From contig JALSRI010000175.1 in NCBI GenBank assembly GCA_026984835.1, positions 1-42,565 on the forward strand: DNA of 42,565 nt. Reading direction: 5' to 3'. A program made the position numbers and the translations under genes. Under the pieces are notes generated by a model. That model did not search any database and was not told where the DNA came from. It saw only the letters and a list, made by a program, of their open reading frames with translations. Every line of letters starts with the position of its first letter. Within the stretch, counting starts at the first letter, position 1. The stretch is from Thiohalobacter sp. GTDB lineage: Bacteria; Pseudomonadota; Gammaproteobacteria; DSM-19610. This document shows, piece after piece, positions 1 through 42,565 of the stretch.

Positions 1-335
1 GCCGCCCGCCCGGCGACGCCGGCGACGCTGCGCTGTGCCTGTCCGCGCAGACCGGCGCCGGTCTGGATGCCCTGCGTGTTCACCTGAAATCCGCCATGGG
101 CTACCAGACCGAAGCCGGCGGCGGCTTCAGCGCCCGCCGGCGGCACCTCGACGCCCTGCGGCGCGCGCGCCGGCACCTCGACAGCGGTCGGGCGCATCTC
201 GAACACCGTCAGGCCGGCGAACTGCTGGCCGAGGAACTGCGGCTGGCCCAGCAATGCCTTGCGGAGATCACCGGCGAGTTCGGCAGCGACGACCTGCTGG
301 GGGAGATCTTCGCGGGGTTCTGTATCGGCAAATAG
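1..335 (+). CDS. mnmE: MnmE (TrmE) tRNA modification GTPase, C-terminal fragment
   Basis: This is the 3' end of the gene, open from the window edge (frame from base 3) to the stop at 333-335. MnmE is a GTPase that works with MnmG to install the cmnm5/mnm5 group on wobble U34 of certain tRNAs. About 110 residues are visible. They hold the end of the G domain and the C-terminal helical region, with the [10 protein letters not shown] stretch, the helical part containing ELLAEELR, and the family's diagnostic terminal FCIGK. The Cys of that terminal motif is the conserved functional cysteine. In most gammaproteobacteria mnmG follows soon after; here it lies about 6.5 kb downstream, behind an inserted module. 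Confidence 0.95.
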
Positions 336-352
336 GGGCAGCCGCGTCCGCT

Positions 353-955
353 TCACTCGGCCGGCGGCGTTTGGTGTTTCTCCTCCCACTGTCGCGCCAG
401 CCATTCACCTTCGGCGACCTCTGAGGCCGACATGCCGGTCGCCAGCCTGCTGCGCGCCGGCATGGCATCCGGGTCTCCCCGCCAGGCCGCCACTGTCCAC
501 CACATATAGGCCAGCACCGGGTCGCGGCGGGTGCCGATGCCTTCGGCGTAGTGATGCCCGAGCCGGTATTGGGCCACCACCACACCTTGTTCCGCCGCCT
601 GGCGCTGCCACCGGAACGCCAGCGCATCGTTCCTCTTCGTTCCGCGGCCGTCGAGGTACAGTTTCGCCAGCCGCAGCTGCGCCGGGCCGTAACCCTGCAG
701 CGCCGCGGCCCGGTACCAGCGGTAGGCGGCCGCGTAGTCGATGGGCCGGCCGACGCCGCCCTCGCAGATCTCGCCCAGGTAGAACTGCGCTGCGGCGTGG
801 CCCTTGAGGGCCTCGACGAGGAATTCGTCGTAGGCCCTGTGGTAGTCGTACAACTCGTTATAAGCACGCAGCGCCGAGTCGAAATCGGCGGCCGCGCGGG
901 GTGCGCCCAGCAAGGCCGCGAGACACGGCAACAGGAGTGCAATCGATCGGATCAT
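353..955 (-). CDS. Secreted Sel1-repeat (SLR/TPR-like) protein
   Basis: The gene encodes about 200 residues with an N-terminal signal peptide (hydrophobic run IALLLPCLAALLG, cleavage probably after PRAAA). At least three Sel1-like repeats follow, recognisable by blocks such as AQFYLGEICEGG, AQLRLAKLYLDGRG and AQYRLGHHYAEGIG, each followed by an A-x-W-x-x-A-A helix. Such solenoids usually serve as periplasmic protein-interaction scaffolds; the partner is unknown. The ATG at 955 was chosen because the signal peptide starts cleanly there. An in-frame ATG at 994 would put charged residues in front and has no Shine-Dalgarno. The gene converges on mnmE (17 bp apart) and diverges from the DsrE-like gene. 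Confidence 0.8.
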   Translation of the reverse strand: MIRSIALLLPCLAALLGAPRAAADFDSALRAYNELYDYHRAYDEFLVEALKGHAAAQFYLGEICEGGVGRPIDYAAAYRWYRAAALQGYGPAQLRLAKLYLDGRGTKRNDALAFRWQRQAAEQGVVVAQYRLGHHYAEGIGTRRDPVLAYMWWTVAAWRGDPDAMPARSRLATGMSASEVAEGEWLARQWEEKHQTPPAE

Positions 956-999
956 GTCACTACCCTGGATGGAAATCCGCAGAAATTTATTCATGCCGG

Positions 1000-1026
1000 G
1001 AATAATTCTGCCATCGCCTGCCTCTA
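1000..1026 (+). promoter_or_regulatory. Candidate ECF-type promoter of the DsrE-porin unit
   Basis: GAATAA (1000-1005), a 17-bp spacer and TCTA (1023-1026) lie 39 bp before the DsrE-like start codon. The same GAATAA-N17-TCTA arrangement occurs upstream of the ECF sigma gene on the minus strand (6769-6743). No good sigma-70 promoter was seen in this short intergenic region. The assignment to the local ECF sigma factor is inference from the shared motif. Confidence 0.4.
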
Positions 1027-1064
1027 CTAGGACACGAATACGACGGAGAAGTGGAGGACTCAGC

Positions 1065-1580
1065 ATGAACCCAATCCTGCGAAGCGCCCTGGGCGCGATC
1101 ACCCTGGCCGTGGCGCTGTCCGGCAGCGGGCCGCTTGTTGCGGAGCCGCTCGACAAGAAGCCGGCACCTTCTCCCGACCTGTTCCACCCCAAACGGGTCA
1201 TGCCACAGCCCGAAGCGCCGGACGACAAGCCGTTTGCAGAACATTTCGTTGTATTCCATATCTCCACGGGTGACGCGTTCGCCCAGAAGCTGGTGCTCAA
1301 CAATGCTCAGAACCTGGCCAACTTCTACGGCCCCGACAAGGTCGTGATCGAAGTCGTCGCCTACGGCCCCGGCCTGCGCGCGCTGTTCCGCGAAAACACC
1401 TATGCCGACCGCATCAAGCGCATGTCCGACCAGGGTATCACCTTCACGGCCTGCGCCAACACCATGAAGGCCATGGGCCGGGATCTGCACAGCCTCAACA
1501 AGGTGGCGCGCGTCGTGCCCGGCGGCGTCGTGCGACTCACCGAGCTTCAGGAGGCCGGCTGGACCTATATCAGACCCTGA
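1065..1580 (+). CDS. Secreted DsrE/DsrF-like protein
   Basis: The 171-residue protein has an N-terminal signal peptide (about residues 1-27, ending near PLVA) and a proline-rich linker. A DsrE-like domain follows from about residue 60, with the VVFHISTGD first strand, the VIEVVAYGPGL strand-turn and the FTACANTM motif. Cys130 in that motif is the only cysteine of the protein; the equivalent cysteine in DsrE-family proteins can carry persulfide. The domain ends with LQEAGWTYIRP, almost the same as the end of the anti-sigma factor encoded at 5435-6184 (LQAGWTYVKV), so the two are paralogous. Location in the periplasm and a sulfane-sulfur or thiol role are inference. ATG 1065 was chosen because GGAGG lies just upstream and the signal peptide starts there. 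A porin gene follows 63 bp downstream, probably in the same transcript. Confidence 0.8.
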   Translation: MNPILRSALGAITLAVALSGSGPLVAEPLDKKPAPSPDLFHPKRVMPQPEAPDDKPFAEHFVVFHISTGDAFAQKLVLNNAQNLANFYGPDKVVIEVVAYGPGLRALFRENTYADRIKRMSDQGITFTACANTMKAMGRDLHSLNKVARVVPGGVVRLTELQEAGWTYIRP

Positions 1581-1643
1581 GCGCAAGGGGCGGCCTGAGA
1601 AACAAACAAGAGACGACACAGATACCACCACCGGGAGGGGATT

Positions 1644-3206
1644 ATGTTCAAGAAACTCCACAGCATGCGCCGCGCGATTCCGCTTGGCACCGCGCTTGCC
1701 CTGGGCCTGGGCGCATCCGCCACCGAGGCCGCCAACTGGTTCAAGCTGCGCGGCACGGAACCGGGCGGCACCGCCCACACACTGCAGGTATGGGGCTTTC
1801 TGCAGCCGACCTACGTCAACGACACCAGCGATGACATCGAAGGCGCTGTCGGTCCCGCCGCCTCCATGAACGGCGACAAGCAGGTGCCCGGCACCGTCCC
1901 GCCCGATCGCACGTCGCGGGAGAGCTTTTTCATGCGCCGGGCCCGGATCGGGATCCGCGGCACCATGATCCCGATAAGCAATGACATCGATTATTTCATC
2001 CTGACGGAATGGGGCCAGAACGGCATAACCCGCGCCGGTGGCGCTGCCCATCTGCTCGATGCCTCCATTACCTTCAACCAGCTGTCGCGCGGCATGGACG
2101 ACGATGGCCTGCAGAACCTGGGCGTTCGCATGCGCATCGGTCAGTTCCTGTTCTCGCAGACTTCACAGGCGCTGTCGCAGTCCACGCCCGGCCGCCGTGT
2201 CCACATTTTCATGCCGGAGGCCACCTTTGCCCACGCCATTGGCCGTTTCACCACCGACAATGGCGTCCACAACTGGCCGGAAGACGAGACCAGCGCCAAT
2301 GGCGCCCGTGATGTCGGCGTCGAGCTGTTCGACTGGGCTGAGTTCAAGGACCCGTTCATGGGCGGCGGGCCGCTGGAATTCACCTATTCCTTCGGTCTCG
2401 GCAACGGCGACGCCATCGGCGAGCTAAACCGTGATGGCAACTTCAAGAAATACTACTGGTTGTCCCTTGCCAAGCTGTGGGACAAGACGCGCGGCCCGCG
2501 GCGCCACGACATGATGATCTATGGCTGGTATCAGGACACCAATGTGCTGTTCAACAACGATATCGACAACGATGGTCGTCCCGACAACCTTGCGGCCCCA
2601 CTGGGCGGCGACCGGCGTCCGCCCAATATTGCGGCCGATCCGGTCAGCTGCGGCAACCGCGTCTGCAAGAATGGCAACGAGAAGGATGAGAAGCAGCAAT
2701 ACTGGGGCTTCGGTTTCGAGTACTTCGACAAGCCATTCGCCAGTCTCGGCCAGATTCGCTTCGAGGCCGAATGGCAGAAGCAGCGCGGCCTGACCTTCGA
2801 CGGTGCGCGCAGCCCCTCGGTGAGGCAGAATGATCTCAACGGTGGATTCGACAGTATCCTGTATGAGCTGGGAGGTGAAAACACGGGCTGGTATGTCGAT
2901 ATCGGACACGACATCAACGGCTATCTCGGTATCAGAAAGCGTACCACGTTCAACGTGCGTTATGATGAATTCCATCGTAACAAGGGCAATGTGTCGCGCG
3001 AGGTCGAATGGAAGACCTGGAGCCTGACTGCCGAATACTTCTTCCACAAGAAGGCACGTGCCACCCTGACCTACCAGTTCCGTAACTTCAATGCCGACGA
3101 CCGCACCGGCGGCTTCAAGACCAACGGCAACGCGGTGCTGGAGCAGATCGACAACCGCATCGGCTTGCAGGTGACCTTCATCTACAAGAACGTGCTGCTC
3201 AGGTAG
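1644..3206 (+). CDS. Outer-membrane porin, phosphate-selective O/P-like
   Basis: The 520-residue protein has a signal peptide (residues 1 to about 29, ending ASATEAA) and then alternating amphipathic stretches typical of a beta-barrel: HTLQVWGFLQPTYV, FFMRRARIGIRG, NDIDYFILTEWG, LNGGFDSILYELGG. The FMRRAR-x-G-x-R-G motif near the N terminus is typical of phosphate-selective porin O/P (OprO/OprP-like) proteins. The barrel ends with LQVTFIYKNVLLR, where the family more often has a terminal Phe. A Cys pair in NRVCKNG and PVSCGN (about residues 335-345) may form a loop disulfide. The substrate cannot be told from sequence. It lies downstream of the DsrE-like gene and before a strong hairpin terminator. 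SD GGGAGGGG precedes ATG 1644. Confidence 0.75.
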   Translation: MFKKLHSMRRAIPLGTALALGLGASATEAANWFKLRGTEPGGTAHTLQVWGFLQPTYVNDTSDDIEGAVGPAASMNGDKQVPGTVPPDRTSRESFFMRRARIGIRGTMIPISNDIDYFILTEWGQNGITRAGGAAHLLDASITFNQLSRGMDDDGLQNLGVRMRIGQFLFSQTSQALSQSTPGRRVHIFMPEATFAHAIGRFTTDNGVHNWPEDETSANGARDVGVELFDWAEFKDPFMGGGPLEFTYSFGLGNGDAIGELNRDGNFKKYYWLSLAKLWDKTRGPRRHDMMIYGWYQDTNVLFNNDIDNDGRPDNLAAPLGGDRRPPNIAADPVSCGNRVCKNGNEKDEKQQYWGFGFEYFDKPFASLGQIRFEAEWQKQRGLTFDGARSPSVRQNDLNGGFDSILYELGGENTGWYVDIGHDINGYLGIRKRTTFNVRYDEFHRNKGNVSREVEWKTWSLTAEYFFHKKARATLTYQFRNFNADDRTGGFKTNGNAVLEQIDNRIGLQVTFIYKNVLLR

Positions 3207-3232
3207 CAGTCGCAGGGAACGATGCGCCAGGT

Positions 3233-3260
3233 GGCAGGGGGTCCCATGGGACCCCCTGCC
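3233..3260 (+). terminator. Perfect 13-bp hairpin after the porin gene
   Basis: GGCAGGGGGTCCC (3233-3245) and its exact complement (3248-3260) are separated by two bases and followed by GTTTGCGTT. The stem is very stable but the T-tract is poor, so it may act as a terminator or as a 3' stabilising hairpin for the DsrE-porin transcript. Confidence 0.6.
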
Positions 3261-3308
3261 GTTTGCGTTACACTGCATGCCTTCACGGGAAGTCCGAAGG
3301 ATCCGGGT

Positions 3309-4550
3309 ATGAACAGGCTATCGGTATCGTTGCTGGTTTATGCGGCAGGCGTTCTCGCACTGCTGCTGGTCCAGGGCTGCGGCACGACGCGCCGGGAAGC
3401 ACGCCAGGAAGTGCAGCGCGGTGTCTATGTTCCCGATGCAGACAGTGTCTTCGTCGCGAACCGGTCGAAGGTGAGCCGTTCTCCGGACGGGGCCCGAATC
3501 GCCATCATCGGAGAGGGGGCGGAGCCCTCATGGAAGATCGTTCGCCGCGCGCTCGCGCGCCTCGGCATTCCCTACGAAGTCCACGATGGCCCCAACCCCT
3601 GGCTGCTCACCGGTTGGGTGATCTGGTCCTACGATCCCGACGGGGACCGCGGGCGCAGCAAGCGGCCCGGCTTTGGGGTGTCCGGCACCGATGAACGCCA
3701 CCGCTTCCGTTTTTCCAAGGATCCGGCCGGCACCGACATCCTGGTCACCGACGCCGCCCGGCAGCGGGAGGTGGATATAGCGCCGGACAGCGAATACAGC
3801 TGGCTCGAATGGCAGGACGACACGCCCAGTCCCGCCGCCGCTTTCGCATTTGCGCGGCGTCTGCAGGGCGACATCGAAGCCGTGCTTTCACTCGTATCGA
3901 CAGAGTCTGCCTTGCAGAAGGCCGGCCGGGAGCCGGCGGCACAACAGCCCCCGGCGCCCGCAGCGGTTGCGCCGACCGGTACGGCGAAGCGTCCTGAAAC
4001 TCCGGCCAAGGTACAAGCGCCCGCCATCGTCGTTCCTCCCGCCGCACCGGTTCCCGGGAGTGGGGCTGCGCCACCGCCGGCCACCGTGGCGAGCGCGCCG
4101 CGCAAGAACCTGCCGGCGGTGGCTGCGGGCGCGCGTACTACCCTGTTGCTCGATGCGCCGCCGGCGCGGGTCTGGGAGGCGCTGCTGCGCGCGCTGCAGG
4201 ACGCGAAGGTCGAGCTGCAGACCCTCGATCGCAGCCAGCTGCTCGTCACCACCGACTGGGTCGACGCCAGCTACGATCGCAAGAACCAGCAGCTGATATT
4301 CCGGTCCAACGAACCGGGTCGCTGGGCATTCGACCTGCGTGGTCACGGACTCCAGCGCCACCGTTTCCAGCTGTTGCTCATTCCGGTGGGCGAAGGACGC
4401 ACCCTGCTGCGGGCCTACCACGTGGGATTCCAGGAGGAGGTCGATCTGACGCCGGATTCGTCGCAGACATTGCTGCAGTGGGCGGACCGCCGGACCGACC
4501 CCGCCATTGCAGCGGCATTCCTGCGGTACCTCAGGATCGTCCCGCGCTGA
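3309..4550 (+). CDS. BamC/NlpB-like lipoprotein with two helix-grip domains
   Basis: The 413-residue lipoprotein starts with a signal peptide and lipobox LVQGC (Cys24), so it should be acylated and anchored in a membrane. Residues about 55-195 form one BamC-like domain (ARIAIIGEGAEPSWKIVRRAL through the AFAFARRLQ helix). A Pro/Ala-rich linker of roughly 90 residues follows. A second copy covers about 280-413 (ARTTLLLDAPPARVWEALLRAL, LLVTTDWVDA, HRFQLLLIPVGEGRTLLRAYH). This matches the NlpB/DapX architecture, in which BamC is an accessory lipoprotein of the BAM outer-membrane assembly machine. Classical bamC sits beside dapA, which is absent here, so this is either a relocated or a paralogous copy. 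ATG 3309 was chosen because it gives the lipoprotein signal. Confidence 0.72.
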   Translation: MNRLSVSLLVYAAGVLALLLVQGCGTTRREARQEVQRGVYVPDADSVFVANRSKVSRSPDGARIAIIGEGAEPSWKIVRRALARLGIPYEVHDGPNPWLLTGWVIWSYDPDGDRGRSKRPGFGVSGTDERHRFRFSKDPAGTDILVTDAARQREVDIAPDSEYSWLEWQDDTPSPAAAFAFARRLQGDIEAVLSLVSTESALQKAGREPAAQQPPAPAAVAPTGTAKRPETPAKVQAPAIVVPPAAPVPGSGAAPPPATVASAPRKNLPAVAAGARTTLLLDAPPARVWEALLRALQDAKVELQTLDRSQLLVTTDWVDASYDRKNQQLIFRSNEPGRWAFDLRGHGLQRHRFQLLLIPVGEGRTLLRAYHVGFQEEVDLTPDSSQTLLQWADRRTDPAIAAAFLRYLRIVPR

Positions 4551-4577
4551 AGCGGGCAGGCGAAACAGGAGGCAGTG

Positions 4578-4901
4578 ATGAAAAACCCAACCAGGAGCGG
4601 ACCCGCGTTCGCAGCCGGCCTGCTGCTGGCCGGCGCGGTGAACCTGCCCGCGGTGGCCCAGGCGGGCGGCAACCCGTTTGCGTTTACCGATCTGGCCGCC
4701 AGCAACAGGCTGGCGCAGGCAGACGACGGGGAACGCGACCAGAAGATGGACAAGGAAGGCAAGTGTGGCGGCAAGTCGGCCAGGGAGGCGGTCTGCGGCA
4801 TCTACCAGGTAGGCAGCGGCCACAAGGACCCGGCCAGGGTAAAGGATGGCAAGTGCGGCGGCCACAGGGTCGTCGAGGCACTGTGTGGTGGAGACAGGTA
4901 A
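4578..4901 (+). CDS. HvfA-like secreted Cys peptide (possible RiPP metallophore or bufferin precursor)
   Basis: The 107-residue peptide starts with a signal sequence (about residues 1-29, cleaved near AVAQA). The NPFAFTDLAASNRLAQA segment resembles the conserved NPFA-x-x-x-L...LA block that opens mature HvfA-family peptides. Two six-residue motifs follow, EGKCGG (60-65) and DGKCGG (90-95), plus two further Cys-Gly pairs, AVCG (Cys73) and ALCGG (Cys103). In the family, EGKCG cysteines are modified by a DUF692 (MNIO) enzyme with a DUF2063 partner to give metal-binding groups. Neither partner is encoded in this window, so this is an orphan or an unmodified relative. A strong AGGAGG (4567-4572) selects ATG 4578 over the in-frame GTG at 4575. 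It lies between the BamC-like gene and a DUF302 gene, 22 bp from the latter. Confidence 0.62.
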   Translation: MKNPTRSGPAFAAGLLLAGAVNLPAVAQAGGNPFAFTDLAASNRLAQADDGERDQKMDKEGKCGGKSAREAVCGIYQVGSGHKDPARVKDGKCGGHRVVEALCGGDR

Positions 4902-4923
4902 CAGGTAACCCAAGGAGACAAGC

Positions 4924-5370
4924 ATGAAAAGGATGGTGATGGTGATACTGCTGCTGGGCCTGGGCCCGGCCTGGGGCGCGGAGGGTCTGTTGCAGGTGAA
5001 GAGCCCCCATGGCGTGAGCGAGACGCTCGACCGCTTCGAACAGGCGGTCCGCAACAAGGGCATGACCGTGTTCACGCGCATCGACCATGCTGCCGGTGCG
5101 GCGCGGGTGGGCAAGGTGCTGCGGCCGACCGAGCTGCTCATCTTCGGCAACCCCAACATCGGCACCCTGCTGATGCAGAGCAGGCAGACGGCGGCCATCG
5201 ACCTGCCCATGAAAGCCCTGGCCTGGAAGGATGCGCAAGGCCAGGTCTGGCTGGCCTGGAACGACCCGGCCTGGATCGCCAGGCGCCACGGTATCAGCGA
5301 TCGCGACGCCGTGGTGGCGAAGATGCAGAAGGCGCTGCGGGCCTTTGGGGCGGCTGCCACCAAGCCGTAG
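4924..5370 (+). CDS. Secreted DUF302 protein
   Basis: The 148-residue protein has a short signal peptide (residues 1 to about 18, ending PAWGA) followed by a single DUF302 domain covering nearly all the rest. The family hallmarks are the N-terminal strand-helix block (SPHGVSETLDRFEQAVRNKG), the strand VFTRIDHAAGA, the conserved LRPTELLIFGNPNIGTLLM, and the C-terminal WLAWNDPAWIARRHGI. The biochemical function of DUF302 is not known; it is found widely, often near stress or sulfur genes. AAGGAGA lies before the ATG. The gene follows the HvfA-like peptide by 22 bp and is probably co-transcribed with it. It ends 64 bp from the convergent anti-sigma gene. Confidence 0.82.
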   Translation: MKRMVMVILLLGLGPAWGAEGLLQVKSPHGVSETLDRFEQAVRNKGMTVFTRIDHAAGAARVGKVLRPTELLIFGNPNIGTLLMQSRQTAAIDLPMKALAWKDAQGQVWLAWNDPAWIARRHGISDRDAVVAKMQKALRAFGAAATKP

Positions 5371-5434
5371 GGCGAAGTGAAAAAGGCTGTTGTTTCAGAA
5401 GGGTCGGCAGGTTGTTTCGGTAGGCCACACGCGC

Positions 5435-6184
5435 TCAAGTCTCCGGCAGCGCTTCCACCTTGACATAGGTCCAGCCTGCCTGCAGGCGGTCGACGATGTG
5501 ATCGATGGCCGTCTTGTCGGTATCGACGTTGCTGATGAAGCGCGGGTGTTCGCCACGCCGGAACAGGTTGCGGATGCCGTTGGCACAGGCGATGAAGTGC
5601 ACGTTGTCGTGACGCCGTATCATGTCGGCCACCTGTTTCTCGAAGGGCGACACGCCGGCGCGCATCAGGTCCAGGCCGCCCGCGTTGGCCACCACCTCGA
5701 CCTGGCTGCCCGGTTTGTCGTGTTCCTTCAGAAAGGTCTCTATGTAGTCCAGGGCGGCGGCAAACTGGCGCGGGTCGGATTTGCTGATGTGCAGCACCAC
5801 CCGTTCACCGGCCTGCCGTGCGGCCATCGCCGGCGGGGTGGCGCCGCTCTTCTGGCTGCAATAATAGCCCAGCATGCCGCTGCCCAGGCCGACGGCCAGC
5901 AAGGTGACAGTGGCCGCCAGGCTCTTCCACAACGAGCGGCGAGTGCCATGCACGGGTGCCCCGACGTCCCGGTTGGCCGGCAGCAGCCGCGTCGGTGCCC
6001 TGGCGTCGGCGAACGCCAGGTTCATCAGGTCCTTGGCGCGGCGCAGTTCATAGACCTGGTCGCGGACGTCGGGATCCCTTTCCATGGTGGCCAGGATGGC
6101 CTCGCAGCCCTGGGCATCCAGCTGGCCGTCGACGAAGGCGCTCAGCAGTTGCGGGTCCGGATTTTCATATGTCTTCTTGATCAT
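5435..6184 (-). CDS. Membrane anti-sigma factor with periplasmic DsrE-like domain
   Basis: The protein has 249 residues and three parts. Residues about 10-60 (PQLLSAFVDGQLDAQGC, then the helical MERDPDVRDQVYELRRA) look like the cytoplasmic anti-sigma domain of ECF partners, without the HxxxCxxC zinc motif. Residues about 85-107 are one transmembrane helix (LWKSLAATVTLLAVGLGSGM). Residues about 125-249 form a DsrE-like domain with VVLHISKSD, VEVVANAGGLDL and FIACANG (Cys200), ending LQAGWTYVKV. It is paralogous to the secreted protein at 1065-1580. The gene starts a few bases after the sigma gene stops, so the two are surely an operon. The likely role, inferred, is to hold the sigma factor until Cys200 or a ligand of the DsrE domain is altered in the periplasm. 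Cys109 just outside the membrane could take part. Confidence 0.75.
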   Translation of the reverse strand: MIKKTYENPDPQLLSAFVDGQLDAQGCEAILATMERDPDVRDQVYELRRAKDLMNLAFADARAPTRLLPANRDVGAPVHGTRRSLWKSLAATVTLLAVGLGSGMLGYYCSQKSGATPPAMAARQAGERVVLHISKSDPRQFAAALDYIETFLKEHDKPGSQVEVVANAGGLDLMRAGVSPFEKQVADMIRRHDNVHFIACANGIRNLFRRGEHPRFISNVDTDKTAIDHIVDRLQAGWTYVKVEALPET

Positions 6185-6188
6185 GCGG

Positions 6189-6734
6189 CTACTTCACTAT
6201 CCGAATATGTTTACCCCGAGGCGTGGCATCGGCCGTGTGCTGCTCGAGCTGACCCAGGAGGTTCTTGCGCGCCCGGTGCAGCCGGCTCATCACCGTGCCG
6301 ATCGGGATGCTCAGTGTCTCCGCCACCTCGCAATAGGAGAAGCCTTCCAGGTCGACCAGGGACAGGATCTGCCGCTGGTCGTCGGGCAGGCGCGCCACGG
6401 CACAGCGTACGCGGGCGACGATTTCCATTTCCTGGCAGTTGCCGAGCGGGCCGTTCGCCTCGCACTGCTGCTCGTCGTCCAGTTCCGTGTGCGGCTTGCG
6501 GCGGCGCAGGTACTGGTGCCAGTTGTTGTTCAGGATGCTGTACAACCAGGCGAACAACCGGTTTTCATCCCGCAGCTGGTGGCTGTTGACCAGGCCGGAG
6601 GCCAGTGTCTCCTGTACCAGGTCGTCGGCCAGCATTTCGTCGCCGCACCACACCAGGGCCACCCGGAACAACCGGTCCCGCGACTCCGCGATTCTCCGCC
6701 TCAGCGGCTGATTGGTTTCATTTTTTGCGCGCAT
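6189..6734 (-). CDS. ECF-family RNA polymerase sigma factor
   Basis: The 181-residue protein has the two-domain ECF layout. Region 2 spans about residues 17-80 (RDRLFRVALVWC, then ADDLVQETL and the FAWLYSILNNNW helix). Region 4 spans about 110-162 (ARLPDDQRQILSLVDLEGFSY, then the recognition helix IPIGTVMSRLHRARKNLL). The ATG at 6734 is preferred; another at 6743 would add three residues, and neither has a clear SD. The upstream extension of the frame overlaps mnmG and is not coding. The gene is immediately followed by the anti-sigma gene. If the candidate promoter at 6743-6769 is real, the transcript would begin almost at the start codon. Confidence 0.88.
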   Translation of the reverse strand: MRAKNETNQPLRRRIAESRDRLFRVALVWCGDEMLADDLVQETLASGLVNSHQLRDENRLFAWLYSILNNNWHQYLRRRKPHTELDDEQQCEANGPLGNCQEMEIVARVRCAVARLPDDQRQILSLVDLEGFSYCEVAETLSIPIGTVMSRLHRARKNLLGQLEQHTADATPRGKHIRIVK

Positions 6735-6742
6735 TACCCACA

Positions 6743-6769
6743 TAGATGCAGCAACCCACCGGTTTATTC
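6743..6769 (-). promoter_or_regulatory. Candidate autoregulatory ECF promoter
   Basis: Read on the minus strand, GAATAA (6769-6764), 17 bp and TCTA (6746-6743) repeat the arrangement found before the DsrE-like gene at 1000-1026. ECF operons are commonly autoregulated. The difficulty is position: the transcript would start only a few bases from ATG 6734 and so be nearly leaderless. Confidence 0.3.
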
Positions 6770-6872
6770 TCCCGATCGGCGATATCGGCCGGGAAGCGCG
6801 GTCCCCGAAATGGCCTCGATTGCCGCAAAACGGTAGAATATCATCCCTTTGCCGGAATTTTTCGGGCCGGAC

Positions 6873-8765
6873 ATGGATTACGGGCAATCTTACGATGTCA
6901 TCGTCGTCGGCGGCGGTCACGCCGGCACCGAGGCCGCGCTGGCCGCGGCGCGCGCCGGTGCCCGCACCCTGCTGCTGACCCACAACCTCGACACCCTGGG
7001 CCAGATGAGCTGCAACCCGGCCATCGGCGGCATCGGCAAGGGCCACCTGGTGAAGGAGATCGACGCTCTGGGCGGGGTCATGGCGCGGGCGGCCGATGCC
7101 GCCGGCATCCAGTTCCGGCGCCTCAACGTCAGCAAGGGGCCGGCCGTGCGCGCCACCCGCTGCCAGGCCGACCGCCAGCTCTACCGCCGCGCCATCCGCG
7201 CCGCGCTGGAGAACCAGCCCGGCCTGACCCTGTTCCAGCAGGCGGTGGACGACCTCGTGGTCGAGGGCGGCCGGGTGGCCGGCGTGGTCACGGCCATGGG
7301 GCTGCGTTTTGGCGCCCGCGCCGTGGTGCTGACCGTCGGCACCTTCCTGGGCGGCCGCATCCACGTCGGCCTGACCAGCCAGCCGGGCGGCCGCGCCGGC
7401 GATCCGCCCGCCAACGCCCTGTCTGAGCGCCTGCGCGCCCTGCCCCTGCGGGTCGAGCGCCTCAAGACCGGCACGCCGCCGCGCATCGACGGCCGCAGCA
7501 TCGACTATGCGCGCCTGGCCGAGCAGCCCGGCGACGCGCCGCCGCCGAGCTTCTCCTTCCTGGCCACGGGCGACGAGCACCCGCGCCAGCTGAGCTGCCA
7601 CATCGCCCATACGACGGAACGCACCCACGACATCATCCGCGCCGGCCTGGACCGCTCGCCGCTGTATGCCGGCGTCATCGAGGGCACCGGGCCGCGCTAC
7701 TGCCCCTCCATCGAGGACAAGGTGGTGCGCTTCGCCGACAAGAGCTCACACCAGATCTTCGTCGAGCCCGAGGGGCTGGACACCCACGAGGTCTACCCCA
7801 ACGGCATCTCCACCAGCCTGCCCTTCGACGTGCAGCTCGAACTGGTGCGCTCCCTGCCCGGCTTCGAACAGGCCCACATCACGCGCCCCGGCTACGCCAT
7901 CGAGTACGACTTCTTCGACCCGCGCGACCTGCGCGCCTCGCTGGAGACGAAATTCATCGACGGCCTGTTCTTCGCCGGCCAGATCAACGGCACCACCGGC
8001 TACGAGGAAGCCGCCGCCCAGGGCCTGCTGGCCGGCGTCAACGCCGCTTTGCAGGTGCAGGGCCGCGAGCCGTGGCGGCCGGGCCGCGACCAGGCCTACC
8101 TGGGCGTGCTGGTCGACGACCTGGTGACCCGCGGCACCAGCGAGCCCTACCGCATGTTCACCAGCCGCGCCGAGTACCGGCTGCTGCTGCGCGAGGACAA
8201 CGCCGACCTGCGGCTGACCCCGCTCGGGCGCGACCTGGGACTGGTCGATGACGCACGTTGGGCGGTTTTTTGCAGAAAACGTGATGCGATTGAACGCGAA
8301 CAGCAGCGATTGCGCGATATCTGGATTCGGCCGGGCAGCGCTGCCGCCGTGCACCTGGAACAGCGCCACGACCAGCAGCTGGCCCAGGAGCAGCGCGCTC
8401 TGGACCTGCTCAGGCGGCCCGGCATCGGCTACGCCGAGCTGCTGGCGCTGGCCGGTACCGGCCCGGCCTGCGAGGATCCGAAAGTGGCCGAGCAGGTCGA
8501 GATCCAGGCCCGCTACCACGGCTACATCGAGCGCCAGCGCGACGAGATCGAGCGCCAGCGTCGCCATCAGGACAAGCCACTGCCGGCCGACCTCGACTAC
8601 GGCGCGATACGCGGCCTGTCCGCCGAAGTGCGCGAGAAGCTGGCCGCCACCCGCCCCGAGACCGTCGGCCAGGCGGCCCGCATTCCCGGCGTCACACCGG
8701 CGGCGGTGTCGCTGTTGCTGGTGCACCTGAAAAAGAGCGGCCAGGCGGCCCGCAAGCGCGCGTGA
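6873..8765 (+). CDS. mnmG: MnmG (GidA) tRNA uridine-5-carboxymethylaminomethyl modification enzyme
   Basis: The FAD-dependent partner of MnmE installs the carboxymethylaminomethyl group on U34 of tRNAs. The product has 630 residues, the usual length. The dinucleotide-binding GGGHAG motif is at residues 13-18, followed by [17 protein letters not shown], the [12 protein letters not shown] motif and the [14 protein letters not shown] block, all typical of the family. ATG 6873 was chosen over an in-frame TTG at 6849 because the protein then starts, as in relatives, just before the FAD strand. The gene diverges from the ECF sigma gene and its end overlaps rsmG by 4 bp. Confidence 0.97.
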
Positions 8766-9439
8766 CCGCCGTCCCGCGCCCGCCCGCCGGGCAGGCCGGC
8801 GCCCTGCCGCCCGACACCGCCGCCCGCATCGCCGCCGGCGCCGCCGGGATGCGGGTGGCGCTGCCAGAGGCGGCCACGGACACCCTGGCGGCCTACCTCG
8901 CCCTGCTCGCCAGGTGGAACCGCGCCTACAACCTCACCGCCGTGCGCGACCCGCGCGACATGGTGGTGCGCCACGTGCTCGACAGCCTGGCGCTGCTGCC
9001 CTTCCTGCGCGGCGCCAGCCTGCTGGACGTCGGCACCGGCGCCGGCCTGCCGGGCCTGGTGCTGGCGGCGGCGCGGCCCGGCCTCGCCGTCACCCTGCTG
9101 GACTCCAGCGCCAAGAAGCTGCGCTTCGTGCGCCAGGCCGTGGCCGAGCTGGGCCTGGCCAATGCCGGTGTGGTGCAGGCGCGCATGCAGGAGTACCGGC
9201 CGGGCCGGCCATTTGATATGGTGGTCAGCCGCGCGGTGGCGTCGCTGAAGGACCTGTACCTGCAAAGCCGCCACCTGCTGGCCCCCGGCGGCCGCATGCT
9301 GTTCATGAAGGGCGCGCTGCCGGAGACGGAAATCGGCGAACTGCCGCCGGACTGGGGCCGGCCGCATGTCGAAACCCTGCACATACCCGGGCTGAAGGCA
9401 CAGCGCCACCTGCTCTGGCTGGAGAAACCACACCCGTGA
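8762..9439 (+). CDS. rsmG: RsmG (GidB) 16S rRNA m7G527 methyltransferase
   Basis: The 225-residue Rossmann-fold SAM methyltransferase modifies G527 of 16S rRNA (E. coli numbering). Visible hallmarks are [21 protein letters not shown], the SAM-binding [13 protein letters not shown], the [13 protein letters not shown] block and SRAVASL. The GTG start overlaps the mnmG stop codon (GTGA), which implies translational coupling. The gene ends on the start of parA in the same way, so mnmG-rsmG-parA is a compact operon. Confidence 0.95.
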
Positions 9440-10218
9440 GCCGCATCATCGCCATCACCAACCAGAAGGGCGGCGTCGGCAAGACCACCACCAGCGTCAA
9501 CCTGGCGGCGTCGCTGGCCGCCACCCGGCGCCGCGTGCTGCTGGTCGACCTCGACCCGCAGGGCAACGCCACCATGGGCAGCGGCGTCGACAAGAACGCC
9601 GTCGAGAACTCGGGCTACCAGGCCCTGATGGGCCAGGTGCCGGTGCGCGAGGCGGTGCGGCTGGCCGAAGAGGCCGGCTACCACCTGTTGCCCGGCAACA
9701 GCGACCTGACCGCCGCCGAAGTCGAACTCATGCAGATGGAAGGCCGCGAGCGCCGCCTGGCCGGGCTGCTGGGCGAGCTGGCCGGCGACTTCGACTACAT
9801 GCTCATCGACTGCCCGCCGTCGCTCAACCTGCTGACCCTGAACGCCCTGACCGCCGCCGATTGCGTGTTCATCCCCATCCAGTGCGAGTACTACGCCCTG
9901 GAGGGCCTGTCGGCGCTGCTGGAGACCGTCGAACAGGTGCGTGCCGCCATCAACCCGCGACTGCAGGTGGAAGGCCTGCTGCGCACCATGTACGACGCCC
10001 GCAACAACCTCGCCACCCAGGTCTCGGACCAGCTCATCGAGCACTTCGGCGACAAGGTCTACCGCACCATCATTCCCCGCAACGTGCGCCTGGCCGAAGC
10101 GCCCAGCTACGGCCTGCCCATCATCAAGTACGACAAGACCTCGCGCGGCGCCATCGCCTACCTGGCGCTGGCCGGCGAACTGCTGCGCCGCGAGCAGGAG
10201 GCGGCCGAACCGGCCTGA
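9436..10218 (+). CDS. parA: ParA/Soj chromosome-partitioning ATPase
   Basis: The 260-residue ParA-type ATPase positions the origin region together with ParB. It has the deviant Walker A motif KGGVGKTT (residues 11-18), LLVDLDPQGNAT, and the IDCPPSLNLLTLNAL block of the chromosomal Soj subfamily. It starts with GTG overlapping the rsmG stop. A 28-bp inverted repeat begins one base after its stop codon. Confidence 0.96.
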   Translation: MSRIIAITNQKGGVGKTTTSVNLAASLAATRRRVLLVDLDPQGNATMGSGVDKNAVENSGYQALMGQVPVREAVRLAEEAGYHLLPGNSDLTAAEVELMQMEGRERRLAGLLGELAGDFDYMLIDCPPSLNLLTLNALTAADCVFIPIQCEYYALEGLSALLETVEQVRAAINPRLQVEGLLRTMYDARNNLATQVSDQLIEHFGDKVYRTIIPRNVRLAEAPSYGLPIIKYDKTSRGAIAYLALAGELLRREQEAAEPA

Positions 10219-10311
10219 CCCTGTAGGAGCGGGCTTGCCCGCGATCGCGGCGCAGCCGGAAACGACCGTTCGGCGGCCAGCGGGATCGCGGGCAAGCCCG
10301 CTCCTACAGGG
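10219..10311. repeat. REP/REPIN-type inverted repeat between parA and parB
   Basis: Two perfectly complementary 28-bp arms lie at 10219-10246 and 10284-10311 around a 37-base loop. Each arm contains the internal palindrome GCGGGC-TT-GCCCGC and begins with CTGTAGGAGC. This closely resembles the REP doublets (REPINs) of Pseudomonas and relatives, which are mobilised by RAYT transposases. It may also act as a 3' end or mRNA-stability element for parA. Confidence 0.85.
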
Positions 10312-10391
10312 GGAGGGACGGAACGCCGAACTGGTCCCCGGCGCCGTTTTCCTTTAATGTTCGCATCCATCCCCCCGAGCCCGACGAGCAC

Positions 10392-11291
10392 ATGGCAGCA
10401 AAGAAACGAGGACTGGGCCGCGGCCTGGACGCCCTGCTGGGATCCACCCGGCCCGAGGCGGCGCCGGCGGCCGCGCCGGGTGCCACCGCCCCCGGCGACA
10501 GCGACGGCGACCTGCGCACCCTGGGCGTGGACCAGCTGCAGCGCGGCAAGTACCAGCCGCGCCGCGACATGCACCAGGAAAGCCTCGAGGAACTGGCCGA
10601 TTCCATCCGCGCCCAGGGCCTGGTGCAGCCCATCGTGGTGCGCCCGGTCGACGGCGGCCGCTACGAGATCATCGCCGGCGAACGGCGCTGGCGGGCCGCC
10701 CAGCTGGCGGGCCTGCAGGACGTGCCGGTGGTGGTGCGCGACATCGACGACCGCGCCGCCATCGCCATGGCGCTCATCGAGAACATCCAGCGCGAGGACC
10801 TCAACCCGCTGGAGGAGGCGCACGCCCTCAAGCGCCTGATCGACGAATTCGACATGACCCACCAGCAGGCCGCCGAGGCCGTGGGCCGCTCGCGGGCCGC
10901 CGTCAGCAACCTGCTGCGGTTGCTGGAGCTGGGCGAGGTGGCCACCGGCATGGTGCAGGACGGCCAACTGGAAATGGGCCACGCCCGCGCCCTGCTGGCG
11001 CTGTCGGGCCGGCGCCAGGCCGAGGCGGCGCGCCAGGTGCAGGCCCGGGGCCTGTCGGTGCGGGCCACCGAGCGGCTGGTGCAGAAGCTGCTGGCCGAAT
11101 CCGGGGCGGGCACCGCGTCCCGTCCGGCCCCACGGCGCCGCAACCCGGACCTGGTGCGGCTGGAACAGGGCCTGGCCGACCGCCTGGGCGCGCCGGTGCA
11201 GATACAGTACAACGACAAGGGCAAGGGCCGGCTGGTGATCAGCTACAACAGCCTCGATGAACTGGACGGGATCCTCGAACATATCCGCTAG
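10392..11291 (+). CDS. parB: ParB/Spo0J chromosome-partitioning protein
   Basis: The 299-residue CTPase and DNA clamp binds parS and is moved by ParA. The N terminus has the GLGRGLDALLGS stretch seen in chromosomal ParB proteins. The ParB/Srx nucleotide-binding core includes YQPRRDM and the GERRWRAAQLAGL box. A helix-turn-helix follows (MTHQQAAEAVGRSRAAVSNLLRLLEL), then a C-terminal dimerisation region with a basic Pro/Arg linker. It is separated from parA by the inverted repeat. No perfect parS palindrome was recognised in the window. Confidence 0.96.
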   Translation: MAAKKRGLGRGLDALLGSTRPEAAPAAAPGATAPGDSDGDLRTLGVDQLQRGKYQPRRDMHQESLEELADSIRAQGLVQPIVVRPVDGGRYEIIAGERRWRAAQLAGLQDVPVVVRDIDDRAAIAMALIENIQREDLNPLEEAHALKRLIDEFDMTHQQAAEAVGRSRAAVSNLLRLLELGEVATGMVQDGQLEMGHARALLALSGRRQAEAARQVQARGLSVRATERLVQKLLAESGAGTASRPAPRRRNPDLVRLEQGLADRLGAPVQIQYNDKGKGRLVISYNSLDELDGILEHIR

Positions 11292-11308
11292 GGACGATAT
11301 ATAAATTG

Positions 11309-11338
11309 TTGACCCCACCCATCGACGCTCCTTATAAT
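11309..11338 (+). promoter_or_regulatory. Sigma-70 promoter of the atp operon
   Basis: TTGACC (11309-11314), an 18-bp spacer and a perfect TATAAT (11333-11338) lie just after parB and 28 bp before the atpI start. The preceding bases are AT-rich, unlike their surroundings. Confidence 0.75.
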
Positions 11339-11366
11339 CTGCCGCCGCCCGCCGCCGGCGAGCCCG

Positions 11367-12579
<1,213 letters not shown>

Positions 12580-12600
12580 TCTCCAGGGGGGGAAGACCTT

Positions 12601-12705
12601 TTTCATTCAGCGCAAGGATACAGGGGGCGCAGAGGCAAACAGTGTTTGTTTTTTCGAAAAAACCAACTTTGCACACCCTGCGTCCTTGTGGTGAAAATCT
12701 TTTTC
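12601..12705. repeat. Palindromic interspersed element inside the atp operon
   Basis: The atpB-atpE gap holds an imperfect inverted repeat. Its left arm includes CAAGGATACAGG and its right arm, complemented, CAAGGACGCAGG, with TTTTCA blocks outside both. In the centre is the perfect palindrome GTTTTTTCGAAAAAAC. The arms resemble the A/C-GGA-CGC repeat units seen elsewhere in the window. It could affect mRNA processing and the high c-subunit dosage, but this is inference. Confidence 0.65.
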
Positions 12706-12731
12706 AACCGATTTACAGAACTCGTTACTAG

Positions 12732-12977
<246 letters not shown>

Positions 12978-13023
12978 AACACCAGTTGGCCGTTTTATCC
13001 ACTGACCTGCACGAGGTGCAACC

Positions 13024-13494
13024 ATGAATTTCAACGCGACACTGATCGGACAGATGATCTCCTTTGCGGTGTTCATCTGGTTCTGCATGCGGTTCGTGTG
13101 GCCACCGATCACCCAGGCGCTGACGACGCGCAAGGAAAAGATCGCCGAGGGCCTGGCCGCCGCCGACCGCGGCCGCCAGGAACAGGAACTGGCGCAGAAG
13201 GCGGCGCTGGAGAAGCTGCACGAAGCCAAGCAGCAGGCCGCCGAGATCATCCAGCGCGCCGAGAAGCGTGCCGCCGAGATCGTCGACGCGGCCAAGGACG
13301 ACGCGCGCGAGGAAGGCGAGCGCCTGATGGCCGCCGCCCGGGCCGAGATCGAGCAGGAAGTGAACCGGGCCCGCGAGGCACTGCGCGGCCAGGTGGTCGA
13401 GATCGCCACGGCGGGTGCCGCGCGCATCCTCAAGCGCGAGCTGGATGCCACCGCCAACGACGAGCTCATCAAAGACCTCGTCGCCCAGATCTAG
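13024..13494 (+). CDS. atpF: ATP synthase Fo subunit b
   Basis: The 156-residue stator stalk protein has one N-terminal membrane helix (about residues 5-28, [16 protein letters not shown]) and a long charged right-handed coiled coil full of Ala/Glu/Arg ([20 protein letters not shown] onward). It dimerises and binds delta at its C terminus. It ends 9 bp before atpH. Confidence 0.96.
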
Positions 13495-13503
13495 GTAGCG
13501 GCC

Positions 13504-14073
13504 ATGGCAGACAGCAAACGCCCTGCGGCCGACGATCTCGGTGGTGACGCCTCCCTGGCGCGGCCCTACGCGCGCGCCGTGTTCGAGCTGGCGAAGGCCG
13601 AGGGCGGGTTCCAGCATTGGGAAGACGCGCTGGACCTGATGGCCGCCGTCGCCGCCAACGAGCGCATGCAGGCGCTGCTGGATGACCCGCGCCTGACGCG
13701 TGCCGATGCCGCCGATCTCATGATCCGCGCCTGCGGCGACGACATCGGCCAGCGCGAGGCGAACCTGCTGCGCATGCTGGCCGAGAACGGCCGGCTCGAC
13801 CAGCTGCCCATGATCGCCGCCCTGTACCGGCAACTGCGCGACGAGGCGGAAGGCACGGTGGAGGCCGAGGTCATCTCCGCCATGCCGCTCGACGACGCGC
13901 AGAAGGCCGCCATCGTCGACGCGCTCAAGAAGCGCCTCGGCCGCGACGTGCAACTGAATTGTTCCGTGAACGAAGACCTGGTGGGTGGTGCAGTCATCCG
14001 TGCGGGCGACCTGGTGATTGACGGGTCGGCCGTGGAACGGCTGCGGCAGCTTTCCAGCGCCCTGGTTCACTAA
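13504..14073 (+). CDS. atpH: ATP synthase F1 subunit delta
   Basis: The 189-residue stator subunit links b to the top of the alpha/beta hexamer. The family core begins at LARPYARAVFELA (residue 18). NLLRMLAENGRLDQLPMI and the C-terminal GGAVIRAGDLVIDGSVVxRL-like block (here with A before V) are typical. It carries about 15 extra N-terminal residues compared with E. coli, and no later start codon would remove them cleanly. Confidence 0.96.
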   Translation: MADSKRPAADDLGGDASLARPYARAVFELAKAEGGFQHWEDALDLMAAVAANERMQALLDDPRLTRADAADLMIRACGDDIGQREANLLRMLAENGRLDQLPMIAALYRQLRDEAEGTVEAEVISAMPLDDAQKAAIVDALKKRLGRDVQLNCSVNEDLVGGAVIRAGDLVIDGSAVERLRQLSSALVH

Positions 14074-14088
14074 TAGAGGACGCAAGCA

Positions 14089-15630
14089 ATGCAACTGAAC
14101 CCATCCGAAATCAGTGAACTGATCAAGAAGCGCATCGAGGGATTCGAGGCGGTCTCCGAGGCGCGCAGCGAGGGCACCATCGTCAGCCTGACCGACGGCA
14201 TCACCCGCATCCACGGCCTGGCCGACGTCATGCAGGGCGAGATGATCGACTTCGGCAACGGACTCTACGGTATGGCGCTGAACCTGGAGCGCGACTCGGT
14301 CGGCGCCGTCATCCTCGGCGACTACAAGTCGGTATCGGAGGGCGACAAGGTGCGCTGCACCGGTCGTATCCTGCAGGTGCCGGTGGGCGAGAACCTGCTG
14401 GGCCGGGTGGTCGACTCGCTGGGCAGTCCCATCGACGGCAAAGGACCGATCGAGAGCAGCGAGAGCTCGCCGATCGAGAAGATCGCCCCCGGCGTCATCG
14501 CCCGCAAGTCGGTCGATCAGCCGGTGCAGACCGGCCTCAAGGCCATCGACTCCATGGTGCCCATCGGTCGCGGCCAGCGCGAATTGATCATCGGCGACCG
14601 CCAGACCGGCAAGACCGCCGTGGCCATCGACGCCATCATCAACCAGAAGGGCACCGGGGTGAAGTGCATCTACGTCGCCGTTGGCCAGAAGAACTCCTCG
14701 GTGGCCGCCGTGGTGCGCAAGCTGGAAGAGCACGGCGCCATGGACCACACCATCGTGGTGTCGGCAGGCGCCGCCGATTCGGCCGCCATGCAGTACATCG
14801 CGCCCTACGCCGGCTGCACCATGGGCGAGTACTTCCGCGACCGCGGCGAGGACGCGCTCATCATCTACGACGATCTCACCAAGCAGGCCTGGGCCTACCG
14901 CCAGGTGTCGCTGCTGCTGCGCCGCCCGCCGGGCCGCGAAGCCTACCCCGGCGATGTCTTCTACCTGCACTCGCGCCTGCTGGAACGCGCCGCGCGCGTC
15001 AACGAGGCCTACGTCGAGAAGGCCACCAACGGTGAAGTGAAGGGCCGGACCGGGTCGCTGACCGCGCTGCCCATCATCGAGACCCAGGCGGGCGACGTGT
15101 CGGCCTTCGTGCCCACCAACGTCATCTCCATCACCGACGGCCAGATCTTCCTGGAGTCCGACCTGTTCAACGCCGGCATCCGGCCCGCCATCAACGCCGG
15201 CCTGTCGGTGTCGCGCGTCGGTGGCGCCGCCCAGACGCCCATCATCAAGAAGCTGGGCGGCGGCGTGCGCCTGGCGCTGGCACAGTACCGCGAGCTGGCG
15301 GCCTTCGCCCAGTTCGCCTCCGACCTGGACGAAGCCACCCGCAAGCAGCTCGAACGCGGCCAGCGCGTCACCGAACTGATGAAGCAGGCGCAGTACGCGC
15401 CGCTGTCGGTGGCCGAGATGGCGCTGTCGCTGTTCGCCGCCAACGAAGGCTACCTGGACGACGTCGACGTCAAGAAGATCGTCGACTTCGAGGCCGGCCT
15501 GCTGGCCCACTTCCGCGCCAACTACGCCAGCGACATGGACGCCATCAACGCAGATCCCAGGTACGACGACGAGGTGGCGGCCACCCTGCGCAAGATCGTG
15601 GAAGACTTCGTCGCCAACGGCGCCTATTGA
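14089..15630 (+). CDS. atpA: ATP synthase F1 subunit alpha
   Basis: The 513-residue non-catalytic nucleotide-binding subunit matches the E. coli length. Hallmarks are the Walker A motif GDRQTGKT (about residues 169-176), the [31 protein letters not shown] region split over the catalytic interface, and [10 protein letters not shown]. The arginine finger lies in this SVSRVGG motif. It is separated from atpG by 100 bp holding a short interspersed repeat. Confidence 0.98.
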
Positions 15631-15675
15631 TGGGTGACATCCGATTTCACATTCCTTTGATGAAGGACGGCACAC

Positions 15676-15719
15676 GTAGGGTGGCGGTGAGCGCAGCGAA
15701 CCCCACCATGACCCGACCC
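15676..15719. repeat. Short interspersed GTAGGGTGG...CCCCACC repeat
   Basis: A unit running GTAGGGTGGCGG...GCAGCGAACCCCACC and then ATGACCCGACC lies between atpA and atpG. A close copy over about 43 bases lies at the nirJ 3' end (35247-35289), also followed by ATGACCCGACC. A diverged copy begins at the glmU stop codon (20495). The ends are complementary (GGGTGG / CCCACC), so it can fold. Confidence 0.7.
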
Positions 15720-15730
15720 AGGTAACCGAC

Positions 15731-18002
<2,272 letters not shown>

Positions 18003-18022
18003 CGCGGCGCGGGGTCTAGACT

Positions 18023-18448
18023 ATGGCCATGACCATCCACGTCGACATCGTCAGCGCCGAGGCCGAGATCTTCTCGGGTCCCGCCAATATGGTGTTCGCG
18101 CCAGCCGAAATGGGCGAGGTCGGCATCGCACCACGCCACTCCCCTCTGCTGACCCGACTCAAGCCGGGCGAGGTCCGGGTGCAGATGGAAGGCGCGGAAG
18201 AGCAGTTCTTCTACGTCTCCGGCGGCATGCTGGAAGTGCAGCCGCACGTCGTCACCGTGCTGGCCGACACAGCCGTGCGCGCCAAGGACCTCGACGAAGC
18301 CGCTGCCCTGCGCGCCAAGGAACGCGCCGAGAAGGAACTGGCCGACAAGAAGAGCGACTTCGAATACGCCCGCGCCCAGGCCGAACTGGCCGAAGCGGTG
18401 GCGCAGCTTCGCACCATTCAGAAGATCCGCGAGAAGTCGAAGCGGTAA
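18023..18448 (+). CDS. atpC: ATP synthase F1 subunit epsilon
   Basis: The 141-residue subunit has the N-terminal beta-sandwich ([35 protein letters not shown]) and the two-helix C-terminal hairpin that inhibits ATP hydrolysis ([19 protein letters not shown] onward). It closes the atp operon. The start is ATG 18023 or the ATG two codons later. Confidence 0.96.
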
Positions 18449-18463
18449 GATGAGTTTGGAAGG

Positions 18464-18545
18464 AACCACAAAGGCGCACAAAGGTGCACAAAGGGAAAAC
18501 AAGGAAAGATTTTCCTTGTTCGCCTTCGTGCGCCTTCGTGGTTAA
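18464..18545. repeat. Long near-perfect hairpin repeat before the FKBP gene
   Basis: The left arm begins at 18464 with AACCACAAAGGCGCAC, and the right arm ends near 18543 with GTGCGCCTTCGTGGTT. The arms pair over some 30 bases with few mismatches, around a loop that is itself partly palindromic. It belongs to the same kind of repeat as the GCGAAGGACGCGAAGG elements at 20664-20927, 35344-35419 and 42016-42254. The next start codon (18550) follows almost at once. Confidence 0.8.
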
Positions 18546-18549
18546 CCCC

Positions 18550-19032
18550 ATGACCACACCCACCGTCAGCAAACACAAGGTCGTCTCCATCAGCTATTCC
18601 ATTCTCGACGAGAGCGGAACGGTGCTGGAGCAGTCGGACATCCCGGTGTCCTACGTGCACGGCGGCCCCAACCAGATGTTTCCGGAAGTCGAGCAGGCGC
18701 TGGAAGGCAAGGCCGTTGGCGAGCGGGTGGAAGTGACGCTGCCGCCCGAGAAGGCCTTCGGGGCCAGCGACCCCAACCTCACCTTCACCGACGACATCGA
18801 CAACGTGCCGCCGCAGTTCCGCCACGTGGGCGCCGAGGTGGAGATGCAGAACGAAGCCGGCGACGTGCGTACCTTCATCGTCTCGAAGATCGAGGATGGC
18901 AGGCTGACCGTCGACGGCAACCACCCCTTCGCCGGCAAGACCATCACCTTCTCCGTCACCGTCAACGACATCCGCGACGCCACTGCGGAAGAAAAGATCC
19001 AGGGCGTCTCCCAGTCCCCCGTCATGCACTGA
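18550..19032 (+). CDS. FKBP-type peptidyl-prolyl isomerase, SlyD-like
   Basis: The 160-residue protein has the SlyD layout: an FKBP half (VVSISYSILDESGTVLEQSD, YVHGGPNQMFPEVEQAL-EGK) and an insert-in-flap chaperone domain (PPEKAFGASDPNLTFTDDI onward). The FKBP strand VNDIRDATAEE returns at the end. It lacks the His/Cys-rich nickel tail of E. coli SlyD. It likely catalyses prolyl isomerisation and assists folding in the cytoplasm. The ATG at 18550 has no Shine-Dalgarno; the hairpin repeat occupies that place. An upstream in-frame ATG at 18484 lies inside the repeat and is unlikely. Confidence 0.85.
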   Translation: MTTPTVSKHKVVSISYSILDESGTVLEQSDIPVSYVHGGPNQMFPEVEQALEGKAVGERVEVTLPPEKAFGASDPNLTFTDDIDNVPPQFRHVGAEVEMQNEAGDVRTFIVSKIEDGRLTVDGNHPFAGKTITFSVTVNDIRDATAEEKIQGVSQSPVMH

Positions 19033-19130
19033 CGAACGGCGGCCGAAAGCGCCATTCCATCCCGCCCCGGCCTGAAAATACTGGTATCATCCCCCCAAAC
19101 GGACCGCACCACCGATACCGGAATTCAGCC

Positions 19131-20498
19131 ATGACACTGAGCATCGTCATCCTCGCCGCCGGCCAGGGCACACGCATGCGCTCCGCCCTGCCCAAGGTCC
19201 TGCACCCGCTGGGCGGCCGCCCCCTCCTGCAACACGTCATCGACACCGCGCAACGGCTGGAGCCGCGCACCATCCACGTGGTGTATGGCCACGGCGGCGA
19301 CCAGGTGCGCGAGGCGCTGGCGCGCGAGGCGGTGGAATGGGTCGAACAGGCCGAGCAGCTGGGCACCGGCCACGCCCTGGCGCAGGCCCTGCCCGGCATC
19401 CCGGACGAAGACACCGTGCTGGTGCTGTACGGGGACGTGCCGCTGATCGGCCTCGACACCCTGAAGGCGCTGGCGCAACAGGCGCGAGAGGGCGGCCTGG
19501 CGGTGCTGACGGCAGAGCTCGACGACCCCACCGGCTACGGTCGCATGCTGCGCGACGCCGAAGGCCGCCTCACCGGCATCGTCGAGCAGAAGGATGCCAG
19601 CGAGGCCGAGTGCGCCATCCGCGAAGTCAACACCGGCTTCCTGGCCTGCAGGGCCGGCCTCCTGCGCGGCTGGCTGGGGCAGTTGTCCAACGACAACGCG
19701 CAGCGGGAGTACTACCTGACCGACGTCGTCGCCATGGCGGCGCGCGACGGCGTGCCGGTGGAAAGCTGCCAGGCACCGCACGAGTACGAGATTCTCGGCG
19801 TCAACGACCGCGTGCAGCTCGCCGCGCTGGAGCGCACCTTCCAGCGCCGGCAGGCCGAAGCGCTGATGCGCGCCGGTACCACCCTGGCCGACCCGGCCCG
19901 CTTCGACCTGCGCGGGCGCATCGAGGCCGGCCGCGACTGTTTCATCGACGTCAACGTCCTCGTCGAGGGCGAGGTGGTGCTGGGCGAGGGCGTGCGCATC
20001 GGTCCCAACTGCGTGTTGCGCAACCTGCGCATCGGCGACGGCGTGGAAGTGCTGGCCGACTGCGTGATGGAAGACGCCGTCATCGGCGCGGGCTCGCGCA
20101 TCGGCCCCTTCGCCCGCATCCGTCCCGAGACCGAGCTGGCCGAGCGCGTGCACGTCGGCAACTTCGTCGAGATCAAGAAAGCCCGGGTCGCCGAAGGCTC
20201 CAAGATCAATCACCTGAGCTATATCGGCGACACCCGGATGGGATCGGGCGTCAACGTCGGCGCCGGCACCATCACCTGCAACTACGACGGCGCCAACAAG
20301 CACCTGACGGAGATCGGCGATGGTGTCTTCATCGGTTCCGACACCCAGCTCGTCGCCCCGGTCAAGGTCGGCGACGGCGCCACCATCGGCGCCGGTTCCA
20401 CCATCACCCGGGACGTGCCGCCGGGCGAACTCACCTTGAGCCGCAGTCCCCAGCAGACCCGCAAGGGCTGGCAGCGCCCGAAAAAAAAGAAATCGTAG
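19131..20498 (+). CDS. glmU: GlmU bifunctional GlcN-1-P acetyltransferase / GlcNAc-1-P uridylyltransferase
   Basis: The 455-residue enzyme makes UDP-GlcNAc for peptidoglycan and LPS in two steps. The N-terminal pyrophosphorylase half has LAAGQGTRMRSALPKVLHPL and LVLYGDVPL. The C-terminal half is a left-handed beta-helix of hexapeptide repeats (about residues 250-440) with the acetyltransferase motif NYDGANKHLTEIGD. The end is basic (RPKKKKS), and the stop TAG lies in a short interspersed repeat that starts at 20495. Confidence 0.97.
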   Translation: MTLSIVILAAGQGTRMRSALPKVLHPLGGRPLLQHVIDTAQRLEPRTIHVVYGHGGDQVREALAREAVEWVEQAEQLGTGHALAQALPGIPDEDTVLVLYGDVPLIGLDTLKALAQQAREGGLAVLTAELDDPTGYGRMLRDAEGRLTGIVEQKDASEAECAIREVNTGFLACRAGLLRGWLGQLSNDNAQREYYLTDVVAMAARDGVPVESCQAPHEYEILGVNDRVQLAALERTFQRRQAEALMRAGTTLADPARFDLRGRIEAGRDCFIDVNVLVEGEVVLGEGVRIGPNCVLRNLRIGDGVEVLADCVMEDAVIGAGSRIGPFARIRPETELAERVHVGNFVEIKKARVAEGSKINHLSYIGDTRMGSGVNVGAGTITCNYDGANKHLTEIGDGVFIGSDTQLVAPVKVGDGATIGAGSTITRDVPPGELTLSRSPQQTRKGWQRPKKKKS

Positions 20499-20530
20499 GC
20501 TGGGGTGGGCGCAGCGAAATCCGACACAAT
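20495..20530. repeat. Diverged copy of the GTAGGGTGG repeat at the glmU stop
   Basis: GTAGGCTGGGGTGGGCGCAG followed by CGAAATCCGACA resembles the units at 15676 and 35247. Its first bases contain the glmU stop codon TAG. Confidence 0.55.
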
Positions 20531-21104
20531 CGGCCGAAAAGATTGCAATCCGGTCCAGGGGCGTGAAGAACACGGCGGTTTTTTGCAAGACTTATTGGCT
20601 CTTCCCCTTATCGGGTGGGTGAGGGTGCCTGGCGGGGCTGGTTTGCCGGGAAGGGCGCTGTTCAACCACGAAGGCGCGCAAGGGCGCGCGGAGGGGTGGC
20701 CTTGTGTTAACCGCGAAGGACGCGAAGGGCGCGAAGGAAACAGCCTTCCATCGGCGAAAAACCGGCCTTTGCGGATGCTGCGCCCTCAAATTTCACCACA
20801 GGCCGGACGAAGCGAGTCATCCGCTCGCCCCCCGGGTCCCGCCCGGCGCCGGCCTGGCGGATGCCAGGCCAACAGGACGGCGGCGCAACAAAAAAACATT
20901 TTTTCCCTCGCGCCCTTCGCGGTTAACCCCCCCGGCGTCGCCACGCTTACCCGGCCGGCCAGGGCAAGAGCCGGTTTTTTGGGCGATCTTGGCGTTCCTG
21001 GCGCCTTTGCGTTAGATTGTGTCAACCCCGCCGGCCACTCGCCTCAGGGCTGAGGCCCCGATGCCGATAACACCGGGGATCGAATCCAAGGAAGCAGACA
21101 GCCC
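20531..21104. repeat. Repeat-dense glmU-glmS intergenic region
   Basis: No gene was recognised in this stretch of about 570 bp. It holds nested palindromic repeats. ACCACGAAGGCGCGCAAGG (from 20664) faces a diverged copy near 20985-21014. GTTAACCGCGAAGGACGCG (from 20706) faces its complement at 20905-20927, ending CCTTCGCGGTTAAC. GC-rich spacer sequence lies between the arms. Open frames across it are low-complexity Arg/Gly/Pro translations of the repeats and are not credible genes. Confidence 0.75.
20989..21018 (+). promoter_or_regulatory. glmS: Possible glmS promoter
   Basis: TTGGCG (20989-20994), 18 bp and TAGATT (21013-21018) lie about 85 bp before the glmS ATG. The match is moderate and partly falls in a repeat. 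Confidence 0.3.
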
Positions 21105-22937
21105 ATGTGCGGAATAGTCGGAGCCATCGCCCAGCGCAACGTCGCCCCCATCCTGCTCGAAGGCCTGAAGCGTCTCGAATACCGCGGCTACGACTCGGCC
21201 GGCATCGCCGTGCTCGGCGAAGGCGGCGAACTGGAACGCGTACGCACCACCGGCAAGGTGGCGGAACTGGCCGGCGCCCTGGAGGCCAGCGCCCTGGACG
21301 GCCCCATCGGCATCGCCCACACCCGCTGGGCCACCCACGGCAAGCCCAGCGAAGCCAACGCCCACCCGCACATCTGCCGCAACCGCGTGGCGGTCGTGCA
21401 CAACGGCATCATCGAGAACCACGAAGAGCTGCGCCAGGCCCAGCAGGCGCAGGGTTTCACTTTCACATCCGACACCGATACCGAAGTCATCGTCCACCAG
21501 GTCTACCACCACCTGGACGCCGGCAAGGACCTGCTCGACGCCGTGCGCGACACCTGCGCCGAAATGGAGGGCGCCTACGCCCTCGGCGTCATCACCACCG
21601 GCGAGCCCGACCGGCTGGTGGCGGCCCGGCGCGGCAGCCCGCTGGTGGTCGGCATCGGCATCGGCGAACACTTCATCGCCTCCGACGTGGCGGCGCTGCT
21701 GCCCGTCACCCAGCGTTTCGTGTTCCTGGAAGACGGCGACATCGCCGACATCCGCCGCGACAGCCTGGTGATCCACGACCGCGACGGCCGGGTGGTCGAG
21801 CGCGAGGAACGCCTGTCGGAGCTGTCGGCCGATTCCGTGGAGCGCGGCAAGTACCGCCACTACATGGAAAAGGAAATCTACGAGCAGCCGCGCGCCATCG
21901 CCGACACCCTGGAAGGCCGCATCCACCAGGGCCGCGTCATCGAGGAAGCCTTCGGGGCAGGCGCCGGCGAGATCTTCGACCAGGTGCAGGGCGTGCACAT
22001 CATCGCCTGCGGCACCAGTTTCCACGCCGGCCTGGTGGGCCGCTACTGGCTGGAATCCATCGCCGGCATTCCGTGCAGCGTCGAGGTGGCCAGCGAGTTC
22101 CGCTACCGCAGGCCGGTGGTGCGCAACAATTCCCTGATCGTCACCCTGTCCCAGTCCGGCGAGACGGCCGACACCCTGGCCGGCCTGGAAGAGGCGCGGC
22201 GCCTCGGTTTCGGCCACTCGCTGTCGATCTGTAACGTGGCGGAAAGCTCGCTGGTGCGCGAGTCCGACCTGGTGCTCATGACCCGCGCCGGTCCCGAGAT
22301 CGGCGTCGCCTCCACCAAGGCCTTCACCACCCAGCTCGTTGCCATGATGCTGCTGACCATCGTGCTGGGCCGCCGCTTCGGCATGACGCCGGACACCGAG
22401 ACCGAGCTGGTGCGCCAGCTCGAAAGCCTGCCGCGCCAGGTCGAGGACGTGCTGGGCCTGGACGACCAGATCAGGCAGCTCGCCGAATCCTTCGCCGACA
22501 AGCACAATGCCCTGTTCCTGGGCCGCGGCGCCCAGTACCCCGTGGCCATGGAAGGCGCGCTCAAGCTCAAGGAGATCTCCTACATCCACGCCGAAGCCTA
22601 CCCGGCCGGCGAACTCAAGCACGGCCCGCTGGCGCTGATCGACGCCGACATGCCGGTGGTGGTGGTCGCCCCAAACAACGAGCTGCTGGAAAAGCTCAAG
22701 TCCAACCTGCAGGAAGTCAGTGCCCGCGACGGCCGCATGATCGTGTTCGCCGACGAGAACGCCGGCGTGTCGGAATCCGAAGTGACCCGCGTACTGCCGG
22801 TCGCGCCCACCGACGACTGCATCGCGCCGGTGATCTTCACAGTCCCCCTGCAGCTTCTGGCCTATCACGTCGCTGTACTCAAGGGCACCGACGTGGACCA
22901 GCCACGCAACCTGGCGAAATCCGTCACCGTAGAATAG
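21105..22937 (+). CDS. glmS: GlmS glutamine-fructose-6-phosphate aminotransferase
   Basis: The 610-residue enzyme makes glucosamine-6-phosphate from fructose-6-phosphate and glutamine, feeding GlmM and GlmU. The N-terminal glutaminase domain starts [10 protein letters not shown] with the catalytic Cys2, followed by [10 protein letters not shown] and HTRWATHG. Two SIS domains follow ([44 protein letters not shown]) and the protein ends LAKSVTVE. It is at the usual length of about 609. Confidence 0.98.
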
Positions 22938-22991
22938 CAGCGACAGGCGCCGATACGGTTCGCTCGCTGTCGTGTTCGGGAGGAGAAACGC

Positions 22992-23654
22992 ATGAGAATC
23001 TTTGCCGTACTGGCAATCGTGCTCTCCATCCTGTCTGTCCCTGGTTGCAACGAGCCGCCCTTGTACCGGCAACGCGCGCGTGCGTTCCTGGAACAGCAGA
23101 ACGTCGCTCCGGCCACCATTGCGAAACTGGTCGAAATCAGGCCGCTCACCGGGCGGGAGTCGGCGATGCTGGCGCAGTTCGATTCTGTTCCGGTCCTGCA
23201 CCTGCTCGGCGCCAATCCGAGCCTGCCCCGGCCGATGGTCGAGAGGCTGGCGAAACACCCGGATTACGAAGTGCGCACGGGTCTGGCGACCAACCCGAAG
23301 GCCCCCCTGGAGCTGTTGATGGGTTTCAGGACACCCGGCAGATACACGACCCTCAACAACAGCCTGGCCAGGAACCCCCGCATTCCGAAGGCGATACTCT
23401 GGGAGATGTATGAAAACGGGGAGGCGGGCCTGACCAGTTTTGCGTTGAACCCGAATTCCCCCACCCGTCTGCTGTTCAGGATTGCGGACGAAGGGAGCGA
23501 AGTGGACAGGGCATGGCTGGCGACCAATCCCAGCCTGCCGGAAGCGCTGATGTCGAGGCTGGAGAGAGACGGTTCGCGTGTCGTGCGCAGATATCTCGAA
23601 ACAAACCCGGCCTACAAAAAGCCCAGGAAAGGCGGAAATGATACATCAGGCTGA
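22992..23654 (+). CDS. Lipoprotein with LRV-like helical repeats
   Basis: The 220-residue protein begins with a lipoprotein signal and lipobox SVPGC (Cys19). The rest is built of repeated units of about 22-26 residues with an N-P-(S/N/K)-x-P core: LLGANPSLPRPMVERLAKHP, GLATNPKAPLELLMGF, SLARNPRIPKAILWEM, ALNPNSPTRLLFRIA, WLATNPSLPEALMSRL, YLETNPAYKK. The spacing recalls leucine-rich repeat variant (LRV) units, an alpha/3-10 solenoid. No enzyme motif is seen, so it is probably an interaction scaffold anchored to a membrane. It lies downstream of glmS with AGGAGA before the ATG. Confidence 0.7.
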   Translation: MRIFAVLAIVLSILSVPGCNEPPLYRQRARAFLEQQNVAPATIAKLVEIRPLTGRESAMLAQFDSVPVLHLLGANPSLPRPMVERLAKHPDYEVRTGLATNPKAPLELLMGFRTPGRYTTLNNSLARNPRIPKAILWEMYENGEAGLTSFALNPNSPTRLLFRIADEGSEVDRAWLATNPSLPEALMSRLERDGSRVVRRYLETNPAYKKPRKGGNDTSG

Positions 23655-24047
23655 CGGGCCTGTTTTCGCGGCGCCGGGGCCGTTGTAACAACCACATTCG
23701 GCCACGTCCCCGCCGACAGACCCGGGAATGCTGAAACGCTCGCGGGTGAGTACCAGATGCGGTTGCCATGTGCCGAGCGGCTTGATCCGCCGGTTCCGGA
23801 TCAGCCCGCTGATTCGGAACCCATTCCATAACCGTTTGATAATAAGGTAATATTGCCTGGCTGTCGCAAAAATGGTACACTGCGGGACTTTACACGGTTC
23901 GGGCTGGCCGATTGGCCGCGTTTCTTCCCGTCGACGCCACTGCACGACTGACCGGCGCGGTACTGTCTGTCGGTCCGGTGGGCTACGCGAGCCACCCACG
24001 CAGACCGCGTCACACCCGGACCCGGACGAGACCAGAGGAGCATTCCG
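23655..24047. other. Intergenic region with a hairpin and a promoter
   Basis: No gene was recognised. A 13-bp inverted repeat with one mismatch (GGTTCCGGATCAG at 23792-23804, and 23809-23821) surrounds CCCG and lies just ahead of an AT-rich patch (23821-23853) and the promoter listed at 23853-23881. The hairpin could be an operator or a weak terminator. The remaining 165 bases form the leader of the next gene. Confidence 0.5.
23853..23881 (+). promoter_or_regulatory. Sigma-70-like promoter before the small Cys protein and KamA-like genes
   Basis: TTGCCT (23853-23858), exactly 17 bp and TACACT (23876-23881) stand in a locally AT-rich stretch. The start codon of the first gene is at 24048, so the leader would be about 160 bases. 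Confidence 0.5.
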
Positions 24048-24329
24048 GTGAGTAAGGATCTGATGTTCTATTGCATCCCCCAGCAGGCCTACATGCGCAC
24101 CACCAACTGCGAAAACCTGCGCAAGCGGCCGGCCGGCAAGGCCCCTGCGGGCGCCCAGCCCATGCTGCGCGCCTGCGAGAAGTGCACCATGTATCCGCTG
24201 GTCGACAGCCGCAAAGTGCCGACCGTCAGCCTCGAAGACTACCTGGGTGGCAGCAAGCCCAAGATCGCCAACCTGCAGGCGGCCGCCAACCGCAAGATCA
24301 TCCAGGCCCACCTGGCCAAGAGCGCCTGA
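24048..24329 (+). CDS. Small four-Cys protein of unknown function
   Basis: I do not recognise this 93-residue protein. It has no signal peptide or membrane segment. Cys9, Cys21, Cys43 and Cys46 could bind a metal, the last two as a CEKC motif. The C-terminal third is helical and basic (KPKIANLQAAANRKIIQAHLA). The GTG start follows AGAGGAGCATTCCG, a good SD. A KamA-like radical SAM gene starts 35 bp downstream and is probably co-transcribed, which suggests a shared role. Confidence 0.6.
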   Translation: MSKDLMFYCIPQQAYMRTTNCENLRKRPAGKAPAGAQPMLRACEKCTMYPLVDSRKVPTVSLEDYLGGSKPKIANLQAAANRKIIQAHLAKSA

Positions 24330-24363
24330 GGCGGGGTCTCCCGACCCGCCTCGTCCTCCGCGC

Positions 24364-25728
24364 ATGCCGCAATCGGGACTGCAGCCGCAAGCCGGCGTCA
24401 CCGGACTCGAAGGCGCCCGCTTCCAGGTCTACACCGAGCGCCAGTTCGATCGGATCGAAGCCCTGCAGCGCCTGCCGGACGCCACCCGCTTCGCCATGCG
24501 GGTGGTGGCGAAGGTGCTGCCGTTCCGGGTCAACCGCTATGTCATCGACGAGTTGATCGACTGGGATCGGGTGCCGGACGATCCCGTCTTCCAGCTCAGT
24601 TTCCCGCAGCCGGGCATGCTGCCCGAGGCCGATTTCGAGCGCATGGCTGCCGCCGTGCGCCGCGGCGCCGACCGCAGTACCCTGCAGGTGCTGGCGCGTG
24701 ACATTCGAGCCGGTCTCAATCCGCACCCGGCCGGGCAGCAGCAACTCAACGTGCCGTTGCTGGACGGCCAGCCCCTGCCCGGCATGCAGCACAAGTACCG
24801 GGAAACCGTGCTGTTCTTCCCCAGCCAGGGGCAGACCTGTCACAGCTACTGCACGTTCTGTTTCCGCTGGGCGCAGTTCGTCGGCGACCGCGAGATGCGC
24901 TTCGCCAGCAACGAGGCCGAGTCGCTGCACGCCTACCTGCGCCGCCACCCGGAAGTCACCGACCTGCTGATGACCGGCGGCGACCCCATGGTGATGAAGA
25001 CCCATCACCTGGCCGCCTATCTGGAGCCCCTGATCGCGCCACGCTTCGAGCATGTGCAGACGCTGCGCATCGGAACCAAGTCACTCACTTTCTGGCCGCA
25101 GCGCTATGTCACCGACCCCGACGCCGATGCGCTGCTGCGCCTGCTGGAAAAACTGGTCGCCGCCGGCAAGCACGTGGCGCTGATGGCGCACTACAACCAC
25201 GGCCGCGAACTGGACACTCCCATCGCCCGCGAGGCCATCCGCCGCGTGCGCGACACCGGCGCCGTCATCCGCACCCAGGCGCCGCTGCTCAGGCACATCA
25301 ACGACGACGCCGGCGTGTGGGCCGACATGTGGCGCACCCAGGCGCGCCTGGGCCTGGTGCCCTACTACATGTTCGTGGAACGCGACACCGGTGCCCGGCG
25401 CTATTTCGAAGTGCCGCTGGCACGCGCCTGGCATATCTACCGCGACGCCATGCAGCAGGTGTCCGGCGTGGCACGGACCGCGCGCGGTCCGTCCATGAGC
25501 GCCGCGCCCGGCAAGGTGGAAGTGCAGGGCGTCGCCAGCATCCGGGGCGAGAAGGTGTTCGTGCTGCGGTTCATCCAGGGCCGCAATCCCGATTGGGTGC
25601 AGCGTCCCTTCTTCGCCCGCTACGACGAGACCGCCACCTGGCTCGACCAGCTCCGCCCCGCTTTCGGCGAGTCGCGCTTCTTCTTCGAGGACGAGTTCGA
25701 CCTCATGCAGCGCGAGGCCGGCGCCTGA
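24364..25728 (+). CDS. Divergent KamA-family radical SAM protein
   Basis: The 454-residue protein has the radical SAM cluster motif CHSYCTFC (Cys159, Cys163, Cys166), preceded by HKYRETVLFFPSQGQT and followed by the SAM-site motif TGGDPMVM. This is the layout of lysine 2,3-aminomutases. A lysine in SAAPGKVEV (Lys384) lies where the PLP-binding lysine region is expected. The usual longer glycine run before it is shortened, so PLP binding needs proof. The N terminus of about 140 residues is divergent from lysine mutases, and substrate specificity cannot be told. ATG 24364 was chosen because upstream in-frame codons overlap the preceding gene. Confidence 0.75.
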   Translation: MPQSGLQPQAGVTGLEGARFQVYTERQFDRIEALQRLPDATRFAMRVVAKVLPFRVNRYVIDELIDWDRVPDDPVFQLSFPQPGMLPEADFERMAAAVRRGADRSTLQVLARDIRAGLNPHPAGQQQLNVPLLDGQPLPGMQHKYRETVLFFPSQGQTCHSYCTFCFRWAQFVGDREMRFASNEAESLHAYLRRHPEVTDLLMTGGDPMVMKTHHLAAYLEPLIAPRFEHVQTLRIGTKSLTFWPQRYVTDPDADALLRLLEKLVAAGKHVALMAHYNHGRELDTPIAREAIRRVRDTGAVIRTQAPLLRHINDDAGVWADMWRTQARLGLVPYYMFVERDTGARRYFEVPLARAWHIYRDAMQQVSGVARTARGPSMSAAPGKVEVQGVASIRGEKVFVLRFIQGRNPDWVQRPFFARYDETATWLDQLRPAFGESRFFFEDEFDLMQREAGA

Positions 25729-25752
25729 GCGGGCAACCTGTTCCCGAATTTG

Positions 25753-25758
25753 TATAAT
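25753..25758 (+). promoter_or_regulatory. TATAAT box before the 25788 gene
   Basis: A perfect TATAAT preceded directly by TG stands in the short gap after the KamA-like gene, but there is no good -35 at 16-18 bp. It may provide a separate start for the next gene. Confidence 0.35.
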
Positions 25759-25787
25759 GACCCCGACGCGGGTCGACGGACAGGACC

Positions 25788-26654
25788 TTGAGCAAACCCG
25801 ATCCCTACTTCGGCGTACGCCGCCTCGGTCCCTACCTGGGCGTGATCCAGGTCATCGACGTGGGCGACGCCTGCGCCTATTCCGCCAACGGCCATTCCTG
25901 GCGCATCCGCCAGCAGACCAGCGCCGGCCGCTTCCGCTGGGGCGCCACCCTGGTCAGCGACGAGAAGCTCGACCAGGTCACCCTGGTCGGCGCCGACGAC
26001 CTGGTCGAGGCCCTGCGCCGCAAGCCGCCCTCGCCCTTCCCGCTGCGCGACCGCTACGAGCTGTGGCTGCTGAACAAGCGGACCCGCAAGCCGCTGGCCC
26101 TGCTCAGGACCCGCTACAAGGCCATCGACATGGACGAGGTGCTGGACCCGCACTGGCGGCCCTTCACCCTCACCGACACCGCCTTCGTCTCGCCGACACT
26201 GGAACGCCTCGAGGCCGGGCAGGTGCAGCGCGGCTGGAAGGTTCCGCACCGCGACCGCCTGGAACGCCTCATCAACGACGCCTCACGGCCCCTGCCCATC
26301 GCCCAGTGGATCGAACGCCAGCCCGACGGCAGCGGCGTCGGCCAGGGCGGCCTGCGCGTGCCCCTGGAAGACGTCGACCGCCACTTCGACGCCGGCGATT
26401 TTCCCGAACTGCTGGTCAGCGAAGACTGGGAGGACGAGGCCATGCGCGGCCTGGTGAACGACTACCACGACTGGAACGCGGCCATGCTCCTGGCGCACCA
26501 GAACCTGAGGCGTGACACCCGCCGCCGCCTGGAGCACGCCGCCTGCAAGCGGCCCCAGCCGTTGTTGATCAGTTATCCCCTGATCCCGGAAATCATCGAC
26601 CAGGACGCCATCGACGTGGCGCTGGTGAGTGCCAGGCTGATGAACGCCGGTTGA
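25788..26654 (+). CDS. Conserved-looking protein of unknown function
   Basis: I do not recognise this 288-residue protein. It appears cytoplasmic: no signal peptide, no membrane helix. It opens with YFGVRRLGPYLGVIQVIDVG and a Trp/Arg-rich beta-looking segment (HSWRIRQQTSAGRFRWGATL). A middle region is rich in charged residues (RERYELWLL-like, here DRYELWLLNKRTRK), and a helical C-terminal part includes YHDWNAAMLLAHQNLRRDTRRR. The codon bias matches its neighbours and supports real coding. The TTG start is preceded by AGGA at short spacing, so the start is uncertain. It lies 59 bp after the KamA-like gene and converges on the LplT-like gene. Confidence 0.6.
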   Translation: MSKPDPYFGVRRLGPYLGVIQVIDVGDACAYSANGHSWRIRQQTSAGRFRWGATLVSDEKLDQVTLVGADDLVEALRRKPPSPFPLRDRYELWLLNKRTRKPLALLRTRYKAIDMDEVLDPHWRPFTLTDTAFVSPTLERLEAGQVQRGWKVPHRDRLERLINDASRPLPIAQWIERQPDGSGVGQGGLRVPLEDVDRHFDAGDFPELLVSEDWEDEAMRGLVNDYHDWNAAMLLAHQNLRRDTRRRLEHAACKRPQPLLISYPLIPEIIDQDAIDVALVSARLMNAG

Positions 26655-26682
26655 GCATCGCGGCGGCCTCCGGATTCCGCGC

Positions 26683-29767
<3,085 letters not shown>

Positions 29768-29779
29768 CGTGTTCGGGGA

Positions 29780-29803
29780 CCGGTGGAGCCGCGGCTCCAC
29801 CGG
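29780..29803. terminator. Perfect 11-bp hairpin between nirS and nirE
   Basis: CCGGTGGAGCC and its exact complement are separated by GC, with no T-tract after. It probably acts as a partial terminator or as a 3' stabiliser that keeps nirS mRNA above the biosynthetic genes; this is inference. Confidence 0.6.
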
Positions 29804-29837
29804 CCACCCCGGCTCTATCGTGACAGGGGAGACGCTG

Positions 29838-30617
29838 GTGACGGAACGAGGAAAAATCTGGCTGGTCGGCGCCGGACCCGGCGACCCCGAACTCCTGACG
29901 GTGAAGGCCCTGCGCCTGATCCGCGAGGCCGATACCCTGGTCTACGACCGCCTGGTGTCGGCCGAAATCCTGGCCCTGGTGCCGGAGTCGGTATCCCGCG
30001 TCTACGTGGGCAAGGCCGCCGGCCGCCATACGCTGGACCAGGAACAGATCAATGCGCTGCTGGTGGACCTGGCGCGCAAGCAGCAACGTGTCGTGCGCCT
30101 CAAGGGCGGCGACCCCTTCATTTTCGGGCGCGGCAGCGAGGAAGCGCTGGCGCTGGCGCGCCACGGCATTCCCTTCGGGATCGTGCCCGGCATCACTGCC
30201 GGCCAGGCCTGCGCGGCCTATGCCGGGATTCCACTCACCCACCGCGGCCTGGCGCACGGCGTGCAGTTCATCACCGGTCACCGCCGGGACGGTGAGCCCT
30301 CGGCCGTCGACGCCGCCGCGCTGGCCGACCCCGGCCAGACGCTGGTGGTGTACATGGGCCTGGCCAGGCTGCCCGGCATCGTCGACGAACTGCTCGCCGC
30401 CGGCCGTGCCGCCGACACGCCGGCGGCCGTCATCGAGCGCGGCACCACGCCGCGCCAGCGACACCGGGTCACCACCCTGGCGCGGCTGCCGGCCGTGGTG
30501 GAATCCGCCGCCGTGACCTCGCCGGCGCTGGTGGTGATCGGCGAGGTGGTATCCTTGTCGGCCGAACTCGACTGGTTCCTGCCCTTTGCAGAGGAGGCGC
30601 AACTGCGCTATGCCTAG
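29838..30617 (+). CDS. nirE: NirE/CobA-type uroporphyrinogen-III C-methyltransferase
   Basis: The 259-residue SAM-dependent enzyme converts uroporphyrinogen III to precorrin-2, the first step towards siroheme and heme d1. Motifs are IWLVGAGPGDPELLTVKAL at the N terminus, VYDRLVS, RLKGGDPFIFGRGSEEA and the GITAGQACAAYAGIPLTHRG loop. No CysG-type dehydrogenase domain is fused. GGGGAG upstream selects the GTG at 29838; a GTG at 29820 is the alternative. The gene overlaps the next one by 8 bp. Its position identifies it as the nir-dedicated copy. Confidence 0.93.
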   Translation: MTERGKIWLVGAGPGDPELLTVKALRLIREADTLVYDRLVSAEILALVPESVSRVYVGKAAGRHTLDQEQINALLVDLARKQQRVVRLKGGDPFIFGRGSEEALALARHGIPFGIVPGITAGQACAAYAGIPLTHRGLAHGVQFITGHRRDGEPSAVDAAALADPGQTLVVYMGLARLPGIVDELLAAGRAADTPAAVIERGTTPRQRHRVTTLARLPAVVESAAVTSPALVVIGEVVSLSAELDWFLPFAEEAQLRYA

Positions 30618-30930
30618 GCCGATCACAGCCCTGTGCCTGTTCGTGGCCAGCACCGGCGTGCTGGCGGCGCCCTTGTCCGGCGAGCGCCAGGCGCAGCTGC
30701 GCAGCCTGCTCTACCAGGACTGTGGCTCCTGCCACGGCATGCGCCTGACCGGCGGCCTGGGACCGGCGCTGACCCCGGACGCGCTGGCCGGCAAGTCGCG
30801 TGAACTGCTGCTGGCCACGGTGCGCGACGGCCGCGCCGGCACGCCCATGCCGCCCTGGAAGAAGTTGCTCAGCGAAGCCGACATCGAGTGGCTGGTGGAC
30901 TACCTGATGCAGCCGGGGGCGACGCGATGA
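30610..30930 (+). CDS. nirC: NirC-like periplasmic monoheme cytochrome c
   Basis: The 106-residue protein has a signal peptide (residues 1 to about 20, VASTGVLAA) and one heme motif CGSCH (Cys38, Cys41, His42). The likely distal ligand is Met80 in GTPMPPW. NirC-type cytochromes can donate electrons to NirS or take part in heme d1 maturation. ATG 30610 overlaps the nirE stop, and its own stop overlaps the nirF start (ATGA), so translation is coupled. The nirC name rests mainly on size and context. Confidence 0.8.
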   Translation: MPRPITALCLFVASTGVLAAPLSGERQAQLRSLLYQDCGSCHGMRLTGGLGPALTPDALAGKSRELLLATVRDGRAGTPMPPWKKLLSEADIEWLVDYLMQPGATR

Positions 30931-32093
30931 AGCGCTGGCTGCCCGCGCTGCTGATCCTGTTCGGCACCTTGGCGTCGGCCGCCGCCCTGCGCGGCACCGG
31001 CGACATGGGCGTCGTCATCGAGCGCGCCAGCGGCCAGGTCCTGATCGTCGAGCACAGCAACGACAGCGAACTGGCCGAGGTGGACGGGCTGGGCGACCTG
31101 TCGCATGCATCGGTGGTGTTCTCCCGCGATGAGCGCTATGCCTATGTGTTCGGGCGCGACGGCGGTCTGAGCAAGATCGACCTGCTGAACGCGAAGCTGG
31201 ACAAGCGCATCCTGCAGTCCGGCAACAGCATCGGCGGCGCCATCTCCCAGGACGGCCGGCTGGTGGCGGTATCGAACTATACGCCGGGCGGCGTGCGCAT
31301 CTTCGACGCCGACACCCTGGCGCCGGTGGCCGACATCCCCGCCGAGTACGCGCCAGGCAAGCGTTCCAAGGTGGTCGGCCTGGTCGACGCGCCCGGCAAC
31401 CGCTTCGTGTTCAGCCTCTACGATGCCGACCAGATCTGGGTCGCCGATCTCGGCGATCCCGAAAAGCCGGTGGTCACCCGATTCAAGGGGATCGGCCGTG
31501 CGCCCTACGACGCCCTGATCACGCCCGACGGCCGCTACTACGTCGCCGGCCTGTTCGGCGAGGACAGCATGGCGCTGCTCGACCTGTGGCACCCGGAACG
31601 CGGCGTGAGGCGCATCCTCAGGGGCTACCTCGCCCACGACGAGCGACTGCCGGTGTACAAGATGCCGCACCTGGAAGGCTGGGCGCTGGCCGGGCGCTTC
31701 GCCTTCGTGCCGGCCGTGGGCCAGCACCAGGTGCTGGTGATCGACACCGAGAACTGGAAGCAGGTCGACGCCATCGAGGTGCACGGCCAGCCGGTGTTCG
31801 TCATGGCGCGGCCGGACGGTCGCCAGGTGTGGGTCAATTTCGCCCACCCGGACAACGACACCGTGCAGGTCATCGACGCCGAGTCGCACCGCATCGTCAA
31901 GACCCTGAAGCCCGGCCCGGCCGTGCTGCACATGGAGTTCACGCCGCGCGGCGAGAAACTGTGGCTGTCGGTGCGCGACGCCGACCGCCTGCAGGTCTAC
32001 GACACCGCCACCCTGAAACGGCTCAAGGAGCTGCCGGCGAAGAAACCCAGCGGCATCTTCTTCACCGACCGCGCACACCGCATCGGGCTCTGA
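30927..32093 (+). CDS. nirF: NirF heme d1 biosynthesis protein
   Basis: The 388-residue protein has an N-terminal signal or lipid-less export sequence (LPALLILFGTLASAAAL) and a seven/eight-bladed propeller related to the d1 domain of NirS. Blocks include YAYVFGRDGGLSKIDLL, ISQDGRLVAVSNYTPGG, and the HLEGWALAGRFAFVPAVGQH region. It lacks a CxxCH motif. NirF acts late in heme d1 synthesis in the periplasm. It is translationally coupled to the NirC-like gene and ends one base before nirDL begins. Confidence 0.92.
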   Translation: MKRWLPALLILFGTLASAAALRGTGDMGVVIERASGQVLIVEHSNDSELAEVDGLGDLSHASVVFSRDERYAYVFGRDGGLSKIDLLNAKLDKRILQSGNSIGGAISQDGRLVAVSNYTPGGVRIFDADTLAPVADIPAEYAPGKRSKVVGLVDAPGNRFVFSLYDADQIWVADLGDPEKPVVTRFKGIGRAPYDALITPDGRYYVAGLFGEDSMALLDLWHPERGVRRILRGYLAHDERLPVYKMPHLEGWALAGRFAFVPAVGQHQVLVIDTENWKQVDAIEVHGQPVFVMARPDGRQVWVNFAHPDNDTVQVIDAESHRIVKTLKPGPAVLHMEFTPRGEKLWLSVRDADRLQVYDTATLKRLKELPAKKPSGIFFTDRAHRIGL

Positions 32094-32094
32094 C

Positions 32095-33081
32095 ATGGAA
32101 ACCCTGACCGAACGCCTGCTCAACGACTTCCAGCGCGACTTCCCGCTCAGCCCGCTGCCCTTCGATGCGATCGCCCAGCGCCTGGACACCGACACGGGCA
32201 CCGTGCTGCAGCGCCTGCGCCAGTTGCGCGAACGCGGCGCGGTCAGCCGCGTCGGCCCGGTATTCCGTCCCAATACCGTCGGCGTCAGCACCCTGGCGGC
32301 CATGGCGGTGCCGGCCGCGGAACTGGAAGCGGTCGCCGCCCGGGTCAGCCGCTTCCCGGAGGTCAATCACAACTACGAGCGCGAGCACCGTTACAACCTG
32401 TGGTTCGTGGTGACGGCGCCGGACCCGGCGTCCCTGGACGCCGCACTGGACCGTATTCGCACCGCGACCGGCCACGAGCTGCTGTCGCTGCCCCTGTTGC
32501 GCGACTACCACATCGACCTGGGCTTTCCCATGCAGCTCGGCGACGGCGAGGACATCGCCGCCCCGGTCACGGCCACGCCGCCGCCCGAGCTGCAGGACGG
32601 CGCGGCCGGCGGCGCCGAGGACCTGATCGACGCCGTGCAGGACGGCCTGCCGCTGGTGGCGCGACCCTACCGGGCCATCGCCGAACGCCTGGGCTGGAGC
32701 GAACGCGCCGTCATCGACGGCTTGCGCGACATGATCGGGCGCGGCGTCATCAAGCGTCTCGGGGTGGTGGTGCGCCACCACGAACTGGGCTACCGCGCCA
32801 ACGCGATGGTGGTATGGGACGTGCCCGACGCCGAGGTCGACCGGCTGGGCAGCCAGCTCGGCCGCCAGGACTGCGTGACCCTGTGCTACCAGCGCCCGCG
32901 GCGCCTGCCCGACTGGCCCTACAACCTGTTCTGCATGGTGCACGGCCGCGACCGCGGCGACGTGCTGGCCTGTATCGGGCGCATGGTGGAGGGCCTGGGC
33001 CTGGAGCACATCCCGCGCAGCGTGCTGTTCAGCGGCCGGCGCTTCAAGCAGCGCGGCGCGCGCTACCGGCTGGGACACTGA
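32095..33081 (+). CDS. nirDL: NirDL fused siroheme decarboxylase subunit
   Basis: The 328-residue protein joins two AsnC/Lrp-like halves. The D half (about 1-160) has SRVGPVFRPNTVG, FPEVNHNYEREH and RYNLWFVVTAP. The L half (about 175-328) has VVVRHHELGYRANAMVVWDVP, CYQRPRRLPDWPYNLFCMVHG. In the family the D-L and G-H proteins decarboxylate siroheme to 12,18-didecarboxysiroheme. Fusion of D and L into one chain is known in other denitrifiers. Its stop overlaps the nirG ATG (ATGA-type, TGATGG). Confidence 0.94.
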   Translation: METLTERLLNDFQRDFPLSPLPFDAIAQRLDTDTGTVLQRLRQLRERGAVSRVGPVFRPNTVGVSTLAAMAVPAAELEAVAARVSRFPEVNHNYEREHRYNLWFVVTAPDPASLDAALDRIRTATGHELLSLPLLRDYHIDLGFPMQLGDGEDIAAPVTATPPPELQDGAAGGAEDLIDAVQDGLPLVARPYRAIAERLGWSERAVIDGLRDMIGRGVIKRLGVVVRHHELGYRANAMVVWDVPDAEVDRLGSQLGRQDCVTLCYQRPRRLPDWPYNLFCMVHGRDRGDVLACIGRMVEGLGLEHIPRSVLFSGRRFKQRGARYRLGH

Positions 33082-33524
33082 TGGACGAGCTGGACCGGCG
33101 CATCATCAACGAGCTGCAGGGCGGTTTCCCGGTCAGCGAGCGGCCGTTTCGCGACAGCGCCGGGCGGCTGGGTACCAGCGAGAGCGAACTCATCACCCGC
33201 CTGCGCTGCATGCTCGACGACGGCCTGCTCACCCGTTTCGGCCCGATGTTCAACGCCGAGCGCATGGGCGGGGCGCTGAGCCTGTGCGCCATGCAGGTGC
33301 CGCCGGATCGCTTCGACGAAGTGGCCGAACAGGTCAATGCCTTCCCGGAAGTGGCGCACAACTACCAGCGCGACCACGCCATGAACATGTGGTTCGTGCT
33401 GGCCACCGAGACGCCGCAGGCGCTGGACGAGACCCTGCGCCGCATCGAGCGGGTCACCGGCCTGCCGGTGTTCAATCTGCCCAAGGAGCAGGAGTTCTAT
33501 GTCGGCCTGCATTTCCAGGTCTAG
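33081..33524 (+). CDS. nirG: NirG siroheme decarboxylase subunit
   Basis: The 147-residue Lrp-like protein resembles the first half of NirDL: LTRFGPMFNAERMGG, FPEVAHNYQRDHAMNMWFVLATE. It starts MDELDRRIINELQGGFPVS, a winged-helix opening. It pairs with NirH. The ATG at 33081 overlaps the nirDL stop codon. Confidence 0.93.
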   Translation: MDELDRRIINELQGGFPVSERPFRDSAGRLGTSESELITRLRCMLDDGLLTRFGPMFNAERMGGALSLCAMQVPPDRFDEVAEQVNAFPEVAHNYQRDHAMNMWFVLATETPQALDETLRRIERVTGLPVFNLPKEQEFYVGLHFQV

Positions 33525-33528
33525 CGAC

Positions 33529-34023
33529 ATGGCGGCAGCCGAACAGGACATCGCGGAGCTGGACCGACGCATCGTGCTGGCGACCCAGGCCGGCCTGCCG
33601 CTGGACGCGCGTCCCTACCACTGGCTGGCGTCGCAACTGGGTGTGGCGCCGGAGCTCGTCATGGAGCGCCTGCGCGCCATGCTGGACGACGGCCGCATCC
33701 GGCGTATCGGCGTCGTGCCCAACCACTACCGGCTCGGCTACGTCGCTAATGCCATGTCGGTGTGGGACGTGCCGGACGAGCATATCGAGGCGGTGGGGCG
33801 CGAGGTGGGCGGGCTCGACATCGTCAGCCACTGCTACCGGCGGCCGCGCCGGCTGCCCGACTGGCCCTACAACCTGTTCGCCATGGTGCACGGCCACAGC
33901 CGCGAGGAAGTCACCGAGAAAATCGACGACATCGCCCGTCTGCTGGGCCACCGGGTACGCGGCCATGATATCCTGTTCAGCACCCGAATCCTCAAGAAGA
34001 CCGGTCTGCGCATAGGAGGCTGA
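33529..34023 (+). CDS. nirH: NirH siroheme decarboxylase subunit
   Basis: The 164-residue Lrp-like protein resembles the second half of NirDL: VVPNHYRLGYVANAMSVWDVP, CYRRPRRLPDWPYNLFAMVHG. It is the partner of NirG. The ATG at 33529 lies 4 bp after the nirG stop and gives an opening (AELDRRIVLATQ) aligned with NirG. An in-frame ATG at 33499 with a better SD (AGGAG) would overlap nirG and add ten residues, so the start is not settled. Confidence 0.92.
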   Translation: MAAAEQDIAELDRRIVLATQAGLPLDARPYHWLASQLGVAPELVMERLRAMLDDGRIRRIGVVPNHYRLGYVANAMSVWDVPDEHIEAVGREVGGLDIVSHCYRRPRRLPDWPYNLFAMVHGHSREEVTEKIDDIARLLGHRVRGHDILFSTRILKKTGLRIGG

Positions 34024-34024
34024 C

Positions 34025-35260
34025 GTGTTCCGCATCTCACAATACATGAAGGAACTGGTGCAGCCGCCGGCCGGGCGGCCGCGGCGCCAGCCGCCCGGCC
34101 CGGTCGTGATCTGGAACCTGGTGCGGCGCTGCAACCTGAGCTGCAAGCACTGCTATTCGATTTCCGCCGACGTGGACTTTCCCGGCGAGCTGGATACACA
34201 ACAGGTGTTTTCGGTGATGGACGACCTGCGCGCCTTCGGGGTGCCGGTGCTCATCCTGTCCGGCGGCGAGCCGCTGCTACGGCCGGACATCTTCGACATC
34301 TCGCAGCGGGCCAAGGCCATGGGCTTCTATGTCGGCCTGTCCACCAACGGCACCCTGATCGACGAAGGGTTGATCGACCGGGTGGCGGCGGTCGGCTACG
34401 ACTATGTCGGCATCAGCATCGACGGCATGCGCGACACCCACGACCGGTTCCGGCAGAAGCGGGGCGCCTTCGATGCCTCGCTGCGCGGCATCCGCCTGTG
34501 CCGCGACGCCGGCATCAAGGTCGGCATGCGTTTCACGCCCACCCAGGACAACGCCCACGAACTGCCCGCGTTGCTGGAGCTGATGGAGCATGAGCGGGTC
34601 GACAAGCTGTACGTCTCGCACCTCAACTACGGCGGCCGCGGCAACCGCAACCGCCGTTCCGATGTCGTCCACCAGGCCACTCGCAGGGTCATGGACCTCC
34701 TGTTCGACACCTGCTGGGCCGATGTGCAGGCCGGCCGCGAGCGCGAGTTCGTCACCGGCAACAACGACGCCGACGGCGTCTACCTGCTGCACTGGATCCG
34801 GCGCAACGTGCCGGAGCGCTACGACCGGATGCGCCGGCGGCTGGCGGACTGGGGCGGCAACGCCTCGGGGGTGAACATCGCCAACATCGACAACCTCGGC
34901 AACGTGCACCCCGACACCTTCTGGTGGAACTACGACCTGGGCAACGTCAGGGAACGTCCCTTCTCCGAGATCTGGCAGGACACCAGTGACCCGCTCATGG
35001 CCGGTCTCAAGCAGTCGCCGCGGCCGCTCAAGGGCCGCTGCCGCGTGTGCGGTTTCCAGGACGTATGCGGCGGCAACACCCGCGTGCGCGCCTTCCAGAC
35101 CACCGGCGACCCCTGGTGGGAAGACCCGGCCTGCTACCTCGACGACGACGAACTTGGCATCGACAAGCGTGACTACGCCACCGACAAGCCCGAGCCCGCC
35201 AACCTGAACACCCACACCATCCGCTTCAACGGCCTTCGCAACCTCCGCAGGGCGGGGTGA
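34025..35260 (+). CDS. nirJ: NirJ radical SAM heme d1 biosynthesis enzyme
   Basis: The 411-residue radical SAM protein has CNLSCKHC (Cys36, Cys40, Cys43), the LSGGEPLLRPD motif, and a C-terminal SPASM-like cluster region CRVCGFQDVCGGN. NirJ replaces the two propionates of didecarboxysiroheme with oxo groups. The GTG start follows AGGAGG, one base after nirH. The last residues (LRNLRRAG) and the stop TGA are encoded by a short interspersed repeat (35247-35289), so the original C terminus has probably been altered. Confidence 0.95.
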   Translation: MFRISQYMKELVQPPAGRPRRQPPGPVVIWNLVRRCNLSCKHCYSISADVDFPGELDTQQVFSVMDDLRAFGVPVLILSGGEPLLRPDIFDISQRAKAMGFYVGLSTNGTLIDEGLIDRVAAVGYDYVGISIDGMRDTHDRFRQKRGAFDASLRGIRLCRDAGIKVGMRFTPTQDNAHELPALLELMEHERVDKLYVSHLNYGGRGNRNRRSDVVHQATRRVMDLLFDTCWADVQAGREREFVTGNNDADGVYLLHWIRRNVPERYDRMRRRLADWGGNASGVNIANIDNLGNVHPDTFWWNYDLGNVRERPFSEIWQDTSDPLMAGLKQSPRPLKGRCRVCGFQDVCGGNTRVRAFQTTGDPWWEDPACYLDDDELGIDKRDYATDKPEPANLNTHTIRFNGLRNLRRAG

Positions 35261-35289
35261 ACGAAGCGAACCCCGCCATGACCCGACCG
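35247..35289. repeat. Copy of the GTAGGGTGG-type repeat at the nirJ 3' end
   Basis: The unit GCAGGGCGGGG...GCGAACCCCGCC followed by ATGACCCGACC matches the copy between atpA and atpG (15676-15719) over about 43 bases. It contains the nirJ stop codon (35258-35260). Confidence 0.75.
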
Positions 35290-35343
35290 GTAGCGCAATC
35301 CTGCCCGCCGCCAGCATGCGGACGCCGCGACTGGAGATGTTTT

Positions 35344-35419
35344 TACCGCGAAGGACGCGAAGGGGAAAAACCCGTGTCGGATAATTTACTCCTTCGCGTC
35401 CTTCGCGTCCTTCGCGGTA
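35344..35419. repeat. Inverted GCGAAGGACGCGAAGG element forming the nirN start
   Basis: A perfect 20-bp arm at 35344-35363 (TACCGCGAAGGACGCGAAGG) is complemented at 35400-35419, and the right side carries an extra repeat unit. Translated in the nirN frame, the left arm gives REGREG and the right arm LRVLRVLRG, signatures of this element. Confidence 0.88.
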
Positions 35420-36987
35420 AAGCGCTTTTTGCCGCCGCCCTTTGCACCCTGGCGACGCACCTCCTTCCCGCGGCGGCGTCCGCCGCCGCCCCCGATGCCC
35501 ATGCCCTGTTCGGGCAGCACTGCGCCCGCTGCCACGGCGCCGACCGCCTCGGCGGCATGGGGCCGGCGCTGCTGCCCGACAACCTGCACCGCCTGCGCAG
35601 GAACAGAGCGGGGGATGTCATCGCCAACGGCCGCGCCGCCACCCAGATGCCGGCCTTCGGCAAGACGCTGTCGAAGGAAGAGATCCAGGCCCTGGTCGGC
35701 TACATCTACACGCCGCCGGCCACGCCACCGGTTTGGGGTGAAAAGGAGATACGCGCCAGCCACGTGGTCTACCACCCGGAACTGACCGAGGGGGACGCCA
35801 CCACGGTGAAACCCGTCTACGACGCCGATCCGCTCAACCTGTTCCTGGTGGTGGAGGGCGGCGACCATCACGTGACGGTGCTGGACGGCGACACCTTCAC
35901 GCCCATAAAGCGCTTCAAGTCCCGCTTCGCCCTGCACGGCGGGCCAAAGTATTCCTCCGACGGTCGCTTCGTCTATTTCGCCTCGCGCGACGGCTGGATC
36001 ACCAAGTACGACATGTACCGGCTCGAGACCGTCGCCGAGGTGCGCGCCGGCATCAACACCCGCAACGCCGCCGTGTCGGCCGACAACCGCTACGTGCTGG
36101 TCGGCAACTACCTGCCGCACAGCCTGGTGCTGCTGGATGCACGCGACCTCGGCCTGATCCGGGTCATCCCGGTCAGGGACGACTTCGGCAACGAGTCGCG
36201 GGTCAGCGCCGTCTACACCGCACCGCCGCGGCACAGCTTCATCGTCGCGCTGAAGGACTTGAAAGAGATCTGGGAGATCAGCTACGCCGACGAGCCGGAA
36301 ATGGTGTACCGCGGCCTGATGCACGATTTCCAGATGGGCGAGGGCCTGGCCGAGCAGGGGCGCTTCCCCGTTCGCCGCATCGAGCTGGACGACTATGTCG
36401 ACGATTTCTTCTTCGACCAGGGCTATACCAATCTCATCGGCGCCGCGCGCGAAGGGAAGAAGGGGCAGGTGGTCAACCTCATCGTCGGCCGCAAGATCGC
36501 CGACGTCGACCTGCCGGGCATGCCGCACCTGGGCTCGGGCATCACCTGGAAGTACGGCGACACCCGGGTGCTGGCCACACCCAACCTCAAGGAAGGCGTG
36601 GTCAGCATCATCGACATGAAGACCTGGAAGACCATCAAGCGCATCAAGACCCTGGGCCCCGGCTTCTTCATGCGCAGCCACGAGCATTCCCCCTATGCCT
36701 GGGTGGACGTGTTCTTCGGCCCCAACCGCGATGCCATGCACGTCATCGACAAGAAGACGCTGGAGATCGTGAAAACCCTGCGCCCGGTGCCGGGCAAGAC
36801 CTCCGCCCATGTCGAGTTCGACCGCTACGGCCGCCACGCCCTGGTGAGCATCTGGGACACCGATGGCGCCGTGATCGTCTACGACACCCGCACCCTGAAG
36901 GAAGTGAAGCGCATCCCGATGAGCAAGCCGGTTGGAAAATATAATGTTTACAACAAGATAACCAGGTCCGAGGGCACCAGCCACTGA
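35374..36987 (+). CDS. nirN: NirN, c-type cytochrome with heme d1 domain (dihydro-heme d1 dehydrogenase)
   Basis: The 537-residue protein has a heme c domain with CARCH (Cys50, Cys53, His54) and a d1-type propeller (YDADPLNLFLVVEGGDHHV, then SRFALHGGPKYSSDGRFVYF, and the HLGSGITWKYGD region). It ends GKYNVYNKIT, like NirS. In Pseudomonas, NirN performs the last dehydrogenation of heme d1. The chosen start is GTG 35374, with AGGGG eight bases upstream. Both lie in the palindromic repeat, and the signal peptide n-region (LLLRVLRVLRGK) is repeat-derived, followed by the h-region ALFAAALCTLATHLLP. Earlier in-frame codons (from 35257) would place about 40 charged residues before the signal. Confidence 0.88.
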   Translation: MSDNLLLRVLRVLRGKALFAAALCTLATHLLPAAASAAAPDAHALFGQHCARCHGADRLGGMGPALLPDNLHRLRRNRAGDVIANGRAATQMPAFGKTLSKEEIQALVGYIYTPPATPPVWGEKEIRASHVVYHPELTEGDATTVKPVYDADPLNLFLVVEGGDHHVTVLDGDTFTPIKRFKSRFALHGGPKYSSDGRFVYFASRDGWITKYDMYRLETVAEVRAGINTRNAAVSADNRYVLVGNYLPHSLVLLDARDLGLIRVIPVRDDFGNESRVSAVYTAPPRHSFIVALKDLKEIWEISYADEPEMVYRGLMHDFQMGEGLAEQGRFPVRRIELDDYVDDFFFDQGYTNLIGAAREGKKGQVVNLIVGRKIADVDLPGMPHLGSGITWKYGDTRVLATPNLKEGVVSIIDMKTWKTIKRIKTLGPGFFMRSHEHSPYAWVDVFFGPNRDAMHVIDKKTLEIVKTLRPVPGKTSAHVEFDRYGRHALVSIWDTDGAVIVYDTRTLKEVKRIPMSKPVGKYNVYNKITRSEGTSH

Positions 36988-37033
36988 TGCTCGCGGGACC
37001 GGCACGGATTTTCAGGCCAGTCGCCCGGGCTGC

Positions 37034-37076
37034 TTGACATACATCAAGGACATGGCCCGTCCAAAAAGCTTTAAAT
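37034..37076 (+). promoter_or_regulatory. FNR/DNR-type box and class II promoter of norCB
   Basis: TTGACATACATCAA (37034-37047) matches the TTGAT-N4-ATCAA consensus with one change. A -10-like TTAAAT (37071-37076) lies about 33 bp from the box centre, the same geometry as at nirS. The norC ATG is at 37113. Confidence 0.8.
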
Positions 37077-37112
37077 CACTCCCGATCCTGAACCAAAAAA
37101 GGCAGGTGCGCC

Positions 37113-38953
<1,841 letters not shown>

Positions 38954-38959
38954 ACATAC

Positions 38960-39550
38960 ATGGATATGACGGCGGGTCTCCCGGCGGCGACCGAGCAACG
39001 CAGTCTGCCGGGAGACTTCGCCATCTGGATCTTCATCTACGCCGAACTGCTGGTGTTCGGCGTTTTCTTCCTGGCCTACGCCTTTGCGCGCAGCCACAAC
39101 GTCGAGCTGTTCGACGCACAGCAGCGCTTCCTGGACCGCAATACCGGCGCCATCAACACCCTGGTGCTGATCACGTCCAGCTTCCTGGTGGTGCGGGCCG
39201 TCAACGCCATTCGCCGCGACGCGGCGGCCGTCTGTGCACGCTGGCTGACGGCGGCCATCGCCTGCGGCGGCATCTTCGTGGCGCTCAAGCTGGGCGAGTT
39301 CCACGCCAAGTTCGCGGCCGGCGTGACACTCAGCACCAACACCTTCTACATGTTCTACCTGTCGCTGACCTTCTTCCACTTCATGCACGTGCTGATGGGC
39401 ATGGTGATCCTGGCCGTGGTGGCGGTGAAGGCGCGCCGCGGCGCCTACAGCGCCGCCAGCCATACCGGCGTGGAGACCGGCGCCTCCTACTGGCACATGG
39501 TGGACCTGGTGTGGATCGTGCTGTTCCCCCTGGTCTATGTGATGCACTGA
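38960..39550 (+). CDS. norE: NorE, cytochrome c oxidase subunit III-like membrane protein
   Basis: The 196-residue protein has five predicted membrane helices and belongs to the COX3 family: GDFAIWIFIYAELLVFGVFF, TLVLITSSFLVVRAV, the STNTFYMFYLSLTFFHFMHV helix with the glutamate/histidine pattern, and YWHMVDLVWIVLFPLVYVMH. NorE proteins accompany NorCB and aid full activity. Its stop overlaps the norF ATG (ACTGATG). Confidence 0.88.
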   Translation: MDMTAGLPAATEQRSLPGDFAIWIFIYAELLVFGVFFLAYAFARSHNVELFDAQQRFLDRNTGAINTLVLITSSFLVVRAVNAIRRDAAAVCARWLTAAIACGGIFVALKLGEFHAKFAAGVTLSTNTFYMFYLSLTFFHFMHVLMGMVILAVVAVKARRGAYSAASHTGVETGASYWHMVDLVWIVLFPLVYVMH

Positions 39551-39834
39551 TGAAGGCGGACGCGGCGACAAGGCGTGCCGATGTCACCGCCCTGGGGGTG
39601 TGGCTGGCGCTGTGCGGCCTGACGGTCGCCACCTGGCTGGTCGGCCAGGCCGGGGTGGGGGGTGCCGCCGTGGTGGCGGCGCTGATGCTGTCGGTGCTGG
39701 TCAAGGGCCAGATGGTGGTGGATTTCTACATGGGACTGAAGCGGGTACGCGGACCCTGGCGCTGGGTGGTGACGGGCTGGCTGGTCGCTGTCCTGACGCT
39801 GATCGGGGTGGCATACTGGCTGGGGGGACACTGA
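39550..39834 (+). CDS. norF: NorF-like, prokaryotic COX4-family small membrane protein
   Basis: The 94-residue protein has three predicted helices: TALGVWLALCGLTVATWLVG, AAVVAALMLSVLVKGQMVVD and WVVTGWLVAVLTLIGVAYWL. The KGQMVVDFYMGLKRV segment is typical of the COX4/NorF family. It is paired with the COX3-like gene as in other nor clusters. The function is accessory to NorCB. Confidence 0.83.
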   Translation: MKADAATRRADVTALGVWLALCGLTVATWLVGQAGVGGAAVVAALMLSVLVKGQMVVDFYMGLKRVRGPWRWVVTGWLVAVLTLIGVAYWLGGH

Positions 39835-39835
39835 C

Positions 39836-40651
39836 ATGGGCGGCGACGTGGCCGAATTCCAGACCGGGACCGACGACATTCCGTTCTACCAGCCGCAGGG
39901 CAACGAGGTGGCGCTGTTCGAGTATGCCTGGCGCAACCAGTTGCCGGTGCTGCTCAAGGGCCCGACCGGCTGCGGCAAGACGCGCTTCGTGGAACACATG
40001 GCGGCGCGCCTGGGGCGGCCGCTGTACACGGTCGCCTGCCACGACGACCTGACCGCCGCCGACCTGGTCGGACGGCATCTCATCGGCGACGGTTCCACCT
40101 ACTGGAACGACGGCCCGCTGACCCGGGCCGTGCGCGAGGGCGCCATCTGCTACCTGGACGAGGTGGTGGAGGCGCGCAAGGACACCACCGTGGTGCTGCA
40201 CCCGCTGTCCGACGACCGCCGCATCCTGCCCATCGAGCGCACCGGCGAGCTGTTGCGCGCGCCGCCCGGCTTCATGCTGGTGGTGTCCTACAACCCCGGC
40301 TACCAGAACCTCTTGAAGGGCATGAAGCCTTCCACCCGCCAGCGCTTCGTGGCCCTGCGCTTCGACTTCCCGCCGCCGGACCGGGAGCGCGACATCCTGG
40401 TGCGCGAGACCGGCGTCGACGCCGCCAGCGCCGAACGGCTGGTGGCGCTGGCCGCCAGCCTGCGCGCCCTGAAGGATCACGACCTGGAGGAATCCGCCTC
40501 CACCCGCCTGCTGGTCTATACCGCGCGCCTGCTGCGCGACGGCTTCGACCCGCTGGAAGCCTGCCGGGCGGCGCTGATCGAGCCGCTCAGCGACGACGAG
40601 CCGACGGTCGCGGCCCTCATGGACGTGGTGCGGGCCCATCTCGGGGAATGA
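39836..40651 (+). CDS. norQ: NorQ, MoxR/CbbQ-type AAA+ ATPase
   Basis: The 271-residue AAA+ protein has Walker A GPTGCGKT (residues 42-49), the CHDDLTAADLVGRHLI block typical of NorQ/NirQ/CbbQ, Walker B ICYLDEVVEA, and sensor region VVSYNPGYQNLLKGMKPSTR. With NorD it inserts the non-heme iron (FeB) into NorB or remodels the complex. The NorD gene begins further on at 42312, with two extra genes in between. Confidence 0.95.
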   Translation: MGGDVAEFQTGTDDIPFYQPQGNEVALFEYAWRNQLPVLLKGPTGCGKTRFVEHMAARLGRPLYTVACHDDLTAADLVGRHLIGDGSTYWNDGPLTRAVREGAICYLDEVVEARKDTTVVLHPLSDDRRILPIERTGELLRAPPGFMLVVSYNPGYQNLLKGMKPSTRQRFVALRFDFPPPDRERDILVRETGVDAASAERLVALAASLRALKDHDLEESASTRLLVYTARLLRDGFDPLEACRAALIEPLSDDEPTVAALMDVVRAHLGE

Positions 40652-40652
40652 C

Positions 40653-41030
40653 ATGGACGCCGCCGACAAGCGCCTGGCCATCGCCGCCGAGAGCCTGTTC
40701 CTGGTCAACCTGCTGCTGGCGCCGGGGCTGGCCTTCGCCGCCCTGCTGCTGCTGTACCTGAAGCATCGCGGCGACGCCGGGCCGCTGGCCGCCAACCACC
40801 TGTCGCAGACCGTCGGCGTGAGCCTGGTCGGCGGTGGCCTGCTGGTCGTCATCAGCGTGCTCATCGTGCTGCTGGGCGGCTTCGATTCCGGCTACACCTG
40901 GATGGTGGTGATCCTGTATTTCACGTTCATCCACAGCACGCTCATACTCACCGGCGTGCTCGGCCTGGTGAAGGCGCTCGCCGGCCAGCCCTGGCGCTAC
41001 CCGCTCGTCGGCAGGTATTTCGGGTCATGA
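40653..41030 (+). CDS. Small membrane protein, possibly DUF4870-like
   Basis: The 125-residue protein has about three hydrophobic helices (SLFLVNLLLAPGLAFAALLL, VGVSLVGGGLLVVISVLIVL, MVVILYFTFIHSTLILTGVL). The ANHLSQTVG stretch and the WRYPLVGRYF end resemble DUF4870 proteins. No catalytic motif is visible. It starts directly after norQ and overlaps the polyferredoxin gene (ATGA), so it is translated with it. An accessory role in NO reductase assembly or electron supply is inference. Confidence 0.65.
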   Translation: MDAADKRLAIAAESLFLVNLLLAPGLAFAALLLLYLKHRGDAGPLAANHLSQTVGVSLVGGGLLVVISVLIVLLGGFDSGYTWMVVILYFTFIHSTLILTGVLGLVKALAGQPWRYPLVGRYFGS

Positions 41031-41989
41031 ACCGCGTCCAGCGCCAGCGCCTCGGGTGGCGCATCGCGTTCTTCGCCCTGTTCGTGCTGGCGCCGCCGCT
41101 GGATCTGTTCCGCTTCGACCTGGTGCAGGGCCATTTCATCCTGTTCGGCCTGCCCTGGACGCTGGACCTGCACGGCGCCAGCCCCGGCCAGGCGGTTCTC
41201 AACCTGGTTCTGCGCGCCTTCCTGCCGCTGGTGCTGGTGGTCGGTGCCGGCTTCTGGGTGTCGTGGCGTTACGGGCGGCTGTATTGCGGCTGGCTGTGCC
41301 CGCATTTTTCCGTCGTGGAGACCATCAATGCCCTCATGCGCCGCGCCTCGGGACGGCTCAGCCTGTGGGACCGCGAACCCCTGCCCGAGGTGCAGTCCGA
41401 TGGTACCGAGGTGCATCCCAGGCGGGTGCGCTGGGTGCTGGTGGCGGTGGCGGTGCTCCTGTTCTCACTGCTGTGGTCCGTCACCCTGCTCAGCTACCTG
41501 CTGCCACCGGCCGAGGTGTGGGGCAACCTGGTCGCCGCTACGCCGACCCGCAACCAGGCGGTGTTCCTGACCGCCGCGACGGCCGCCTTCGTGATCGAGT
41601 TCACCCTGGCGCGCCACCTGTTCTGCCGCTTCGGCTGCGCCGTGGGCCTGTTCCAGAGCCTCATCTGGATGGCCAACCGGCGCGCCCTGGTGGTCGGTTT
41701 CGACCGCGCCAACGCGGTGCTGTGCGCCGACTGCGACAAGTCCTGCGAACACGCCTGCCCGATGCGCCTCAAGCCGCGCCAGATCAAGCGCAGGATCTTC
41801 ACCTGCACCCAGTGCCAGCAGTGCGTACAGGCCTGCGAGCGGGTCAACGCGCCGCGCGGCCGCGCGGCGCCGCTGCAGATGCTGTCGGACCAGTGCGCCC
41901 TGGACGTCTCGGAACGGGATTTCGGCCGCCGGCCGGCGGTGCCCCCGGACTGCTTCCACCGCAACGGCAAGCCCGGTGGGGTGGGGTAA
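41027..41989 (+). CDS. Membrane polyferredoxin (NapH/NosR/CcoG-like) in the nor cluster
   Basis: The 320-residue protein has four to five membrane helices and several Cys motifs. YCGWLCPH (Cys87, Cys91) and CRFGCAVG (Cys199, Cys203) occur at membrane edges, as in NapH, NosR and CcoG. Two [4Fe-4S] motifs follow: Cys232-x2-Cys235-x3-Cys239-x3-Cys243-Pro and Cys259-x2-Cys262-x2-Cys265-x3-Cys269. The family moves electrons from quinol or serves in cofactor insertion. Between norQ and norD it may feed electrons for FeB or heme loading; this is inference. The stop TAA falls in a GGTGGGGTAAGC repeat-like stretch, so the C terminus (GKPGGVG) may be repeat-derived. Confidence 0.82.
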   Translation: MNRVQRQRLGWRIAFFALFVLAPPLDLFRFDLVQGHFILFGLPWTLDLHGASPGQAVLNLVLRAFLPLVLVVGAGFWVSWRYGRLYCGWLCPHFSVVETINALMRRASGRLSLWDREPLPEVQSDGTEVHPRRVRWVLVAVAVLLFSLLWSVTLLSYLLPPAEVWGNLVAATPTRNQAVFLTAATAAFVIEFTLARHLFCRFGCAVGLFQSLIWMANRRALVVGFDRANAVLCADCDKSCEHACPMRLKPRQIKRRIFTCTQCQQCVQACERVNAPRGRAAPLQMLSDQCALDVSERDFGRRPAVPPDCFHRNGKPGGVG

Positions 41990-42311
41990 GCAAGGCGCAC
42001 CGGGGGGCTTTGTAGTTACCGCGAAGGACACGAAGGACGCGAAGGGAAAGGATCTGTGCTCTGGTGGAATTCGGGGGGAGGGCGCGATGCAAACACGAAG
42101 GCGCACCAGGGGGGTAACGTTGTATTAACCGCGAAGGACGCCAAGGACGCGAAGGAAAGGATCTGCGTTCTGGCGGAATTCGGGGGCAGGGCGCGGCATC
42201 GGCAACGGTCGGGCTTTTGCGACAGCGGGCTGCTTACCTCGCGTCCTTCGCGGTGCAGTACCGGCGCTGTCGCCAGGGCGTGTTTCGACAGCTTGTCAGG
42301 GGAGGTCTTTC
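41990..42311. repeat. Tandem-duplicated palindromic repeats before norD
   Basis: No gene was recognised. Two related copies of about 70 bp lie at 42016-42086 and 42126-42195. Each starts ACCGCGAAGGAC and continues through GAAAGGATCTG and GGCGGAATTCGGGGG-like sequence to GGGCGCG. A complementary arm (CTCGCGTCCTTCGCGGT) lies near 42238-42254. This is the same family as the elements at 20706 and 35344. Confidence 0.8.
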
Positions 42312-42565
42312 TTGGAAGAGTGGGTTGGACAGGTCTGGCATCGGCTCATCACCGGCGCGGCGCGGCGTGACCATCCCGAGGCGGCGGTGACGCTGGAGGA
42401 GGTGCGGCGGCCGGCGGCGCTGCTGTTCCGGGCGCTGGGCGGAGACGGGGGCCTGCGGCTGGAAGTGGCCACCGAGACCGCGCATGGCGCGCGGCGCGGC
42501 TGGCTGGCCCGCGTCGCCGGCAGCGGCGCGCGGGTGGAACTGGCCTGGCGCGACCGGGAGACGCT
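42312..42565 (+). CDS. norD: NorD, N-terminal fragment
   Basis: An open frame begins at TTG 42312, with GGAGG at 42301-42305, and runs off the window end (about 84 codons). The translation begins EEWVGQVWHRLITGAARR, then EAAVTLEEVRRPAALLFRALGGDGGLRLEVA, which matches the opening of NorD proteins. NorD is a von Willebrand factor A-domain partner of NorQ needed to activate NorCB; the VWA domain would lie beyond the window. It is separated from the rest of the nor genes by the repeats. Confidence 0.85.
   Translation, partial: MEEWVGQVWHRLITGAARRDHPEAAVTLEEVRRPAALLFRALGGDGGLRLEVATETAHGARRGWLARVAGSGARVELAWRDRET

Follow-up and report, generated by a model that had tools for sequence, protein, structure and literature searches.

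The window analysed here, a stretch of 42,565 nucleotides from Thiohalobacter sp., encodes an HvfA-like, four-cysteine peptide of 107 amino acids (4578..4901, + strand), whose reading frame runs from an ATG at 4578, with AGGAGG immediately 5', to a TAA at 4899-4901. Before it on the same strand lie a DsrE-like protein with a signal-like N-terminus (1065..1580; Pfam DsrE, 2.8e-6), a beta-barrel porin-like protein named by inspection and without a library match (1644..3206), and a BamC-like (NlpB/DapX) lipoprotein (3309..4550) that reaches 25.3 bits with Pfam PF06804 at a cut-off of 25; a secreted DUF302 protein follows (4924..5370; PF03625, 2.6e-18). On the opposite strand, an ECF sigma factor (6189..6743; Sigma70_r4_2 8e-17, Sigma70_r2 5.8e-10) is accompanied by an anti-sigma-like protein (5435..6184) with weak anti-sigma matches and a DsrE-like C-terminal region, residues 129-242 resembling the DsrE protein of the window (BLAST, 5e-7). 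A secreted Sel1-repeat protein (353..955, - strand) lies near the same ECF/DsrE genes in two related loci, L049 and L119. Relatives of the DUF302 protein (4924-5370, + strand) are labelled as the fluoride transporter CrcB by NCBIfam and in one PDB title, a label that fits a fusion and which we rejected for the window protein.

A hydrophobic N-terminus, recognised by inspection and by an N-terminal HMM and read as a putative Sec signal, precedes the segment NPFAFTDLAA, confirming the NPFA...LA opening noted in the original prediction. Four cysteines follow, Cys63 (EGKCG), Cys73 (EAVCG), Cys93 (DGKCG) and Cys103 (EALCG), spaced 10/20/10, and the chain closes with EALCGGDR, placing a CGG near the C-terminus. 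The two [E/D]GKCGG motifs therefore stand 30 residues apart with a Cys-Gly 10 residues after each, as had been described; the accompanying idea of a duplicated unit had the spacing right but overlooked that each 'Cys-Gly' site repeats, in degenerate form, one five-residue motif shared by all four cysteines. A reading of these pairs as unrelated to EGKCG was rejected on a tally of the residues at -3 and +1 of each cysteine. Tandem EGKCG repeats are absent; the peptide instead has [E/D]xxCG at four spaced positions, with GKCG at two of them. Pfam and NCBIfam returned no family for the peptide at E<=1, DUF2282 (the Bufferin 1 domain) being among the Pfam models without a match at that threshold, and AlphaFold2, uninformative with four sequences only, gave no confident fold (pLDDT 42.8).

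Homology to HvfA precursors was computed with profiles. An HMM built from 27 MNIO-adjacent HvfAs, with orthologues of the window peptide excluded from training, detected it among 3607 translated segments (the window plus related loci) at E 1.4e-13. A cysteine-free HMM of the signal and NPF region gave 1.7e-4 for the window peptide, its orthologues scoring between 1e-15 and 7e-8, with the best unrelated segment at 0.46 in the same database of 3607. In the reverse direction, a model of five orthologues found matches in 90 of 369 genomes of the class (E<=1e-4), the three orthologues present scoring 156-175 bits and all others at most 59. Among 17 further loci from this search (L054-L070), 12 have an MNIO within ~3 kb; none was found in the ~3 kb examined around L060, L064, L065, L067 and L068, L064 lying at a contig end. 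The NCBIfam HvfA models NF050137 and NF050188 did not match the window peptide at E<=1, which counts against its modification by HvfBC, and the HvfA encoded elsewhere in the window genome scores 75.4 bits with NF050137. By these profile comparisons the peptide is a genuine HvfA homologue: the proposed likeness to HvfA is borne out in both directions despite the lack of a Pfam or NCBIfam match, and the possibility that profile searches would find no such similarity was checked and set aside.

Orthologues of the peptide are few. A search of 95 genomes, the window genome included, gave four strong matches (E<=3e-25), in the window genome itself (G000) and in G002, G014 and G008, and a scan of contigs yielded three loci. 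Two, from Thiohalobacter and Thiogranum MAGs, are taken as those of G014 and G008; the third, L049, comes from an Ectothiorhodospiraceae MAG and adds a fifth member (G095 and G377 share the contig positions of L049, and the three are treated as one genome). No relative was found in the viral_contigs scan, where none of 217 pattern matches was confirmed. The subfamily is small and limited to sulfur-oxidiser-like Gammaproteobacteria, a group in which the window presumably also falls. Synteny was computed across its members: pieces of a single gene set (ECF sigma, anti-sigma, Sel1, DsrE-like, porin and BamC-like) flank the peptide in all five genomes, and the DUF302 gene belongs to the set in four; since G008 and G014 have split contigs, some genes of the set are not visible there on the peptide's own contig. 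The porin occurs in four of 20 family genomes, exactly those with the peptide, in a comparison made without correction for relatedness and with incomplete assemblies for G008 and G014. Motifs and gene neighbourhood are kept in four orthologues, which, with the profile link to MNIO-adjacent HvfAs, takes the observation beyond chance. Some sites without Lys and a lineage-limited distribution would suit a functionless, decaying hvfA duplicate, a reading that we disfavour as highly improbable given 31 invariant columns in the alignment of five divergent orthologues and the same gene set retained beside each of them.

Conservation is most pronounced around the cysteines. At every one of the 21 cysteines of the five orthologues the -3 residue is acidic and the +1 residue is Gly; the corresponding figures for the 27 MNIO-adjacent precursors are 181 and 186 of 187 cysteines. 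A hydrophobic residue (V, L or M; one A in the MNIO-adjacent set left uncounted) precedes the cysteine in 10 of 21 cases in the orthologues versus 0 of 187 in the MNIO-adjacent precursors, and at Cys73 and Cys103 V, L or S replaces the preceding Lys in all five orthologues, which counts against modification by HvfBC. Between the two Cys pairs runs a conserved linker, IYQ[IV]GSxHxDxxKV. Combined with the even cysteine count and the 10/20/10 spacing, this linker might point to a small disulfide-bonded periplasmic protein in which two CX9C pairs close two linker-joined loops, with no metal role; we regard that as improbable, since the L049 orthologue has a fifth cysteine, the G014 orthologue carries a 3-residue insertion within its first pair, and the cysteine contexts are rich in Gly.

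Neither an MNIO (PF05114) nor a DUF2063 (PF09836) gene was found on the window contig, in agreement with the claim that no such gene lies nearby. The description of the peptide as an orphan without its enzymes is correct for the locus but not for the genome, where a search for DUF692 and DUF2063 genes recovered one copy of each, both on contig C191 beside a repeat-rich HvfA. NCBIfam identifies this MNIO as HvfB (450 bits, cut-off 360) and the DUF2063 protein as HvfC (340 bits, cut-off 142). In the complete genome G002, a single closed contig, the peptide lies at 133 kb, far from the sole MNIO at 2056 kb, and an HvfB-type MNIO is distant from the peptide in four of the five orthologue-bearing genomes (G000, G002, G008 and G377). 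As an MNIO is present in 19 of 20 family genomes, co-occurrence of peptide and MNIO says little. With HvfB and HvfC encoded so far away, any modification of the peptide would have to act in trans, and such modification by the distant HvfBC is plausible. In G014 (assembly ~92% complete) an HvfB-type enzyme was not found, the only MNIO detected being of BufB type, and this counts against the HvfBC route. The four HvfBs carry Arg-Arg at 16-17 and ERDF, and the G014 enzyme has ERDD; in the available text of PMC13097082, Arg-Arg and Phe in the MNIO go with Lys-Cys substrates, and Asp for Phe with Cys-Lys substrates. Judged by its residues, the BufB-type MNIO of G014 is of the Cys-Lys type.

Our preferred reading, which we hold by a narrow balance, is that the peptide is modified by HvfBC and binds metal in the periplasm as part of a sulfur-linked envelope response. 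It would be a secreted precursor of the HvfA (EGKCG/oxazolin, captophorin) family, now forming its own subfamily with four fixed cysteine sites. In the cytoplasm it would most likely be bound by the one HvfC-HvfB pair that the genome encodes, away from the peptide locus; this pair would turn at least the two KCG cysteines, and perhaps all four sites, into 5-thiooxazoles ahead of export by the Sec route. Once in the periplasm, the peptide may bind a thiophilic metal such as Cu(I). Related chemistry is described in the available portions of published work: HvfB, together with HvfC, forms the six 5-thiooxazoles of oxazolin (PMC13419390), and FonBC modified a short substrate of two repeats and not one of a single repeat, with DGKCG modified fully, NVCGG once, and a small residue required as a rule at position 5 (PMC13097082). 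Alternatively, the peptide may escape the MNIO altogether, with four free thiols that would bind metal or act as periplasmic carriers of sulfane sulfur, in a loose parallel to the C-terminal Cys arm of SoxY. The DsrE, DUF302 and sox-linked context, the CGG close to the C-terminus, the failure to find an HvfB-type enzyme in G014 and the replacement of Lys at two sites all lend this some weight. Nevertheless, the acid at -3 of all 21 cysteines is expected of an MNIO substrate and not of a simple arm of thiols, the N-terminus keeps its HvfA-type character, and SoxY models did not match the peptide, which has no C-terminal GGCGG; we therefore consider free thiols unlikely, if deserving of attention.

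Under the preferred reading of an HvfBC-modified peptide, expression would be shared with the DsrE-like, porin, BamC-like lipoprotein and DUF302 genes under the ECF sigma factor, whose anti-sigma carries the DsrE-like region, and the response would be tied to sulfur oxidation. Two promoter-like sites bear on this: an ECF-type site, GGAATAA-N15-CCTC (999..1024, + strand), stands before the DsrE-porin-BamC-peptide-DUF302 genes, and AGAATAA-N15-CATC (6745..6770, - strand) before the ECF gene. The computed motif, [AG]GAATAA-N15-C[ACG]TC, has 2 matches in the window versus 0.05 expected (100 shuffles), a count that is not independent because the pattern was itself drawn up by eye on these sites and on related loci. 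Whole-genome matches, with reversed-pattern controls after the stroke, number 7/0 in G000, 8/0 in G002, 14/3 in G008 and 9/2 in G377. The motif precedes soxX (of soxXYZ) in G000, G002 and G008, with SoxX, Y, Z, A and B confirmed in G000; it also stands before a second ECF pair, whose anti-sigma is DsrE-like, and before the gene of a small secreted protein on contig C257; a relative of this protein lies inside the L049 peptide operon (31% identity, 4e-11). These soxX, second-pair and C257 sites are independent support for the motif. Many other matches, chiefly in G002, G008 and G377, are without a matching gene among those compared and may be chance.

The regulators themselves are duplicated, with paralogous ECF pairs at 5435-6743 (- strand) of the window and at L108:6782-8088, each with an anti-sigma bearing a DsrE-like C-terminal region, and one of the two may control soxXYZ. 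The sox sites read CGTC, as does the second ECF factor's own promoter, and the window sites CATC or CCTC, so that sox may chiefly be a target of the paralogue. No motif match was found near hvfABC, either on C191 or at 2055 kb in G002; enzyme and peptide thus need not be co-expressed, and we do not claim their co-regulation. From its promoter and neighbours, the peptide gene set looks to be switched on by a sulfur-linked stress regulator, the inducing signal presumably being related to sulfur. A more speculative and rather improbable proposal is that an HvfA-type peptide, matured by the distant HvfBC, has been recruited to sulfur energy metabolism, its [E/D]xxCG thiooxazoles or free thiols working in the periplasm alongside DsrE, DUF302 and Sox proteins to handle sulfur species or copper bound to sulfur.

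Compared with the Buf_EGKCG/oxazolin precursors (HvfA, FonA; captophorins), the window peptide shares NPFxxxxL after the putative signal, the [E/D]xxCG sites and a genome encoding HvfB/HvfC-type enzymes. It departs from them in having four fixed, spaced sites, with V or L before the cysteine at two, where they have tandem EGKCG repeats, and in standing without an MNIO/PME1 neighbour in a DsrE/porin/BamC-like/DUF302 operon that an ECF factor accompanies. The available text of PMC12452194 reports precursors not linked to MNIO genes, as well as genomes in which a single MNIO-PME1 pair coexists with several precursors; it is a paper whose Discussion poses as an open question whether such unlinked precursors are modified in trans. 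Our case, with an unlinked precursor and one enzyme pair in the genome, resembles those stand-alone bufferin/EGKCG precursors and bears on that question, while its subfamily and sulfur-linked ECF context are not described in that text. Parts of other reports describe DUF302 beside sox genes (PMC5037610) and ECF control of sulfite oxidation by the sulfite-responsive ECF26 factors RpoE1/RpoE4 (PMC3511301). The present system would resemble the latter in autoregulation and control of periplasmic sulfur oxidation genes, and differs in that it involves sox genes, a metallophore-like peptide and an anti-sigma whose C-terminal region is DsrE-like. In titles and abstract openings, with subscription journals mostly outside the search, neither the window peptide's subfamily nor a DsrE-type anti-sigma controlling sox was described. 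Unlinked precursors are already known; the four-Cys subfamily and its sulfur/ECF context appear new, and this context suggests a role for HvfA-type peptides beyond general copper stress.

Other unlinked precursors were seen in the same genomes. The complete genome G002 also encodes an EGKCG precursor with EF-hand-like stretches (L071:2764-3204, + strand), and so pairs one MNIO gene with two distant HvfA-type precursors, this one and the window-type peptide; with only four or five sites in the window subfamily, this makes for a simple test by co-expression and mass measurement. In the window genome, contigs C113 and C165 carry two near-identical secreted peptides (L109:2462-2776, - strand; L110:9645-9947, + strand) with only two sites, EGRCG and EGKCG, and no MNIO nearby; either they add to the unlinked HvfA-like peptides or the assembly has duplicated one, and a similar peptide is found in G004 (L010). 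Further along the window, at ~27800-39600 (+ strand), lies what we take by eye to be a heme d1/cytochrome cd1 denitrification cluster (nirS/nirF/nirJ-like) with nor-like cytochromes.

Follow-up and report, generated by a model that had tools for sequence, protein, structure and literature searches.

ECF control of sulfur oxidation is already known, from the ECF26 group and from the sox genes of Arcobacter butzleri. The ECF26 sigma factors RpoE4 of Sinorhizobium meliloti and SigE of Starkeya novella respond to sulfite derived from thiosulfate or taurine and control sulfite oxidation; their promoters have GGAAT at −35 and CGTC at −10, autoregulation has been reported for RpoE4, and the sulfite that members of the group answer to arises within the cell, a signal other than an external persulfide (PMC3511301, PMC6527743). 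In A. butzleri the sox genes are activated by sigma-2 and repressed by sigma-7 (PMC3445524). The DsrE3A/TusA thiosulfate-transfer proteins are enzymatic carriers of sulfur, not regulators, and in them a DsrE-type cysteine carries thiosulfate obtained from tetrathionate. The cysteines of a Metallosphaera DsrE protein take up thiosulfate when the protein meets tetrathionate; it does not react with polysulfide, thiosulfate or sulfite, and DsrE2B was unreactive with all compounds tested (PMC4175335).

What appears to be new at the locus described here is a putative DsrE sensor, which forms part of a membrane anti-sigma factor encoded in a window of 42,565 nucleotides (the whole stretch of DNA that was analysed) from a Thiohalobacter genome. 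A search of open-licence papers for DsrE together with anti-sigma factors returned no relevant report of such a sensor. In its general plan the protein resembles RseA and MucA, single-pass membrane anti-sigma factors with N-terminal helices that bind sigma there; the outer domain is unrelated and the stimulus is another one, misfolded outer-membrane proteins being what RseA and MucA respond to. To our knowledge, the way in which gammaproteobacteria sense extracytoplasmic thiosulfate, tetrathionate and polysulfide for the induction of sox genes is poorly explained.

Results

The sigma/anti-sigma pair

The window pair is an ECF sigma factor with a membrane anti-sigma factor, and its architecture is real and conserved (Table 1). 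The sigma factor matches Sigma70_r4_2 (8e-17) and Sigma70_r2 (5.9e-10) in Pfam, both above the cut-offs; with regions 2 and 4 only, and 181 residues where about 180 are expected, it belongs to group IV (ECF). The two genes lie on one strand, 4 bp apart, and the coordinates of the operon given in the preliminary description (5435–6734) were correct. Two further pairs of this kind bring the number in the window genome to three. The anti-sigma gene is linked and the sigma gene has an upstream motif in common with the putative targets, as in ECF systems; autoregulation is predicted.

Table 1. Features of the window, with positions counted from its first nucleotide
Feature	Position	Strand	Remarks
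Putative DsrE-porin promoter	999..1026	+	GGAATAA-N16-CTCTA; de novo dyad and genome scan
Stand-alone exported DsrE	1065..1580	+	171 aa; sequence indicates a signal peptide; cysteine within TACAN
OprO/P-type outer-membrane porin	1644..3206	+	520 aa; L108 orthologue matches Porin_O_P (4.2e-6)
NlpB/BamC-like lipoprotein	3222..4550	+	up to 442 aa; PF06804 at its cut-off; also in L108 operon
Small exported Cys-Gly-rich protein	4575..4901	+	108 aa; KCGGK..VCG..KCGG..LCGG
DUF302 protein, exported	4924..5370	+	148 aa; Pfam 2.6e-18; recurrent neighbour
Anti-sigma factor gene, DsrE-type outer domain	5435..6184	−	249 aa
DsrE-like domain, MTH1491/COG1416-type	5459..5806	−	residues 127–242; profile and Foldseek
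Cys200 codon, invariant DsrE-domain cysteine	5585..5587	−	alignment of relatives
Single membrane helix	5849..5932	−	residues 85–112 (28 residues, AF2); positive N-flank RRSLWK
Cytoplasmic anti-sigma domain	6014..6157	−	residues 10–57; three helices (AF2 model); no HxxxCxxC
ECF sigma factor gene	6189..6734	−	181 aa; ATG at 6734; regions 2 and 4
Putative sigma-operon promoter	6743..6770	−	AGAATAA-N16-ATCTA; de novo dyad and genome scan

The anti-sigma factor had been parsed, from the letters of the sequence, into an anti-sigma-like domain, one membrane helix and a DsrE-like domain, and structure prediction, profiles and Foldseek all bear this out. The AF2 model, for which 33 relatives were aligned (mean pLDDT 86), has helices over residues 11–57, one helix at 85–112 and an alpha/beta domain at 128–242. 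Hydropathy peaks at residues 88–106 in the window protein and at the same place in its relatives, and the positive flank followed by the helix suggests that the N-terminus lies inside and the C-terminus outside. The reading of the C-terminal half had been made to depend on a match to DsrE folds, and such a match was found: residues 127–242 as a single sequence hit MTH1491 (1l1s) with E=1.2e-6 (phmmer against PDB), the family profile hits 1l1s with E=1.6e-19 and ST0148 with 8.8e-8, and the best Foldseek matches of the outer domain are all DsrE-type (1l1s, TMt 0.88; 2pd2, 0.83; 3pnx, prob 1.00). Proteins of the MTH1491/ST0148 type, DsrE/DsrF-like and presumably equivalent to COG1416, agree with the outer domain in fold, sequence and cysteine position; they stand alone, whereas here the domain shares one chain with an anti-sigma domain and follows the membrane helix. 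Pfam and NCBIfam did not recognise DsrE in the outer part of the window protein, and Pfam DsrE at permissive E matched 5/33 relatives (best 4.1e-5); these libraries alone would wrongly have spoken against the DsrE part.

The profile check proposed for both halves gave weak matches for the N-terminal part (MucA/RseA N-domains at E ~0.1 with the family profile), and at permissive E zf-HC2 was found in 22/33 relatives and RseA_N in 3/33. A short N-terminal helical domain ahead of the membrane helix in the AF2 model, together with these weak MucA/RseA matches, would place the protein in class I of the anti-sigma factors. It is not a zinc anti-sigma (ZAS) factor: the HxxxCxxC motif is absent and Cys27 is the sole cysteine of the N-terminal domain.

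An invariant cysteine in the outer domain

Cys200, within A199-C200-A201-N202, is the only cysteine of the DsrE domain and aligns with the cysteine of MTH1491. The single cysteine ascribed earlier to this domain is thereby confirmed; elsewhere the protein carries two more, Cys27 and Cys109. Cys200 is kept in all 33 sequences of alignment A1, which is notable because mean column identity there is just 38%, and in 65/65 fusions with a readable column. The latter set was not selected for cysteine, the 30 A2-scan loci picked partly by a Cys-containing pattern having been excluded from the count. On the strength of this invariance (65/65) the idea of a vestigial DsrE domain was rejected.

The outer domain with its invariant cysteine is a natural candidate for the receiver, and we infer that chemical modification of Cys200 would be the trigger. 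A thionate or persulfide adduct is plausible; a periplasmic cysteine at this position could instead sit in a disulfide or read redox. Given the tetrathionate-only reactivity of the Metallosphaera protein and the inertness of DsrE2B, DsrE chemistry is not automatically transferable to the anti-sigma factor.

Distribution of the fusion

The survey of genomes for the same fusion, which the preliminary description had proposed, found it to recur far beyond chance. It is present in 19 of the 20 genomes of the order, and a match was found in 76 of 369 sampled gammaproteobacterial genomes (47 families), about 65 of which span both domains. A sigma gene adjoins essentially every complete copy. With full-length homologues beside sigma genes in 19/20 order genomes and ~65/369 class genomes, a one-genome oddity was rejected. 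The occurrence of soxB follows that of the fusion: soxB is present in 74/76 genomes with a match and in 78/293 without (p=5e-32, kinship ignored). Among named genomes, those nearest to the window genome are for the most part MAGs of Thiogranum and Thiohalobacter, both genera of sulfur oxidisers.

In a phylum-wide sample, full-length fusions were confined to the class (the window genome, G585 and G636). A search of plasmids gave just distant DsrE matches, in Azospirillum, and next to sigma genes on alphaproteobacterial plasmids the anti-sigma match stops before the DsrE part. One second copy of the anti-sigma factor (L122 8454–9560, G008:C161) occupies a single frame of 371 aa that overlaps with a sigma fragment of 119 aa; this pair looks frameshifted or decaying.

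A neighbouring operon for an exported DsrE and a porin

Across families, a recurrent unit is found near orthologues of the pair, an exported DsrE gene followed by a porin gene and often by DUF302. In most cases the unit and the sigma gene are divergent; in the window the unit (1065–5370, plus strand) is convergent with the anti-sigma gene. The exported DsrE scores 28.0 bits against a Pfam DsrE cut-off of 22.7, and its cysteine, the same as that of the anti-sigma outer domain, is invariant in 12 orthologues. The 108-aa Cys-Gly-rich protein (4575–4901) has no match in Pfam or NCBIfam and stands beside DUF302 in L060 and L108 also. When 48 pairs were concatenated and placed in a tree, two main clades emerged; members of each have DsrE-porin neighbours, so that the link looks old. 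Some pairs, at groEL- and c10-type loci, have no local exported DsrE. At L102 (G185:C3:91000–103000), soxB, two DsrE genes, a porin gene and a sigma/anti-sigma pair lie within ~10 kb.

This linkage bears on the main rival to a sensor reading, namely that the outer domain is a docking site, forming mixed oligomers with the exported DsrE so that the anti-sigma factor senses, as feedback, how much of that protein is present or how far it is loaded. The two DsrE domains are homologous and the exported one is conserved beside the pair, and DsrE3A, like DsrE-type proteins, forms homotrimers (PMC4175335). However, the cysteine of the sensor domain is invariant, which goes beyond what docking needs, and the pairs at groEL- and c10-type loci would have no partner encoded nearby; we regard docking as unlikely.

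A common promoter motif

When spaced words were counted de novo in front of 82 sigma and DsrE genes, a single dyad dominated, AATAA-N17-TCTA, which was present in 32 of these regions against 0.2 in shuffled sequences. The motif common to the sigma genes and the DsrE operon is GGAATAA-N16-[ACG]TCTA. In the window (6734–6770) the sigma start codon lies ~9 bases past the predicted −10, and the mRNA may be nearly leaderless.

A scan of the window genome with the pattern GAATAAN{16,17}TCT gave 11 matches, against 0 for the reversed pattern used as a control. Each of the three sigma operons has a match, as do the DsrE operon and the start of soxB (C93:13678); SoxB was identified at 880 bits, and SoxY was also identified. 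Further matches lie ahead of a solute-binding protein gene and of a gene for a small exported protein. One match, at C197, was taken as chance, being antisense inside lpxD (a gene named by sight). In genome G003 the scan gave 25 matches against 11 for the control, several of them inside genes, and the weak G003 matches were not used.

Two of the sites deserve separate mention. At L167 1863–2939 (G000:C221), a ModA/CysP-like solute-binding gene lies 99 bases behind a perfect GGAATAA-N16-CTCTA, and it is possible that the protein binds a sulfur compound. Beside the second pair, at L164 (G000:C89) 508–8544, are a GldA/GldF-like ABC operon and a gene for a 540-aa exported protein with companions; the ABC-transporter operon and the 540-aa protein gene each have their own GGAATAA-type promoter.

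The motif at sox genes

The strict motif was sought within 400 bases upstream of soxB and soxX in 59 sox regions. Of 39 relatives (members of the order, or class genomes bearing a match), 15 have GGAATAA-N16-GTCT upstream of soxB, soxX or both, whereas none of 20 soxB genomes that lack the fusion does (p=6e-4). Leaving out G017 and G018, in which the full fusion was not found, gives 13/37 (p=0.0015), and the reversed-motif control gives 1/39; the strict motif is absent from 24/39 sox regions of relatives. The distance from motif to soxB is typically 73–80 bases, and G003 has the motif ahead of soxX as well as ahead of soxB. In G174 and G284 (L242, L245) the genes for sigma, anti-sigma, soxX, soxY, soxA and soxB follow one another on one strand, the pair heading a soxXYZAB operon with the motif 59 bases before the sigma gene and a DsrE gene divergent.

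The −10 element of the sox promoters is GTCT, as at the promoter of the groEL-side paralogue, and the window type is ATCTA or CTCTA. Because the −10 types differ in this way, the window sigma would be expected to act mainly on the DsrE-porin operon, with the sox genes served by a sister sigma. Most likely, to judge from the motifs, the window pair drives the DsrE-porin operon; the assignment of sigma factors to promoters among the three paralogues is tentative, since the motif variants overlap.

The GTCT-type motif is strikingly similar to that of ECF26, though it was derived without knowledge of the ECF26 consensus. The sox promoters and several sigma promoters read GGAATAA-N15/16-GTCT, mostly after C, a likeness at promoter level; the window promoters differ, with ATCTA and CTCTA at −10. 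The fit to GGAAT/CGTC, recognised by sigma factors that answer sulfite-generating compounds, raises the alternative that sulfite or another toxic oxyanion is the signal, held as an S-sulfonate on the DsrE cysteine and calling up a detoxification response. The predicted targets here are instead sox and the DsrE-porin genes, and no sulfite dehydrogenase is among the own-genome motif targets; we think this quite unlikely. If the pair instead answered envelope stress, as RseA and MucA do, the DsrE domain would be a structural cap and the porin and groEL context a sign of envelope folding, in keeping with the porin in the target operon, the weak RseA/MucA likeness and the one paralogue type beside groEL. 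The motif at sox genes, the sigma-anti-sox operons, the near-exclusive occurrence with soxB and the invariant cysteine make it very improbable.

The preliminary description had suggested a link to sulfur, and that link has gained support from the DsrE-porin operon, the motif common with sox genes, the sigma-anti-sox operons and the co-occurrence with soxB; the sensing chemistry is still something that we infer. The evidence that the pair belongs to sulfur oxidation is independent and genomic, and the link is much stronger than a first reading of the sequence could show.

Discussion

Domain architecture, fold, cysteine invariance, promoter motif, gene linkage and soxB co-occurrence were computed here, and the reading that we consider probable is that of an ECF switch which reads oxidisable periplasmic sulfur compounds on behalf of the DsrE-porin operon and, through sister pairs, the sox genes. 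The N-terminal domain of the anti-sigma factor would hold sigma at the inner membrane. The outer DsrE domain would take up a sulfur group on Cys200, either a persulfide or a thiosulfonate from tetrathionate/thiosulfate chemistry, and the exported DsrE of the cluster may hand over this group or form an assembly with the domain. This event would inactivate the anti-sigma factor and free sigma, by proteolysis or by a conformational change. From GGAATAA-N16-[AC]TCTA promoters the freed sigma would then transcribe both its own operon and the one that encodes the exported DsrE together with the porin, the lipoprotein, the small Cys protein and DUF302, and sister pairs with GGAATAA-N16-GTCT would drive the sox genes for thiosulfate oxidation. 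Sulfane sulfur may be the wrong ligand, if the analogy with ECF26 sigma factors, which answer to sulfite, is followed. Sigma binding, cysteine chemistry, ligand, release step and the pairing of sigma with promoter are predictions of this reading. More tentatively, we suggest the possibility of a family of trans-envelope sensors in which modification of the DsrE cysteine by thionates or persulfides would free sigma factors for the sox genes and for a DsrE-porin operon of uptake or trafficking.

The comparison with ECF26 extends to the sigma gene beside an anti-sigma gene and to sulfur targets, known to be induced by sulfur compounds for ECF26 and predicted here. The known ECF26 targets are sulfite-oxidising enzymes, in contrast to sox and DsrE-porin, and a DsrE domain is not mentioned for their anti-sigma factors (PMC6527743, PMC3511301). 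Sigma-2 and sigma-7 of A. butzleri, likened here by description, also exert ECF control over sox, in another phylum, and neither a signal nor an anti-sigma architecture is described there (PMC3445524).

The family provides a concrete candidate for a sulfur sensor: a membrane protein whose outer cysteine is invariant, whose promoter is defined and whose predicted regulon is small, and which some genomes join to soxXYZAB in one operon. It also brings in the exported DsrE and the porin with a candidate role in uptake or trafficking. If the proposal is true, this would be, as far as we know, the first DsrE domain to act as a receiver of signals rather than a carrier of sulfur. ECF control of sulfur oxidation would then extend beyond the detoxification of sulfite, and gammaproteobacterial sulfur oxidisers would possess a dedicated sensor for sulfur outside the cell.
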